This document shows positions 1 through 64,000 of a stretch of DNA of 64,000 nt, in pieces. Every line of letters starts with the position of its first letter. Position 1 is the first letter of the stretch. The position numbers were made by a program, and so were the translations under genes. This DNA is from Bordetella genomosp. 1 (GTDB taxonomy: Bacteria; Pseudomonadota; Gammaproteobacteria; Burkholderiales; Burkholderiaceae_B), in NCBI RefSeq assembly GCF_002261335.1, contig NZ_NEVL01000002.1, forward strand, positions 1-64,000. The letters are read 5' to 3'. The notes under the pieces are model-generated. The model was not told where the DNA came from, made no database searches, and was given only the letters and a program-made list of their open reading frames with translations.

Positions 1-1656
1 CCGCTCGAGAATGTCTGGGTCACCGACATCGAGGGCGTGGTCTACGAAGGCCGCACCACGCTGATGGATCCGGACAAGGCGCGCTACGCGCAGAAGACCG
101 AGGCGCGCAAGCTGGCCGACGTGATCGGCGACGCCGACGTGTTCCTCGGCCTGTCGGCCGGCGGCGTGCTCAAGCCCGAGATGGTCGCGGCCATGGGCCC
201 GCGTCCGCTGATCCTGGCGCTGGCCAATCCCACGCCCGAGATCCTGCCCGAGCTCGCGCGCTCGGTGCGCGACGACATCGTGATGGCGACCGGCCGTTCG
301 GACTATCCGAACCAGGTCAACAACGTGCTGTGCTTCCCCTACATCTTCCGCGGCGCGCTCGACGTGGGCGCCACCACGATCACGCGCGGCATGGAAAAGG
401 CGGCGGTCTATGCCATCGCCGGCCTGGCCGAGGAAGAGCAGAGCGAAGTCGTGGCGGCCGCCTACGGCACCTACGACCTGTCGTTCGGCCCCGACTACCT
501 GATTCCCAAGCCCTTCGACCCGCGCCTGATCGTGCGCATCGCGCCGGCCGTCGCCCGCACCGCGATGGAAGAGGGCGTGGCCACGCGTCCGCTGGCCGAC
601 CTCGACGCCTACGTCGAGCAGCTGCAGCAGTTCGTGTATCACTCCGGCGCCTTCATGAAGCCGCTGTTCGGCACCGCCAAGCGCATCGTGCGCGAGGGCG
701 GCCGTGCCCGCATCGTGTTCACCGAAGGCGAAGACGAGCGTGTGCTGCGCGCCGTGCAGGTGATCGTCGACGAAGGCCTGGCCCGCCCGATCCTGGTCGG
801 CCGTCCTGCCGTGCTGTCGGCCCGCATCGAGAAGTTCGGCCTGCGCCTGCGCCTGGGCCAGGACGTCGAGGTGACCAACCCCGAATACGACGAGCGCTTC
901 CACCAGTACTGGACCACCTACTGGGAGCTGATGTCGCGCCGTGGCATCACGAAAGAGATGGCGCGCGTGGAAATGCGCCGCCGCCTGACGCTGATCGGCG
1001 CGATGATGGTGCGCGTGGGCGATGCCGACGGCATGATCTGCGGCGCCGTGGGCGCCTACCACGACCACCTGCGCTTCATCGACGAAGTGATCGGCATGAA
1101 GCCCGGCGCCAAGACCTACGCCGCCATGAACATCCTGCTGCTCAACGAGCGCACGGTGGCCCTGGCCGACACGCACGTCAACGACGATCCCACCGCCGAG
1201 CAGATCGCCGAGATCTCGATCGCCGCGGCCGAGGAGATGACGCGCCTGAACCTCGCGCCCAAGGTGGCGCTGCTGTCGCGCTCGAACTTCGGTTCGGGCA
1301 GCTCGGCCTCCGGCGCCAAGATGCGCGCCGCGCTCGAGCTGGTGCGCGAGCAGGCCCCCGAGCTCGAGATCGACGGCGAAATGCACGGCGACTGCGCGCT
1401 CGACGAGGCGCTGCGGCTGCGCATCCTGCCCTCGTCCACGCTCAAGGGCGAGGCCAATCTGCTGGTCTGCCCCAACGTCGACGCCGGCAACATCGCCTAC
1501 AACTTGCTCAAGACCGCGGCGGGCGGTAATGTGGCCGTGGGCCCGTTCCTGCTGGGCGCCAATGCATCGGTGAACATCCTGACTTCCAGTTCCACCGTGC
1601 GCCGGATCGTGAACATGACGGCCCTCACCGTGGTAGATGCCAACCTTCCCAGATGA
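1..1656 (+). CDS. maeB: NADP-dependent malic enzyme (MaeB type), 3' part
   Basis: Oxidative decarboxylation of malate to pyruvate, feeding NADPH and pyruvate metabolism in the cytoplasm. The window opens inside the gene: the frame is open from base 1 and the 5' end is missing. About 551 residues remain. The first 200 or so are the NAD(P)-binding malic-enzyme domain (VFLGLSAGGVLKPEM, ALANPTPEI). From about residue 220 to the end lies a phosphotransacetylase-like domain (VFTEGEDERVLRA, NERTVALADTHVN, CPNVDAGN). This fused PTA_PTB tail defines the large MaeB class; in that class the domain is usually regulatory and not an active transacetylase. The stop overlaps the start of the next gene by 20 nt. 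Confidence 0.95.
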   Translation, partial: PLENVWVTDIEGVVYEGRTTLMDPDKARYAQKTEARKLADVIGDADVFLGLSAGGVLKPEMVAAMGPRPLILALANPTPEILPELARSVRDDIVMATGRSDYPNQVNNVLCFPYIFRGALDVGATTITRGMEKAAVYAIAGLAEEEQSEVVAAAYGTYDLSFGPDYLIPKPFDPRLIVRIAPAVARTAMEEGVATRPLADLDAYVEQLQQFVYHSGAFMKPLFGTAKRIVREGGRARIVFTEGEDERVLRAVQVIVDEGLARPILVGRPAVLSARIEKFGLRLRLGQDVEVTNPEYDERFHQYWTTYWELMSRRGITKEMARVEMRRRLTLIGAMMVRVGDADGMICGAVGAYHDHLRFIDEVIGMKPGAKTYAAMNILLLNERTVALADTHVNDDPTAEQIAEISIAAAEEMTRLNLAPKVALLSRSNFGSGSSASGAKMRAALELVREQAPELEIDGEMHGDCALDEALRLRILPSSTLKGEANLLVCPNVDAGNIAYNLLKTAAGGNVAVGPFLLGANASVNILTSSSTVRRIVNMTALTVVDANLPR

Positions 1657-2869
1657 CGACGCAAGCGCCGGGGCCCACGGGCACCGGCGACCGACCGCCC
1701 TGGTCCTGACCGGCGGCGGCGCGCGCGCCGCCTATCAGGTGGGCGTGCTGGGCGCGATCCTGGAGATCCTCGATCCCCAGTCGCGCCCGGGCTTTCCCAA
1801 TCCCTTTCCCATCATCTGCGGCACCTCGGCCGGCGCGGTCAACGCCGCGGCGCTGGCCTGTCGCACCGACCGGCCGCATCTCGCGGTGCGGCGCATGCGC
1901 AGGCTCTGGTCCTCGCTCGAGACCGGCATGGTCTACCGCGCCGACACGCCCGGCCTGGTCGGCACCGGCGTGCGCTGGCTCGGGCTGCTGTCGCTGGGCT
2001 GGATGATGACCAACAAGGCGCGCAAGCGGCCGCAGTGCCTGCTCGACAATGCGCCGCTGGCCGACCTGCTCGGCCGCACGCTCAATTTCAACCGGCTCAG
2101 GCACAACCTGCAGCGCGGCCGGCTGTCGGCGCTGGCCATCACCGCCTCGGGCTACACCAGCGGCGAGCACCTCACCTTCTACCAGTCGAACCGGCCGATC
2201 GAGCCCTGGCACCGCTTCCTGCGGCGGGCCGTGCCCACGCCGATCGGGGTGGACCACATCATGGCGTCGAGCGCGATCCCCTTCGTGTTTCCGGCCCACC
2301 CGGTGGAGGTCCAGGGGCAGGTCGAGTGGTGCGGGGACGGATCCATGCGCCAGCTCGCGCCCATCAGCCCGGCCATCCACCTGGGCGCCGAGCGGGTGCT
2401 GGTGATCGGCACCAGCTATCACGACGAAACCCATCCCGAGCAGCGCGACGAGGCGCCGCCCTATCCCTCGCTGGCGCAGGTGGGCGGGCACACCCTGTCG
2501 AGCATCTTTCTCGACAGCCTGTCGATGGACCTGGAGCGGCTGCAGCGCACCAACCGACTGCTCGACCAGATGGGCCGGCGCGAGGACCCCGCCATGAATC
2601 TGCGCCGCGTCGACGTGCTGGCCATCACCCCCAGCCAGTCGCTCGATCTGCTGGCGCTGGAACACCTTCAGGCCATGCCGGCACAGGCACGTACCCTTTT
2701 CCGGGTTCTCGGTGTATCGTCCGACCCAAGCCGGCAGGGCGGGGGAGCGTTGATGTCGTATCTGCTCTTCGAATCCGCTTACACGCAGCGATTGATAGAT
2801 CTGGGGTATGCCGATACGATGCGGCGTATTGACGAAGTCGTGACGTTTTTCGAGGAGGCCCGGGCATGA
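1637..2869 (+). CDS. Patatin-like phospholipase
   Basis: Predicted serine lipid acyl hydrolase of the patatin family, 410 residues. The oxyanion-hole glycines are at residues 26-30 (TGGGARAAYQVGVL), the nucleophile elbow is GTSAG with Ser64, and the dyad aspartate is Asp234 in DGSMRQ. No signal peptide is visible, so it is probably cytoplasmic or membrane-associated. The ATG at 1637 lies inside the end of maeB and no closer in-frame ATG exists, so translational coupling is likely. It also overlaps the barstar-like gene by 4 nt (ATGA). Physiological lipid substrate unknown. Confidence 0.9.
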   Translation: MPTFPDDDASAGAHGHRRPTALVLTGGGARAAYQVGVLGAILEILDPQSRPGFPNPFPIICGTSAGAVNAAALACRTDRPHLAVRRMRRLWSSLETGMVYRADTPGLVGTGVRWLGLLSLGWMMTNKARKRPQCLLDNAPLADLLGRTLNFNRLRHNLQRGRLSALAITASGYTSGEHLTFYQSNRPIEPWHRFLRRAVPTPIGVDHIMASSAIPFVFPAHPVEVQGQVEWCGDGSMRQLAPISPAIHLGAERVLVIGTSYHDETHPEQRDEAPPYPSLAQVGGHTLSSIFLDSLSMDLERLQRTNRLLDQMGRREDPAMNLRRVDVLAITPSQSLDLLALEHLQAMPAQARTLFRVLGVSSDPSRQGGGALMSYLLFESAYTQRLIDLGYADTMRRIDEVVTFFEEARA

Positions 2870-3333
2870 CGCGGAACGGCCAGACGACGCTGCTGAAGCA
2901 ATTGCGCCGCAACGGGGCAATCGAGCATGATGACCTGGACAAGCAGGACATGGTCAACGCCACGCATGAGCTGGGCATGTCCTTGCTGGTGGCAGACTGC
3001 GATCGCGCCCGCAGCCGTTCGGCGGTATTGCGGGCCATTGCCAAGGCGGTCGACTTCCCCGAATTCTTCGGCGGCAATCTGGATGCGCTCTACGATTGCC
3101 TGTGCGACACCATCCTCGACAACAAGACCGCCGGCGTGGTGCTGTGGCTCTACCGCCTGCACTCCGGGGATCCCGCGCTCGAAGAAGACGCCTCCGCCAT
3201 CGCGGCCGTGTGCGACGACGCGGCGCAGTTCGCCACCGACAACGGCCGCTCGTTCTGCTATGTGATCGAGCATGCCGGCCGCCATCCCGATCCCGAACCC
3301 GGCGTGGCCGCGCAGCCCTACGGCGAAGTCTGA
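2866..3333 (+). CDS. Barstar family protein (barnase-inhibitor fold)
   Basis: A 155-residue protein carrying the barstar signature FPEFFGGNLDALYDCL at residues 64-79, the part of the fold that in Bacillus barstar plugs the barnase active site. An unrelated N-terminal stretch of about 35 residues precedes it. No barnase or other ribonuclease gene is adjacent; the gene is coupled to the patatin gene by a 4-nt overlap. It could inhibit an RNase encoded elsewhere or be a housekeeping barstar homologue, which are common in this order. The partner is unknown. Confidence 0.85.
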   Translation: MTRNGQTTLLKQLRRNGAIEHDDLDKQDMVNATHELGMSLLVADCDRARSRSAVLRAIAKAVDFPEFFGGNLDALYDCLCDTILDNKTAGVVLWLYRLHSGDPALEEDASAIAAVCDDAAQFATDNGRSFCYVIEHAGRHPDPEPGVAAQPYGEV

Positions 3334-3357
3334 GCCGCTGTCATCCCGATGCAACAA

Positions 3358-3380
3358 GGGCTGCCCTGGGCAGCCCTTTT
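3358..3380 (+). terminator. Intrinsic terminator after the maeB-patatin-barstar operon
   Basis: A perfect 9-bp inverted repeat (GGGCTGCCC / GGGCAGCCC) separated by one T and followed by TTTT. It sits 25 nt after the barstar-like stop and between convergent genes. Confidence 0.75.
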
Positions 3381-3419
3381 GCCGTCCGGCGCGCGGCGCC
3401 CGTCCGTGGCGTGGCCGCT

Positions 3420-4160
3420 TCAGTGATGCCAGCCCAGCAGCGCGGTGGCCGCGGCGATCAGCGCCAGGCCGGCAGTCTCGGTGCGCAGCACGCGCGGGCC
3501 GAAGCGCACCGCCGTCACGCCGGCGCGCGCGGTGTCCTGCAGCTCGGCCTCCGACCAGCCGCCCTCGGGGCCGACCAGCAGCGCCAGGCCGTGCGTGCGC
3601 ACGTCGTGCGCGGCCAGGGCGCCCGGCAGGTCGGTCGTGGCGTCGGGGTGGCACAGCAGCCGCAGGCCCGGCTCGGGCTGGGCCAGGTAGTCGCGCAGGC
3701 TTTGCGGCGCATCGACCTCGGTGAGGCGGTTGCGGCCGCACTGTTCGGCGGCCGACTGGGCGATGCGGCGCCAGTGCTGCACGCGCTTGTCCAGCCGCGC
3801 GCCGCTCAGCTGCAGCACGCTGCGCTGCGCCGCCACCGGCACGACCCGCGCCGCGCCCAGCTCGACGGCCTTCTCGATCACCCAGTCCATCTTGTCGCCG
3901 GAGGGCAGCCCCTGCACGAGGGTGACGCGCCCCGGCAGCTCGGCCTCGCGCGGCAGGTGCGCGCCCAGCAGGGCGCAGGCGGCCTTGCCGTCGATGCGCA
4001 GCGTGCCCGGGTACTCGCCGCCCTGGCCGTCGAAGAGCACGAGCGGCGCGCCGTCGCGCAGGCGCAGGACCCGGGCGGCGTGGTGGGCCAGCGCCTCGGG
4101 CAGGGCGATCTCGGTGTTCGGCGCCAGCGGCGTTTCGCAATAGAAGCGGGGAGTGGACAT
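3420..4160 (-). CDS. rsmE: 16S rRNA (uracil(1498)-N3)-methyltransferase
   Basis: SPOUT-class methyltransferase that methylates U1498 of 16S rRNA using S-adenosylmethionine. The 246-residue length is normal. The C-terminal SPOUT knot is clear: LLVGPEGGWSEAEL, then FGPRVLRTETAGLALIAA. The N-terminal PUA-like part begins MSTPRFYCE. The open frame extends further upstream but that extension is low-complexity Arg/Pro/Ala; the ATG at 4160 gives the family-like N-terminus. It stands alone, convergent to the barstar-like gene and divergent from tkt. Confidence 0.93.
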   Translation of the reverse strand: MSTPRFYCETPLAPNTEIALPEALAHHAARVLRLRDGAPLVLFDGQGGEYPGTLRIDGKAACALLGAHLPREAELPGRVTLVQGLPSGDKMDWVIEKAVELGAARVVPVAAQRSVLQLSGARLDKRVQHWRRIAQSAAEQCGRNRLTEVDAPQSLRDYLAQPEPGLRLLCHPDATTDLPGALAAHDVRTHGLALLVGPEGGWSEAELQDTARAGVTAVRFGPRVLRTETAGLALIAAATALLGWHH

Positions 4161-4350
4161 GGGCACAGGGGTGTTTCGGGGCGGGCGCGCAGCGGTCCGG
4201 CGCCTGGCGCGTAGGCTATCACGCGGGACCGGGCGCGCGCCGGCCGGCACCGGGAGTGTAACGGCGTGTAGGCGCGGGGGCGGGCCGCGGGCCCGGCGGC
4301 ATGGGGCCGGGGGCGGTTGCAACAACCGGGTAGGCCGGGTAATCCCTGGA

Positions 4351-4359
4351 TGCTAAAAT
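4351..4359 (+). promoter_or_regulatory. Candidate extended -10 promoter for tkt
   Basis: TGCTAAAAT, an extended -10 (TGnTAnnnT), lies about 80 nt before the tkt ATG in the rsmE-tkt divergent region. No good -35 hexamer is seen at the right distance, which is acceptable for extended -10 promoters. The rest of the 277-nt region is GC-rich with nothing else recognised. Confidence 0.4.
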
Positions 4360-4437
4360 TGTGAGCTTTCCATCCCACATCGTGGCCGCCGCGCGTGCCT
4401 GTGTTGCGCCGCAGCGTCGCCTTACAGAGCCTTCCCA

Positions 4438-6477
4438 ATGAGCAATCCGACCGCCCCCAAACTTGCCTTGGCGGATGCCATCCGCGTACTCGCGATGGAC
4501 GCCGTGCAGAAAGCGAACTCCGGCCACCCGGGGGCGCCCATGGGGATGGCGGAAATCGCCCAGGCGCTGTGGCTGAACAACCTGCGCCACAATCCGGCCG
4601 ACCCGGCCTGGGCCAACCGTGACCGCTTCGTGCTGTCCAACGGCCACGGCTCGATGCTGATCTACGCGCTGCTGCACCTGACCGGCTACGACCTGTCGAT
4701 GGACGAGCTGAAGAACTTCCGTCAGCTGCACTCGCGCACCCCGGGCCACCCCGAAGTGGGCATCACCCCGGGCGTCGAGACCACCACCGGCCCGCTGGGC
4801 CAGGGCCTGGCCAACGCGGTCGGCATGGCGCTGGCCGAGTCGCTGCTGGCGGCCGAGTTCAATCGCCCCGGCCATGCCGTGGTCGACCACCACACCTATG
4901 TCTTCCTCGGCGACGGCTGCCTGATGGAAGGCATCTCGCACGAAGCCTGCTCGCTGGCCGGCACGCTCAAGCTGAACAAGCTGGTCGCGCTCTACGACGA
5001 CAACGGCATCTCGATCGACGGCCACGTCGAACACTGGTTCGGCGACGACACCGCGACGCGTTTCGAAGGCTACGGCTGGAACGTGATCCGTGGCGTCGAC
5101 GGCCATGACGTCGCTGCCGTCGATGCCGCGATCAAGGCCGCCCGCAAGCAGACCGAAAAGCCCACCCTCGTCATCTGCCGCACCGTGATCGGCAAGGGCG
5201 CGCCCAACATGGCCGGCACGCACAACGTGCACGGCGCGCCGCTGGGCAACGACGAGATCGCCGCCACCCGCACCGCGCTGGGCTGGAGCGCCGCGCCGTT
5301 CGAGATCCCCGCCGAGATCTACGCCGGCTGGGATGGCCGCAAGCCCGGCGCCGCCGCGCAGGCCGAGTGGGAGCAGTCGTTCGCTGCCTACGCCAAGGAA
5401 TTCCCCACCGAGGCCGCCGAGTTCAAGCGCCGCATGAAGGGTGACCTGCCGGCCGACTACGCCCAGGCCGTTGCGCGCTTCATCGCCGCCACCAACGAAA
5501 AGGGCGAGACCGTCGCCACCCGCAAGGCCTCGCAGTTCGCCATCACCGAGCTGGCCGGCCTGCTGCCCGAGATGCTGGGCGGCTCGGCCGACCTGACCGG
5601 CTCGAACTTCACCGACTGGAAGGGCGTGGCCGCCGTGCGTGCCGGCGCCGAGGGCCACATCCAGTTCGGCCGCCACATCAACTACGGCGTGCGCGAATTC
5701 GGCATGGCCGCCATCATGAACGGCATCGCGCTGCATGGCGGCTACCTGCCGTTCGGCGGCACCTTCCTGACCTTCTCCGACTACTCGCGCAACGCCATCC
5801 GCATGGCCGCGCTGATGAAGCAGCGCGTGGTGCACGTGTTCACGCACGATTCGATCGGCCTGGGCGAAGACGGCCCGACCCATCAATCGATCGAGCACGC
5901 CAGCAGCCTGCGCCTGATCCCCAACCTGTCGCTGTGGCGCCCGTGCGATACGGTCGAGACCGCCGTGGCCTGGGACTACGCCGTGAGCCGTCCGACCTCG
6001 ATCGGGATGGACGTGCACGAAGGCGGCCCGACCGCGCTGCTGCTGTCGCGCCAGAACCTGCCCTTCGTGCAGCGTGACGAAGCGACCCTGAAAGCGATTG
6101 TCCGCGGTGGTTACGTCTTGCGGGACGCCGAGGGCGCCCGCGCCGTTATCATCGCCACGGGTTCGGAAGTCGCGATCGCGCTGGCCGCGCAGGAAGCGCT
6201 GGCCAAGGAAGGCATCGCGGTGCGCGTGGTGTCGATGCCCTCGACCGACGCGTTCGACGCCCAGGACGCCGACTACAAGCGCAGCGTGCTGCCCGCCGGT
6301 CTGCCGCGCGTGGCCGTCGAAGCCGGCATCACCGCGTTCTGGCACAAGTACGTGGGCCTCGAAGGCGCCGTGGTCGGCATCGACCGCTACGGCGAATCGG
6401 CCCCGGCCGGCGCGCTGTTCAAGTTCTTCGGGCTGACCGCCGAGAAGGTGGCCGAGACCGTCAAGCAGGTTTTGTAA
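4438..6477 (+). CDS. tkt: Transketolase
   Basis: Thiamine-diphosphate enzyme of the pentose phosphate pathway that moves two-carbon ketol units between sugar phosphates. At 679 residues it is full length. The ThDP motif runs from GDG (158-160) to the Asn of DDNG (189). Active-site histidines lie in NSGHPG (His30) and NGHGSML (His70). The pyrimidine-binding domain begins near residue 365 and carries [15 protein letters not shown]. It is followed after 15 nt by gapA on the same strand, so the two are probably cotranscribed. Confidence 0.97.
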
Positions 6478-7503
<1,026 letters not shown>

Positions 7504-7543
7504 GCAACGCATGGGCGCCGCTCTCGGGCGGCGCCGGAAAACG

Positions 7544-7603
7544 GGCCAGACAGGCGCGTTGTGGGGCGGATGCCCGGTCACAACGACGATGTCTGGCCTT
7601 TTT
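7544..7603 (+). terminator. Nested-stem intrinsic terminator between gapA and pgk
   Basis: GGCCAGACA at 7544-7552 pairs with TGTCTGGCC at 7590-7598 and is followed by TTTTT. Inside it, GTTGTG (7558-7563) pairs with CACAAC (7579-7584) and GGGC (7564-7567) with GCCC. A separate 8-bp hairpin at 7514-7535 lies just before it. Together these should end or attenuate tkt-gapA transcripts ahead of pgk. Confidence 0.65.
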
Positions 7604-7646
7604 CTCGGCCTCGCGCAGCGGGCCGATACAAGGGAAATCCGCATAC

Positions 7647-8843
<1,197 letters not shown>

Positions 8844-8904
8844 GCGGCGCGCGCGCGGGTTTGCGGCGTGTCATGCGCCCGGACCCGCGGCGGCGGTAAT
8901 ATCG

Positions 8905-8950
8905 GCAGGCCCGCGTCGTGCGCAAGCATGGCGCGGGCCTGCTGCTTTCC
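8905..8950 (+). terminator. Probable pgk terminator
   Basis: An 11-bp perfect inverted repeat (GCAGGCCCGCG at 8905-8915 with CGCGGGCCTGC at 8932-8942) encloses a 16-nt loop and is followed by a weak T run (TGCTTT). It sits between pgk and the SulP gene. Confidence 0.45.
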
Positions 8951-8964
8951 GACTCACGGACCCG

Positions 8965-10686
8965 ATGATGATCCCGGCTTCGATCTGGCGTTTCCTTCCC
9001 GGCATGGACAAATGGCGCGGCATCACGCCCGCGCAGGCGCGCGGCGACGCGCTCGCCGGCCTGTCGGTGGCCGCCGTCGCGCTGCCCGTGGGCCTGGCCT
9101 ACGCCACCCTGATGGGCGTGCCGGCCGCGGCCGGCCTGTGGGCCGCGATTGCCGGCATGCTGGGCTACGCGCTGTTCGGCGCCTCGCGCACGCTCATCGT
9201 CGGGCCCGACACCGCCACCTGCACGCTGATCGCCGCCACCCTCACCGGCATGGCCATCGTGGCGCCCGAGGAACGGTTGGCGGCGGCCGCCGGCATGGCG
9301 CTGGTGGTGGGCCTGGGCTGCCTGGCGGCGCGCCTGTTCCGGCTCGGCGCGCTGGCCAATCTGCTGTCGCGCCCGGTGCTGGTGGGCTACATGGCCGGCG
9401 TGGCGATCACGCTGGCCGGCGCGCAGTTCGCCGCGCTCACCGGCGTCGGGCCGCGCGGCAGCGACCTGCTGCGCCCGTTTGCCGAGGTGTCGCGCCTGGT
9501 GACGCAGGTGCACTGGCCCACGCTGGTGTTCGGCCTGCTGTGCGTGGCCTTCCTGGCCGCGCTGCGGCTGACGCGGCCCAGGTGGCCGGGGCCGATCCTG
9601 CTGGTCGCGATCTCGTGCCTGGTGTCGTGGCTGCTGAATTTTCCGGCGCTCGGCATCGCGGTGGTCGGCGACATCCCCGCCGGCCTGCCGGCCCTGCACC
9701 TGCCCGAGCGCATGCATGACGTGGACGCGCTGCTGATGGGCGCGGCCGGCGTGCTGCTGGTGAGCTTTTCGAGCGGCATCGTCACGGCGCGCAGCTTCGC
9801 CGCCCGCACCGGCGAGACCGTCGATCCGAACCGCGAGCTGGTCGGCTTCGGCGCGGCCAACATCGCCGCCGGCCTGTTCCAGGGCTTCGTGGTCACGGGC
9901 GCGGACTCGCGCACCGCCGTGGGCCTGTCGGCCGGCGCGCGCTCGCCGCTGACCAGCGTGGTGGCCGCGCTGGCCCTGGCGCTGGTGGTGTCGGTGGCGA
10001 CCGGCGTGCTGTATTGGCTGCCGCAGGCCGCGCTGGCGGCGATCCTGCTGCTGGCCGCGCTGCATCTGTTCGACTGGCGCGCCTTCGCCACGCTGGCGCG
10101 CATCTCGCGCGCCGAGCTGGCGTTTGCGGTGCTGGCCACGGTGGGCGTGGTGTTCTACGGCGTGCTGACCGGCGTGGTGGTGGCCGTCACCGCCACGCTG
10201 ATGTACGTGATGTACGTCACCGCCACGCCGCGCGATGCGCTGCTGGGCCGGCTGCCGGGCGACACGGCGCTGTGCAAGCTGCACCTGAATCCCACCGCCA
10301 AGCCGGTGCCCGGCACGGTGGTGTGGCTGTTCGAGTCGTCGATCTGGTTCTTCAACGCCGACGCGTTCCGCCGGCGCGCGCGCGAGGTGATGGTGCTGGG
10401 GCAGGGCGCGCGCTGGTTCGTGCTCGACGCCGAGGCCATGACGCACGCCGACGCCGACGCCATCGACGCCCTGACGCAGCTCAGGAACGAGGTCGAGGCG
10501 CGCGGCATGACGCTGCTGCTGGCCGGCGGCCACGGCAACTTCCGCATGGCGCTCGACCGCTCGGGCCTGGCCGATGCGATCGGGCGCGACCGCATCTTCC
10601 TCACGCCGGAGCAGGCGGTCGAGGCGGTGGAGGCGGGCCGCTACGGCCGCGCCGAAGATCTCGCCTTCGACCAGAGTGCGCCCTGA
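8965..10686 (+). CDS. SulP-family anion permease with STAS domain
   Basis: Inner-membrane transporter of the SLC26/SulP family, 573 residues. The N-terminal Sulfate_transp core begins WRGITPAQARGDALAGLSVA and continues through roughly ten or more hydrophobic segments to about residue 415. A cytoplasmic STAS domain follows at about 440-560 (VVWLFESSIWFFNADAF, then LDAEAMTHADADAIDAL). SulP members carry sulfate, bicarbonate, dicarboxylates or other anions. The sequence alone does not say which, and the neighbours give no hint. Confidence 0.9.
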   Translation: MMIPASIWRFLPGMDKWRGITPAQARGDALAGLSVAAVALPVGLAYATLMGVPAAAGLWAAIAGMLGYALFGASRTLIVGPDTATCTLIAATLTGMAIVAPEERLAAAAGMALVVGLGCLAARLFRLGALANLLSRPVLVGYMAGVAITLAGAQFAALTGVGPRGSDLLRPFAEVSRLVTQVHWPTLVFGLLCVAFLAALRLTRPRWPGPILLVAISCLVSWLLNFPALGIAVVGDIPAGLPALHLPERMHDVDALLMGAAGVLLVSFSSGIVTARSFAARTGETVDPNRELVGFGAANIAAGLFQGFVVTGADSRTAVGLSAGARSPLTSVVAALALALVVSVATGVLYWLPQAALAAILLLAALHLFDWRAFATLARISRAELAFAVLATVGVVFYGVLTGVVVAVTATLMYVMYVTATPRDALLGRLPGDTALCKLHLNPTAKPVPGTVVWLFESSIWFFNADAFRRRAREVMVLGQGARWFVLDAEAMTHADADAIDALTQLRNEVEARGMTLLLAGGHGNFRMALDRSGLADAIGRDRIFLTPEQAVEAVEAGRYGRAEDLAFDQSAP

Positions 10687-10693
10687 GCCGCGC

Positions 10694-11479
10694 TCAGTCG
10701 ATGATCGAGTAGCCGCCGTCGATGTAGAGCGTCTGGCCCGTGATGCGGCGCGCGCCGTCGGTGGCCAGCCAGGCGGTGGCCTCGCCCACGTCGTCGATGG
10801 TGACGAGGCTGCGCGTGGGCGCCTTGGTCTGGGCCTGTTCGAGCAGATCGTCGAAGCCGGCGATGCCGCTGGCCGCGCGGGTCTTGAGCGGCCCCGGCGA
10901 GATCGCGTGCACGCGGATGCCCTGCGGTCCGAGCTCGGCCGCCAGGTAGCGCGTGGCCGATTCGAGCGCGGCCTTCACCGGCCCCATCATGTTGTAGTTC
11001 TCCACCACCATCTGCGAGCCGTAGTAGGTCATGCAGAACAGCGTGCCGCCGTGCGGCATCAGCGGCTCGGCCAGCTTGGCCATGCGGATGAACGACCAGC
11101 ACGACACGTCCATCGCCATCAGGAAGCCGTCGCGCGAGCAGTCGGTGACCCGGCCGTGCAGGTCGTCGCGCGGCGCGTAGGCGATCGAGTGCATCACGAA
11201 ATCCAGTCCGCCCCACTCGGCGGCGATGCGCGCGAACACGGCCTCGAGCTGGCCCGGCTGCAGCAGGTCGAGCGGCAGCAGCAGGCTGGCCTCGACCTCG
11301 CGCGCCAGCGGTTCGACGTGCGGCAGCGCGCGGTCGTTCAGATAGGTGAGCGCCAGCTCGGCGCCGAGCGCGCGGAAGGCGCGCGCGCAGCCCCAGGCGA
11401 TCGACTGGTCGTTGGCGATGCCGGTGATGAGGCCGCGGCGGCCCGCCAGCGGCGCGAAGGGGGCGGCGGGCGCGCTCAT
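10694..11479 (-). CDS. fabI: Enoyl-[acyl-carrier-protein] reductase (NADH), FabI type
   Basis: Short-chain dehydrogenase performing the last reduction of fatty-acid elongation, 261 residues. It shows the FabI-specific N-terminus GLITGIANDQSIAWG and the Tyr-x6-Lys pair at Tyr162 and Lys169 in NYNMMGPVKAALE. The end is GQTLYIDGGYSI. The start overlaps the ackA stop by 4 nt. Its place as last gene of a DUF3141-pta-ackA operon suggests a link with acyl-CoA and storage-polymer metabolism more than the housekeeping fab cluster. A second fabI elsewhere in the genome would support that. Confidence 0.9.
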   Translation of the reverse strand: MSAPAAPFAPLAGRRGLITGIANDQSIAWGCARAFRALGAELALTYLNDRALPHVEPLAREVEASLLLPLDLLQPGQLEAVFARIAAEWGGLDFVMHSIAYAPRDDLHGRVTDCSRDGFLMAMDVSCWSFIRMAKLAEPLMPHGGTLFCMTYYGSQMVVENYNMMGPVKAALESATRYLAAELGPQGIRVHAISPGPLKTRAASGIAGFDDLLEQAQTKAPTRSLVTIDDVGEATAWLATDGARRITGQTLYIDGGYSIID

Positions 11480-12660
11480 CGGCCGCGCACCCGGTCGAGC
11501 GTGTGCTGCGCGATGATCAGCTCTTCGTTGGTGCGCACCACGTACACGCCGATGCGGCTGTCGGCCGTGCTGATGCGCGGGCCGTGCTGCGCGTTGCGCG
11601 CGTCGTCCAGCGCGATGCCGAGCCAGGCCAGGCGGGCGCAGATGGCGGCGCGCACGGCGGCGGCGTTCTCGCCGATCCCGGCGGTGAACACCAGCGTGTC
11701 GATGCCGCCCATGGCGCAGCCCAGGCCGGCGATGCCCTCGGCCACGCGCCAGGCGAAGTAATCGAGCGCCAGGCGCGCGCGCGGATCGTCGCTGGCGAGC
11801 AGCTCGCGCACGTCGTTGCCCATGCCCGACAGGCCCTTCAGGCCGCAGTCGTGATAGAGCAGGTGCTCGATCTCGTCGTGCGTCATGCCCTGGTTCATCA
11901 TCCACAGCACGATGCCGGGGTCGAGCCGGCCCGGGCGCGTGCCCATGGGCAGGCCTTCGAGCGCGGTGAAGCCCATGGTGCTGTCCACGCTCTTGCCGGC
12001 GCGGATCGCGCAGGCCGACACGCCGTTGCCCAGGTGCGCGGCCACGATGCGGCCGGGCACGACCTCGGGCAGGGTCTGGGTCAGGCGCTGCACCAGGTAT
12101 TCGTAGGACAGGCCATGGAAGCCGTAGCGCCGCACGCCCTCCTGGTAGAAGCGCTCGGGCAGGGCGTAGTGATCGGCCAGCGCGTCGTGCGAGCGGTGGA
12201 ACGCCGTGTCGAAGCAGGCCACCTGCGCGATGCCGGGACGGCGCTCGCGGATCACCCGGATCGGTGCCAGGTTGTTGGGCTGGTGCAGCGGCGCGAGCGA
12301 GGTGTACGACTCGAGTTTGGCCAGCACGGCGTCGTCGATCAGCACGGGCTCGGACAGGTCGGGGCCGCCATGCACCACCCGGTGGCCCACGGCCATCGGC
12401 ACGCCGCTCAGGTGGCCGCTCAGCCACATGCCCACCACTTCCTGCGCGTTGGGCACGTCGGCGGCGTGGCTGGGGGCGATGTCGCGTTCGATCATGGTCT
12501 GGCCGGCGGCATCGCGCGCGCGCAGGCGCGGATGGCTCGAGCCGATGCCCTCGACCTGGCCGCCCAGCCGCGCGGTGAGGGTATCGCCCGGGCCCACCTC
12601 GAACAGGTGGAACTTGATGCTGGAGCTGCCGGCGTTGATGACGAGGATGGTGTCGCTCAT
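11476..12660 (-). CDS. ackA: Acetate kinase (or related acyl kinase)
   Basis: ASKHA-fold kinase making acetyl phosphate from acetate and ATP, or the reverse; 394 residues. The phosphate motif NAGSSSIKF is at 9-17, with ACFDTAFH in the middle and TAGIGENAAAVR near the end. It follows a phosphate acyltransferase gene by 10 nt, so the pair can interconvert acyl-CoA, acyl phosphate and acid. Substrate specificity (acetate, propionate or butyrate) is not readable here. Confidence 0.93.
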   Translation of the reverse strand: MSDTILVINAGSSSIKFHLFEVGPGDTLTARLGGQVEGIGSSHPRLRARDAAGQTMIERDIAPSHAADVPNAQEVVGMWLSGHLSGVPMAVGHRVVHGGPDLSEPVLIDDAVLAKLESYTSLAPLHQPNNLAPIRVIRERRPGIAQVACFDTAFHRSHDALADHYALPERFYQEGVRRYGFHGLSYEYLVQRLTQTLPEVVPGRIVAAHLGNGVSACAIRAGKSVDSTMGFTALEGLPMGTRPGRLDPGIVLWMMNQGMTHDEIEHLLYHDCGLKGLSGMGNDVRELLASDDPRARLALDYFAWRVAEGIAGLGCAMGGIDTLVFTAGIGENAAAVRAAICARLAWLGIALDDARNAQHGPRISTADSRIGVYVVRTNEELIIAQHTLDRVRGR

Positions 12661-12670
12661 GGCCGCGTCC

Positions 12671-13648
12671 TCAGATCAGGGGCGAGGTGCGGGCCAGGTG
12701 GTTGGCGTAGATCGCCGCCACCGCGCACGAGGCCAGCCGCGAGCGGGCGCTGTCGGCGCGGCTCGTGAGCACGATCGGCACGCGCGCGCCCAGCACCACG
12801 CCGGCCGCTTCCGCGTTGGCCAGGAAGGTCAGGTTCTTGGCCAGCATGTTGCCGGCCTCCAGGTCGGGCACCACCAGCACCTGCGCCCGGCCGGCCACCG
12901 GCGAGACGATGCCCTTGACGCGCGCGGCCTCGGGGCTGATGGCGTTGTCGAGCGCCAGCGGGCCGTCGAGCACGCCACCGGTGATCTGGCCGCGGTCGGC
13001 CATCTTGCACAGCGCCGCGGCCTCCAGCGTGCCGGGGATCGCCGGCATCACCTGCTCGACCGCCGACAGGATGGCCACGCGCGGCGTGCCCAGGCCCAGG
13101 CCATGGTGCAGCTCGATCACGTTGCGGATGATGTCGGCCTTGGTTTCGAGGTCGGGGAAGATGTTGATGGCCGCGTCGGTGATGAACAGCGGCTCGGGAT
13201 AGGTGGGCACGTCCATGATGAACACATGGCTGATGCGCCGGCCGGTGCGCAGACCGGTTTCGCGCGCAACCACCTCGTGCATGAGCTCGTCGGTGTGCAG
13301 GCTGCCCTTCATGAGCAGGCTGGCCGCGCCGGCCCGCACCTGCGCCACGGCGGCGGCCGCCGCCGCGTGGCTGTGCGGCGCATCGACGATGGGGATCGAG
13401 GTGAGGTCGAAGCCGCATTGCTCGGCCACCTCGCGGATCCGGTGCTGCGGCCCCACCAGGATGGGCTTGAGCAGGCCGAGCCGGTCGGCCTCGACGGCGG
13501 CGCCCAGCGAGGTCTCGTCGCAGGGATGGGCGACCGCGCAGGTCGAGGGCGGCAGGGCCCTGGCGGCCGCGATCAGGCGGTCGTAGGGCGAGGCATGGGA
13601 AACGGGGGAGGTCGGGTCAGGGCGGGGTGCTGCAGCGTGGTCGGTCAT
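12671..13648 (-). CDS. Short phosphate acetyl/butyryltransferase
   Basis: Transfers acyl groups between CoA and phosphate. At 325 residues it is the single-domain PTA_PTB form, without the regulatory DRTGG/AAA part of long Pta. Visible family blocks are LLMKGSLHTDELMH, TDAAINIFPDLETKADI and VPDLEAGNMLAKNL. The ATG at 13648 is preferred over the in-frame ATG at 13675 because AGGA lies 6 nt upstream of it. It is the second gene of the operon, 30 nt after the DUF3141 gene. It could act on acetyl-, propionyl- or butyryl-CoA. Confidence 0.88.
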   Translation of the reverse strand: MTDHAAAPRPDPTSPVSHASPYDRLIAAARALPPSTCAVAHPCDETSLGAAVEADRLGLLKPILVGPQHRIREVAEQCGFDLTSIPIVDAPHSHAAAAAAVAQVRAGAASLLMKGSLHTDELMHEVVARETGLRTGRRISHVFIMDVPTYPEPLFITDAAINIFPDLETKADIIRNVIELHHGLGLGTPRVAILSAVEQVMPAIPGTLEAAALCKMADRGQITGGVLDGPLALDNAISPEAARVKGIVSPVAGRAQVLVVPDLEAGNMLAKNLTFLANAEAAGVVLGARVPIVLTSRADSARSRLASCAVAAIYANHLARTSPLI

Positions 13649-13678
13649 CTCGCATCCTGTGGGGAGGTCCCCCATGTT

Positions 13679-16279
13679 TTACCGTGCTTTCTCTCGGCTC
13701 GTCTTGCGCTTCGGCAACGCGCCCGCGGCAGGCTTGGCCGCCGCCGTGGTGCGCGGCGCGGCGCGTTTGGCGGCCGGCCGTGCCGCCGTGGTCTTCGCCG
13801 GGGCCTTGGCCGCCGCCTGTCGTGCCGCCCCGCCAGCCTTGGCGGGCGTCTTGCGCGCGGCCTTGGCCGGCACGGCCCGCGTGGACCTGGCCACCGGCGG
13901 CGCCGACGGCGCCGGGGCGCCGCGGCCGTCGGGCGCGAGGCGGGCGAGCGGCTTGCGGCCCGCGGCGTGGCCGGCCATCTGTTCGGCGGCGGCCTCTACG
14001 TCGGCCTGCGCGTCCAGGATCGGGCGCGTGGTGCGGGCATTGGCGTTGCGGCGGCGCGCGCGTCGTTCGCACGACTCGAACAGGTGCTCCATCTCCTTGA
14101 GGCTCTCGCTGGCGTGCTCGCTCAGCGGCGCCGCGGCCAGCACCACCTGGCGCATGGTGTCCAGCGTGGCGGCGATCGCGTCGGCGTCCACGCCTTCGAG
14201 CAGCTCGGGGATGGCGCGGATCGCGGCCGGGCCGTCCAGGCGCAGGATCAGCGCCTGCTCGCGCACCATGTCCTTGAAGTCCTGCAGCGGCAGCGCGTTG
14301 CTGGCGTTGGCCCGCATGGCGCGGATCAGCGAGAAGCTGCGTTCGTCGATGCTGCCCTCGGCGCTGGTCACGTACAGCAGCAGCCGCATGGCCGCCTCGT
14401 GCAGGCTGCCTTCGTGGATCCTGTGGCGCAGGTCGTCGGCGCGCTCGCCCATGAACTCGTGATGCTCGGGCGACACGCCCGGGTGCTTGCGCGGCGCGCC
14501 GGGCCGCGCGCCCAGGCCGGCCCAGTCCTGCACCAGCGGCGAACCGTAGACGTTCATGAAGACGCGCTCGACGGTGTCGTCGCGCATCTCGCGGAAGATG
14601 TCCAGGCCGCTTTCGATGGCCTGCGACATCATGTTCTGCATCACCAAAAAGGGATTGTCGGGCTCGACCTGGTGGCGCTCGGCGCGCACCTGCTCGGCCA
14701 CCTGCTTGAACGGCGCGACCAGCGGATTGTGGTCGGAGATCAGCTCATAGGGCAGGCGCAGCGGATGCATGCGCTGCGACCACTCGGCCGTCTGCGGCGT
14801 CACGCTCGCCTGCACCCAGGGCTTGAGAAAGCTGCGATACAGGCCGAGGTTGATGTCGGAGATGCGCGCCACGGCGGCGAAGCGGCGGTCGTCTTCCTCG
14901 CGCCGGTCCACGATGGCGCGCACGTCGTCGAGCTTGCGCCCGGCGAACGACAGCACGTAGTTGCCGTAGGCCAGGTCGGCGTTGGCGGTCTCGGGCGTCT
15001 TGTCGGCAATCTCGGTCTGGTAGATGCCGGGCGGCAGCACGTCGATCAGGTCGATGTTGCTGGTGAATTCCTGGTGTTCCTTGCGGGCCACGCTGCCGGA
15101 CACGAAGATGCCCAGGTGGCCGATGCTTTCGTGCACGGCATAGACGATGGTCTGGCCGTGCGCCACCACTTCGGCGTCATCCTGGTAGAGGTCCGGGATC
15201 CAGCCCAGGGCCTGCGGCGGCGGCGTGATGTTGTCGCCCTTGGAGCAGAACACGATGATGGGCGAGCGGATGTTGCGCAGGTCGATGCGGATGCCGTCGG
15301 AGGTCACCAGCCCGGCCGTCGAGAGCCGGTTGCCGACGAACAGGTTGTCGACGATGTACTGGATCTCCGGGCCGTTCAGGTACACGTGGCCGCCCCACCA
15401 CTTCTCGAACTCGAGATAGCGGGTGGCCTCGGTGTCGACCTTCTCGTACAGGTTGTACTGCTTGCCCCAGAGCGTGTTGGCGGGGTTGAGGTTTTCGAAG
15501 TTCTGCACCAGCCAGGCGCCGTCGAAGCGGCCGTTGCCCAGGTCGCTGGTGAGTTCGGTCATCCAGCTGCCGCCCAGCATGCCGCCCGAATAGCGCATCG
15601 GGTTGCGGCCGCGCCAGCCGGCCCAGTACGACAGCGGCGCGCCGGCCACGATGATGGGGCCGAACAGCTCGGGCCGCATCGCGGCGGTCATCATGATCTG
15701 CCAGCCGGCCTGGCAGTTGCCCACCACCACCGGCTTGCCTTCGGCCTCCGGGTGGCGCGCGATGATTTCCTCGAGAAAGCGGGCCTCGGCGCGCATCACG
15801 TCCTCGACCGTCTGGGTCGGGGTGGGCTGCGGCAGGAACGAGGCGAAATAGGTGGGATGGCCGGCACGCACGGCCACGCCGATCTCGGATTCGGGCTTGA
15901 AGCCGCCGATGCCCGGGCCGTGGCCCGCGCGCGGGTCCACCACCAGGAACGGCCGCTTCTCCGGATCGACCGGGGTGTCGGCAGGCGGCACGATGCGCAG
16001 CAACACGTAGTTCACCGGGCGCGCCAGCTCGCGGCCGTCCAGCACCACCTCCGACGCCATCGACAGCACGTTCGGCGCCTTCTTGGCCATGTGCTTCAGG
16101 TACTGGTTGCCGCGCTGGCGCATCACATCGGTGTAGAGCACGCTGCGCTGCCACGCGTCGACCATGTAGCTGCCCGCCTGGAGTGCGAGCTTGGCAAAGG
16201 GATTGGCGTCCAGCCCGAAGGGCAGGGGGGTGGCGGGGGCGGCGGGGGCCGTCTTGCGGGTGCCGTTGTTGCTGGCCAT
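13679..16279 (-). CDS. DUF3141 protein, PHA-synthase-like alpha/beta hydrolase with Lys/Ala-rich tail
   Basis: A large 866-residue protein of the DUF3141 family, distantly related to polyhydroxyalkanoate synthase. The nucleophile elbow is GNCQAGW with Cys189, the same Cys-type elbow as PhaC, and a late His sits in ESIGHLGIFVSG. Residues 1-560 or so form the hydrolase-like part and 560-770 is helical. The last 90 residues are Ala/Lys/Arg/Pro-rich (PAKAARKTPAKAGGA-like), resembling histone H1 or phasin tails. It heads the pta-ackA-fabI operon. No enzyme activity is assigned to the family to my knowledge; a role in PHB or acyl-CoA balance is inference. Confidence 0.8.
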   Translation of the reverse strand: MASNNGTRKTAPAAPATPLPFGLDANPFAKLALQAGSYMVDAWQRSVLYTDVMRQRGNQYLKHMAKKAPNVLSMASEVVLDGRELARPVNYVLLRIVPPADTPVDPEKRPFLVVDPRAGHGPGIGGFKPESEIGVAVRAGHPTYFASFLPQPTPTQTVEDVMRAEARFLEEIIARHPEAEGKPVVVGNCQAGWQIMMTAAMRPELFGPIIVAGAPLSYWAGWRGRNPMRYSGGMLGGSWMTELTSDLGNGRFDGAWLVQNFENLNPANTLWGKQYNLYEKVDTEATRYLEFEKWWGGHVYLNGPEIQYIVDNLFVGNRLSTAGLVTSDGIRIDLRNIRSPIIVFCSKGDNITPPPQALGWIPDLYQDDAEVVAHGQTIVYAVHESIGHLGIFVSGSVARKEHQEFTSNIDLIDVLPPGIYQTEIADKTPETANADLAYGNYVLSFAGRKLDDVRAIVDRREEDDRRFAAVARISDINLGLYRSFLKPWVQASVTPQTAEWSQRMHPLRLPYELISDHNPLVAPFKQVAEQVRAERHQVEPDNPFLVMQNMMSQAIESGLDIFREMRDDTVERVFMNVYGSPLVQDWAGLGARPGAPRKHPGVSPEHHEFMGERADDLRHRIHEGSLHEAAMRLLLYVTSAEGSIDERSFSLIRAMRANASNALPLQDFKDMVREQALILRLDGPAAIRAIPELLEGVDADAIAATLDTMRQVVLAAAPLSEHASESLKEMEHLFESCERRARRRNANARTTRPILDAQADVEAAAEQMAGHAAGRKPLARLAPDGRGAPAPSAPPVARSTRAVPAKAARKTPAKAGGAARQAAAKAPAKTTAARPAAKRAAPRTTAAAKPAAGALPKRKTSREKAR

Positions 16280-16377
16280 AGGCTGTCTCCTGCTTTGCGA
16301 AGGCCGGCGCCGGGCCGGCCGCTGCCGGAAAGGGTCCGGCAGTCAGGGCTATCGTTCGACCCATTACACCGCAAACA

Positions 16378-16394
16378 ATGTTGCAGCGCAACAT
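16378..16394. promoter_or_regulatory. 17-bp palindrome upstream of the DUF3141-pta-ackA-fabI operon
   Basis: ATGTTGC-AGC-GCAACAT is a perfect inverted repeat with 7-bp arms, about 99 nt before the operon's first ATG. It resembles the TGC/GCA-rich sites bound by the PHB regulator PhaR in related bacteria. The sequence identity of a PhaR site is from memory and unproven here. Confidence 0.45.
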
Positions 16395-16433
16395 CGGGGA
16401 CGGATGGTTTCGCGCGCCTGGGCGCAAATGGGG

Positions 16434-16829
16434 TCAGGCCGGGTCGTGGCAGACCGCTTCGAGGCGGTTGCCGGCGGGATCGCGCACGAAGGCGGCGTAA
16501 TAGTGGGGGTGGTAGGCGGGGCGCAGGCCGGGCGCGCCGTCGTCGCTGCCGCCGTGTGCCAGCGCGGCGCGATGGAACGCGTCCACGGCGCCGCGGTGGC
16601 GGGCCTTGAAGCACCAGTGGCGGCCGTCGCCGGCCTGTGCGCCGTCGTGCTGGTACACCGCGAGGTAGGTGTGGGCGGCGTCGCCGGGCCGGCAGCGCTC
16701 GCCGAAGCCGAGCCGGTCGGGCTCGTCGTAGACGCAGGCCGCGTCGAGCGTCTGCATCACGGCATGGTAGAAGGCGCGGGCCCGCGCCAGGTCGGGCACC
16801 GCGATGGAGACGTGGTCGAGCAGCTGCAT
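16434..16829 (-). CDS. VOC (glyoxalase/dioxygenase fold) family protein
   Basis: Small 131-residue vicinal-oxygen-chelate protein. It opens with the metal-ligand strand QLLDHVSIAVPDLARARAFY (His6) and closes with FVRDPAGNRLEAVCHD, whose Glu is the usual last metal ligand. A central HWCFKARHRGAVDAF block fits the lactoylglutathione-lyase-like subfamily. The ATG at 16829 matches the family start; the longer frame adds a non-conserved leader. Substrate unknown. It lies 22 nt after the GST gene on the same strand. Confidence 0.85.
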   Translation of the reverse strand: MQLLDHVSIAVPDLARARAFYHAVMQTLDAACVYDEPDRLGFGERCRPGDAAHTYLAVYQHDGAQAGDGRHWCFKARHRGAVDAFHRAALAHGGSDDGAPGLRPAYHPHYYAAFVRDPAGNRLEAVCHDPA

Positions 16830-16851
16830 TGCGATCGCCGCGCCGGCCGCG

Positions 16852-17487
16852 TCAGGCGCGCGCGCTGCGGTTGTGTTCGAGCCAGGCCTGCACGGCGGGG
16901 CGCTGCCATTGCGCGTCGGCATAGTCGCGCAGCCAGTCGGGGGCCTCGTCGCCGGCGAGCCGCTTGATCATCACGGCGAGCTCGGTGTCGGCGATGCTCC
17001 AGTCGCCGAACAGCTGCGCCTGGCCCGGCACCAGCAGCAGGCCGGCGACGCGCACCAGCTTGTTGGCGGCGGCCTGCGCCTCGTCGCCGAGCGGGCGGCC
17101 GGTGGGCGCGTGGAACACGTGTTCGGTGGGGCGCTCGGCGCGCAGCGCGCCGAGGTCGCTGCGCAGCCAGGCCTGCAGCTGGCGCGCGCGGGCGCGTTGC
17201 TGGCGGTCGGCTGGATACAGCGCGGTGTGGGCCGGCGCGGGATAGAGCTCGTCGAGATACTCGGTGATGGCGCTGGATTCGCTCAGGTGGAAACCGTCGT
17301 GGGTCAGGGCGGGCACGCGGCAGGTGGGCGCGCGATGCTGGTAGGGCTGCATGCGCTGCTCGCCGGCGCCGAGATCGACCAGGCGGATTTCGAAGGACTG
17401 CGCCTTTTCGGTGAGCGCGACGAATGCCGAGAGGGCATACGGGCTCAGGAAGTCGGCGTCTACGTAAAGCGTGAGCGAGGGGGCCAA
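16852..17487 (-). CDS. yfcF: Glutathione S-transferase, YfcF-like
   Basis: Cytosolic GST of 211 residues resembling E. coli YfcF over its whole length (LYVDADFLSPYALSAFVAL, LSESSAITEYLDELYPAP, RARARQLQAWLRSDLGALR, then QLFGDWSIADTELAVMI). The thioredoxin-like domain is followed by the helical domain. A TTG start at 17487 is chosen: GGAG lies 8 nt upstream and the protein then begins in line with YfcF; a GTG at 17523 would add 12 residues. Probably in peroxide or electrophile detoxification, by family. Confidence 0.85.
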   Translation of the reverse strand: MAPSLTLYVDADFLSPYALSAFVALTEKAQSFEIRLVDLGAGEQRMQPYQHRAPTCRVPALTHDGFHLSESSAITEYLDELYPAPAHTALYPADRQQRARARQLQAWLRSDLGALRAERPTEHVFHAPTGRPLGDEAQAAANKLVRVAGLLLVPGQAQLFGDWSIADTELAVMIKRLAGDEAPDWLRDYADAQWQRPAVQAWLEHNRSARA

Positions 17488-17617
17488 GGCGGGGTCTCCG
17501 TTGAGAGCTACAGCGTACCGCACTCGGCGCGGCGCGGGCCCCGTGGCCGCGTCCGGAGCCCTGAAAACAGGGCGGGACGCGGCGGCGCCGCCACAGTCGG
17601 CGCGCCGCCGCGGGGCG

Positions 17618-18478
17618 TTACGACTTCGCCTCGTACGACTGCTTCTTGCGGTTGAACTGGTAGACCGCGTTGTCGGCCGCGCCGAGTTCGCGCGTCTTGC
17701 CGGGGCCCTCGATGGTGGTGCCCTTGAACTTCACCACCACCTGCGGCATTTCCGCCGGGCCGGTCACGAAGCCGACCTCGCCGGTGCGCGCGATGCACGG
17801 CATCACGGCGCCGCCGTCGCAGGCCGCCGCGTTTTCCTCGTCGGTGGCCACGCGGCCGAGGTAGGTCCACACGTGTTCCTCGATGTTGTCCGGATCCCGG
17901 TTGGGGTTGAACACGAACATCGAATAGCCCTTGAGCGTGAAGCCGTTCTCGAACGAGCTCACGGGCACGCCCACGATGACGCGGCCGCCGGCGGTGCGGT
18001 GCTCGATCGGTTTGCGTTCCGTGTCGATCTCCTCGGGCTTCTTGTATGCGCCGAATTCGCCGATGGAAAACTCGCTGCCGAGCCAGGTCCAGGCGGGCTT
18101 CTGCCCCGGATGCGTGAGCACGAAGGTGGTCTCGGCCAGGTTGACCGTGTCGCCCGGGCCGGCCTCGTCTTCACCCGGCTTGCCGTAGCGTTCGGGGGTG
18201 TTCCAGACCAGGCCGGTGTAGTAAGTCTTGCCGCCGATCTCGACCCGGTAGCCGTACCAGAAGTTGGCGGTGGCGCCGTTGGCGATATCGATCGTGGTGG
18301 CGTCGTCGGCGGGCTGCACGTCGTGCAGCGCGCCCAGCACGGCGCCGCTGGTGGGCGGCGCGTCCTTGGCGTGGGCCGCCAGGGGCAGCGTCAGCATCGA
18401 CGCGGCGATCGCCACGCCGGCCAGCGCGTGGCGCAGGGCGGCGTCCAGGCTCGGACTTACCTTCATCATGGATTTCAT
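17618..18478 (-). CDS. Secreted protein of unknown function
   Basis: A 286-residue protein with a clear Sec signal peptide: a hydrophobic stretch around residues 20-38 ending PLAAHA before KDAPP. The mature part (about 249 residues) is hydrophilic and beta-rich by appearance, has two Cys close together (AAACDGGAVMPCIA) and no motif I recognise. It is probably periplasmic. The ATG at 18478 has a GAGGG ribosome site 8 nt upstream; upstream in-frame starts lie in low-complexity sequence. A sigma-70-like promoter is visible 160-200 nt upstream. I do not assign a function. Confidence 0.8.
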   Translation of the reverse strand: MKSMMKVSPSLDAALRHALAGVAIAASMLTLPLAAHAKDAPPTSGAVLGALHDVQPADDATTIDIANGATANFWYGYRVEIGGKTYYTGLVWNTPERYGKPGEDEAGPGDTVNLAETTFVLTHPGQKPAWTWLGSEFSIGEFGAYKKPEEIDTERKPIEHRTAGGRVIVGVPVSSFENGFTLKGYSMFVFNPNRDPDNIEEHVWTYLGRVATDEENAAACDGGAVMPCIARTGEVGFVTGPAEMPQVVVKFKGTTIEGPGKTRELGAADNAVYQFNRKKQSYEAKS

Positions 18479-18645
18479 TTCAAGCACCCTCTGTGGAGCT
18501 CGCGGGGAACGGCGGTTGCGCGTGAGCCGGCGGGGACCGGCTGGCGCGCATCGGCGGGACGAAAAAAAAGTGGCATGGGCCACCCGGTGCTCGGCTTGCG
18601 GGGCGAGCGCCCGGGCCGCGGGGCGGCGCGATTCGTGCGGCGTCG

Positions 18646-18675
18646 ATGATATCGGCAGGCTTTCGCGGCTGACAA
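18646..18675 (-). promoter_or_regulatory. Sigma-70-like promoter for the secreted unknown protein
   Basis: On the reverse strand, TTGTCA (18675-18670) and TATCAT (18651-18646) are separated by 18 nt. The leader to the ATG at 18478 would be about 160 nt. The 316-nt gap 18479-18794 otherwise holds only the hairpin at 18744-18771. Confidence 0.45.
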
Positions 18676-18743
18676 GCCGTCAGGCGCCGCGAGTGCGTGA
18701 GCGTTTGTTGCGTGCGCGATTCAGTTGTTACAAAGGCATGGGT

Positions 18744-18771
18744 GCGCGCGCAACGGAATCGTTGCGTGCGC
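18744..18771 (-). terminator. Hairpin after the cupin gene, possible terminator
   Basis: A 12-bp inverted repeat (one G-U pair) with a GAAT loop, containing CAACG/CGTTG arms. It lies 24 nt beyond the stop of the cupin gene. Only a short T-rich stretch follows on the reverse strand, so termination would be weak; a protein-binding palindrome is an alternative. Confidence 0.35.
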
Positions 18772-18794
18772 AAACATCCGGGGGCGATGGCGGC

Positions 18795-19124
18795 TCAGTC
18801 GACGATGAACAGCCTGGCGCCGGTGGGGGTGGAGGAGCGGTGTGGCTCGGCCTGGTCGGCCACCTGGTAGCTCATGCCCGGCGTGAGCACGAAGCGGCGG
18901 CCGTCTTCGAGCTCGGTGTGCAGCTCGCCCTCGAGGCAGAACAGGATGTGGCCCTTGCTGCACCAGTGATCGGCCAGGTAGCCCGGCGAATATTCCACCA
19001 TGCGCACGCGGATGTCGCCGAACTGGCGCGTGCGCCACAGCGCATGGCCGGTGTCGCCCGGGTGGCGGGTGGTTTCGACTTCGGACCAATCGGTGGTGCC
19101 GAACGGGATGGCGTGCATTTTCAT
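18795..19124 (-). CDS. DHCW-motif cupin-fold protein
   Basis: A 109-residue single-domain cupin. The family block LADHWCSKGHILFCLEGEL sits at about 50-68 and gives the likely metal ligands (two His and a Glu). The second cupin half ends PGMSYQVADQAEPHRSSTP. Cytoplasmic, no signal peptide. Catalytic role unknown for the family. It lies 19 nt after the DinB gene on the same strand, so the two may be cotranscribed. Confidence 0.85.
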   Translation of the reverse strand: MKMHAIPFGTTDWSEVETTRHPGDTGHALWRTRQFGDIRVRMVEYSPGYLADHWCSKGHILFCLEGELHTELEDGRRFVLTPGMSYQVADQAEPHRSSTPTGARLFIVD

Positions 19125-19143
19125 GGGGAACCTGGTCGGGGGA

Positions 19144-19698
19144 TCAAGGGTTGAGCGCGTCGGGCACGCGCAGCAGCAGGTCGGTGGCGCCGACGTCGGC
19201 GCCGGCCTGCGTCAGCAGCGTGGTGGCCTGGCCGCGGTGGTGGGTCTGGTGATTGAAGAAATGCAGCAACAGCGCGCCGAGCTCGCGGCGCGAGGCCACG
19301 CCGCGGCTGTTGCGGTAGTCGTGCGGGCGGGCGAGATCCGCGGGCGTGAGGGCGGCCACCCACGCGACGATCGCGCCATCGAGCGCCGTGCGCGCGGCGG
19401 CGAGCGCGGTGAGCGTGGCATGCGGCCGGCCGTCGAGCGGACCCGGCGGCGGCGCGGCCCTGACCGGCGCCAGGGCGGCCTGCGCGGCCGCGCTCACGCC
19501 GGGGTGCGTGGCGAAACGCTGGAGCCACATCGTGTCGCCCACGATCAGGTGATTGAGCGTGCCGAGGATCGAGCCGAAGAAGGCGCCGCGCTCGGCATCG
19601 AGCTCGGCCGCCGGCAGGCGCGCGCAGGCATCGAGCAGTTGCCGGTTCATCCACTGGTTGTAGTCGGCCAGCAGCGCCAGGTCGGCGGGAGAGGGCAT
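19144..19698 (-). CDS. DinB family metal-binding protein
   Basis: A 184-residue four-helix-bundle protein of the DinB/YfiT superfamily. Typical blocks are the start LALLADYNQWMNRQLLDAC, the first metal His in GTLNHLIVGDTMWLQRF and the last two in FNHQTHHRGQATTLL. Members are metal-dependent thiol transferases or hydrolases with unknown partners. It sits 7 nt after the GNAT gene's stop on the same strand. Confidence 0.88.
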   Translation of the reverse strand: MPSPADLALLADYNQWMNRQLLDACARLPAAELDAERGAFFGSILGTLNHLIVGDTMWLQRFATHPGVSAAAQAALAPVRAAPPPGPLDGRPHATLTALAAARTALDGAIVAWVAALTPADLARPHDYRNSRGVASRRELGALLLHFFNHQTHHRGQATTLLTQAGADVGATDLLLRVPDALNP

Positions 19699-19705
19699 CG
19701 TGGCC

Positions 19706-20194
19706 TCAGGCGGCGAGCTTTTTCTGCCAGAACTGGGCCGCGCCGGTATCGCCGCCGAGCGCGTAGTCGGCGTAGCCGGCCTTCAGGTAGAGCTTGCGCG
19801 CCGGTTCGTTGCCTTCGAGCACTTCGAGCGTGATCTTGCAGCAGCCCAGGCGGCGCGCGAGGCCCTCGAGCGCGTCGAGCAGCTTGAGCGCGACGCCCTG
19901 GCCGCGGGCGCGCGACGACACCATGAAGTCGTGCAGGTTGAGCAGCGGCTGGCAGGCGAAGGTGGAGAAGCCCTCGAAGCTGATCGCCAGGCCACAGGGG
20001 GCGCCCGTGGCATCCCAGGCGATCAGCGCATGCGCGTTGGGGCGGCGGGCGAGCTCGCCGATCAGGTTGGCGCGCACGTGCGCCGAGATCGGCGCGCCGC
20101 CGCCCATCGGGTCGGTGGCGTATTCGTCGAGCAGCGCCACGATGGCCGCGCCGTGCGCGGGGTTGTGAAAATCGGCTTCGGTGATGGTGACCAC
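19706..20194 (-). CDS. GNAT family N-acetyltransferase
   Basis: A 162-residue acetyl-CoA-dependent acyltransferase. The CoA-binding loop is SSRARGQGVALKLLDALE, followed by NEPARKLYLKAGY, a normal GNAT motif A/B arrangement. A GTG at 20194 is the best start: the frame runs much further but no conserved sequence precedes VTITEADFHNP. The substrate is unknown. It is divergent from cbpA. Confidence 0.85.
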   Translation of the reverse strand: MVTITEADFHNPAHGAAIVALLDEYATDPMGGGAPISAHVRANLIGELARRPNAHALIAWDATGAPCGLAISFEGFSTFACQPLLNLHDFMVSSRARGQGVALKLLDALEGLARRLGCCKITLEVLEGNEPARKLYLKAGYADYALGGDTGAAQFWQKKLAA

Positions 20195-20245
20195 GGCATA
20201 TCCGGCAGACAGGGAAGATCCCGCATTATGCCGCGCGCCCGTGCG

Positions 20246-20274
20246 TTGAAAAAATGCACAGATGCACCTATCTT
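20246..20274 (+). promoter_or_regulatory. Promoter of cbpA-cbpM
   Basis: TTGAAA (20246-20251) and TATCTT (20269-20274) with a 17-nt spacer, about 60 nt before the cbpA ATG. TTGAAA followed 13 nt later by CACCTATC also loosely resembles a heat-shock (sigma-32) promoter, which would suit a DnaJ-type cochaperone. Confidence 0.5.
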
Positions 20275-20335
20275 CTGTATATCCCGACCGGCGGGGAGAG
20301 CCCTGCGCCGGTAGCCTACACCAGGAAGCCGGAAC

Positions 20336-21283
20336 ATGGAGTTCAAGGACTACTACAAGATTCTGGGCGTGGAGAGCGGCGCCTCCGAAGACGATATCCG
20401 CCGCGCCTATCGCAAGCTCGCCCGCAAATACCATCCCGACGTCAGCAAGGAAGCCGACGCCGAAACCCGCATGCGCGACGTCAACGAGGCCTACGACGTG
20501 CTGCGCGACGCCGAGAAGCGCGGCGCCTACGACAAGCTGGCCGCCGGCGTCTCCCCGGATGGCGGCTTCGCGCCGCCGCCCGGCTGGGACCAGGGCTTCG
20601 AGTTTCACTACGGCCCCGGGCAGGCGCACGGCGAGGGCGGCCAGGAGTTCAGCGACTTCTTCTCCTCGCTGTTCGGCGGGCAGGCGCGCGAGCGCGCCGC
20701 GCGGCAGAACTTCCGCGCGCGCGGCGAAGACCAGCACGCGGCGGTCGAGGTCGACATCGACGACGCGCTCAACGGAGCCACGCGCGAGATCAGCCTGCGT
20801 TCGGTGCAGGCCGACGCCCAGGGCCAGCCGCAGATGCGCACGCGCACGCTGTCGGTGAAGATCCCGCAGGGGGTGCGCGAGGGCCAGTTCATCCGACTGG
20901 CCGGGCAGGGCATGCCCGGCTATGGCGGCGGCGACCCCGGCGACCTGTTTCTCGAGGTGCGGTTCCGGCCGCACGCGCGCTATCGCGCGGAGGGTCGCGA
21001 TCTCTACATGAACCTGCCGGTCGCGCCCTGGGAGGCCGCGCTCGGCGCGGCCGTCGAGGTGCCGACCCCCAAGGGCACGGTCGAGGTGTCGATCCCGGCC
21101 GGCTCGAAAAACGGCCGCCAGCTGCGCCTGCGCGGCCGCGGCATTCCCGGCGACCCCGCCGGTGACCTGTATCTGGTGCTCGACCTGGTGCTGCCGCCGG
21201 CCGACAGCGACGCGGCCCGCGAGGCCTATCGCAGGATGGCCCAGGACCTCGCCTTCGACCCCCGCCACAACCTCGGAGTATGA
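20336..21283 (+). CDS. cbpA: Curved-DNA-binding protein / DnaJ-type cochaperone CbpA
   Basis: A 315-residue class B J-protein. The J domain is at residues 4-70 with the HPD triad near 33-35 (KYHPDVSKE). A Gly/Phe-rich linker (about 75-125) and two C-terminal beta domains follow (VEVDIDDALNGATREISL to GDLYLVLDLVLP). There is no zinc finger, which separates it from DnaJ. It stimulates DnaK and, in E. coli, binds curved DNA. The next gene, a CbpM homologue, overlaps or abuts the stop, the classical cbpA-cbpM arrangement. Confidence 0.93.
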   Translation: MEFKDYYKILGVESGASEDDIRRAYRKLARKYHPDVSKEADAETRMRDVNEAYDVLRDAEKRGAYDKLAAGVSPDGGFAPPPGWDQGFEFHYGPGQAHGEGGQEFSDFFSSLFGGQARERAARQNFRARGEDQHAAVEVDIDDALNGATREISLRSVQADAQGQPQMRTRTLSVKIPQGVREGQFIRLAGQGMPGYGGGDPGDLFLEVRFRPHARYRAEGRDLYMNLPVAPWEAALGAAVEVPTPKGTVEVSIPAGSKNGRQLRLRGRGIPGDPAGDLYLVLDLVLPPADSDAAREAYRRMAQDLAFDPRHNLGV

Positions 21284-21285
21284 CC

Positions 21286-21612
21286 ATGAGCAAAGTCGTC
21301 GTGGCACATGCCACCGTCGTATGTCAGGAGCAGCCCCTCACCGCCGAAGACCTGGCCCGGGCCTGCGATGCGCAGCTCGAATGGGTGGCGCGGCTGGTGG
21401 AGGTCGGGATCGTGCGGGTGCCGGCCGGCGTGGCCGCGCGCGGCCCGGCCGAATGGCGCTTCCAGAGCCTGGACCTGCGCCGCGCGCTGGACGCGCGCCG
21501 CCTGGAGCGCGACCTGGGCGCCGGGCTGGACGCGGCCGCGCTGATCCTGGACCTGAGCCAGGAGGTGCGGCGCCTGAAGGCGCAGCTGCGCGCGCTCGGC
21601 CAGGCCGGCTGA
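21286..21612 (+). CDS. cbpM: Chaperone modulator CbpM
   Basis: A 108-residue MerR-like helix-turn-helix protein that in E. coli binds the CbpA J domain and inhibits it. The pattern LTAEDLARACDAQLEWVARLVEVGIV then FQSLDLRRALDARRL, with a terminal helix VRRLKAQLRAL, fits the family. Two starts are possible: ATG 21280 (overlapping the cbpA stop) and ATG 21286. GGAG ends 7 nt before 21286 but only 1 nt before 21280, so the second is preferred. Confidence 0.85.
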   Translation: MSKVVVAHATVVCQEQPLTAEDLARACDAQLEWVARLVEVGIVRVPAGVAARGPAEWRFQSLDLRRALDARRLERDLGAGLDAAALILDLSQEVRRLKAQLRALGQAG

Positions 21613-21673
21613 GGCGCGGGCCGCGGCGGCGGCCTGGGTAGAATCGAGGGTTTCCCGATACGCCGCCGCATCC

Positions 21674-22405
21674 ATGTCCGCACCGTCCGCCGGGGCCTGC
21701 CCGCCCGAGACCCCCGAGGTTCCCCACCGCCCCCTGATGGCGGGCCTGAAGGCCTGCGTGCCGGTCATGATCGGCTATTTCCCGGTGGCGGTCGCCTTCG
21801 GCATCGCCGGGCTGGGCACGGGCCTGGCGCCCTATCAGGTGGTGCTGATCTCGGTGCTGGTGTATGCGGGCGCCAGCCAGTTCCTGCTGCTGGCCTCGAT
21901 CAAGGCCGGCACGCCGTGGCCCTGGGTGGTGGCGCTCTGCTCGCTGCTCAACGCCCGCCACCTGCTCTACGGGCCGCTGTTGTCGCGCTGGCTGCCGCCG
22001 GCGCTGCGCACGCGGCTGCGCCTCGCCTTCTTTCTCACCGATGAGGTGTTCGCCACGGCCCTGCACCGGCTCGGCCTGGTCGAGCCGCGCCAGCGCGCGC
22101 GCTGGATGGCCGGGCTGGGCGTGGGCGCCTGGCTGACCTGGATCGCCGGCACCGCCGTGGGCGTGTATGCCGGCGAGGGGCTGGAGCGGCAGTTTCCGAT
22201 GCTGGCGCAGGTGATGCGCTTTGCGCTGCCGGCGTTGTTCCTGGCGCTGGTGTGCCAGAGCGCCAAGCGCGACCTGTGGCTGCCGCTGGCCGCCGCGCTG
22301 GTCGTGGGCGGGGCGCTCGCCGCGGCCGGCCATGGCACGCTCGCCATCCTGGCCGGCGCGCTCGCGGGCTGCCTCTGCTATCGCCCGCGGGGAGCGCGCG
22401 CATGA
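21674..22405 (+). CDS. azlC: AzlC family branched-chain amino acid exporter, large subunit
   Basis: Inner-membrane permease of 243 residues with five or six hydrophobic helices. The family block YFPVAVAFGIAGLGTGL is at about 34-50, then YAGASQFLLLASI and SLLNARHLLYG. It works with AzlD in export of branched-chain amino acids and their analogues in Bacillus. The stop overlaps the azlD start by 4 nt. Confidence 0.92.
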   Translation: MSAPSAGACPPETPEVPHRPLMAGLKACVPVMIGYFPVAVAFGIAGLGTGLAPYQVVLISVLVYAGASQFLLLASIKAGTPWPWVVALCSLLNARHLLYGPLLSRWLPPALRTRLRLAFFLTDEVFATALHRLGLVEPRQRARWMAGLGVGAWLTWIAGTAVGVYAGEGLERQFPMLAQVMRFALPALFLALVCQSAKRDLWLPLAAALVVGGALAAAGHGTLAILAGALAGCLCYRPRGARA

Positions 22406-22740
22406 CCGGCGGCATCGAATTCTGGGTGGCCGTGCTGGCCATGGCCGTGATCACGTTCATGACGCGGGCCCTGCCGTTCCTGCTGTCCTCGCGCAATCGC
22501 CTGCTGCAGCGGCTCTCGCAGGAGGGCTCGCGCCTGGCGGTGCTGGGCCCGGCACTGCTGGCGGCCATCGCGGCCGCCGTGATCGTGCCGGATCTGTGGG
22601 GCGATCAGCGCGTGGCCGAGGCCATGCCCTACGTGGGCGGGCTGGTGGTGACCGCGCTGGCGGCGCGCCTGACCGGCAACACCGGCCTGGCGGTGATCCT
22701 GGGCCTGGCGGGCTACGGCGGACTGCTGGCGCTGGTCTGA
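22402..22740 (+). CDS. azlD: AzlD family branched-chain amino acid exporter, small subunit
   Basis: A 112-residue membrane protein with three or four helices, the second component of the AzlCD exporter. It opens TGGIEFWVAVLAMAVITFMT and has the RALPFLL motif near residue 23. The ATG at 22402 overlaps azlC (ATGA), so the two are translationally coupled. Confidence 0.92.
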   Translation: MTGGIEFWVAVLAMAVITFMTRALPFLLSSRNRLLQRLSQEGSRLAVLGPALLAAIAAAVIVPDLWGDQRVAEAMPYVGGLVVTALAARLTGNTGLAVILGLAGYGGLLALV

Positions 22741-22769
22741 GCCAGGGGCTTTGAACGGCCCGTCGGCGT

Positions 22770-23456
22770 TCAGGCCGGCGTGGCCTGCGTCTCGCCCGCG
22801 CGCATCGCGGCGGCGAGCGCGTCGCGCCACGCTTCGGGCTGGCCGAGGTAGCGGCCCGGGTCCATCACCTGCCAGCCGGCCCGGGTCTGCAGGGCGAAGG
22901 TCGGGAAGCCATTGGCGCCGAGCTCGCGCAGCAGGGCGCGACTGTCCTCGAAATGGCCGGCCAGCGGCGCGCCCGAATAGGTCTGCATGTCGGCATCGTA
23001 GCGGTCGAGGTCCAGACCCGACTGCGCGGCCAGCTCGCGCAGCACGGCCGGATCGGCCACGCGCAGCCCGAGCACATAGTGCGCATCCTGGATGCGCGCC
23101 AGCAGGTCCAGGCCGTCGCCGTCCTGGGCCGCCGCCGCCAGCACCGCGGCGCTGGGCGGACCCGAGTCGAACACCGCGCCGCTGTCGCGCAGCAGGCCAT
23201 TGAAGTAGGCGTCGCCGAAGGGTTGGCCCGTCATCGCGGCGATGCGGCGGTCGTGCTGCATCACGTAATGGCGCAGCGCCTCCGTGACGGGCTGCCGCCG
23301 CGCGCCGGTCATCATGCCGCCGCCATGCGTGAGGATGCGCAGGCCGGGCAGGGCACGCGCGGCCTTCACCAGCGGCGCGGCGCCGTAGCACCAGCCGCAC
23401 AGCGGATCGTGGACGTAATGGAGGACGGGGAGAAGAGCGGCGTTCATGGGCCGCAT
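22770..23456 (-). CDS. DsbA family thioredoxin-fold protein
   Basis: A 228-residue DsbA/FrnE-type protein with a CGWC redox motif at Cys20-Cys23 (DPLCGWCYGAAPLV), an inserted helical domain and the cis-Pro loop in GANGFPTFALQ. There is no signal peptide, so it probably acts in the cytoplasm, like FrnE proteins. The ATG at 23456 has GAAGAG 9 nt upstream; ATG 23447 would shorten it by three residues. It stands alone, 87 nt from the phosphate transporter gene. Confidence 0.88.
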   Translation of the reverse strand: MRPMNAALLPVLHYVHDPLCGWCYGAAPLVKAARALPGLRILTHGGGMMTGARRQPVTEALRHYVMQHDRRIAAMTGQPFGDAYFNGLLRDSGAVFDSGPPSAAVLAAAAQDGDGLDLLARIQDAHYVLGLRVADPAVLRELAAQSGLDLDRYDADMQTYSGAPLAGHFEDSRALLRELGANGFPTFALQTRAGWQVMDPGRYLGQPEAWRDALAAAMRAGETQATPA

Positions 23457-23543
23457 CTTAGGCCACTCTTCCGTCGCGGCCTAGCCGGCGGGACGGAAGA
23501 GTGTGTTGCGCCAAACGGTCAGATCGACCGGGCGCGGCGGGCC

Positions 23544-25019
<1,476 letters not shown>

Positions 25020-25224
25020 GGGAATTGGAGAGGGGCGGGATGTGTTGTGACGAAATTATTGCAGATTTGTGAAAGCGGCCGGGCCGCCGCGGGCACCCTC
25101 GCGCTGCGTTAGGATGCCGATTTGCCGGCGCGTCCCAGGAAGGGAGCGCGCTTTGATGATTTAATTGGTTACAAAAAGGCGGTGCGCCGGCCGATGCCGC
25201 GCCCGCCCGCCACCAGGACTCGCC

Positions 25225-25869
<645 letters not shown>

Positions 25870-25930
25870 GGCGCGCGGGCCCTGCGGTATAGTTGCCCGC
25901 GTTGTCTGCTGATCTTTCGGAAAGAAGAAA

Positions 25931-26272
25931 ATGAAGGTTTCGATTGCACTGCCCCTCGCCGCCGCGACCCTGATGCTCACGGCCTGCGCCAACGTCAAGG
26001 ACATCAGCAACACCGATCCGGTGTTCTACGGTTCCACCGCGCGCCCCGCCGCCGAATACCTGGGCTGCGTGGCCGCCGCCTGGAAGGGGCAGGGCGTCGA
26101 CTTCCACCAGACCGAGATCAAGAATGGCGGCGAGCTGGTGGTCGACGGCACGCTCGGCGTCGAGGCCGTGCTGAGCGCGACCACCTGGCGCGGCAAGACC
26201 GACGCGCGCCTGACCACGCGCCGTCCGTCGCGGGCGGTCACGCTGTCCGATTCGGCCAATCTGTGCCTGTGA
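25931..26272 (+). CDS. Small lipoprotein
   Basis: A 113-residue predicted lipoprotein. The signal peptide ends in a lipobox LTAC with Cys19, followed by Ala-Asn, so outer-membrane sorting is expected. The mature domain (about 95 residues) contains a second Cys in AAEYLGCVAAAW and a terminal Cys two residues before the end, which could form a disulphide. No function recognised. The stop and the next gene's start share one base (TGATG), so it is probably coupled to the M23 peptidase. Confidence 0.85.
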   Translation: MKVSIALPLAAATLMLTACANVKDISNTDPVFYGSTARPAAEYLGCVAAAWKGQGVDFHQTEIKNGGELVVDGTLGVEAVLSATTWRGKTDARLTTRRPSRAVTLSDSANLCL

Positions 26273-27141
26273 TGCAGCGGCGCGACTTCCTCGCGGGCTC
26301 CGCGGCGCTGGGCCTGGCAGGCCTGCTGCCGGCCTGGGCGCGGGCCCAGGGCGACGCCGCCGACTACATCACGCGCAAGCTGAATTTCCCGGTGCCGGGC
26401 GGCGTGGCCGTGCTGCGCCTGGGCGCCTCGGCCACCGAGCCCGAGGTGCGTTACCTGAACAAGCGCGTGATGGTGCTGCCGCAGCCGGGCAACGCCTGGC
26501 TCGCGATCGTGGGCATCCCGCTGTCGGTCAAGCCGGGTTCCGAGTCGGTCACGGTGGGCTCGGGTGCGAGCGCGACACGCGTGCCGTTCACCGTGGGCAC
26601 GAAGACCTACGTCGCGCAGCACATCAAGCTCAAGAACAAGCGCCAGGTCAATCCGGATCCCGACGACATGCGCCGCATCGAACGCGAGCTGGCCGAGCAG
26701 AATGCCGCCTATCGCGCGTTCCGGGCCGGCGTGGTGCCGAGCAACGTGGTGCTCGACGCGCCCGTGCAGGGCCGCCTCTCCAGCCCGTTCGGGCTGCGCC
26801 GCTTCTTCAACGGCGAAGAGCGCAATCCGCACTCGGGCCTGGACTTCGCCGTGCCGTCGGGCACCCCGGTGCGCGCGCCGGCGGCCGGCCGTGTGGTGCT
26901 GGTGGGCGACTATTTCTTCAACGGCAAGACCGTGTTCGTCGACCATGGCCAGGGCTTCATCAGCATGTTCTGCCACCTGTCGGCGATCGACGTGGCCGTG
27001 GGCGACGAGGTCGCGCGCGGCGGCGTGGTCGGCAAGGTCGGCGCCACCGGCCGCGCCACCGGCCCGCACCTGCACTGGAACGTCAGCCTGAACGACGCCC
27101 GCGTGGATCCCGCGATCTTCATCGGCGCATTTAAAAAGTAA
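26272..27141 (+). CDS. M23 family metallopeptidase with twin-arginine signal
   Basis: A 289-residue LytM-domain protein predicted to act on peptidoglycan in the periplasm. The N-terminus MQRRDFLAG, a hydrophobic stretch and ARAQ is a Tat-type signal (Arg3-Arg4). The M23 domain is at about 165-285. Its zinc motifs appear intact: HSGLDFA for the HxxxD motif and GPHLHWNV for the HxH motif. The middle part is a DUF4785/peptidase-inhibitor-like beta region (GGVAVLRLG, KSGSESVTV-like). If catalytically intact it is a DD-endopeptidase rather than an amidase activator. The ATG at 26272 is favoured over a GTG 9 nt upstream. Confidence 0.88.
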   Translation: MQRRDFLAGSAALGLAGLLPAWARAQGDAADYITRKLNFPVPGGVAVLRLGASATEPEVRYLNKRVMVLPQPGNAWLAIVGIPLSVKPGSESVTVGSGASATRVPFTVGTKTYVAQHIKLKNKRQVNPDPDDMRRIERELAEQNAAYRAFRAGVVPSNVVLDAPVQGRLSSPFGLRRFFNGEERNPHSGLDFAVPSGTPVRAPAAGRVVLVGDYFFNGKTVFVDHGQGFISMFCHLSAIDVAVGDEVARGGVVGKVGATGRATGPHLHWNVSLNDARVDPAIFIGAFKK

Positions 27142-27143
27142 GC

Positions 27144-27411
27144 CCCTGTGGGTAGCCCCCACGCCGCGCGCTGCGCGCTTGCTGCCCCCCGAGGGGGCCC
27201 CGCCGCCTTCGGGCGGCCGGGCGGCGGCGGGAGTCCCTGTGGGTGGCCCCCACGCCGCGCGCTGCGCGCTTGCTGCCCCCCGAGGGGGCCCCGCCGCCTT
27301 CGGGCGGCCGGGCGGCGGCGGAGTCCCTGTGGGTGGCCCCCACGCCGCGCGCTGCGCGCTTGCTGCCCCCCGAGGGGGCTCCGCCGCCTTCGGGCGGCCG
27401 GGCGGCGGCGG
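27144..27411. repeat. Three tandem copies of a 90-bp GC-rich palindromic repeat
   Basis: Near-identical units begin at 27144, 27235 and 27325 (91, 90 and about 87 bp). Each starts CCCTGTGGGT and contains CCCCCGAGGGGG and CCGCCTTCGGGCGG hairpins. They differ at only two or three positions and start three bases after the M23 stop. The composition resembles the REP-like intergenic elements common in Comamonadaceae and Alcaligenaceae. They could act as terminators or mRNA stabilisers. Apparent reading frames through them are artefacts. Confidence 0.85.
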
Positions 27412-27451
27412 TCGTGCTTGCCAAGGTCTCGGCCCATCTGCCGCCATCAAA

Positions 27452-27660
27452 AACAAAGGTGTCAGACTACATTTTTGAAGATAGCCGTCCGTCCCAAAAG
27501 AAAGGTGTCAGACTACATTTTCGGCAGAGGGCGTCGGTCGAAAAAATGCAGTCTGACACCTTTGTTTTGCGCGTCGAAAATGTAGTCTGACACCTTTGTT
27601 GGGAAGGGGGCGTCGACTGGCGTTTGCCTTGCCCATGAAAAAAGCCATCCCTCGGGATGC
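27452..27660. repeat. Foldback repeat module A1 (motif GGTGTCAGACTRCATTTT, two forward and two reverse)
   Basis: Forward copies at 27458-27476 and 27504-27521, reverse copies at 27542-27560 and 27577-27594. The inner pair and the outer pair can fold as nested stems; the outer one extends to AACAAAGG...CCTTTGTT. After the last copy comes a remnant of the min terminator (27636-27660) that has lost its T run. The module is about 80-90 percent identical by eye to the next one, so it is a tandem duplication. Confidence 0.85.
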
Positions 27661-27662
27661 CA

Positions 27663-27886
27663 AACAAAGGTGTCAGACTACATTTTTGAAGATCGCCGTC
27701 CGTCCCAAAAGAAAGGTGTCAGACTACATTTTCGGCAGAGGACGTCCGTCGAAAAATGCAGTCTGACACCTTTGTTTCGCGTGTCGGAAAAATGCAGTCT
27801 GACACCTTTGTTTTGTACGCCAAAAATGTAGTCTGACACCTTTGTTGGGAAGGGGCGGGCGACGATTGGGGTTTGCCTTGCCCATG
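27663..27886. repeat. Foldback repeat module A2 (two forward and three reverse motif copies)
   Basis: Forward copies at 27669-27687 and 27715-27732; reverse copies at 27752-27770, 27788-27806 and 27822-27840. It is the second copy of the roughly 210-bp unit, with one additional reverse motif. It runs directly into the intact terminator of minCDE. No reading frame here looks coding. Confidence 0.85.
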
Positions 27887-27915
27887 AAAAAAGCCATCCC
27901 TGGGGATGGCTTTTT
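27887..27915 (-). terminator. Bidirectional terminator of the min operon
   Basis: GCCATCCC (27893-27900) and GGGATGGC (27903-27910) form an 8-bp stem. It is flanked by A6 on one side and T5 on the other, so it works on both strands. It lies 19 nt past the minE stop. Confidence 0.85.
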
Positions 27916-27933
27916 CGTTGCGGCGCGCGGGGA

Positions 27934-28206
27934 TCAGGCTTGCGGCTGCGTTTCGGGCTGCGGCATCTCGATCTTGACTTCGAGCACTTCCAGGCTGTCC
28001 TGGCGCTCGAGGTGGACCTTGATGTCTTCCGGGTTGATCTTGACGTACTTCGAGATCACGGCGATCAGCTCCTGCTGCAGCTGCGGCAGGTAGTCGGGCG
28101 AGTCGCCGCGGCCGGAACGTTCGTGGGCGAGGATGATCTGCAGGCGTTCTTTGGCAACGCTTGCCGTGGATTTCTTCTGGCCGAGCAGGAACGACAGGAA
28201 CGACAT
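27934..28206 (-). CDS. minE: Cell division topological specificity factor MinE
   Basis: A 90-residue protein that drives MinCD pole-to-pole oscillation. The N-terminal membrane-targeting and anti-MinCD helix ([20 protein letters not shown]) is followed by the dimerisation domain ([18 protein letters not shown], then [18 protein letters not shown]). Length is normal. It begins 3 nt after the minD stop and is the last gene of the operon. Confidence 0.95.
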
Positions 28207-28209
28207 TGC

Positions 28210-29025
28210 TTACTTTCCTCCGAACAGGCGTTTCAGCAGGCCGGGCTTTTCGTATTCGGTAAAGCGCAGCGAACGGTCTTCGCCCAGGTAACGGGCGACC
28301 ACGTCCTTGTAGGCCTCGGAGACGTCCGTGTCTTTCAGGTGGATGGCGGGCAGGCCCTGGTTGGAGGCCTGCAGCACCGCTTCGGATTCCGGGATCACGC
28401 CGATCAGCTTGATCCGCAGGATGTCTTCGATATCGGAGAGCGACAGCATCTCGCCGTCGTTCACGCGCTTGGGGTTGTAGCGGGTCAGGAGCAGGTACTC
28501 CTTCACCGGCTCGTCGCCCTGCACGGCGCGGCGCGACTTGGCGGCCAGGATGCCCAGGATGCGGTCGGAGTCGCGCACCGAAGACACTTCGGGGTTGGTC
28601 ACGACCAGCGCGTCGTCGGCGAAGTAGGCCGCCATCAGCGCACCGGTCTCGATGCCGGCGGGCGAATCGCAGATGATGTATTCAAAGCCCATGTCCTTCA
28701 GGTCGTTGATGACCTTCTCGACGCCTTCCTGCGTGAGCGCATCCTTGTCGCGCGTCTGCGAGGCAGGCAGCACGAACAGGTTTTCGAGCTGCTTGTCCTT
28801 GATCAGCGCCTGCTTCAGGTTGGCTTCGCCCTGGATCACGTTGACGAAGTCATACACCACCCGGCGCTCGCAACCCATGATGAGGTCGAGATTGCGCAGG
28901 CCCACGTCGAAGTCGATGACCGCGGTCTTGTGGCCTCGCATCGCCAGGCCAGAGGAAAAGCTGGCGCTCGTGGTGGTCTTGCCCACGCCGCCTTTGCCGG
29001 AGGTCACCACAACAATACGTGTCAT
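28210..29025 (-). CDS. minD: Septum site-determining ATPase MinD
   Basis: Membrane-associated ParA/MinD ATPase of 271 residues that recruits MinC and is released by MinE. The deviant Walker A SGKGGVGKTT is at 9-18. DFDVGLRNLDL and CDSPAGIETGA (Walker B) follow. The C-terminal amphipathic membrane helix is KPGLLKRLFGGK. The ATG at 29025 is used; a TTG nine bases upstream is the alternative. Confidence 0.97.
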   Translation of the reverse strand: MTRIVVVTSGKGGVGKTTTSASFSSGLAMRGHKTAVIDFDVGLRNLDLIMGCERRVVYDFVNVIQGEANLKQALIKDKQLENLFVLPASQTRDKDALTQEGVEKVINDLKDMGFEYIICDSPAGIETGALMAAYFADDALVVTNPEVSSVRDSDRILGILAAKSRRAVQGDEPVKEYLLLTRYNPKRVNDGEMLSLSDIEDILRIKLIGVIPESEAVLQASNQGLPAIHLKDTDVSEAYKDVVARYLGEDRSLRFTEYEKPGLLKRLFGGK

Positions 29026-29143
29026 GACGATCAAACCCTTATGTTCGAATAAATCGCGTTATCGTAAAGCAAAAAGCCCCTAATGGCTTCTTACATGTGT
29101 GTATTGCGCGGGCCCGCGGCGCCTGGCCGCAAGCCCGTGGATA

Positions 29144-30031
29144 TCAGCCCTTGAGCGCCTCGATGTGCAGGGTGTCGCCCGCCAGGCGCACTAGCGCCGG
29201 CTGGTTGTGCAGGGCGCGGTCGAGCTTGTCTTCGACCACGCGATACACACCCGCCACGGCCAGCAGTTCGGCATCGAGCTGCGTGGTGAAGATGCGCGCC
29301 GACGTGTCGCCGCGCGCCCCCGCCATCGCCTTGCCGCGCAGCGGCCCGTAGACGTGCACGTTGCCGTCGGCGATCACTTCCGCACCCTGGCTCACCATGC
29401 CGATCACGACCACGTCGGAGTTGCGCGCATACACGCGCTGGCCCGATCGCAGCGGCCGCGTGATGACGAGCGCCGAGCTGCTCTGCGGCGCCCCCGCGGT
29501 GTGGCGCGCCGATTCGGCGGTGTTGCCGGCGGCACGACCCGGCACGGCGGCATCGTCGTCGCCCGTCGGCTCTTGCGCCCCGGTGGCCGGCGCCGCGTCG
29601 GGCGCGGGCTCCGGCGTGGGGCCGTCGGCGTTCATGTCGAGCGCGGCGGCCTGCACCGACGGCACCGGCGTGGCGACGTCGTTGGGCGGCGTGGTGTCGA
29701 TGGTGGCCGGCACGCGCGGACCCGGCGTGGACAGCTCCACCGGCGTCAGGCCGGCGGCGCGCGCGGCGTCGAGGTTGGCACCATTCGCCACCACGCCGAT
29801 GGCCGGCAGGTTGTGATCGCGCAGCGCCTGCACCAGCGCGGGCCAGTCGATCGCCGCGTCGACGCGGCTCGCGTCGATCACCACCGGTTCGTTCTCGAAG
29901 AAGCTGCCGGCGTCGGCCATGCGCTTGTCGAGCGCGGCGCGCAGGGCGTCGAGGTCGGCGTTGTTCAGGACCACGCGGATGGCGTAGAGCGTGGCGCTTT
30001 TGAAATCCAGGGCTAGGGGTTCGTTGGTCAT
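29144..30031 (-). CDS. minC: Septum formation inhibitor MinC
   Basis: FtsZ antagonist that restricts division to mid-cell, 295 residues. The N-terminal domain ([19 protein letters not shown]) covers 1-100 and the C-terminal beta-helix domain ([31 protein letters not shown]) covers 190-295. Between them lies an unusually long Pro/Ala/Asp-rich linker of roughly 80 residues, longer than in E. coli MinC (231 residues). The ATG at 30031 fits the family start; an ATG further upstream would add 23 non-conserved residues. It is the first gene of minCDE. Confidence 0.93.
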
Positions 30032-30157
30032 GGTCGGGGTGTGAGCCAGCCGGCGCGCCACGACTGGGCGCGCGCGGGCCGGTTCTGCAATGTCGGGCAT
30101 GATAACCCGCGAGAGGGTGCGCCGATAAGGTGAAAACCGCGCCGCGCCCCCATGAAT

Positions 30158-30901
30158 TCAGGCCGTATCGCCGCGCTGCTGCGCGGGCACGACACCGCCG
30201 AGCGCGCGGGTCAGGGTGCGCGCGGCCGCCAGCACGTCGGCGGCCTGTTCGCGCACCAGCCGCGCGGTGGGCATGGTGAGCGTGACCGCGCCGGCCAGCG
30301 CGCCGTCCGCGCCGAACACCGGCGCCGAGATGCCCGACAGCTCGGGCATGCGATCCCCCTCCAGCACGATGACCTGCTCGCGCCGCACCTGGCGCGCGAT
30401 GGCGTCGTTGGCGCCCGCATAGGCGCTCAGCACGCGGCCGCCCGCGCCGCGATCGAGCGGCAGCAGATCGCCCGCGCGGATGTGGTCGCGGATCGGCTGC
30501 GGCGAATCCACGCGATACAGGCAGAGCCGGTGACCGCCCTGGGCCACGTGATAGGCCGCGCTTTCGCGCGTGCGCGCCGCGAGCTCGCGCAGCACCGGCA
30601 GCACCAGATCCTGCAGCGCGAACGAGGCCGCGTAGATGGCGTGCAGCCGCGCCACCTCGGCCCCGAGCGCGTAGTGGCCGCTGGCGCTGCGCCGCACCAG
30701 CCCGCCGTGTTCGAGCGAGGCCAACAGCCGCAGCACGGTGCTTTTGTAGAGCCGCGTGCGCGCCGCCAGCTCGGCCAGCGGCAGCTCGCCGTCGCCCGCG
30801 CGGAACGCGGCCAGCACGGAGAGGGCGCGGTCGACCGCGGCGGCGCCGCCGGGCGCGGCGTGTTCATCGGCAAGCGAGGGCTGGGTGGCTTTGCGGGGCA
30901 T
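30158..30901 (-). CDS. IclR family transcriptional regulator
   Basis: A 247-residue regulator with an N-terminal winged helix (VDRALSVLAAFRAGDGELPL, then KSTVLRLLASLEHGGLV) and the C-terminal effector-binding IclR domain (AYHVAQGGHRLCLYRVDS through AGAVTLTMP). Divergent from, and about 110 nt away from, an HMG-CoA-lyase, CoA-transferase and Bug-protein operon. A perfect palindrome lies in between, so local control of that operon is the simple reading. The effector is unknown. Confidence 0.9.
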   Translation of the reverse strand: MPRKATQPSLADEHAAPGGAAAVDRALSVLAAFRAGDGELPLAELAARTRLYKSTVLRLLASLEHGGLVRRSASGHYALGAEVARLHAIYAASFALQDLVLPVLRELAARTRESAAYHVAQGGHRLCLYRVDSPQPIRDHIRAGDLLPLDRGAGGRVLSAYAGANDAIARQVRREQVIVLEGDRMPELSGISAPVFGADGALAGAVTLTMPTARLVREQAADVLAAARTLTRALGGVVPAQQRGDTA

Positions 30902-30920
30902 GGGCGGGCGGCCGCGGCGG

Positions 30921-30950
30921 TTGACACCGACGCGGCGAAAGGCAAATAAT
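30921..30950 (+). promoter_or_regulatory. Promoter of the HMG-CoA lyase operon
   Basis: A consensus -35 TTGACA (30921-30926) and AATAAT (30945-30950) with an 18-nt spacer, about 60 nt before the first ATG. Confidence 0.6.
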
Positions 30951-30956
30951 AAATTA

Positions 30957-30973
30957 ATAGAACGTCGTTCTAT
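30957..30973. promoter_or_regulatory. Probable IclR operator
   Basis: ATAGAACGTCGTTCTAT, a perfect 17-bp palindrome with 8-bp arms, sits immediately downstream of the -10 box where a bound repressor would block initiation. A half-site (GGAACGAT) follows at 30979-30986. Assignment to the divergent IclR protein is inferred from position. Confidence 0.6.
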
Positions 30974-31010
30974 CTTACGGAACGATGCGAAAAACGTCAA
31001 GGAGACAGCC

Positions 31011-31937
31011 ATGCCCGCAGTCTGGGTCAGTGAGGTCGGGCCGCGCGATGGCCTGCAGAGCATCGCCACGATCATGCCCACCGCCGCCAAGCAGCGCTGG
31101 CTCGCGGCGCTGGCGCGCGCCGGCGTGCCCGAGATCGAGGTGGCCTCGTTCGTGCCGGCCCGGCTGATGCCGCAGATGGCCGATGCCGCCGAGGTGGTGC
31201 GCGCGGCCTGCGCGTTGCCGGCCCTGCACGTGGCCGCGCTGGCGCCCAATCTGCAGGGGGCGCGCGCCGCGATGGCGGCCGGCGCGCACAAGCTCACGCT
31301 GCCGGTGTCCGTGAGCGAAGCGCATTCGCTCGCCAACGTGCGCAAGACCCACGCCGAAATGGTCGAGGTGGTGCGCGGCGTGGTGGCGCTGCGCGATGCC
31401 GAATTCGCCGGCGTGCGCATCGAGGCGGGGCTGTCCACCGCCTTCGGCTGCACGCTGGCTGGCGCGGTCAGCGACGCGCAGACGCTGCGCATGGCGCAGA
31501 CCATGGCCGACTGCGGCGTGGACGAGATCGGCCTGTCGGACACCACCGGCTATGCCAACCCCGCGCAGGTCGGCCGGCTGTTCCGCGCGCTGCGGCGCGA
31601 GGTCGGCGAGCGCGCGGGCGGGGCCCACTTCCACAACACGCGCGGCCAGGGCCTGGCCAACGTGGTGGCCGCGCTCGAGGCCGGCGTGACCACCTTCGAC
31701 GCGAGCCAGGGCGGACTCGGCGGCTGCCCGCACGCGCCCGGCGCCACCGGCAACATCGTCACCGAAGACCTGGTGTTCCTGCTCGAGGCCATGGGCCTGG
31801 ACACCGGCATCGATCTCGATGCCCTGCTGCAGGCGCGCGCCATCCTGGCCGAGGCGCTGCCGGGCGAGCCGCTGTACGGGCACCTGCCCGATGCCGGCCT
31901 GCCCAAGGGCTTCGCCTACGCGCGGGAGGCCGCATGA
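31011..31937 (+). CDS. Hydroxymethylglutaryl-CoA lyase family protein
   Basis: A DRE-TIM metallolyase of 308 residues that cleaves HMG-CoA or a related 3-hydroxy-acyl-CoA to acetyl-CoA and a keto acid. It has EVGPRDGLQ at the N-terminus, HFHNTRGQGLANV, and the HMGL signature with its catalytic Cys in GGLGGCPHAPGATGN. AAGGAG precedes the ATG. It overlaps a class III CoA-transferase gene by 4 nt, which points to CoA activation of a dicarboxylate (for example 3-hydroxy-3-methylglutarate) followed by cleavage. Confidence 0.92.
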   Translation: MPAVWVSEVGPRDGLQSIATIMPTAAKQRWLAALARAGVPEIEVASFVPARLMPQMADAAEVVRAACALPALHVAALAPNLQGARAAMAAGAHKLTLPVSVSEAHSLANVRKTHAEMVEVVRGVVALRDAEFAGVRIEAGLSTAFGCTLAGAVSDAQTLRMAQTMADCGVDEIGLSDTTGYANPAQVGRLFRALRREVGERAGGAHFHNTRGQGLANVVAALEAGVTTFDASQGGLGGCPHAPGATGNIVTEDLVFLLEAMGLDTGIDLDALLQARAILAEALPGEPLYGHLPDAGLPKGFAYAREAA

Positions 31938-33157
31938 ACGCGCCGCACGACACCGCGCCCGACACCGCGCTGCCGCTGGCCGGCGTGCGCGTGATCGAGT
32001 TCACGCACATGGTGATGGGCCCGACCTGCGGCATGGTGCTGGCCGATCTCGGCGCCGAGGTCATCAAGATCGAGCCCGTGCAGGGCGACAACACGCGCCG
32101 CCTCAAGGGCTCGGGCGCGGGCTTCTTCGCCATGTTCAACCGCAACAAGAAAAGCCTGCCGGTGGACCTGCACGATCCGCGCGGCCGCGAGCTGGTGCTG
32201 CGGCTGATCGCCACCGCCGACATCGTGAGCGAGAACTTCAAGCCCGGCGCGATGGCGCGCCTCGGCCTGGACTACGCCAGCCTCGAGACGCTGAACCCCG
32301 GGCTCATCTACGTCTCGCACAAGGGTTTCCTGCCGGGCCCCTACGAGCATCGCACCGCGCTCGACGAGGTGGTGCAGATGATGGGCGGGCTGGCCTACAT
32401 GACCGGACCGCAGGGCCGGCCGCTGCGCGCCGGCGCCGCAGTCAACGACATCATGGGCGGCATGTTCGGCGCGCTCGGCGCGATGGCTGCGCTGCTGGAG
32501 CGGCGCCAGACCGGGCGCGGCCAGCAGGTGCAGAGCGCGCTGTTCGAGAACAACGTGTTCCTGGTCGGGCATCACATGATGCAGTTCGCGGTCACGGGGC
32601 AGGCCGCCGCGCCCATGCCGAGCCGCATCTCGGCCTGGGCCGTGTACGACGTGTTCACGGTGGCCGACGAGGCGCAGATCTTCCTGGCGGTGGTGTCGGA
32701 CACGCAGTGGCGCGTGTTCTGCGAGGCCTTCGGCTATGCCGACCTGGCCGCCGACGCGCGGCTGCACAGCAACAACGAGCGCGTCGACGCGCGCCCCTGG
32801 CTCATGCCGATCCTGCGCGAGCGCCTGGCCGCGTTCTCGGCCACCGAGCTGGCGCAGCGCTTCGAGCGGCATGGCCTGCCGTACGCGCCGATCGCCAAGC
32901 CGCAGGAGCTGTTCGACGACCCGCATCTGGCCGGCACCGGCGGCCTGGCCGACATCCGCCTGCCCGACGGCGCGCGCCAGGGCGAGACCACGCGCGTGCC
33001 GCTGTTGCCGATCACGCTGGGCGGACGCCGGCCCGGCGTGCGCTCGGACCCGCCCGTGCTGGGCGCGCAGGGCCTGGACGTGCTCGACGCCATCGGCGTC
33101 GATGCGCGGACGCGGGCCGAACTGATCGAGGCCGGCGTGCTCGGCCCGGTGACCTGA
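31934..33157 (+). CDS. CaiB/BaiF (class III) CoA-transferase
   Basis: A 407-residue family III CoA-transferase. The N-terminal block is GVRVIEFTHMVMGPTCGMVL, followed by ADLGAEVIKIEP and NRNKKSLPVDLHDPRGRELV. The central MMGGLAYMTGPQGRPLRAG and VNDIMGGMFGALGA fit the active-site region. It is coupled to the lyase by an ATGA overlap, so it probably activates that lyase's substrate. Donor and acceptor acids are not readable from the sequence. Confidence 0.9.
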   Translation: MNAPHDTAPDTALPLAGVRVIEFTHMVMGPTCGMVLADLGAEVIKIEPVQGDNTRRLKGSGAGFFAMFNRNKKSLPVDLHDPRGRELVLRLIATADIVSENFKPGAMARLGLDYASLETLNPGLIYVSHKGFLPGPYEHRTALDEVVQMMGGLAYMTGPQGRPLRAGAAVNDIMGGMFGALGAMAALLERRQTGRGQQVQSALFENNVFLVGHHMMQFAVTGQAAAPMPSRISAWAVYDVFTVADEAQIFLAVVSDTQWRVFCEAFGYADLAADARLHSNNERVDARPWLMPILRERLAAFSATELAQRFERHGLPYAPIAKPQELFDDPHLAGTGGLADIRLPDGARQGETTRVPLLPITLGGRRPGVRSDPPVLGAQGLDVLDAIGVDARTRAELIEAGVLGPVT

Positions 33158-33201
33158 GCCGGCGTCGCGCCGGCCGATTTCATAACAAGACGGAGACAAC
33201 C

Positions 33202-34197
33202 ATGAAGTTCTCAAGCGCGCATGCGTTCATGCGCTCCCTGTGCGCGGCCGCCGGCCTGGCCGCCGCGATGGCCGGCGCACCGGCCCAGGCCGCCTATCCC
33301 GAGCGGCCCATCAACCTGATCGTGCCCATGCCGCCCGGCGGCGGCACCGACACCGTGAGCCGGCTGGTGGCCGAGCGGGTCGGCGCGGGCGGGGCGGGCT
33401 GGTCGATGGTGGTGCAGAACAAGCCCGGCGCCACCGGCAACATCGGCATGGAGTTCGTCGCGCGCGCCGAACCCGACGGCTACACGGTGGGCATGGGGCA
33501 GGCCGCGAACCTCGCCATCAACCCCGCGATCTATCCGCGCATGCCCTTCAAGCCGGCCGAGGATTTCACGCTGATCGGGCTGGTGGCGGCGCAGCCGGTG
33601 GTGCTGGTGGTGCGGGCCGACTCGCCCTACCGCACGCTCAAGGACCTGCTCGACGACGCGCACAAGCGCCCCGCGGGCAGCCTGCGGCTGGCGTCGGCCG
33701 GCAACGGCACCATCGGCCACATGGCCGGCATGATGCTGGCGCGCCGCGCCGGCGTGGAATTCCTGCACGTGCCGTACAAGGGCGCCGGCCCGGCGGTCAC
33801 CGACCTGGTCGGCGGCCAGACCGATCTCTACTTCATCACGCCGCAGACGGCCTTCGCGCTGTTCAAGGCCGGCAAGCTGCGCGCGCTGGCGGTCACCTCG
33901 ACCTCGCGCCTGGAGGCCCTGCCCGACGTGCCCACGGTGGCCGAGTCCGGCTTCGCGGGCTTCGAGGCCTCGGCCTGGACCGGCATGGTCGGGCCCGCCA
34001 ACCTGCCCGCGCCCGCGGTGCAGGCGCTCAACGCACGGCTGCAGACCGTGCTGGCCGAGCCCGAGATGAAGCGCCGGCTGGCCGACGAGGGCAGCCAGGT
34101 GCTGGGCGGCACGCCGCAGGCGTTCCGCCAATATCTCGACAGCGAGACCGTGAAGTGGGGCGAGGTGGTCAAGGCCGCCGGCATCCGGCTCGACTGA
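33202..34197 (+). CDS. Bug/TctC family periplasmic solute-binding protein
   Basis: A 331-residue extracytoplasmic binding protein of the Bordetella uptake gene (Bug) family, greatly expanded in this order. A signal peptide of about 29 residues ends APAQA. YPERPINLIVPMPPGGGTD, NKPGATGNIG, ANLAINPAIY and HVPYKGAGPAVTDLVGGQ are family blocks. It probably captures the carboxylate degraded by the two enzymes upstream; no TctA/TctB membrane subunits are adjacent. Confidence 0.92.
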   Translation: MKFSSAHAFMRSLCAAAGLAAAMAGAPAQAAYPERPINLIVPMPPGGGTDTVSRLVAERVGAGGAGWSMVVQNKPGATGNIGMEFVARAEPDGYTVGMGQAANLAINPAIYPRMPFKPAEDFTLIGLVAAQPVVLVVRADSPYRTLKDLLDDAHKRPAGSLRLASAGNGTIGHMAGMMLARRAGVEFLHVPYKGAGPAVTDLVGGQTDLYFITPQTAFALFKAGKLRALAVTSTSRLEALPDVPTVAESGFAGFEASAWTGMVGPANLPAPAVQALNARLQTVLAEPEMKRRLADEGSQVLGGTPQAFRQYLDSETVKWGEVVKAAGIRLD

Positions 34198-34217
34198 GGC
34201 GGCGCACCATGAAAAAA

Positions 34218-34251
34218 GCCGCGCGGAGCAGACGCCGCGCGGCTTTTTTTT
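34218..34251 (+). terminator. Terminator between the Bug gene and glnS
   Basis: GCCGCGCGG (34218-34226) and CCGCGCGGC (34235-34243) enclose an 8-nt loop, with A6 before and T8 after. It is strong and works on both strands for the convergent genes. Confidence 0.9.
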
Positions 34252-34270
34252 GCGTTGACGCGGGCGGCGC

Positions 34271-36037
34271 TCAGGCGCCGGCGGCCCACGAGTCTTTCAG
34301 CGTGACGATGCGGTTGAGCACCGGCGCGCCCGGCGCCGAGTCCTTCGCGTCGACCGTGAAGTAGCCCAGGCGCTCGAACTGCCAGGTGTTGCCCGGCTCG
34401 GTCACGATGCCCGGCTCCAGCCAGGCCTGCACGGTCTGCTTGGAGTTCGGGTTGAGCGCGGCGAGGAAGTCCTTGTCGCCCGCGTCGGGATGCGGATCGG
34501 CGAACAGGCGGTCGTAGAGCTGCACCTGCGCCGGCACCGCGTGCGCGGCGCTGACCCAGGTGATGTTGCCCTTGACCTTGACGCTGTCGGCGCCCGGCGT
34601 GCCGCTCTTGGTGTCGGGCAGGTATTCGGCCTGCACCTCGACCACGTCGCCGGCTTCGTTCTTGGTGAAGCCGGTGCAGCGCACCACGTAGCCGTATTTC
34701 AGGCGCACGGTGTTGCCGGGGAACAGGCGGAAATACTTCTTCGGCGGCTCCTCGCGGAAGTCGTCGCGTTCGATCCAGAGCTCGCGCGAGAACGGGAACT
34801 CGCGCACGCCGGCTTCCGGGTCGTGCGGATTGCGCGGCGCGGTGCAGGGCTCGGTCTGGCCTTCGGGATAGTTGGTGATGACCAGCTTGATCGGGTCGAG
34901 CACGGCCACCGAACGCGGCGTGGCCGGATCGAGGTCGTCGCGCACGGCCTGCTCCAGCAGGCTGTAGTCGATGCGGGAATCCGATTTCGACACCGCGGTG
35001 CGGTCGCAGAACAGCCGGATCGACGACGCGGTGTAGCCGCGGCGGCGCAGCCCGAACAGGGTCGGCATGCGCGGGTCGTCCCAGCCGTCGACGTAGCCTT
35101 CGCGCACCAGTTGCAGCAGCTTGCGCTTGCTGGTGACGATGTAGGTCAGGTTCAGGCGCGCGAATTCGTATTGGTGCGGCAGCGGACGGGCCAGCTTGCC
35201 CAGGTCGGCCAGGCGCGCCAGGATCCAGTCGTAGAACGGCCGCTGGTCTTCGAACTCCAGCGTGCAGATGCTGTGCGTGATGCCTTCGAGCGCGTCCTCG
35301 ACCGGATGGGCCCAGCTGTACATCGGGTAGATGCACCACTGGTTGCCGGTGCGGTGGTGGGTGGCATGGCGCACGCGATACATCACCGGGTCGCGCAGGT
35401 TGATGTTGGGCGAAGCCATGTCGATCTTGGCCCGCAGCACCAGGCTGCCGTCGGGATGCTTGCCGTCGCGCATCTCGCGCAGGCGGGCCAGCGATTCGGC
35501 CGGCGCGCGGTCGCGGAATGGCGAGTTGGTGCCCGGCTCGGTGAGGGTGCCGCGCTGGGCGCGGATCTCGTCGGCGGTCTGCTCGTCCACGTAGGCGTGG
35601 CCGGCCTCGACCAGCGCCTCGGCGAACTCATACATATAGCCGAAGTAGTCGCTGGCGAAGTACAGGTTGTCGCGGCCATCGGCCTTCCAGTCGAAGCCGA
35701 GCCAGTGCACGGCCTCTTCGATGGCGTCGACGTATTCCTGGTCTTCCTTCTCGGGATTGGTGTCGTCGAAGCGCAGGTGACAGACGCCCCCATACTCCTT
35801 GGCCAGCCCGAAGTTCACGCAGATGCTCTTGGCGTGACCGATGTGCAGGTAGCCGTTGGGCTCCGGCGGGAAGCGGGTGCGGATCCGGGCGGTGTCGGGT
35901 TCCCCCGCGGCCTGGACGGCTGCCGGGCCGGGACGGCCCGCCCAGCGCTTGTCCTGGAAGCGCTGGGCGTCCAGGTCTTCCTCGATGATGTTGCGCAGAT
36001 AGTTACTGGCGGCAGGCGGCGTCGGTGCGTGGGTCAT
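34271..36037 (-). CDS. glnS: Glutaminyl-tRNA synthetase
   Basis: Class I aminoacyl-tRNA synthetase charging tRNA-Gln, 588 residues. The HIGH motif is in PEPNGYLHIGHAKS (HIGH at 65-68) and the KMSKS-equivalent is AVSKSDSR near residue 290. The C-terminal anticodon-binding barrels follow (LDPIKLVITNYPEGQ, LPDTKSGTPGADSVKVKGNI-type sequence). The extended N-terminus NYLRNIIEEDL matches proteobacterial GlnRS. Monocistronic, divergent from the cydA-like gene. Confidence 0.96.
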   Translation of the reverse strand: MTHAPTPPAASNYLRNIIEEDLDAQRFQDKRWAGRPGPAAVQAAGEPDTARIRTRFPPEPNGYLHIGHAKSICVNFGLAKEYGGVCHLRFDDTNPEKEDQEYVDAIEEAVHWLGFDWKADGRDNLYFASDYFGYMYEFAEALVEAGHAYVDEQTADEIRAQRGTLTEPGTNSPFRDRAPAESLARLREMRDGKHPDGSLVLRAKIDMASPNINLRDPVMYRVRHATHHRTGNQWCIYPMYSWAHPVEDALEGITHSICTLEFEDQRPFYDWILARLADLGKLARPLPHQYEFARLNLTYIVTSKRKLLQLVREGYVDGWDDPRMPTLFGLRRRGYTASSIRLFCDRTAVSKSDSRIDYSLLEQAVRDDLDPATPRSVAVLDPIKLVITNYPEGQTEPCTAPRNPHDPEAGVREFPFSRELWIERDDFREEPPKKYFRLFPGNTVRLKYGYVVRCTGFTKNEAGDVVEVQAEYLPDTKSGTPGADSVKVKGNITWVSAAHAVPAQVQLYDRLFADPHPDAGDKDFLAALNPNSKQTVQAWLEPGIVTEPGNTWQFERLGYFTVDAKDSAPGAPVLNRIVTLKDSWAAGA

Positions 36038-36153
36038 TCTGCAAGAATCGGAAAAAGCGGCGACAAAGCGTCAATTTTGCCACGTTCCCGGCCAGAGGCC
36101 GTTGCAATCCTGCCTCCCACGGGGGCGGAACAGGCTCTACACTACCGCCCATC

Positions 36154-37494
36154 ATGAATATCGCCCCTCTGCAGCTGGCTCGAACCCAGTTCATGACCAG
36201 CCTGAGCTTTCTGGCTCTGTTCCTGGCCATTTCGCTGGCGTTGGCCTGGTTTCTGCTGTTTTTCAAGATCCGGGCCCGCGGCGCCGGCCAGGCCGGCTGG
36301 ACCGCGGCCTACCGCCTCTGGGTGCGGATATTCGCCCTGGCCTTCGTGCTGGCGCTCGCCGCCGCCGTGCCGGTGCTGGTCCAGCTGGGCAGCCTCTGGC
36401 CCGGCCTGATGGACAAGATCGGCAACGTGGCCGGCCCGCTGATCGGCTTCGGCGTGCTGTCGGTATTCGTGCTGAAGTCCTGTTTTCTTGGCGTGATGCT
36501 GTTCGGCCAGCGCCGCGTGTCCGACCTGGCCCACACCTTCGCGGTGTTCATGGTGGCCGTGGGCCAGCTGGTGGCCCTGGGCTGGGTGGTGGCGCTCCAG
36601 ACCTGGATGCAGACCCCCGACGGCGCCGCCCTGATCGACGGGCGCTACCAGGTCTACGACTGGTGGGAAGTCATCTTCAACCCCTCGTTCGGCTGGCGCG
36701 CCGGCGCCACCGTGGTGGGCGCCGCGCTGGCGGCCGCTTTCCTGATGATCGGCGTGCACGCCCTGCAGGCCCTGCGCCGCCCCCTCGACGACGGCGAACG
36801 CCTGGCGTTCAAGGCCGCGGTGGTGGTGGCGCTGGTGGCCGCGGCCCTGCAATGGCCGGTGGCGCAGAGCCTGCGCGACCTCACCGTGCGGCACCAGCCC
36901 GCCAAGGCGGCCGCGCTCGCGGGCTACTGGCACAGCGGCGGCAAGCCCGAGATCGCGGTCTGGGGCTGGCCCGACGCCGAGAGCCAGGCCAACCTGGGCG
37001 CCTGGACGCTGCAGAACACCGGGCAGCGCTGGCTCGCCCTCGACCCCAACGGCCTGTACATCGGGCTCGACAAATACTCCGGCATGCAGCCGCCCGTGGC
37101 GCTGGTGTTCTGGTCGCTGCGCGTGGCGGTGCTGCTGGGCGCCCTGATGTTCGTGGCCGCGCTGGTGTCGTTCCTGGGCACCATGCGGCGCGGCTTCGAT
37201 CCGGGCGTGATGCCGCGCTGGTGGCTGCGCCTGCTCACCGGCATGATGTTCTCGGGCGGGGCCGCCGTGGTGGCCTCGCTGTGGGTGTCGCTGCTGGGCC
37301 TGCAGCCCTATCTGGTCAACCGCAGCATCACCCAGTCCGAGGTGCTGAGTCCGGTCGCCGCCTCCACGCTGGGCTACGGCCTGGTCGCGTGGGGCGTGCT
37401 CTATTTCATATTGCTGGCGGCCTTCATCGGCATGCTGTTCCACGCGGCGCGCTACGGCGTGGTGCCCGTGCGCAAGACGGGAGGTACGCCATGA
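36154..37494 (+). CDS. CydA-like (cytochrome bd subunit I) paralogue lacking haem-ligand residues
   Basis: A 446-residue polytopic protein that aligns by eye along its length with subunit I of CIO-type cytochrome bd quinol oxidases: LARTQFMTSLSF, AGPLIGFGVLS, FLGVMLFG, ALQTWMQTP, IFNPSFGWR, HQPAKAAALAGYW, MQPPVALVFWSLR. At the positions of E. coli His19, His186 and Met393 (haem ligands) it has Leu20, Ala185 and Ala325. Glu99, Glu107, Trp441, Glu445 and Arg448 become Gly100, Lys108, Leu376, Leu380 and Leu383. The quinol-loop Lys252 is kept (Lys251) but Glu257 is Ala256. The frame is intact with all helices, so it does not look like a decaying pseudogene. It is unlikely to be an ordinary oxidase. 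It overlaps the cydB-like gene by 4 nt. Confidence 0.85.
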   Translation: MNIAPLQLARTQFMTSLSFLALFLAISLALAWFLLFFKIRARGAGQAGWTAAYRLWVRIFALAFVLALAAAVPVLVQLGSLWPGLMDKIGNVAGPLIGFGVLSVFVLKSCFLGVMLFGQRRVSDLAHTFAVFMVAVGQLVALGWVVALQTWMQTPDGAALIDGRYQVYDWWEVIFNPSFGWRAGATVVGAALAAAFLMIGVHALQALRRPLDDGERLAFKAAVVVALVAAALQWPVAQSLRDLTVRHQPAKAAALAGYWHSGGKPEIAVWGWPDAESQANLGAWTLQNTGQRWLALDPNGLYIGLDKYSGMQPPVALVFWSLRVAVLLGALMFVAALVSFLGTMRRGFDPGVMPRWWLRLLTGMMFSGGAAVVASLWVSLLGLQPYLVNRSITQSEVLSPVAASTLGYGLVAWGVLYFILLAAFIGMLFHAARYGVVPVRKTGGTP

Positions 37495-38549
37495 TCGCCA
37501 CTCTGGCCGCTTCGCTCGGGCTGGCGCCCGACGATCCGATGTTCTGGATGCCCATGGTCTTCATGGGGCTGCTGCTGTTGCTGATCGCCGCCGGCATCGT
37601 GTTCGACGGCTTCGACCTCGGCGTCGGCATCCTGCTGCAGATCGCGCCCTCGGAAGAACGCGGCCGCATGATGGGCCTGCTGTCGCCCTGGCGCGACGCC
37701 AACGAGTTCTGGCCGCTGCTGGGGGTCGGGCTGTTCGCCTCGGCCTTTCCGTTCGCCTGGGGCGCCATCACCGGCAAGCTGGTCGGGCCGCTGATGGTGG
37801 TCACGCTGGGCATCGTGCTGCGCAGTGTCGCGTTCGAGTTCCGCATCCGCGCGCGCCAGGAACACAAGCCGCGCTGGATCTTCGGCTTCTGGATCGGCTC
37901 GCTGCTGACCGCGATCGGGCAGGGCATGGTGCTGGGCCGCATCGCCACCGACTACCAGAGCGACGCGGGCTACGGCTGGTTCTCGCTGTTCGTGGGCCTG
38001 TGCGCGGTGGCGGCCTACGCGCTGCTGGGGGCCTGCTGGCTGGTGATGCGCGTCGACGGCGACCTGCAGCGCCGTGCGGCCCGCTGGGCGCGCCATTCGA
38101 TCCGCTGGACGGCGGCCGGCATGGTGGCGATCGCCGTCACCCTCGGCCTGGCCAACGCGGGCATCTTCTACAAATGGAGCAACGCGGCGCATCTGGGCGC
38201 GGCCACGGCCGTGTGGGCCGGCATGCTGCTGTGTTTCGTGAGCGCCGAGGTGTTCCTGGCGCGCGTGCCGACCAAGCCCGACAGCTTCAGCTGGGCGCCG
38301 TTCGTGCTCTGCGTGCTGCTGTATGTGCTGATGCTGCTCGGCCTGGCCTACAGCTTCTTCCCGTATCTGATCCTCGACGACATGACCATCTGGGACGGCA
38401 GCGGCGCGCTCGGCTCGATGCGGCTGGTGCTGGCCGGCGTGGTGGTCGGCGTGCCGGTGGTGCTGATCTTCAACCTGCTGGCCTACCGCTCGGTGTTCGG
38501 CAAGGAGCGCCGCCCGGTGGCGCTGCTGCCGCCGCCCTCGGTGTCCTGA
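37491..38549 (+). CDS. CydB-like (cytochrome bd subunit II) protein
   Basis: A 352-residue membrane protein matching subunit II of CIO-type cytochrome bd in overall plan. AGIVFDGFDLGVGILL carries the conserved DGFDLG. SPWRDANEFWPLLGVGLFASAFP corresponds to the usual P-W-x-x-N-x-x-W region (here SPWRDANEFW). The second half ends SFFPYLILDDMTIWDGSG, matching the family FPY...TIW block. It is coupled to the ligand-less CydA-like gene by ATGA. No cydX-like small ORF follows. Confidence 0.85.
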   Translation: MIATLAASLGLAPDDPMFWMPMVFMGLLLLLIAAGIVFDGFDLGVGILLQIAPSEERGRMMGLLSPWRDANEFWPLLGVGLFASAFPFAWGAITGKLVGPLMVVTLGIVLRSVAFEFRIRARQEHKPRWIFGFWIGSLLTAIGQGMVLGRIATDYQSDAGYGWFSLFVGLCAVAAYALLGACWLVMRVDGDLQRRAARWARHSIRWTAAGMVAIAVTLGLANAGIFYKWSNAAHLGAATAVWAGMLLCFVSAEVFLARVPTKPDSFSWAPFVLCVLLYVLMLLGLAYSFFPYLILDDMTIWDGSGALGSMRLVLAGVVVGVPVVLIFNLLAYRSVFGKERRPVALLPPPSVS

Positions 38550-38564
38550 ACCGCCCGTTTCCCC

Positions 38565-38598
38565 ATGCAAGAGGCCGCCCGCGGGCGGCCTCTTGCAT
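38565..38598. terminator. 34-bp perfect palindrome between the cydB-like gene and the kinase gene
   Basis: Two 17-bp arms (ATGCAAGAGGCCGCCCG and its complement) meet with no spacer, 16 nt past the cydB-like stop and 18 nt from the kinase stop. There is no T run. It may act as a factor-independent or Rho-limiting barrier between convergent genes. Confidence 0.6.
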
Positions 38599-38615
38599 GG
38601 ATGGCGCCATCGGCC

Positions 38616-40142
38616 TCAGGCCGGATCGGTCGGCGCCAGCGGCAGGGTGATGCGTACCAGCAGGCCGCCGCCGCTGTGGTCGCCCAGCTCGAGCGTGCCG
38701 CCGTGGGCGCGCGTGATGGCCTCGGTGAGCGCGAGGCCCAGGCCCACGTTGCCGGTGCGGGTGCGGGCGTCGTCGAGACGGGCGAACGGCCGCAGCGCCT
38801 CGGCGCGCCGTGGCGCGGCGATGCCGGTGCCGTGGTCGCCCACCTCCAGCACCGCGTGGTTGCCGTCGCGTGCCAGGCGCACGTCGATGGGCGGCGCGCC
38901 GTGGTGCAGGGCGTTGCCGATCAGGTTGTCGAGCAGGCGGCCGAGCGCCACCGCGTCGGCCTGCACGTGCAGGCTGTCGTCCTCGGGCGCGTCCAGCGTG
39001 ATGGCGGTGTTGGTGCTCTGCCAGGCGCCGACGCGGTCGCGCGCCCAGTCCACCATCTCGAGCGGGGCGTAGCGGTAGGCCGCGGGGTCGGTGCCGCGCA
39101 CGAAGCCGATGAACTGGTCCACCATGTGCTGCATGTCCTGGAGGTCTTTGCGCAGGCCCTCCTTGAGCACGGAATCGTCGGCCATCTCGATGCGCAGCCA
39201 CATGCGCGACAGCGGTCCCTTCAGGTCGTGCGGCAGGCCCGAGAGCAGGGTGCGTCGCACCGAGTCGGATTCGGCCAGCGCGTCCAGCATGGCGTTGAAG
39301 CGCTCGCCGAGCGCCCGCGTCTCGTGCGGGCCGGCGGGCTCGACGCGCTGCGGCTGGCCCGCGGCGAGCTGGTCGGCGGCCTGGGCCAGGCGCGTGAGCG
39401 GCCGCGTGATGTGCCAGGAGAACCAGGCCGCCAGCATGAGCACCAGGCCCAGCCCGCCGAGCCAGAAGGCCACCAGCGGCGAGGACACGGGCGGATCCAG
39501 GCGTTCGAGCGGGATCACCAGCCATTCGCGCAGCAGCGGCGCGTCTTCGCTGGCCGGGTTGGGCGCGAGCGAAATGTAGACCTCGGCGCGCGGGCCGCGC
39601 GACAGCGCCACGCGGGTGCCGTCGTTGAGGCGGATGTTGAGCTCGCGCACCAGGTCGCGCAGGTCGCGCCGCACGTCATCGGGGTCATCGTGGGGGTGGC
39701 GCGCGCGCCGCTGCGCCTCCATGCGGCGGAACGCCTCCATGCGCTGTTCGCGTTCGACCGGATCGTCGAGGTCGTCGTCGCGCGGCGGACCGGGCGGGGG
39801 CGGCGGCATGGCGCCCGGCATGAAGCGGTCGGGCGGCGGCATGTTCAGGCGCTGCAGGCGCGCCTCGGCCGGCAGCATGCGCGACCACAGCCGCCATTGA
39901 TTCTGCGACGCGGCCCGCACGAAATCGGCGCGGTCCTCGGCAGGGATCTGCGCCAGCGAGGCGCGCAGCGTGCGGATGGTGGTGGCGATGTAGCCGATCG
40001 CGACGTCCTCCATGAACTTCTGGCGGAAGTACGACACGGTGGCCAGCGTGGCGGCCTGGGTCAGCAGCACCGATCCCAGCACGAGCAGGATCAGCCGCGC
40101 GCGCAGCGAGCGCGGCACCAGGCGTGCGGGCGAGAACGTCAT
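38616..40142 (-). CDS. Two-component sensor histidine kinase
   Basis: A 508-residue inner-membrane kinase. TM1 is at about 15-37 and TM2 at 222-243, bracketing a 185-residue periplasmic sensor. HAMP follows at 245-297 (HITRPLTRLAQAADQLAAG). The phospho-acceptor is His305 in LPHDLKGPLSRM, then the N box LLDNLIGNALHHG, DHGTGI and GNVGLGLAL. The sensor has a strange insert at about 100-165 made of a Pro run (MPPPPPGPP) and an Asp/Glu/Arg/His-rich stretch, possibly metal- or polycation-sensing (inference). It overlaps its response regulator by 4 nt. Confidence 0.93.
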   Translation of the reverse strand: MTFSPARLVPRSLRARLILLVLGSVLLTQAATLATVSYFRQKFMEDVAIGYIATTIRTLRASLAQIPAEDRADFVRAASQNQWRLWSRMLPAEARLQRLNMPPPDRFMPGAMPPPPPGPPRDDDLDDPVEREQRMEAFRRMEAQRRARHPHDDPDDVRRDLRDLVRELNIRLNDGTRVALSRGPRAEVYISLAPNPASEDAPLLREWLVIPLERLDPPVSSPLVAFWLGGLGLVLMLAAWFSWHITRPLTRLAQAADQLAAGQPQRVEPAGPHETRALGERFNAMLDALAESDSVRRTLLSGLPHDLKGPLSRMWLRIEMADDSVLKEGLRKDLQDMQHMVDQFIGFVRGTDPAAYRYAPLEMVDWARDRVGAWQSTNTAITLDAPEDDSLHVQADAVALGRLLDNLIGNALHHGAPPIDVRLARDGNHAVLEVGDHGTGIAAPRRAEALRPFARLDDARTRTGNVGLGLALTEAITRAHGGTLELGDHSGGGLLVRITLPLAPTDPA

Positions 40143-40840
40143 GGCGCGAAGCGGTAGCCGATGCCCCAGACCGTCTGGATCCAGCGCGGCTGCTTGGGAT
40201 CTTCCTCGATCGCGCGACGCAGGCGCAGGATCGCGATGTCGATGGCGCGGTCGTTGCGTTCGCCGCTGTCGTCGTCGCGGGCCAGCGCCAGCAGGCGCTC
40301 GCGCGACAGCGGCTTGCCGGCGTTGCGCACCAGCGCCTCGAGCAGGTTGATCTCGCCGCCGGTGAGTTTCACGGGCGTGTCATCGCGCAGCAACTGGCGC
40401 GTGGTGGGATCGAAGACGAACGGCCCGAAGGAAACCGGCGCGTCCTTGGTGAGGGCCGAGGGGCCGCGCTTGCGCCGCAGCACCGCCTCGATGCGGGCCA
40501 GCAGCTCGCGCGGGTCGAAGGGCTTGCCGAGGTAGTCGTCGGCGCCGGCCTCCAGGCCGATGATGCGGTCGACCGCCTCGTCGCGCGCGGTCAGCAGGAT
40601 CACGGGAATGTCTTCGCCCTGTTCGCGCAGGCGGCGGCACGCATCCGCGCCGTCACCGCCGGGCAGCATGCGGTCGAGCACCAGCAGGTCGGGCACGTAG
40701 CGCGTGATGCGCGCGGCCAGGTCGCTGGCGTCGGGCGCCAGCAGCGTGTCGTAACCGTGGCGGTTGAGGTAGTCGGCCAGCAACTGGCGCAGGGCAGGGT
40801 CGTCGTCGACCACCAACAGCTTGGTATGCGGATTTTCCAT
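40139..40840 (-). CDS. ompR: OmpR-family response regulator
   Basis: A 233-residue regulator with a receiver domain (acidic pair Asp12-Asp13, phospho-acceptor Asp56 in DLLVLDRMLPGGDG, Lys106 in DDYLGKPFDP). The winged-helix DNA-binding domain covers about 135-232 (VKLTGGEINLLEALVRNAGK, ending QTVWGIGYRFAP). It closely follows the OmpR rather than the PhoB pattern. It precedes the kinase and overlaps it (ATGA). The gene is divergent from the usher-like gene with a 180-nt AT-richer gap, so that gene is a candidate target. Confidence 0.93.
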   Translation of the reverse strand: MENPHTKLLVVDDDPALRQLLADYLNRHGYDTLLAPDASDLAARITRYVPDLLVLDRMLPGGDGADACRRLREQGEDIPVILLTARDEAVDRIIGLEAGADDYLGKPFDPRELLARIEAVLRRKRGPSALTKDAPVSFGPFVFDPTTRQLLRDDTPVKLTGGEINLLEALVRNAGKPLSRERLLALARDDDSGERNDRAIDIAILRLRRAIEEDPKQPRWIQTVWGIGYRFAP

Positions 40841-41020
40841 GGATGCCAGTGTCGTTCGCGGCCCGCCAGGGGGCAAGTGGGAAGAAATCGATTGAAAAAT
40901 ATAACGGTAACCAGCCGACCCTGCGTGCACGCCATGCCTGGGCTTAGAATAGCCGGCTCGTGCCCGCCGGCCTTCAAGCAGGCGAGACTTCCCGTGCCGT
41001 TTTTTTAAGATCGTTTACAG

Positions 41021-42463
41021 ATGTGGCGCCGCAGACTTTCTAAACTGATTCGCAATATGGCTGCTCGCGAACGTGAAGAAAAGCGGGTCTCGCGCACCAT
41101 CCTGGCCACGGTACTCGGCGCCAACATGGCGCTGGCCGCCTGCGCCGCGCCCGACGGCCCCACCCCGGTTTCATCCCCTGCCACGCCGCCCGCCGCAGCG
41201 GCGGCGCGTCCTGCCGCGCAGGCCAAGGCGCCGGCGCGCCTCGTCGCCTCCAACGAGATTTCACGATATGGCATCGGCGTGCTGTCGCCGGTCCAGCCGC
41301 AGCCGGTCGCGCCCGCCTCGCAGCTCGATGCCTACGCCTTGCCGCCCGAACCCGATCCCTGCCTGGCCGTGACCTCGCCCGATGCCGATGCCGCGGCGGC
41401 GCCGCCGGCCGCCGCGCCCGGCGAGGGCCTGCAGGTGCAGGACACCCCGCCGCTGGGGCTGGACGCCGCACCGGCCGCGCCCGCTGCCGCCCCGGCGATC
41501 GAGTGCGCGTCGCCGTTTCCGGCGGCCTATGACACCACGCCGAACTCGGCCGCCTACTCCTTCGACATCGACGCCGCCGACCTGGCCGCCGCCCGCCCGG
41601 TGGGCGGCATGGGCATCACGGCGCCGCGCGCGCGCTGGTTCTCGGCCGTGAGCTCGGTGCCGACCTCTTCGTACTCCGGGCGCAGCTGGCGCTACACGCC
41701 CGACGTGGGCGGCCCCTCGCTGGGCGTGGGCAACATCACCAGCGCGGCGCCCTCGTGGGGCAGCAGTGCGCCCATCGGCGGCATTCAGCTGTCCGAGCGC
41801 AGTGGCACCGGCCTGCGGGCCGGCGAGCTGGGCTATGCCTCCTCGATCGGGCGCCTGAACCTCATGGACCCGGCCGCGACCTCGGGCGCGGTCGACTACG
41901 GCGCCTCGGCCGGCAGCGGCATGGTGCGCTACGGCCTGACCTCCGACGTCACGCTCGAAGGCCAGATGCAGTCGGCGCCGCAGCTCAGCACGCGCGGCTT
42001 CGGCACCACCTACCGGGCCGGCGACATCGGCACCTTCCAGGCCGGCGCCACGCAGAGCAGCTTCGATTCGGTCAACGCCTGGCGCTACCGCTTCGGCTAC
42101 AGCGTCACGATGTCGGATGCGGTCACCCTGGGCGTGACCGGCGAGGACATCGGCGCCGGCTTCAACGACCTGTCTTCCTACACCGGCGGCGCCTCGAGCG
42201 CGCGCCAGATGCGCAGCACGCTGTCGGCGGGCGTGCCGATCTCGGGCTGGGGCACGCTCAGCGGCACCTACACCTCGGGCGTGATCGACAACAACGACCC
42301 CAACGAACGCCGCGTCGGGCTCGAGCAGAGCATGCTGCTCGCGCCCAAGGTGCAGTTCGCGCTGGGGGCCGACCGCGATCTCGTCACCGGCGAATACGGC
42401 TGGCGCGCGCGCCTTTCCATGCCGGTCGACACCTTCATGCGCGGCCGCTGGTTCGGCTTCTGA
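41021..42463 (+). CDS. Predicted outer-membrane beta-barrel, usher-like protein
   Basis: A 480-residue protein. The N-terminal 40 residues hold a hydrophobic segment ending ALAAC, a possible lipobox. Next comes an Ala/Pro-rich region of about 130 residues. The C-terminal 300 residues are alternating, Gly/Ser/Thr-rich strands (GMVRYGLTSDVTLEGQMQS, FGTTYRAGDIGTFQAGATQS) typical of a barrel and reminiscent of fimbrial ushers. It ends in Phe (RGRWFGF), the usual outer-membrane signature. It is much shorter than a true usher (over 800) and has no chaperone or pilin genes nearby. An alternative start is ATG 41057. Function unknown. Confidence 0.7.
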   Translation: MWRRRLSKLIRNMAAREREEKRVSRTILATVLGANMALAACAAPDGPTPVSSPATPPAAAAARPAAQAKAPARLVASNEISRYGIGVLSPVQPQPVAPASQLDAYALPPEPDPCLAVTSPDADAAAAPPAAAPGEGLQVQDTPPLGLDAAPAAPAAAPAIECASPFPAAYDTTPNSAAYSFDIDAADLAAARPVGGMGITAPRARWFSAVSSVPTSSYSGRSWRYTPDVGGPSLGVGNITSAAPSWGSSAPIGGIQLSERSGTGLRAGELGYASSIGRLNLMDPAATSGAVDYGASAGSGMVRYGLTSDVTLEGQMQSAPQLSTRGFGTTYRAGDIGTFQAGATQSSFDSVNAWRYRFGYSVTMSDAVTLGVTGEDIGAGFNDLSSYTGGASSARQMRSTLSAGVPISGWGTLSGTYTSGVIDNNDPNERRVGLEQSMLLAPKVQFALGADRDLVTGEYGWRARLSMPVDTFMRGRWFGF

Positions 42464-42542
42464 CACGGTCGTGCAGCGGGAGAAACGGGGCCGGCTCAAA
42501 CGGGGCGTAAAATCCCCGTCATGATGCTATTGGCTGCTACTC

Positions 42543-44372
42543 ATGTCTGAAGAACGCGCTCTGGGCGTGCTCGAGCGCGTTTTCGGTTACGAATCCTTCC
42601 GCGGCGACCAGCAGGCCATCGTCCAGCACGTCATCGACGGCGGCGATGCCCTGGTCCTGATGCCCACCGGCGGCGGCAAGTCCCTCTGTTACCAGGTGCC
42701 CGCGCTCGTGCGCGAGGGCACCGGTATCGTGGTCTCGCCGCTCATCGCGCTGATGCAGGATCAGGTCGACGCGCTCACCGAGCTGGGCGTGCGCGCCGCC
42801 TACCTGAACTCCACGCAAGACTGGCGCATCACGCGCGAGGTCGAGCAGGAATTCCTCAACGGCCAGCTCGACCTGCTCTACGTGGCGCCCGAGCGGCTCC
42901 TGACCGACCGCTGCCTGCAGTTGCTCGAGCGCGGCAATATCGCGCTGTTCGCCATCGACGAGGCGCACTGCGTGTCGCAGTGGGGCCATGATTTCCGGCC
43001 CGAATACCTCGGGCTGTCGATGCTGCACGAGCGCTGGCCCAACGTGCCGCGCATCGCGCTCACCGCCACGGCCACCGCCGAGACCCGGGTCGAGATCGCG
43101 CAGCGGCTCGCGCTCGATGATGCGCGCCATTTCGTCGCCAGCTTCGACCGCCCCAACATCCGCTACCGCATCATCGAGAAAAACGAGGTGCGCAAGCAGC
43201 TGCTCGACCTGATCCAGAGCGAGCACGAGGGCGATTCCGGCGTGGTCTACTGCCTGTCGCGCGCCCGGGTCGAGGAGACCGCCGAGTTCCTGTGCAACAA
43301 CGGCATCAATGCCTTGCCCTATCACGCCGGCCTGGCCGCGCAGGTGCGGGCCGAAAACCAGTCGCGCTTCCTGCGCGAGGACGGCATCGTGATGGTGGCC
43401 ACCATCGCGTTCGGCATGGGCATCGACAAGCCCGACGTGCGCTTCGTGGCCCACATCGACCTGCCCAAGTCGGTCGAGGGCTACTACCAGGAAACCGGCC
43501 GCGCCGGCCGCGACGGCCTGCCGGCCACCGCCTGGCTGGCCTACGGCCTGCAGGACGTGGTGCAGCAGCGCCGCATGATCGACGAGTCGCCCGGCGACGA
43601 GACCTACCGCCGCCGGCTCGGGCAGCAGCTCGACGCGATGCTGGGCCTGTGCGAAACGGTGGAATGCCGGCGGGTGCGCTTGCTGGCCTATTTCGGCCAG
43701 ACCATCACCGCCTGCGGCAACTGCGACGTCTGCCTCGACCCGCCCCAGGCCTGGGACGGCACCGTGGCGGCGCAGAAGGTGCTGTCGGCCGTGTATCGCC
43801 TGGGCCGCGAGCGCGGCCAGCGCTACGGCGCCGGCCACATCATCGACATCCTGCGCGGCAAGAGCACCGACCGCACCCGCCAGAACGACCACGAATCGCT
43901 CAGCGTGTTCGGCATCGGCGAAGACCTCTCCGAAACGGCGTGGCGCGGCGTGCTGCGCCAGCTGCTCGCGCAGGGCCTGCTGATGGTCGACACCGACGGC
44001 TACGGCACGCTGGCCCTCACCGAAGACAGCCGCACCGTGCTCAAGGGCGAACGCCAGCTCATGCTGCGCCGCGAGCCCGAGAAGAAGGCGCGCGCCGGGC
44101 GCGGCGGCAGCACCCGCGCCAAGGCCCCGATCATCGACCTGCCGGCCGAGGCCCAGCCCGTGTTCGAGGCGCTGCGCGCCTGGCGCGGCGAGGTGGCCAA
44201 GAGCCATGGCGTGCCGGCCTACGTGATCTTCCACGACGCCACCCTGCGCGAGATCGCGCTGGCCCAGCCTGATTCGATCGACGCGCTCGGCCACATCAGC
44301 GGCGTGGGCGCGCGCAAGCTCGAGGCCTATGGCGAGGAGATCCTGCGCACCGTCTCCAGCCCCCGGCTGTAG
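42543..44372 (+). CDS. recQ: ATP-dependent DNA helicase RecQ
   Basis: A 609-residue 3'-5' helicase of the RecF recombination pathway. Walker A is PTGGGKSLC (Lys46), Walker B is IDEAHC (139-143) followed by [11 protein letters not shown]. Motif VI is [10 protein letters not shown]. The zinc-binding Cys cluster ([17 protein letters not shown], then CGNCDVC) and the RQC winged helix follow. An HRDC domain closes the protein (about 535-605, ending [17 protein letters not shown]). All domains are present. Confidence 0.96.
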
Positions 44373-44391
44373 CCGGCGGCGCGCGCAAGGA

Positions 44392-44415
44392 AAAAGGGCC
44401 CGCGAGGGCCCTTTT
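44392..44415. terminator. Bidirectional terminator between recQ and ruvB
   Basis: AAAAGGGCCC and GGGCCCTTTT arms around a GCGA tetraloop, 19 nt after the recQ stop. It is symmetrical, so it can end both convergent transcripts. Confidence 0.85.
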
Positions 44416-44487
44416 CCCTGGGTGCCGGCCGTGCAGCGCGCGCCGAGGGGTGGACCGGGCGTCGCGCCGGCCGCGGCCGGCGCGGCG

Positions 44488-45555
<1,068 letters not shown>

Positions 45556-45701
45556 GGCAATCGGGAAAGCGGGCGGCGGCCCTGGGATCGTACACCCCGG
45601 GCGGCAGGGTGCATTGACCGATTTTCGCATGCCCGGCGCGCTTGCGGCGGACCCCCGCTCAGGGCAGAATCAAAGCACTCCTGACGAACGAGGGCAGCGT
45701 G

Positions 45702-46622
45702 ATGCGTATCCTTGTCATCGGCGGCACCGGATTCATCGGCCGCCATCTGGTGGCCCGCCTGTCGGCGGCCGAGCACCGGGTGCTGGTGCCCACGCGCGCG
45801 ATCGCCCGCGGGCGCGACCTGCAGGTGCTGCCCACGGTCACCGTGGTGCAGGCCGACATCCACGACGATGCCGCGCTCGACGACCTGCTGCGCCAGGCCG
45901 ACGCCGTGGTCAATCTCGTGGGCCTGCTGCACGGCAACCGCGGCCGTCCCTACGGGTCCGATTTCGCCCGCGCCCACGTGCGGCTGCCCGAGCGCATCGC
46001 GCAGGGTTGCGTGCGCAACGGCGTGCACCGCATGCTGCACATGAGCGCGCTCGGCGCCGATCCGGCCGGGCCCAGCATGTACCAGCGCTCCAAGGGCGAC
46101 GGCGAGGCCGCCGTGATCGCCGCCTTTGCGGGCGCCCACGAGGCCGCCTGGACCTTCTTCCGGCCCTCGGTGGTGTTCGGCCCCGACGACCGCTTCACCA
46201 ACACCTTCGCCGGCCTGGCGCGCTGGTTTCCGTTCCTGCCCATCGCGGGCGCCGATGCGCGCATGCAGCCGGTCTACGTGGGCGACGTGGCCGACGCCAT
46301 GATGGCCGCGCTGGCCAACAATCACACGCGCGGCAAGGTCTACGAGCTCGGCGGCCCGCAGGTCTACACGCTGGGCGAGCTGGTGCGGCTGTGCGCACTC
46401 TGGAGCGGCCATCCGCGGCCCGTGATCGCCGTGCCGATGGCGCTGGGCCGGCTGCAGGCCGCGGTGCTGGGCCTGTTGCCCGGCGATCCGCTGATCTCGA
46501 ACGACAACCTCGATTCGCTGGGCGTGCCCAATGTGTTGAGCGGCCCGATGGCGCCCGAGCTCGGCCTGGTGCCCACCGCGCTCGACGCGCTGGCGCCGCG
46601 CTATCTGTCGGGCCGGGGGTAG
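45702..46622 (+). CDS. NDUFA9-like atypical SDR (NAD(P)-binding, complex I assembly type)
   Basis: A 306-residue atypical short-chain dehydrogenase with GGTGFIGRHLV at residues 7-17 and the block MLHMSALGADPAGPSMYQRSK-type sequence (first part MLHMSALGADP), where the usual Tyr-x3-Lys is present as YQRSK. It resembles the complex I NDUFA9 family of bacterial proteins, whose role is not clear (quinone or lipid binding has been suggested). Cytoplasmic. It is oriented against its ruvA and ruvB neighbours. Confidence 0.85.
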   Translation: MRILVIGGTGFIGRHLVARLSAAEHRVLVPTRAIARGRDLQVLPTVTVVQADIHDDAALDDLLRQADAVVNLVGLLHGNRGRPYGSDFARAHVRLPERIAQGCVRNGVHRMLHMSALGADPAGPSMYQRSKGDGEAAVIAAFAGAHEAAWTFFRPSVVFGPDDRFTNTFAGLARWFPFLPIAGADARMQPVYVGDVADAMMAALANNHTRGKVYELGGPQVYTLGELVRLCALWSGHPRPVIAVPMALGRLQAAVLGLLPGDPLISNDNLDSLGVPNVLSGPMAPELGLVPTALDALAPRYLSGRG

Positions 46623-46691
46623 GGGCCGGCGGCGCCGTGCGGCGAGCGGCCAGCGGCCGATCGCGTGCAGCGGGCGGCGCGTCGAGGCAAA

Positions 46692-46722
46692 AAAAATGGC
46701 GGCACCGCGTGCCGCCATTTTT
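46692..46722. terminator. Bidirectional terminator between the SDR gene and ruvA
   Basis: AAAAATGGCGGCAC and GTGCCGCCATTTTT arms around a CGC loop, a 14-bp perfect stem with A and T runs on both sides. Confidence 0.88.
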
Positions 46723-46749
46723 GCGTTCTGCGTGCGGGCCGGGCGCGGC

Positions 46750-47322
46750 TCAGCGCACCAGCGACTTGAGCGCGAGCCGGATGCCATCCGACACGCTCAC
46801 GCCTTCCGGCAGGCCCTTGAGCGCGGCCTGCGATTCCTTGTCGGAGTAGCCCAGCGCCAGCAGCGCATTGAGGATGTCGGCCTGGCCTTCCTGGATCGGG
46901 TGCGCGCTCGCACCGATGTCGGCGCCGAGCTTGCCGCGCATCTCGAGCAGCAGGCGCTCGGCCGTTTTCTTGCCGATGCCCGGCACGCGCGTGAGGCGGC
47001 CGGCCTCCTGCAGCGTGATGGCCTGTGCCAGGTCGGCCACCGACAGGCCCGACAGCACCGACAGCGCGGTGCGCGCGCCGATGCCGCTCACCTTCACCAG
47101 CTCGCGGAACGCGCTGCGCTCGCTGGCGGTGGCGAAGCCATACAGCAGGTGCGCGTCTTCGCGCACCACCAGATGGGTGTAGAGCGTGACGCGCGCGCCG
47201 TTTTCGGGCAGGGCGTAGAGCGTGCTCATGGGCACGTCGATGTCGTAGCCCACGCCGTTCACGTCGACACAGACGACGGGGGGCGATTTCTCGATCAGGG
47301 TTCCGGTGATGCGTCCGATCAT
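46750..47322 (-). CDS. ruvA: Holliday junction DNA helicase subunit RuvA
   Basis: Tetrameric Holliday-junction-binding protein, 190 residues. The OB-fold N-terminus is [17 protein letters not shown], the helix-hairpin-helix region [19 protein letters not shown] and [16 protein letters not shown], and the C-terminal RuvB-contact domain [19 protein letters not shown]. Transcribed after purH and ruvC on the same strand, 78 nt from ruvC. Confidence 0.96.
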
Positions 47323-47400
47323 GGCGTCAGGAAAGAAGAGTGGGGCGCGTGCGCCGATGCCGCGATTCTATACGCTGGCGCGGCGCGGGGCCGGCGCGGC

Positions 47401-47952
47401 TCAGCCGAGCAGGCGGCCGTTGCGCAGGCGCGTGCGGCCGCTGCTGTTGCCCAGCGCGGTGCCGAGGGCGGCCACGCGGTCCTGCAGCGGACCCACGTGC
47501 GAATGGCAGAGGGCGCAGGCCAGCGCGTCGGCCGAGTCGGGCGCGGGCGTGCCGTCGAGCTTGAGCAGGTGCTGCACCATCATCTGCACCTGTTCCTTGG
47601 CGGCGCGGCCGGTGCCGACCACGGATTTCTTGATCTGCAGCGCGGTGTACTCGTGCACGTCGAGCCCGCTGTCGGCCAGCGCGCACAGCGCCGCGCCGCG
47701 GGCCTGGCCCAGCAGCAGCGTGGAAGCGGGATTGGTGTTGAGGAACACGATTTCGAGCGCGGCCACGTCGGGCCGCGTCTCGCGGGCCACCTCGCGCAGA
47801 TTGTCGAGGATGACCTTGAGCCGTTCCGGCAGCGACAGCGTCGGCGGTACCACGATGGTGCCGCTGGCGACGTATCGCGCACGCATGCCTTCGGCGTCGA
47901 TCACACCGAAACCGGTGCGGCGCAGGCCGGGATCGACGCCGAGGATGCGCAT
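47401..47952 (-). CDS. ruvC: Crossover junction endodeoxyribonuclease RuvC
   Basis: Holliday junction resolvase of 183 residues. Catalytic acids: Asp7 in [13 protein letters not shown], Glu in [11 protein letters not shown], and the C-terminal pair in [14 protein letters not shown]. The ATG shares one base with the purH stop (TGATG), so the two are coupled. Confidence 0.96.
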
Positions 47953-49541
47953 CAGTGACGGAAGTGGCGGGTGCCGGTCAGGACCATGGCGATGCCATGC
48001 TCGTCGGCGGCGGCGATGACTTCGTCGTCGCGCACGCTGCCACCCGGCTGGATCACGCAGGTCGCGCCGGCGGCCACGACCACGTCGAGGCCGTCACGGA
48101 ACGGGAAGAACGCGTCGGACGCCACGGCCGAACCGGCCAGCGTCAGGCCGGCGTTCTCGGCCTTGATCGAGGCGATGCGGGCCGAGTCGATGCGGCTCAT
48201 CTGGCCGGCGCCCACGCCGAGGGTCATGCCGTTGCCGACGAACACGATGGCGTTGGACTTGACGTACTTGGCGACCTTCCAGGCGAACGACAGGTCGTTC
48301 ATTTCCTGCTCGGTGGGCTGGCGCTTGGTCACGACCTTGAGCGCGTCGCGCGGCACGTTGTAGGCGTCCGGGGTCTGGACCAGCCAGCCGCCGCCCACGC
48401 GTTTGACGTCGAAGGCGTTCTGGCCGACACCGGCCGGCACTTCGAGCACGCGCACGTTTTTCTTGGCGGCGAGGATGGCCAGCGCGGCGCCGTCATAGGC
48501 GGGCGCGAGCAGCACTTCGAGGAACTGGCCGCTCACGGCTTCGGCGGTGGCCGCGTCGACCGGACGGTTGAAGGCGATGATGCCGCCGAAGGCCGAGGTG
48601 GGATCGGTCTTGAAGGCCTGGCGGTAGGCGGTCAGCGGATCGGCGGCCACGGCCACGCCGCACGGGTTGGCGTGCTTGACGATGACGCAGGCCGGGGTGT
48701 CGAAGCTGCGCACGCATTCCCATGCGGCGTCGGCGTCGGCGATGTTGTTGTACGACAGTTCCTTGCCCTGCAGCTGGCGGTAGTTGCCCAGCAGGCCGGC
48801 CGGACGCTGCGCGTCGACGTAGAAGGCCGCCGACTGGTGCGGGTTCTCGCCGTAGCGCAGGGCCTGTTCCTGCTTGACCTGGATGGTCAGGGTGCCGGGC
48901 CATTCGTTGCGGGCCGGCACGGCTTCCTGGGCCGGCGCGGCTTCGGCCAGGCTGGTCAGGTAGGCGGCGATGGCGCCGTCATACGAGGCGGTGTGGGCGT
49001 AGACCTTGGAGGCCAGCTCCAGGCGCAGCGCGAACGAGGTCGAGCCGCCCTTGTCCATCTCGGACAGCACGCGCGAGTAGTCGGCCGGGTCGATCACGAC
49101 CGTCACGCCACCGGCTTCGGTGCCGTGGTTCTTGGCGGCGGCGCGCAGCATGGCCGGACCGCCGATGTCGATGTTCTCGACCGCGTCGGCGAAGGTGCAG
49201 TCGGGCTTGGCCACGGTTTCGCGGAACGGATACAGGTTCACGACCAGCATGTCGATGCGGTCGATGCCGTGTTCGGCGATGGTGGACAGGTGCTCGGCGC
49301 TGTCGCGGCGGGCCAGCAGGCCGCCGTGGATCTTCGGATGCAGGGTCTTGACGCGACCGTCCAGGATTTCGGGCGAACCCGTGTGGGCGGCAACCTCGGT
49401 CACGGTCAGGCCCGACTCCGACAGCAGGCGGGCGGTGCCACCGGTCGAGAGCAGGCGCACGCCGCGGGCGGCCAGCGCACGGGCGAATTCGACGATGCCG
49501 GTCTTGTCGGACACCGAAAGCAGGGCGGTTTCGATTTTCAT
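47952..49541 (-). CDS. purH: Bifunctional AICAR transformylase / IMP cyclohydrolase
   Basis: Catalyses the last two steps of IMP synthesis, 529 residues. The N-terminal MGS-like IMP cyclohydrolase domain ([46 protein letters not shown]) is followed by the transformylase domain ([20 protein letters not shown] with the catalytic Lys-His, [15 protein letters not shown]). The ATG at 49541 matches the family start. It overlaps ruvC by one base. Confidence 0.97.
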
Positions 49542-49608
49542 AGCGGTTGGGGATGTTGCGTCCGGGTGGGGCCAGGCCCAGGCCACGGGCGGGGGATCGG
49601 AAAAATCT

Positions 49609-49848
49609 TCAGGGCTGGATGTTGTGGGCCAGCAGCTTCTTGCGCAGGGTGTTGCGGGTGATGCCCAGCATTTCGGAAGCGCGCGACTGATTGCCGTTGG
49701 AGCGTTCCAGCGCCACCTCAAGGACCGGGCGCTCGACGCAGCGCATCACCATGTCCCACATGTCGTGGGGCTCGGAGTCTCCCAGGTCTTCGAAATAGCG
49801 CTCCAGGCTGGCGCGCACGCATTCTTCCAGGACATCTTTCTTGCTCAT
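49609..49848 (-). CDS. fis: Fis family nucleoid/transcription regulator
   Basis: A 79-residue Fis-like protein. The C-terminal helix-turn-helix is [20 protein letters not shown] and the N-terminal half is the dimerising helix pair. It is shorter than E. coli Fis (98 residues), as usual in betaproteobacteria. It follows dusB by 39 nt on the same strand, which parallels the dusB-fis operon of enterobacteria. Confidence 0.93.
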
Positions 49849-49887
49849 TGGAGTACAGATATTTTTATGTGTTGGTGGTACTGGCGG

Positions 49888-50913
49888 TTATGCCGCCAGC
49901 AGGGTTTGCGCGTTGCCGTTCCCGGGTTGCGGGCCGTCGCGCATGATGCTGTCGAACCAGTCGGCGACCGCCTGCCACTGGCTGCGGGTGTCGTCGATCA
50001 GGTTCATCCGGGCGCAGAAGGCCGGCCCGCCGGGCAGATCTTCGAGGTACCAGCCGATGTGCTTGCGCGCCGACCTCACGCCGGTGTGCTCGCCATAGAA
50101 GCGGTAGTGGTCGTCCAGGTGTTCGAGCAGCAGGTCGCGCATCTCGCCCCACGTGGGCGGGGCCAGCGTTGCGCCTGTGCGCAGGAAATGGTCGATCTCT
50201 CGGAAGATCCAGGGGCGGCCCTGGGCGGCACGGCCGATCATGACCGCGTCGGCGCCAGTGTAATCCAGGACGGCGCGCGCCTTCTCCGGCGTGGTGATGT
50301 CGCCATTGGCGACCAGCGGAATCTTGATTTCGGCGCGCACCGCACGGATCGTGTCGTATTCGGCCTCGCCGGTGTAGAGGTCGGCGCGAGTGCGGCCATG
50401 CAGCGTGAGCGCGGCGATGCCGCTGTCTTCGGCCAGGCGCGCCACGCGCAGCGCGTTCTTGTGCTCGCGGTCCCAGCCGGTGCGGGTCTTGAGCGTGACC
50501 GGGATGCCGAGCGGCGCGCAGGCCTCGACCACCGCGTCGAGGATGCGCTTGATCAGGTCTTCGTGGCGCAGCAGGGCGGAGCCGGAGGCCAGGTTGCACA
50601 CCTTCTTGGCCGGACAGCCCATGTTGATGTCGATGATGCGGGCGCCCTTGTTCACATTGAACACGGCGGCTTCCGCCATCATGGCCGGGTCGGCGCCGGC
50701 GATCTGCACCGAGATCGGGTCGATCTCGCCATCATGGTTGAGACGGCGCGAGGTCTTCACGCTGTCCCAGAGGCGCGGATTGCTGGCGGCCATCTCGGAC
50801 ACGGCGTAACCCGCCCCCAGCCGTTTGCAGAGCTGGCGGAAAGGACGGTCCGTCACCCCCGCCATGGGGGCGACCAGCACGTTGTTGGGAAGGGTCCAGG
50901 GGCCGATGCGCAT
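49888..50913 (-). CDS. dusB: tRNA-dihydrouridine synthase B
   Basis: FMN enzyme reducing uridine in the D-loop of tRNA, 341 residues. The TIM barrel opens NVLVAPMAGVTDRPFRQL; the catalytic Cys lies in INMGCPAKKVC (Cys at about 100 and 106), then LASGSALLRH, LKTRTGWD, LTLHGRTRADLY and MIGRAAQGRPWIF. ATG 50913 is used; a GTG at 50919 is the alternative. It is followed by fis, as in E. coli. Confidence 0.95.
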   Translation of the reverse strand: MRIGPWTLPNNVLVAPMAGVTDRPFRQLCKRLGAGYAVSEMAASNPRLWDSVKTSRRLNHDGEIDPISVQIAGADPAMMAEAAVFNVNKGARIIDINMGCPAKKVCNLASGSALLRHEDLIKRILDAVVEACAPLGIPVTLKTRTGWDREHKNALRVARLAEDSGIAALTLHGRTRADLYTGEAEYDTIRAVRAEIKIPLVANGDITTPEKARAVLDYTGADAVMIGRAAQGRPWIFREIDHFLRTGATLAPPTWGEMRDLLLEHLDDHYRFYGEHTGVRSARKHIGWYLEDLPGGPAFCARMNLIDDTRSQWQAVADWFDSIMRDGPQPGNGNAQTLLAA

Positions 50914-51046
50914 GCTCACATTTTAACCGCTAGACCATGGCACCCCGTTTTCACGGCGGCAAACGCGGCCGCGCACGGGGTTGCGCAGGGGAAAACACCG
51001 CCAGGCACGCCCGCCGGGCGCGCCGTGGGAAACAGGAAAACGGGCA

Positions 51047-52204
51047 TCAGGTGCGCAGGCCTTGGAGCAGGTGGCGGGCCAATGGCGCCCGCACGGCCGG
51101 GACCAGGTCGAGGGTGAGCAGGGCCAGCCCGCAGGCATGCTCGACCGGCGCCAGGCCGGTGGCGAAGATGCGGGGCATCAGGTCGGTCAGGCTGGCGGTG
51201 AGCAGGCGGTCGGCGCTGCGGTCGCGGGCGAAGGCGGCCAGCAGCGGCGCCGGATTCTGCTCGGGCGCCTGCAGCCAGGGGGCGAGCGTCTGCGCCAGCT
51301 GCGCCGCGTCGCGCAGGCCCAGGTTCAGGCCCTGGCCCGCCACGGGGTGCAGCGTCTGGGCGGCGTTGCCGATGATGGCGCAGCGGCCCTGGACCTGGGC
51401 GCGGCGCGCCTTGAGCTCGAGGGGAAAGACGTGGCGCGGCGCCTGGCTGTGCAGCCGGCCCAGGCGGGTGCCGAAGGCCTGGGTGAGCGCCGCCGAGAAC
51501 CGGGTGTCGTCGAGCGTGGCGAGCTCGGCCGCGCGCTCGGGCGCGCAGGCCCAGACCACGGCGTAGGTGTCGGGCGCCTGGGGATGCGGCAGCATGGCCA
51601 GCGGCCCCTCGCGCGTGAAGCGCTCCCAGGCCCAGCCGGCGCGCGGCAGCGCGGCGCGCGCGCTGGTGAGCACGGCGTGCTGGCCGTAGCTGCGCTGCAC
51701 GTCGGCGCCGCCGGCGCCGTCGCACTGCACCGCCACGCGACAGGCGATGGCCACGTCGCCCTGCATGACCTGCTGGATCTCGCCCAGCGCGGGGCCGAGC
51801 CGGGCGGCCGGGCCCGACAGCACGGTCACGCCGCTGGCCGCCACGCGGGCGGCCAGGCTTTCGTGCAGCGTGGCGTAGGCGACCACGCTGCCCAGCTGCG
51901 GCACGTCGAAGTCGGTGTGGTCGATCAGCGTGCGGCCCAGCCGGCCGCGCTGCGACACGTGGATATGGCGGATGTCCGCCACCCGCGCGGGAAACGCGCC
52001 GAGCGAGTCGAGCAGCACGCGGCTGCCGCGGTTCATCGCCAGCACGCGCGGATCGGCCAGCGGCGCCGCGCCGCTCGCGCCCGAGGGCGTGGCCAGCAGC
52101 GCAATGCGCGCAGGATCACGCGCCGCACGCGCCAGCAGCAGGGCCAGCGCCTGGCCCACCGGGCCGGCGCCCAAAATCGCGATGTCGAAGACGGACGGAG
52201 TCAT
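51047..52204 (-). CDS. ubiH: UbiH/UbiF-family FAD-dependent ubiquinone-biosynthesis hydroxylase
   Basis: A 385-residue flavin monooxygenase of ubiquinone ring hydroxylation. The FAD motifs are ILGAGPVGQALALLLA (Rossmann) and GNAAQTLHPVAGQGLNLGL, the UbiH/COQ6 signature; the middle block RVLAMNRGSRVLLDSLG is also typical. It normally forms a pair with pepP; here 1.1 kb of other sequence separates them. Directly upstream (13 nt from the ATG) is a C20/G20 homopolymer. The ribosome site is only CGGGGG. Confidence 0.92.
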   Translation of the reverse strand: MTPSVFDIAILGAGPVGQALALLLARAARDPARIALLATPSGASGAAPLADPRVLAMNRGSRVLLDSLGAFPARVADIRHIHVSQRGRLGRTLIDHTDFDVPQLGSVVAYATLHESLAARVAASGVTVLSGPAARLGPALGEIQQVMQGDVAIACRVAVQCDGAGGADVQRSYGQHAVLTSARAALPRAGWAWERFTREGPLAMLPHPQAPDTYAVVWACAPERAAELATLDDTRFSAALTQAFGTRLGRLHSQAPRHVFPLELKARRAQVQGRCAIIGNAAQTLHPVAGQGLNLGLRDAAQLAQTLAPWLQAPEQNPAPLLAAFARDRSADRLLTASLTDLMPRIFATGLAPVEHACGLALLTLDLVPAVRAPLARHLLQGLRT

Positions 52205-52210
52205 CCCCCG

Positions 52211-52236
52211 ATTTTACCCCCCCCCCCCCCCCCCCC
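52211..52236 (-). promoter_or_regulatory. Homopolymeric G20 tract in the ubiH promoter region
   Basis: Twenty C on the plus strand (52217-52236), that is G20 on the ubiH strand, adjoin a TAAAAT hexamer (52216-52211) that could be a -10 box. If so, the tract forms nearly all of the -35/-10 spacer and its length would set promoter strength, as in Bordetella fim promoters. The transcript would be almost leaderless. This is inference from layout. Confidence 0.5.
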
Positions 52237-52244
52237 GAACAGAC

Positions 52245-52810
52245 CGCCGAAAAGGTGTCAGACTGCATTTTCCAAAAAGGAGTCAGACTGCATTTTTCGA
52301 AAAGGTGTCAGACTGCATTTTTTGACGCTGCGGCGAGGCAGCGTCCCCGCTCGCAACTGGCGCCCCGGCTCCGGCCCGAGCGATAAATGCAGTCTGACAC
52401 CAGTAAGACCAATCCCCGGCGCCGCACGGGACATCGCGCCCAAAAACAAAGGTGTCAGACTGCAATTTCCCCGCTCAAACAAAGGTGTCAGACTGCAATT
52501 TCCGCTAGGGATGGGCGCCATCCTCCCTGGGGGAACGCCGCCGAAAAATGCAGTCTGACACCAGTAGGACTGGGTGACAGGGCGAAAAAATGTAGTCTGA
52601 CACCCGTAGGAACAACGGCAGCCGGTGGCGGGCTCGGAAAAAATGCAGTCTGACACAGATAAGACGGAATCCGGGTGAGAATGCGGGTTACGGCGGTGGG
52701 CGGAATTTTGTCGGTGCCGGTCTCGCGCGCGGGGCGGGTCGGCGGAAAATGCAGTCTGACTCCAATAAGAGACGCCGATCAGAAAATGCAGTCTGACACC
52801 GGGCACACCG
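52245..52810. repeat. Repeat cluster B: eleven copies of motif GGTGTCAGACTGCATTTT
   Basis: Forward copies at 52254, 52279, 52304, 52451 and 52484; reverse copies ending at 52401, 52562, 52604, 52656, 52763 and 52800. Variants include GGAGTCAG, TGCAATTT and TGTAG forms. Most reverse copies are followed by a partly conserved CAGTARGAC. A separate hairpin (GACGCTGC/GCAGCGTC, 52324-52345) lies between blocks. Spacing is irregular and no coding frame is credible. The cluster shares its motif with the one at 27.45-27.84 kb. Confidence 0.85.
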
Positions 52811-52826
52811 ATCAGGGGATATCCGC

Positions 52827-53306
52827 ATGAGCCAGTCGTCGAGCGCTTCGTCTTTGTCTGCGTCCTCGTCCGCGGCGGCTGCCGGGCGGCGGGCGCCGCG
52901 GCGCAAGGTCGCGGTGGGGCTGCTGGCCTGTCTGCTGGGATGGGCGGGCGCGCATTGGTGGTATCTGCGGCGCCGCTACGCCTGGGCAGTCACGGTCTAC
53001 GCACTGGTCTGCCTGGCCGCCACCTCGCTCTATCCGGTCTGGTGGGACAACCCCGCGTTCTTCCTGCTGTTCATCCCGATGGTCGACGGCTTCATCGAGG
53101 GCGTGGTGTTCAGCCTGATGCCCGACGAGAAGTTCGACCGGCGCTACAACCCTGGCCTCGGCCCGGTGTCGCGCAGCGGCTGGCCCGAAGTGCTGGTCGC
53201 GATCTTCGGCACGCTGGTCGGCGCGATCTGCGGCATGTTCGCGATCGCGATGGTGGTCGTGTACGTGTGGGTGGCGATGGGGTGGCTCGACGGCTACGTG
53301 CTGTAG
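52827..53306 (+). CDS. TM2 domain-containing membrane protein
   Basis: A 159-residue protein. A Ser/Ala-rich N-terminus of about 25 residues is followed by the TM2 pair (VGLLACLLGWAGAHWWYLRR, then the second helix WAVTVYALVCLAATSLY) and two further hydrophobic segments. The G-x-H-W-Y turn is characteristic. GGGGAT precedes the ATG. It is transcribed against both pepP and ubiH and borders repeat cluster B, so it looks inserted into the pepP-ubiH pair. Function unknown. Confidence 0.83.
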   Translation: MSQSSSASSLSASSSAAAAGRRAPRRKVAVGLLACLLGWAGAHWWYLRRRYAWAVTVYALVCLAATSLYPVWWDNPAFFLLFIPMVDGFIEGVVFSLMPDEKFDRRYNPGLGPVSRSGWPEVLVAIFGTLVGAICGMFAIAMVVVYVWVAMGWLDGYVL

Positions 53307-53328
53307 CCGCTGACGGCGCAGCCGCCGC

Positions 53329-54669
53329 TCATTCGCGCATCAACGCCTCGATCTCGCGCGCGCTCACCGGCACCGCGCGCGTGATCAGCTCGCAGCCCGT
53401 GTCGGTCACCAGCGCGTCGTCTTCCGTGCGGATGCCGATGTCCCAGAAGCGCGCCGGCACGTCGTCGGCCGCGCGCACATAGATGCCGGGCTCGATCGTG
53501 AGCATCATGCCGGCCTCGAGCGTGCGCCAGGGCCGCGCCTCGCCCGCCGCGCGCGCCGGCCCGCGATAGTCGCCCACGTCGTGCACGTCGAGCCCGAGCC
53601 AGTGGCCGGTACGGTGCATGTAGAAGCGGCTGTAGGCGCCCGACTCGATCACGCCGTCGAGCGAGCCCTGCAGCAGCCGCTCGTCGAGCATGCCCTGGGC
53701 CAGCACGCGCAGCGCGGCGTCGTGCGCGTCATTGAAGCTCGCGCCGGGCCGCGTGACGGCCGCGGCGGCCTCCTGCGCGGCCACGGTCAGGTCGTAGAGC
53801 GCGCGTTGCGGGCCGCTGAACGTGCCGTTGACCGGAAAGGTGCGCGTGATGTCGGAGGCGTAGCAGTCGAGCTCGCAGCCCGCGTCGATCAACACCAGAT
53901 CGCCGTCGCGCAACACGGCATCGCCGGCGGGGTAGTGCAGCACGCAGGCGTTGGCGCCGCCCGCCACGATGGTGCCGTAGGCCACGGCCTGCGCGCCGTG
54001 GCGGCGGAACTCGTACATCAGCTCGGCCTCGAGCTCGTATTCGTGCATGCCGGGCCGCACCGCGCGCATGGCGCGCGCATGCGCGTGTGCGGAGATGCGT
54101 GCGGCCTGCCGCATGGTCGCGATTTCGCTCGGATCCTTCACCAGCCGCATCGCGGCCAGCACGCCGCTCAGGTCTTCGAGCCGGCCGGGCGCCTGCACGC
54201 CGTTGCGGACACGCGTGTGGGCCTGGCCCAGCCAGCCGCGCGCCCGAACGCCCGAGGATTCATCCGTCAGCCGCAGCCACAGCGTGGGCTGATCCTGCAG
54301 CCAGGCCGGCACCAGCTCGTCGAGGGCCGACACCGGATGCGCGTCGTCCATCAGAAAGTGCGCGCCCGCGGCCTCCGGTCCGAAGCGCCTGCCTTCCCAG
54401 ATCTCGTGCTCGGGATGGCGTTCGCGACAGAACAGGATGGCGCGGTCCTGTGCGCCGGCAATCAACACCAGCCAGGCTTCCGGCTCGGTGAAGCCGGTGA
54501 GGTAATAGAAGTCGCTGTCGGGGCGAAAGGGGTATTCGCTGTCGCGATTGCGCGCCGGCGCCACGCCCGCGGCCAGCACCGCCACGCCGCCGCCCTGGCT
54601 GCGCATCCAGTCGAGCACGCGACGGCGGCGGTCGGCGAAGGGGGCGAGGTCGGCTACGGGCAGGCTCAT
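53329..54669 (-). CDS. pepP: Xaa-Pro aminopeptidase P
   Basis: Dinuclear-metal peptidase removing N-terminal residues preceding proline, 446 residues. The pita-bread domain has the usual metal ligands: DAGCELDCYASDIT (two Asp), HRTGHWLGLDVHD (His), LTIEPGIYV (Glu) and RTEDDALV (Glu). The N-terminal domain includes NSEYPFRPDSDFYYLTGF-type sequence (EYPFRPDSDFYYLTGF). ATG 54669 is favoured because AAGGA lies 11 nt upstream; ATG 54681 abuts that site. Usually followed by ubiH. Confidence 0.95.
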   Translation of the reverse strand: MSLPVADLAPFADRRRRVLDWMRSQGGGVAVLAAGVAPARNRDSEYPFRPDSDFYYLTGFTEPEAWLVLIAGAQDRAILFCRERHPEHEIWEGRRFGPEAAGAHFLMDDAHPVSALDELVPAWLQDQPTLWLRLTDESSGVRARGWLGQAHTRVRNGVQAPGRLEDLSGVLAAMRLVKDPSEIATMRQAARISAHAHARAMRAVRPGMHEYELEAELMYEFRRHGAQAVAYGTIVAGGANACVLHYPAGDAVLRDGDLVLIDAGCELDCYASDITRTFPVNGTFSGPQRALYDLTVAAQEAAAAVTRPGASFNDAHDAALRVLAQGMLDERLLQGSLDGVIESGAYSRFYMHRTGHWLGLDVHDVGDYRGPARAAGEARPWRTLEAGMMLTIEPGIYVRAADDVPARFWDIGIRTEDDALVTDTGCELITRAVPVSAREIEALMRE

Positions 54670-54935
54670 GGCGGTGTGCATCCTTTCGGTGGAGCGGCTA
54701 GCTTAGCGCACCGCCACGCGCTTGCGGACCGCGCGCCCGGCGCCCGCGCCGGCGCTTTTCCGCGCGGCGGTACGCGCCGCGACGCAGACCGAATGCAGCG
54801 CGGCCCGGCGCGCCCGCGGGCCGCGCTGCCTCCCTGGCCGCGCCCCGCCCGTGGCCAGCCGCCGTTGCCGCCGATCGCCTCCACCCACGCGCCCACATTC
54901 CCCGCGCCGGCATCGACCCGGTTGTTATCGGACGC

Positions 54936-54944
54936 TGCTACAAT
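54936..54944 (+). promoter_or_regulatory. Extended -10 promoter of the exchanger gene
   Basis: TGCTACAAT (TGnTACAAT) lies just before the riboswitch and would start transcription near 54951. It sits in the pepP-exchanger divergent gap, whose remaining 54670-54935 part is featureless GC-rich sequence. Confidence 0.5.
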
Positions 54945-54954
54945 CGCGCCCACT

Positions 54955-55112
54955 GTCATTGGGGAGTAGCCATCCTTTGAGCCCCAAGGGAGTCAGCGTC
55001 AACAAACTTGGTGGTCCCACCCCATGGCGCTGACGGCATCCGTCCACCCGCACGCGCGGGCGTCGCGACGGACACGCCAGGCGAGACCTTTGGCCGCGAT
55101 GCGTTCACCCAG
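54955..55112 (+). ncRNA. yybP-ykoY (manganese) riboswitch
   Basis: The two hallmark conserved segments are present in order: GGGGAGTAGC at 54961-54970 and GAGACCTTTGGCC at 55083-55095. Between them are stems GTCAGCG/CGCTGAC (54992-54998 with 55028-55034), TCCGTC/GACGGA and a CCCGC-ACGC-GCGGG hairpin. This matches the yybP-ykoY family, whose members sense Mn2+ and sit in front of Mn exporters and cation transporters (MntP, Alx/YkoY, exchangers). It lies 57 nt before the exchanger ATG, so control of translation or termination of that gene is expected. Confidence 0.85.
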
Positions 55113-55168
55113 CCGGGCGAGCCGCATTGTCGCGCCATTGGGTTTCTGCTCGTCCGGCTGTTGTCATC

Positions 55169-56182
55169 ATGTTGTTGTCCATCACCCTGTTCCTGCTCGC
55201 TGCGGCAGTGATCTACTTTGCCTGTGAATTCTTCGTCAATGGCGTCGAATGGATGGGCCATCGCTTCCAGCTCGGCGCCACGGCCACCGGCACCGTGCTG
55301 GCCGCCTTCGGCACGGCCCTGCCCGAGAGCGCCGTCACCTTCATGGCGGTCGTGTTCGGCAACACGCCCGAGCAGAAAGACATCGGCGTCGGCGCCGCCA
55401 TGGGCGGGCCGCTCGTGCTGGCGACCCTGGCCTACGCCGTCGTGGGCTTCGCGCTCCTGCGCGGCAAGACCGCCGCCGGCACGCCGCGCACCGCCAGCGG
55501 CGTCATCAACGCCGACCAGCGCCGCCTCGCCCGCGACCAGGCCTGGTTCATGGGCATCTTCATCGTCAAGGTGGCGGTCGGCCTCATCGCCTTCGTGTGG
55601 AAGCCCTGGCTCGCCATCCTGTTCCTCGGGGTGTATGCGCTCTACGTGAAGCGCGAACTCGCGCACGACGACGAGTGCATCGACGCCGAGGCGCTCGAGC
55701 CGCTCAAGCTGCGGCCGCGCGATCCCGATCCGAGTCTGTTCTGGGCCTGTATGCAGGCGGTGCTGGCGCTGGTGGTGATCGGCCTGGCATCGCATGTGTT
55801 CGTGCGTCAGATCGAGGTGCTGGGCGTGGCGATGGGCATGTCGCCGCACCTGGCCGCGCTCCTGCTCGCCCCCGTGGCCACCGAGCTGCCCGAGATCATG
55901 AACGCGCTGATCTGGGTGCGGCAGGGCAAGGAGCGTCTCGCGCTGGCCAACATCTCGGGCGCGATGATGATCCAGGCCACGATCCCGAGCGCGCTGGGGA
56001 TCGCGATGACGCCCTGGCTGCTCGACGCGCCGCTGATCGCCGCGGGCCTGCTCACGCTGGCCTCGATCATGGTGCTGTGGCTGCGTTTCCGCAACGCCAC
56101 CATGACCATCCCCGCACTGTCGTCGGTGGCGGGCCTGTATGCGGTCTTTGCCGCCTACCTGGGCTGGCATTACTACACCTGA
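55169..56182 (+). CDS. Sodium/calcium exchanger (CaCA) family protein
   Basis: A 337-residue inner-membrane antiporter with about ten helices in two inverted halves. Each has the alpha-repeat motif: FGTALPESAVTFMA in the first and APVATELPEIMNAL in the second, with the acidic residue of the ion site kept. The riboswitch in front suggests manganese rather than calcium as the exported ion (inference). ATG 55169 is used; the ribosome site is weak, which may belong to the riboswitch switch; a TTG at 55127 is the alternative. Confidence 0.88.
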   Translation: MLLSITLFLLAAAVIYFACEFFVNGVEWMGHRFQLGATATGTVLAAFGTALPESAVTFMAVVFGNTPEQKDIGVGAAMGGPLVLATLAYAVVGFALLRGKTAAGTPRTASGVINADQRRLARDQAWFMGIFIVKVAVGLIAFVWKPWLAILFLGVYALYVKRELAHDDECIDAEALEPLKLRPRDPDPSLFWACMQAVLALVVIGLASHVFVRQIEVLGVAMGMSPHLAALLLAPVATELPEIMNALIWVRQGKERLALANISGAMMIQATIPSALGIAMTPWLLDAPLIAAGLLTLASIMVLWLRFRNATMTIPALSSVAGLYAVFAAYLGWHYYT

Positions 56183-56190
56183 CAGGCCGC

Positions 56191-56247
56191 GGGCCGGCCG
56201 GGGCGTGGGCGAGGGCCCACGCTGCGGCCCGGCCCGGCACCTTTTTT
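56191..56247 (+). terminator. Probable terminator of the exchanger gene
   Basis: A long GC-rich stem with a core GCGTGGGC-GAGG-GCCCACGC (56203-56222) and outer GGGCCGG/CCGGCCC-type arms, followed by T6 at 56242-56247. Confidence 0.55.
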
Positions 56248-56257
56248 GCCAAAAACA

Positions 56258-56286
56258 TTGTCCATCAGTACAAACCCGCGTAAACT
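56258..56286 (+). promoter_or_regulatory. Sigma-70-like promoter of the MgtC-domain gene leader
   Basis: TTGTCC (56258-56263) and TAAACT (56281-56286) with a 17-nt spacer. Transcription from about 56293 gives a leader of about 430 nt before the ATG at 56726. Confidence 0.6.
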
Positions 56287-56316
56287 GGGCCTGTTTTCCA
56301 CATCAGGAGTTGTTCT

Positions 56317-56373
56317 GTGAATACCGATTCCGGCGACAGTAGTAGTCGATCTTGCATCGACCGCGCTGCCTGA
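56317..56373 (+). CDS. Possible 18-codon leader peptide
   Basis: A GTG-initiated 18-residue frame (MNTDSGDSSSRSCIDRAA) begins about 24 nt into the predicted transcript. AGGAG lies 7 nt upstream of the GTG. It could be a regulatory upstream ORF of the kind found in mgtA/mgtC leaders, but it is Asp/Ser-rich, not Pro-rich. The following 350 nt (56374-56725) hold no credible gene, only GC-rich sequence with possible hairpins. Chance occurrence is possible. Confidence 0.3.
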   Translation: MNTDSGDSSSRSCIDRAA

Positions 56374-56725
56374 CGAGCGTATTTTCCGCAGAATCACTTC
56401 TGCCGCGCCTGTCAGCAGTGTCGAACAGGTAGCGGCGTTTCTTCAGCATTCCGCTTTTGCATTCCCGGCAGGGATCCTCCCCGCCGTCTCTGGATGCGAT
56501 CGTGCCCGGGCCCAGCCCCGGCGCAGCTGAAACTCTCCCTCCCAAGCCCGCCAGAACCGTCCGTCGTGTTCCTGCCCGTGCATGTGCGCGTGCGCAGCGT
56601 TGCGATGCCCGATGCCGTGCGCCTCTCGCGCCCGGATCGTGTCGTCCTGCGTGTGCGCGCCGATCATCGGGGCGGTGGCCCGGCGCGTATCCACGGATTG
56701 CTCCCCAAGCTGCAAGGAGGTCGTC

Positions 56726-57058
56726 ATGCGTTTCTTCGACTTGTTCCTGCGCCGTGCCGGTGTCGACCGCACGGCTGCACAAGCCCCGCGTCGTGGCACG
56801 CGGCTGACCGTCGTGTGTCCGCGTGACGCGGTCGGCGCATTGCGCAAGCAGATCTGTCTCGACTTTTCCGCCGCCGGCCTGTCGGTGGCGCGCTTTCACG
56901 TCGACAGCGCCAATCACAGCGACCTGGCCTCGGCCTGTGTCACCGTCAACTGCCCGCCCGAATTGCGGGGCGAGCTCATGTCCCAGGCCAAGCGCCTGAG
57001 CGCGCATCCCTCCGTGCGCGACGTGCGGTTCTCCGCCCGTCATTCCGCCGCGGCGTAA
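56726..57058 (+). CDS. Small protein resembling the MgtC C-terminal (ACT-like) domain
   Basis: A 110-residue soluble protein. Residues 27-105 (RLTVVCPRDAVGALRKQICL through RLSAHPSVRDVRFSA) follow the pattern of the cytoplasmic C-terminal domain of MgtC/SapB: an opening beta strand, a helix, a VTVNCPPELRG strand and a terminal LS-hP-x-V-x-x-V strand. The membrane part of MgtC is absent and replaced by a short basic N-terminus (MRFFDLFLRRAG). AAGGAGG gives a strong ribosome site. Role unknown; the long leader suggests RNA-level regulation. The homology is by eye only. Confidence 0.65.
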   Translation: MRFFDLFLRRAGVDRTAAQAPRRGTRLTVVCPRDAVGALRKQICLDFSAAGLSVARFHVDSANHSDLASACVTVNCPPELRGELMSQAKRLSAHPSVRDVRFSARHSAAA

Positions 57059-57172
57059 GCCCGCCCGGCGCAACCTCTCCGCCTGACCCGGCCTGCGCAT
57101 GCAGGTGCGGGCCGTGCGGGCCTCCCGATCTCCGATTTCAGGCGTGCCGCCACCGTGGCGCCGCGCGGGGTG

Positions 57173-57200
57173 TTGCCGCGCGCGCCGGATCTGGCAATAT
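57173..57200 (+). promoter_or_regulatory. Candidate promoter of the porin gene
   Basis: TTGCCG (57173-57178) and CAATAT (57195-57200) with a 16-nt spacer, about 70 nt before the ATG at 57270. Confidence 0.3.
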
Positions 57201-57269
57201 CTCGCGTCCGCGTTCCGCGCGCACCACGCGCCAGACGGGGCACTTTCGTTTCTCGCACCAGGGGTGCCC

Positions 57270-58430
57270 ATGGTCCTGTCGTTCTCCGTCCCGCGCGTGT
57301 CGTCGTTGCGTGCGCCTGCCGCGCTGCGCGGCCTCGCGGCCCTGGCGCTGTGCGGATGCGCCGCGGGCGGCGCCAGCGCCCGCGCCGAGGAGGCCGGCGC
57401 GCTCAAGCTCTATGGCGTGGCCGACGCCGGAGTGAGCGTCACCCAGGTCAAGGGCGCCGGCCAGGGCGCCGGCCAGGGCACCCGCAGCGGGCTGCTCGGG
57501 GGCGGTCTGGGCGACAACCTCTGGGGGCTGACCGGCACCGAAGCCCTGGGCAACGGCGCCAGCGTCAGCTTCGGCGTGGAGAGCGGCTTCGACCTGGTCA
57601 ATGGTCAATCCAACGAGAGCGGGCGCCTGTTCGACTACGGCGCCTGGGTCGGCATCGGGCGCGACGGCCTGGGCACCCTCAGTCTCGGCCGCCAGAAAAC
57701 CGTGGCGATGAATTTTGGCAGCGCGCTCGAAGTGGCATCGTGGCGCGACATGGGCATGGGGGCGCTGTTCCGCGCTTCGGACAACTACCGCCGTGACCAT
57801 CTGGTCAACCTCTATAGCGCCGACCTCGGCGGCTGGCAGGCCGGCCTCGGTCATGCCTTCGACACCGAGGGCTCCGACGGCCCGGCCCCGGCGGGGCGCG
57901 GCCATGCCTGGTCGGCCGGCCTGAAGTACGAGGCCCAGCCGTGGCTGTTCGCCGCCACCTGGGACCGCCTGTCGCTGCCGGCCGGCTCGCCCGCGGCGGG
58001 CGCCGCACCCACGGCATGGCAGGTGGGCGTCGCCGCCGATCTCGAGGCCGTGCGCGTGTCGCTGGCCTGGTCGCGGCAGCGCAACGGCTTCGTCGGCCAG
58101 AACGGCGGCGGGGTGGACGGCCTGGGTCCGCTGGCCTTCGTGCGCGGCGGCTCGGCCGACACCTGGCTGGTGGGTGCCGAACTCAAGCTGGACCCGCGCA
58201 ACAGCGTGCTGGCCCAAGGTTCGATGGCCACGCCCGACTGGCACTGGGACGACGGCAGCCGCGCCGCGCGGGTGCGCCTCGTCACGCTCGGCTACCGCCA
58301 TCTGCTGTCGCCGCGCACCGCCCTGTATGCCTACGCCGGACGCCTGTGGCGCGGCACGCTCGACGCTCCCTTCGCGCAGGACGCGGGCCGCACCACGCGC
58401 TACGTGGTCGGGATGAACCACACCTTCTGA
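57270..58430 (+). CDS. Gram-negative porin (Porin_4 family)
   Basis: A 386-residue outer-membrane 16-strand porin of the betaproteobacterial type. The signal peptide covers about 1-39 (ending GGASARA). The first strand is LKLYGVADAGVSVTQ, then WGLTGTEALGNGASVSFGVESGF, GRLFDYGAWVGIGRDGLGTL (20 residues) and SLGRQKTVAMN. It ends in Phe (RYVVGMNHTF). AGGGG lies 6 nt before the ATG at 57270; the longer frame is not conserved. Substrate not predictable. Confidence 0.92.
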   Translation: MVLSFSVPRVSSLRAPAALRGLAALALCGCAAGGASARAEEAGALKLYGVADAGVSVTQVKGAGQGAGQGTRSGLLGGGLGDNLWGLTGTEALGNGASVSFGVESGFDLVNGQSNESGRLFDYGAWVGIGRDGLGTLSLGRQKTVAMNFGSALEVASWRDMGMGALFRASDNYRRDHLVNLYSADLGGWQAGLGHAFDTEGSDGPAPAGRGHAWSAGLKYEAQPWLFAATWDRLSLPAGSPAAGAAPTAWQVGVAADLEAVRVSLAWSRQRNGFVGQNGGGVDGLGPLAFVRGGSADTWLVGAELKLDPRNSVLAQGSMATPDWHWDDGSRAARVRLVTLGYRHLLSPRTALYAYAGRLWRGTLDAPFAQDAGRTTRYVVGMNHTF

Positions 58431-58626
58431 GCGCGGTCGGACGGCGGCGGTTTGTTCCCGCGCAAAGCGTGCGCGCGCCGCGGCGGCGCGCGTGCGTGGC
58501 AGGGCGGGCAAGCTCCACTACAATCGGCCGAAGGGGAGCGCACGCTTCCTGTCCCGATGGCGTGGCGCCCGCTGGCGCGGCGCGCATCGCCCCGCGGCCC
58601 ACGGTGGCGCTTTCCGGATCTCACGC

Positions 58627-59499
58627 ATGGACCTGCTCGGCTGGCTCGTTCCCTGGGAGTTCTCGCCCACGCTGGTGCTGGCGTTCGTCGCCTGCATCGC
58701 GCTGTTCGTGCGCGGCACGCGCGTGCATCACGTGAGCGCCGCCCGCCAGGCCCTGTTCTGGGCCGGCGTGATCCTGCTCTATCTGTCGCTGCACACGCGC
58801 CTCGATTACTACGCCGAGCGGATGTTCTTCATCCATCGCGCCCAGCATCTGGTGCTGCACCATCTCGGGCCGCTGCTGGTGATGGCGGCCTTCCCGGGGT
58901 CGGCCATGCGCGCCGGCCTGCCGTTGGCCTGGCGCAGCCGCCTGCGCCGCTGGCTGGCCACCGCGCCGGGCCGTTGCACGGTGGCCGTGCTCACCCATCG
59001 CATCTTCGTGCCGGCGCTGTTCGTCGCGCTGGTGCTGGTGTGGCTGATCCCGTCGGTGCAGTTCTATTCGATGCTCGACTGGCGGCTCTATCGCCTGATG
59101 AACTGGTCGGTGGTGCTGAGCGGCTTCATGTACTGGAACCTGATCCTCGACCGCCGCCCCGCGCCGCCCGCCGCGATGACGCCGGGCGGGCGCGTGATCT
59201 CGCCGGTGCTGACCATGGCGCCGCAGATGGTGGCGGGCGCGGTGATCGCGTTCACCGAGAGCGACCTCTATCCGTTGTTCGAGCTGTGCGGCCGGGCCAT
59301 CGCGATGTCGGCCCAGACCGACCAGACCATCGGCGGCCTCACGATGTGGATTCCCGCGGCGCTGGTGGAGGTGATCGGCCTGCTGGTGGCGCTGGGCACC
59401 CTCATGCGCCTGTCGGCGCGGGGCCGGCTGCGCCGTGTCGACCGCGAGGCGCGCCAGCGCGCGCGGCAGGCGCAGGCCGCCGGCAAGCCGGCCGCCTGA
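58627..59499 (+). CDS. CtaG (caa3-type) family membrane protein
   Basis: A 290-residue inner-membrane protein with about seven helices, matching the cytochrome c oxidase caa3 assembly factor (CtaG/YwcF-like) family. It has the His-rich motif FIHRAQHLVLHHLGPLLVM and a later NLILDRRPAP loop. A Met/His/Asp-type metal-handling role has been proposed for the family. No oxidase structural genes are nearby, so the target is unclear. The C-terminus is an Arg/Ala-rich cytoplasmic tail. Confidence 0.85.
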   Translation: MDLLGWLVPWEFSPTLVLAFVACIALFVRGTRVHHVSAARQALFWAGVILLYLSLHTRLDYYAERMFFIHRAQHLVLHHLGPLLVMAAFPGSAMRAGLPLAWRSRLRRWLATAPGRCTVAVLTHRIFVPALFVALVLVWLIPSVQFYSMLDWRLYRLMNWSVVLSGFMYWNLILDRRPAPPAAMTPGGRVISPVLTMAPQMVAGAVIAFTESDLYPLFELCGRAIAMSAQTDQTIGGLTMWIPAALVEVIGLLVALGTLMRLSARGRLRRVDREARQRARQAQAAGKPAA

Positions 59500-59514
59500 G
59501 GCCGCCGTGCGGGC

Positions 59515-60354
59515 TTACTCGGGGATCAGGCCGTGGTATTTGCGGCCCAGGGCCACGGTGGCCTGGAACATGCCGGCCTTGCTGCCGCAGTCGTAACGCT
59601 GGCCTTCGTAGCGGTAGGCATAGACCGGGCGCTCGCGCATCATCGACGCGATGCCGTCGGTCAGCTGGATCTCGCCGCCTGCGCCGGCCTGGGTCGCGCG
59701 CAGGTGTTCGAAGATCTGCGCCTCGAGCACATAACGGCCCACCACGGCGAGCGTGGAGGGCGCATCTTCGGGCTTGGGCTTTTCCACGATCAGCGACACG
59801 CGCTCGGTGCGCGGCTCGACCGCGCTGGCCGCCACGATGCCGTACTTGCCGGTGTCGGCGCGCGGCACTTCCTGCACACCCAGCACGCTGGCGCTGTGCG
59901 ACAGCGCGCAGTCGATCAGCTGGCCCAGCACCGGACGGTCGGCGTCGATCAGGTCGTCGGCCAGCAGCACGGCGAACGGCTCGTTGCCGACGGCGGGCTG
60001 CGCGGTGAGCACGGCGTGGCCCAGGCCCAGCGGCGCCGACTGGCGGATGTAGATGCAGTTCACATGCGCGGGCAGGATGTCGCGCACGAGCTCGAGCAGC
60101 TCGTGCTTGCTCTTCTTCTCGAGCTCGGCCTCGAGTTCGGGCGCGGCGTCGAAGTGGTCCTCGATGGCACGCTTGTTGCGGCCGGTGACGAAGATCAGGT
60201 CCGTGATTCCGGCGGCCACCGCCTCTTCGACCGCGTACTGGATCAGCGGCTTGTCGACGACAGGCAGCATCTCCTTGGGCATGGCCTTGGTGGCGGGCAG
60301 AAACCGCGTGCCCATCCCGGCAACGGGAAAGACGGCTTTGCGGACGGCATTCAT
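59515..60354 (-). CDS. galU: UTP-glucose-1-phosphate uridylyltransferase
   Basis: Makes UDP-glucose for polysaccharide and LPS synthesis, 279 residues. The nucleotide-binding motif is [20 protein letters not shown], then [22 protein letters not shown] and the sugar-binding [12 protein letters not shown]. It is separated by about 75 nt from the divergent BepA-like gene. Complete and typical. Confidence 0.96.
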
Positions 60355-60430
60355 GTGGGAAATCCTGTGAGTTCTGGAGCGGCGTATGGCTTTGGAGCAA
60401 ACTTTTTGCCCATCTGGCTATCATATTGCC

Positions 60431-61948
60431 ATGAACCGTTCCGACACGACACCGACGAGCACGTTCGCCCGCCAGATCATGGCGGCGGCCCTGAGCCTGA
60501 CCTTCCTGCTGCCCGCCATGCCGCTGCGCGCGCAACCGGTCGGCCTGCCCTCGATGGGCACGGCCTCTTCCGCCGATCTGCCCCCCATGCTGGAGCGCCA
60601 ATTGGGCGAGGCCATCATGGCGCAGGGCCGGCGCGACCCGACCTACATCAATGATCCCGAGCTGCGCCAATATCTCACCACGATGGCGCGCAAGCTGTCG
60701 GCATTCGCGCCGGGCGGCCTGCCCGATATCGAGGTGTTCGGCGTGCGCGACCCCGAGATCAACGCCTTCGCCATGCCGGGCGGCTTCATCGGCGTCAACA
60801 CCGGCCTGATCGTGTCCTCGGGCAGCGAGTCGGAGCTCGCCTCGGTGCTGGCGCACGAAATCGGCCACGTCGCGCAGCGCCACATCGCGCGCGGCATGAC
60901 GCAGCAGAGCCAGAGCGGCATGATGATGATGGCCACGCTGGCGGGCGCGCTGCTCGCGGCGCTGGCCGGCGGTGGCGGCGACCTGGCCATGGGCGTCGCC
61001 GCGTTCGGCCAGGCGGCGGCGATCAACCGCCAGCTCGGCTTTTCGCGCGAGGCCGAGCGCGAGGCCGACCGCACCGGCCTGCAGATGCTCTCGCGCGCGG
61101 GCTACGATCCCGACGGCATGGCCAAGATGTTCGGGCGGCTGATGAACGCCTCGCGCCTGAATGAAGGCATGGGCGGCGGCGCCTGGGCCAGCACCCACCC
61201 GCTGTCCATCGACCGGATGTCGGACGTGCAAAACCGCATCCGCGACCTTCCCGCGTCGCGCTACGTCGACAGCGACGACTTCTGGTACATCCGCGCCAAG
61301 ATGCGCGTGGTGCAGGGGCGCGACGTGACCAGCCTGCGCACCGCCCAGCAGCAGCTCACCGACGAATCGCGCGCGCTGTCCGGCATCCGCCAGTCGGCCG
61401 CCTTCTACGGGCTTGCGCTCTATTCGCTGCAACGCGGCGACCTGCCGGGCGCGGAGAGCGCGTTCGCCCAGGCCACCAGCGGCAATCTCAATACGCCGGA
61501 GCTGGCCAAGCTCGGCATCGACATCGCGATCGCGCGCAAGGACGCGGCGCGCGCGCTCTCGCTGGCGCAGGCCGCCACCAAGCGCTGGCCCGACCGGCGC
61601 GCGCTGGGCATGGCCTACGCCTCGGCCTTGCAGCTCAACGGCCAGAACGCCGAGGCCCAGGCCTATCTGCGCGGCCGCATCAAGGAGTGGGGCGCCGACG
61701 AGCCCACCTTCTATCAGCTGCTGGCGCAGAGCGAGGAGCGTACCGGCAACCTGATCGCGTCGCGCCGCGACATGGCGCGCTTCTACGTGGCCACCGGCGC
61801 CTACGCCGCGGCCGAGTCGCAGCTGCAACAGGCGCGCGGCATGTCGCGCGACTTCTACGAGCAGTCGCAGATTGACGTGCAGATCAAGGAAGTGCAGCAG
61901 AAGCTGGCCGACGAGCGCGCGCTGCTGCAGCGCTTCAAATCGGGTTGA
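60431..61948 (+). CDS. bepA: M48 family metalloprotease with TPR tail (BepA/YfgC-like)
   Basis: Periplasmic protease involved in outer-membrane quality control and LptD/BAM assembly, by homology to BepA. It has 505 residues: signal peptide about 1-34 (ending LRAQ), the zinc site HEIGHVAQRH (His142, Glu143, His146) and the third ligand in EAEREADRTG. C-terminal TPR-like helices run from about residue 320 (LYSLQRGDLPGAESAF onward). A loop with GGGGDLAMG follows the HExxH helix. Domain order and size match BepA. Confidence 0.92.
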   Translation: MNRSDTTPTSTFARQIMAAALSLTFLLPAMPLRAQPVGLPSMGTASSADLPPMLERQLGEAIMAQGRRDPTYINDPELRQYLTTMARKLSAFAPGGLPDIEVFGVRDPEINAFAMPGGFIGVNTGLIVSSGSESELASVLAHEIGHVAQRHIARGMTQQSQSGMMMMATLAGALLAALAGGGGDLAMGVAAFGQAAAINRQLGFSREAEREADRTGLQMLSRAGYDPDGMAKMFGRLMNASRLNEGMGGGAWASTHPLSIDRMSDVQNRIRDLPASRYVDSDDFWYIRAKMRVVQGRDVTSLRTAQQQLTDESRALSGIRQSAAFYGLALYSLQRGDLPGAESAFAQATSGNLNTPELAKLGIDIAIARKDAARALSLAQAATKRWPDRRALGMAYASALQLNGQNAEAQAYLRGRIKEWGADEPTFYQLLAQSEERTGNLIASRRDMARFYVATGAYAAAESQLQQARGMSRDFYEQSQIDVQIKEVQQKLADERALLQRFKSG

Positions 61949-61966
61949 GGGCGGGCCGTCCGCCAT

Positions 61967-61996
61967 GACAAAGGCCGCCTCCGGGCGGCCTTTGTC
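61967..61996. terminator. Terminator between the BepA-like and YheT-like genes
   Basis: GACAAAGGCCGCC and GGCGGCCTTTGTC form a 13-bp perfect stem with a TCCG loop, 18 nt after the protease stop and between convergent genes. The T run is short (TTT). Confidence 0.75.
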
Positions 61997-62011
61997 GTCG
62001 TGGCGCGAGAC

Positions 62012-63112
62012 CTACTTGCCGGTCTCGAAGAAGCGGCCCAGCCGCTGCGGCAGCCAGTTGAGGTGACCCGGGAAGGGGCCGGTGGGAAAGCCGGCATGGC
62101 CGCCGTCGGAGGGCTGGTGCAGCAGCACGCTGGCCGAACACTCCGCCGGCGTGGGCAGGGCGTCTTCGGGCAGGAACGGATCGTTGCGCGCGTTCAGCAC
62201 CAGCGTGGGCACCTTGATGCTGGGCAGCCAGGGCTTGCTCGAGGCGCGCGTCCAATAGTCGAGCGCGTTGCGGTAGCCGTGCATGGGCGCGGTGTAGGCG
62301 TCGTCGAAGTCGCGCAGGTCGCGCGCGTGGGCGATGCGCATCACATCGATCGCGCCCGGAAAGCGCTTGGCCTTCTCGAGCACCTTGCGCCGCATCGTGC
62401 GCAGGAAGTAGGGCGTGTAGATGCGCCGCGCGATGAGACCGGTGCACAGCGCCTTGCCGCCCGCCACGAGGTCGAGCGGCACCGACACGCCGGCCGCGCC
62501 GGCGAGCCAGCTGGTTTCTTCGGCGTGCTCGCCGAGATACTTGAGCAGCGCGTTGCCGCCGAGCGAGACGCCGACCGCGTGCCAGCGCGCATGCGGGATG
62601 CGCGCGCGCGCCGTGGCGAGCATGAAGCCGACCTCGGCGGAGTCGCCGGAGTAGTAGGCGCGCGCCAGCCGGTTGGGCGTGCCCGAGCAGCCGCGGAAGT
62701 GCGCCACCGCCACGATCCAGCCGCGCGCGCGGAAATGATGCGCGATCGATTGGGCGTAGCGGCTGGTGCTGCCGCCTTCCAGGCCGTGGAACAGCAGCAG
62801 CGCGGGCGTGTCGGCCGTGCGCGGCAGCGAGCCCCAGTCGGCCGGTTTCATCCAGCGCGCGGCGGCGGTCTTGATGCCCGATTGCGGCGTGATCGCGTCG
62901 ATCGGGCTGCCGTCGGCGGCCTTGTGCGGAAACAGGCCCGGCCCGGTCCAGTCGAAGTCGACGAAATCGGTATCGGGCGTGTCGACCCGCTCGCGCACGA
63001 ACGCGATGCGATGGTACTGGGCGAACGTGGACGCGTAGATCGTCTGGCTGTGCCGGTCGGGCAGCCAGGGCGGTACGGGGCAGGGACTCAGGTCGATGCG
63101 GGTAGCGGCCAA
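62012..63112 (-). CDS. YheT family alpha/beta hydrolase
   Basis: A 366-residue hydrolase of the YheT/ABHD family. The N-terminus PPWLPDRHSQTIYAS is diagnostic, followed by LLFHGLEGGSTSRYAQ, the nucleophile elbow GVSLGGNALLKYLGE and a C-terminal DGGHAGF with the catalytic His. An Asp sits in NARNDPFLPEDALP. The start is a TTG at 63112 with GAGG about 11 nt upstream; no ATG lies in a suitable place. It follows the SnoaL-like gene by 13 nt. Substrate unknown; an esterase or lipase role is likely. Confidence 0.9.
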   Translation of the reverse strand: MAATRIDLSPCPVPPWLPDRHSQTIYASTFAQYHRIAFVRERVDTPDTDFVDFDWTGPGLFPHKAADGSPIDAITPQSGIKTAAARWMKPADWGSLPRTADTPALLLFHGLEGGSTSRYAQSIAHHFRARGWIVAVAHFRGCSGTPNRLARAYYSGDSAEVGFMLATARARIPHARWHAVGVSLGGNALLKYLGEHAEETSWLAGAAGVSVPLDLVAGGKALCTGLIARRIYTPYFLRTMRRKVLEKAKRFPGAIDVMRIAHARDLRDFDDAYTAPMHGYRNALDYWTRASSKPWLPSIKVPTLVLNARNDPFLPEDALPTPAECSASVLLHQPSDGGHAGFPTGPFPGHLNWLPQRLGRFFETGK

Positions 63113-63125
63113 CGCGGGTATCGCC

Positions 63126-63548
63126 TCAATGCAGTCGGTCGGGCACGTCGTGCAGATCGAGCACGCCGGCTTCCGCGGGGGCGGGGGACGCGTGGTGCAT
63201 CACCATGCGCCAGCCCGTCGGACCCTTGTGATAGATGTTGGTGGCATAGCAGTTGACGAACTGCGTGCCTTCGCGCGTGATCGCCGTGACCTGCTCGACC
63301 AGCACGTGGACCGCGCACATCATGCTCTGCACCACCACCGGCCGCAGCGGCCGGATGTGCAGCGGGCCATTGGCCAGCACCTGCTGCCACGACTCGTGCA
63401 CCGCCGTGTGGCCCACGATGCGCAGGCCACCCGGGTGGATGCAGACGATTTCTTCGTCGTCGGCCCAGATCTGCATCAGGCGATCGGTGTCGGCCTGTTC
63501 CAGCGCTTCATAGAAAGCGTGTTCCGCTTCGTCAGGAGTGGCGAACAT
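63126..63548 (-). CDS. SnoaL/NTF2-like fold protein (DUF4440/YybH type)
   Basis: A 140-residue cone-shaped NTF2-fold protein. TPDEAEHAFYEALEQADTDRL is the family opening, followed by MQIWADDEEIVCIHPGG and a closing GPTGWRMVMHHASPAPA. These are found near YheT and zinc-finger genes in this order. No catalytic function assigned. Spaced 45 nt from the zinc-finger gene, same strand. Confidence 0.85.
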   Translation of the reverse strand: MFATPDEAEHAFYEALEQADTDRLMQIWADDEEIVCIHPGGLRIVGHTAVHESWQQVLANGPLHIRPLRPVVVQSMMCAVHVLVEQVTAITREGTQFVNCYATNIYHKGPTGWRMVMHHASPAPAEAGVLDLHDVPDRLH

Positions 63549-63593
63549 GGCGGCTGCGGTCTGTGAGTGATGTGAGGGGGAAGCGGTGCGCGA

Positions 63594-63806
63594 TCAATGG
63601 CCGTGCACGACCGTGCCCGGCTTGAGCTTGTACTCGGTGCCACAGTAGGGGCAGCGGGCCTGGCCGGTGTGCGTCACGTCGAGGAATACGCGCGGGTGCA
63701 TGCTCCACAGCGGCGCCTTCGGGCTGGGGCAGTATGCGGGCAGGTCTTCCGCGCCGAGTTCGATGACTTCCTGGGAGTTGGCGGCGGCCGGAGCAGCAGC
63801 GGTCAT
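63594..63806 (-). CDS. Small zinc-finger protein (zf-CHCC, NDUFS6-like)
   Basis: A 70-residue protein. The C-terminal zinc-binding domain has YCPSPKAPLWSMHPRVFLD and ARCPYCGTEYKL, giving the Cys-His-Cys-Cys ligand set of the zf-CHCC family related to complex I subunit NDUFS6. The N-terminus is Ala-rich. Possible first gene of a short reverse-strand operon with the SnoaL-like and YheT-like genes. The remaining 63807-64000 holds no gene I can support. Confidence 0.9.
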   Translation of the reverse strand: MTAAAPAAANSQEVIELGAEDLPAYCPSPKAPLWSMHPRVFLDVTHTGQARCPYCGTEYKLKPGTVVHGH

Positions 63807-64000
63807 GGTGATTCCTAGATCCGTTGGGAAAAGAGGGCGGGCGCGGGCCCGACGCGGGAGGCGGCCGCCGGGCGCGGCCCGGTGGCGTGCGCCGGCCGGG
63901 CGGCGCGGCCCGAGAGGCGGGGCGATGCGGGGAAGACGGCGCGCGGCGACTGATCGCCGCCGGCGTGGTCGGCCCCGCCGAAGCGGGTGCCGGATACGGG

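Follow-up and report, generated by a model that had tools for sequence, protein, structure and literature searches.

In cytochrome bd oxidases, the haems are held in the periplasmic halves of the transmembrane (TM) helices of subunit I. A CydA-like subunit without the full set of haem ligands also occurs in CydAA' (OR-N type) oxidases. These enzymes have been described (PMC10839748) as containing two CydA-type subunits and no CydB, with the second CydA-type subunit proposed as the partner. In CydAB enzymes, H186 and M393 of subunit I form the ligand pair of haem b558 (PMC5322542). The haem bound by a conserved histidine proximal to b558 is d in most structures but b595 in that of Geobacillus (PMC8951039). 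Protons are taken up between TM2 and TM3 of both subunits (PMC8951039), and the proton-entry residues in E. coli are K53, K57, E74 and E107 (the proposed proton donor) together with D58 and D105 of CydB (PMC13189123). For Bordetella bronchiseptica, McKay et al. (2024) listed eight oxidase loci, among them cydAB3 (BB4012-4011), for which they predicted a bd oxidase of high affinity (PMC11257404). CydAB3 is again included among the oxidases in a 2026 review from this group, which states that no member of the set has been biochemically characterised (PMC13367067).

The window, a stretch of 64,000 nucleotides from Bordetella genomosp. 1, contains a two-gene operon which, judged by its sequence, is a member of the CydAB superfamily by descent and fold but fails as a bd oxidase on every haem ligand tested. 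It encodes a CydA-like subunit I of 446 aa without canonical haem ligands (36154..37494, + strand; open reading frame, Pfam and alignment) and a CydB-like subunit II of 352 aa (37491..38549, + strand; open reading frame and Pfam), whose start shares 4 bp with the end of the subunit I gene. The initial annotation was correct in its coordinates, lengths, frames and the ATGA overlap at 37491-37494, and this 4-bp overlap is present in 60 of the 68 loci of the tree set described below. Its claim of a full-length correspondence to CydA agrees with PF01654 spanning residues 8-435 of subunit I (E 3.8e-94); PF02322 spans residues 20-334 of subunit II (E 9.5e-58). At E<=0.001 these are the only Pfam matches, and together they cover both subunits almost end to end. 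NCBIfam oxidase models match as well, but far below their cut-offs. By Pfam, the pair consists of homologues of subunits I and II; the CydA and CydB folds are present as well. Homologous subunits, bd fold and operon order are shared with canonical CydAB of the short Q-loop form (closest row L131), and the same genome contains a second, canonical CydA (L001) which keeps all nine residues that we checked. A likening to archaeal CydAA' systems, also made in the initial annotation, does not fit: here, the subunit without ligands comes with a CydB, encoded by the overlapping gene, and lacks a haem-bearing partner in the operon. In structural alignments, PsrC and the alternative complex III membrane subunits, which we take to be the NrfD family, resemble the pair in fold only, at 8-15% identity. 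No hit of the fold search to a transporter or channel family rose above the noise typical of helical bundles, a result that excludes nothing.

The published cydAB3 deletion is stated to remove 2373 bp, beginning 41 nt before cydA3 and ending at nt 994 of cydB3 (PMC11257404), and the geometry of the window predicts 41+1337+994=2372, 1 nt off that value. Because this geometry fits, and because cydAB3 is the CydA left after cydAB1 and cioAB, the operon very probably corresponds to B. bronchiseptica cydAB3 (BB4012-4011) and B. pertussis BP3224-3225. In both publications, cydAB3 appears as a high-affinity bd oxidase (PMC11257404, PMC13367067), whereas the pair in the window lacks the haem ligands. 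Published Bordetella oxidase counts and oxygen-affinity predictions would therefore include a pair without haem ligands.

Ligand positions were defined by MAFFT alignment with CydA of E. coli K-12 (L029). H19, E99, E107, H186 and E257 are replaced in the window by L20, G100, K108, A185 and A256, and M393, W441, E445 and R448 by A325, L376, L380 and L383; K252 (as K251), R391 and Q449-P450 are kept. Hence none of the four axial haem ligands (H19, which we take to be the histidine proximal to b558, H186, M393 and E445) is present, both acidic residues near the oxygen-reducing site, E99 and E107, are gone, and the quinol loop keeps its lysine (K252) but not E257. All nine replacements named in the initial annotation were thereby borne out, with the haem roles of H19 and H186 exchanged, as it is H186 that pairs with M393 at b558 (PMC5322542). 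In a pairwise HMMER alignment to E. coli bd-II (7ose_A), H19, E107, H186, M393 and E445 fall on the same window residues. An alignment slip was rejected, as this alignment and MAFFT sets of different make-up agree on the sites.

The loss goes beyond chance and is conserved among homologues. The alignment of 140 rows divides into 34 that keep all of the nine residues they cover (E. coli, L001 and relatives outside the ligand-less clade) and 106 that belong to the ligand-less group (96 distinct; these are the rows in which ligands were read, fewer than the 166 genomes scoring above 442 bits, see below). Counted over distinct rows, retention is 0/95 for E99, 0/96 for E107 (Lys in 95, Arg in one), 0/96 each for H186 and E257 and 7/94 for H19; M393, W441, E445 and R448 are kept in 8, 42, 4 and 6 of 96. 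The tree set comprises 68 clade rows, mainly near-duplicates of Bordetella and g2 having been left out. Here, E99, E107, H186 and E257 are each kept in 0/68, H19 in 7, M393 in 7, E445 in 4, R448 in 6 and W441 in 18. As in canonical CydAB, R391, G447 and P450 are nearly always kept, and K252 is found in 49/68. Unlike canonical CydAB, the clade lacks the haem ligands, E99, E107 and E257, and its constraint has moved to subunit II.

The distribution of this form in the Alcaligenaceae was followed across 268 genomes from 43 genera by means of a profile (A3) built from 36 clade rows. At E<=1e-110, 182 genomes matched, 166 of them above 442 bits, the top score of any non-family locus in the order draw. 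By this score the ligand-less form occurs in 30 of the 43 genera, and the matches listed above it are without internal stops. Sixteen matching genomes scored below 442 bits (G080, G131, G212, G219 and twelve of g22); reading the loci of four g22 genomes and of G219 showed them to be canonical. A second search of 15 lower-scoring, partly matched or unmatched genomes recovered further ligand-less loci (L172, L173, L180/L189, L181, L182 and the partial loci L185 and L186), L172 and L173 having Arg at position 107. Within the genus, the gene was found in all 15 genomes searched, with partial matches only in G012 and G013. Spread beyond the family was rejected: the 22 best other-family loci (L150-L171) in the order draw (399 genomes) and the three best new loci in the class draw (321 genomes) keep all nine residues, in draws that divergent ligand-less forms of lower score would escape. 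Much of a bacterial family carries a CydAB pair that is counted as a terminal oxidase, both in annotation and in recent papers, yet lacks the haem-holding residues, and the listings of our literature search contained no published account of such a clade. L181/L250 (G121, g13) encodes its ligand-less subunit I in a 586-aa stop-to-stop frame with a C-terminal end unlike the YGVVPV of the others.

Phylogenetic trees were computed with the ligand columns omitted. The 68 ligand-less rows form one clade (SH-aLRT 100 in the quick tree, 100/100 in the careful tree), with the canonical L131 from the same family as sister (support 99, quick tree), and the CydB tree likewise shows one clade of 68 with support 100. 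A single clade that spans the family rules out a recent loss within Bordetella alone. On the tree, E99, E107, H186 and E257 each changed once and M393 seven times. H19 is kept in seven rows, L097 (g26) and L118, L119, L120, L136, L137 and L138 (g43). These also keep W441, E445 in four cases (Asp in two) and R448 in six; all lack E99, E107, H186 and E257, and six lack M393. They may represent intermediates, either with relics of the haem site or as diheme-only proteins. The residue pattern suggests that the loss was probably staged, with the b558/quinol side and the acidic pair going before the remaining haem site. The 61 rows outside g26 and g43 form a clade with a support of only 46/27 in the careful tree, resolution within the ligand-less clade being weak, and the AU test leaves this grouping unrejected (p 0.769). 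H19 may have gone more than once, since a seventh g43 locus outside the tree (L247) has lost it too.

The locus is largely fixed in its surroundings. In 67 of the 68 ligand-less loci (30 genus labels, named and unnamed Bordetella being counted separately), a glnS homologue is encoded upstream on the other strand; in the window it is a divergent neighbour (34271..36037, - strand). The script that located it found it in none of the canonical loci, some of them flanked by just 1.5 kb of sequence. Given this synteny, horizontal spread is unsupported. Two more upstream clusters, by eye presumably minC- and minD-like, occur in 60 and 58 ligand-less loci; they are 6-8 kb away in the window and nearer elsewhere. 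All neighbour clusters were defined by similarity, and their members need not all be orthologues.

For 15 close pairs, dN/dS (NG86) was 0.03-0.23 in subunit I and 0.01-0.13 in subunit II, compared to 0.03-0.31 for six pairs of canonical CydA. Together with the open frames this rules out a pseudogene. In this family, usually at one locus, the sequences show that the haem sites and the quinol-loop Glu have gone, that the fold and the two-gene operon were kept and that both subunits are under purifying selection. The earlier view of a complex that is maintained by selection and is not an ordinary bd oxidase is backed by selection, synteny, the single clade and the wide retention in the family. 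From these patterns, the pair is almost certainly maintained and functional, and we are equally confident in predicting that it is not an oxidase. It very probably does another membrane job than that of an oxygen-consuming respiratory enzyme.

Conservation within the pair is distributed differently from canonical CydAB. Mean pairwise identity in the clade (29 members, one per genus label) is 0.51 for subunit I and 0.62 for subunit II, the reverse of the 0.60 and 0.52 in the canonical set (17 loci). With the topology taken from homology to bd structures and predicted helices, and against canonical rows that are few (17-18) and unmatched in divergence, mean entropy in subunit I is 1.43 bits in the clade vs 0.73 in the canonical set for periplasmic TM halves, 1.26 vs 1.15 for cytosolic TM halves, 1.44 vs 1.07 for periplasmic loops and 1.17 vs 2.06 for cytosolic loops (30 positions). 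No half-helix of subunit I is more conserved than the cytosolic halves of TM2 and TM3, and in subunit II, TM2 ranks first, TM5 second and TM3 third; the TM2/TM3 ranks were reached in 0/10000 and 9/10000 permutations, respectively, in a test for which TM2 and TM3 were chosen after the entropy comparison. In the canonical set, conservation of these half-helices is equal or higher (0.18 bits for TM3 of subunit I, 0.41/0.34 for TM2/TM3 of subunit II), with the single exception of TM2 of subunit I, for which the clade has the lower entropy (0.71 vs 1.00 bits). What is seen in the clade is therefore retention, which may serve only the packing of the two subunits. Arg occupies both sites equivalent to the proton-entry residues K53 and K57 of E. 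coli in all 68 rows (R54 to R58 codons, 36313..36327, + strand), and E107 is replaced by Lys in 67 and Arg in one (K108 codon, 36475..36477, + strand). In subunit II, W57 and D58 of E. coli correspond to R68 and D69 (37692..37697, + strand; Arg and Asp in 67/68 each), and D105 corresponds to E116 (37836..37838, + strand; Glu in 68/68). As E. coli E74 is Leu in 61/68 and S140 is kept in 15/68, the proton pathway is not intact. Newly invariant in subunit II are, among others, R205, W206, N222, W242, D296 and D302. The C-terminal Y-G-V-V-P motif of subunit I is also near-invariant (G435, V436 and P438 in 68/68; Y434 in 62/68 with Phe in six).

Some members are reduced or diverged further. Most of the Q-loop is missing from subunit I in g3 (five loci fetched), g39 (L244) and part of g5 (L237, L238). 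These forms (L232-L238, L244) measure 377-402 aa from stop to stop, fill 25-36 of the 114 E. coli Q-loop columns and sit at the glnS locus with the CydB-like gene kept; in g3, a CydB match was found in 10/10 genomes. They keep R54/R58 and a Lys, or Arg in L235 and L238, at position 107, and R391 in L235 only. The C-terminal Y/F-G-V-V-P-V is kept in the six g3/g39 forms, with Phe for Tyr in two. In four g5 loci (L240, L241, L242, L243) subunit I is strongly diverged and its network residues are lost as far as alignable; most of the network in subunit II has likewise disappeared or been altered, although R205, N222, W229, W242 and W301 persist and the pair is in frame. This loss in both subunits suggests that the network acts as one unit, with a deeper core in subunit II, and persistence of the pair without it shows that some lineages can do without the proton-entry network. 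L249 (g7), with a strongly diverged subunit I and changes to the charged network in both subunits, keeps part of that network, with the pair in frame and no glnS homologue within the 9-kb locus, and in L246 subunit I is split by a stop. Canonical, H19-left, ligand-less and ligand-less forms without Q-loop together provide a natural series for asking what the bd scaffold does without redox chemistry. The probably staged loss, the shift of constraint to subunit II, the Q-loop deletion in some genera and the very probable identity with cydAB3 go beyond the initial annotation.

As to function, the reading that we favour, at a probability of about 0.4, is that the pair is a redox-dead CydAB heterodimer acting as a proton- or small-ion/solute-linked membrane module and not as an electron carrier; the proton- or solute-linked job in particular is a tentative assignment. 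The pair would still assemble like a bd oxidase. Its functional centre would no longer lie in the haem half of subunit I but in subunit II and in the cytosolic TM2/TM3 pathway of both subunits, the proton-uptake route of bd oxidases, which stays conserved with changed charges (R54, R58 and K108 in subunit I; R68, D69, R111, E116, R118 and R120 in subunit II). This is in line with the Q-loop deletions in g3, g39 and part of g5, where subunit II is kept, and with the report that no B. bronchiseptica strain living on cyd3 alone was obtained (PMC11257404). Low transcription was offered there as the cause; for cyd3, the absent haem ligands are a simpler reason. However, the same failure held for cco, cio, ctaD2 and cyo2, a single cyd3 deletion, reported on in ambient air and in mice, grew like the wild type in ambient air, and B. 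pertussis is losing the locus, which is intact in 50% of 14 strains (PMC11257404). The conservation of the same cytosolic half-helices in the canonical set, the general loss of E74 and S140, and the persistence of the pair in L240-L243 with network residues lost or changed also speak against the module. It may be speculated further that the former oxidase became a haem-free proton- or anion-conducting complex which makes cells better able to deal with CO2, bicarbonate or pH, its empty haem cavity joining the kept cytosolic half-channel and K108/R68 selecting the ion. This would explain the poor growth in 5% CO2 of a strain without cco, cyd3, cio, cyo2 and ctaD2, even though no B. bronchiseptica oxidase gene changes expression in CO2 (PMC11257404). 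Any of the five deleted loci may be the cause, however, and the defect was not seen in 5% O2 with 5% CO2 (PMC11257404); this version is very unlikely.

The high conservation of the cytosolic loops relative to canonical CydA and the C-terminal Y-G-V-V-P motif, which survives in six Q-loop-less forms, could also be explained by a pseudo-oxidase scaffold or regulator whose cytosolic face (TM2 start, loop 118-127 and C-terminal YGVVPV) binds another membrane or cytosolic protein and moves no ion. Genes for an EnvZ-like histidine kinase (38616..40142, - strand) and an OmpR-like response regulator (40139..40930, - strand) adjoin the pair, their similarity clusters occurring in 50 and 48 of the 68 ligand-less loci and the latter in one canonical locus. 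Yet the kinase gene is convergent and was not found in 18/68 loci, some of them short, and several of the strongest constraints (D39, R111, R205, W206, W242) lie within the membrane and in subunit II, so that we regard this role as rather doubtful. In a further alternative, which with the scaffold forms the main competition to the module, subunit II would retain the quinone pocket that takes the place of haems in E. coli CydB and would bind a quinone or isoprenoid there for storage, delivery or sensing. With E257 gone in 68/68, the Q-loop deleted in some genera, and mycobacterial CydB filling this pocket with aromatic side chains (PMC8951039), as the clade-specific W206 and W242 could likewise do, such a complex appears improbable. 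Haem binding through other residues, in an unusual bd-type enzyme or a haem carrier, would find its best candidates in the seven rows with H19, four of which keep E445 (Asp in two) and six R448. These same rows lack H186 and E99, and six lack M393; moreover, if the start Met is set aside, the periplasmic half of subunit I contains no His, Cys or Met conserved to at least 90%, which leaves this idea with a very small chance. A decaying relic without function would account for the frameshifts in published B. pertussis strains (PMC11257404), the degraded forms in g5 and g7 and the stop in L246. For the clade as a whole it is refuted by dN/dS well below 1 in 15/15 pairs for both subunits, the 166 genomes matching above 442 bits, and the fixed synteny.

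The flanks of the operon show some further features. For the EnvZ/OmpR-like pair (38616-40930), no NCBIfam equivalog cut-off was reached among the matches listed, and many Pro, Asp and Arg residues occupy the stretch that separates its two probable membrane segments. Immediately ahead of subunit I (36120-36157), a block like CTACACTACCG.CCATCATG is common to most of 16 aligned relatives, and in these 16 rows no FNR-like box was recognised by eye upstream of subunit I. A -10-like TACACT lies about 10 nt before the subunit I ATG, with no clear Shine-Dalgarno sequence by eye, and the subunit I transcript is possibly near-leaderless.
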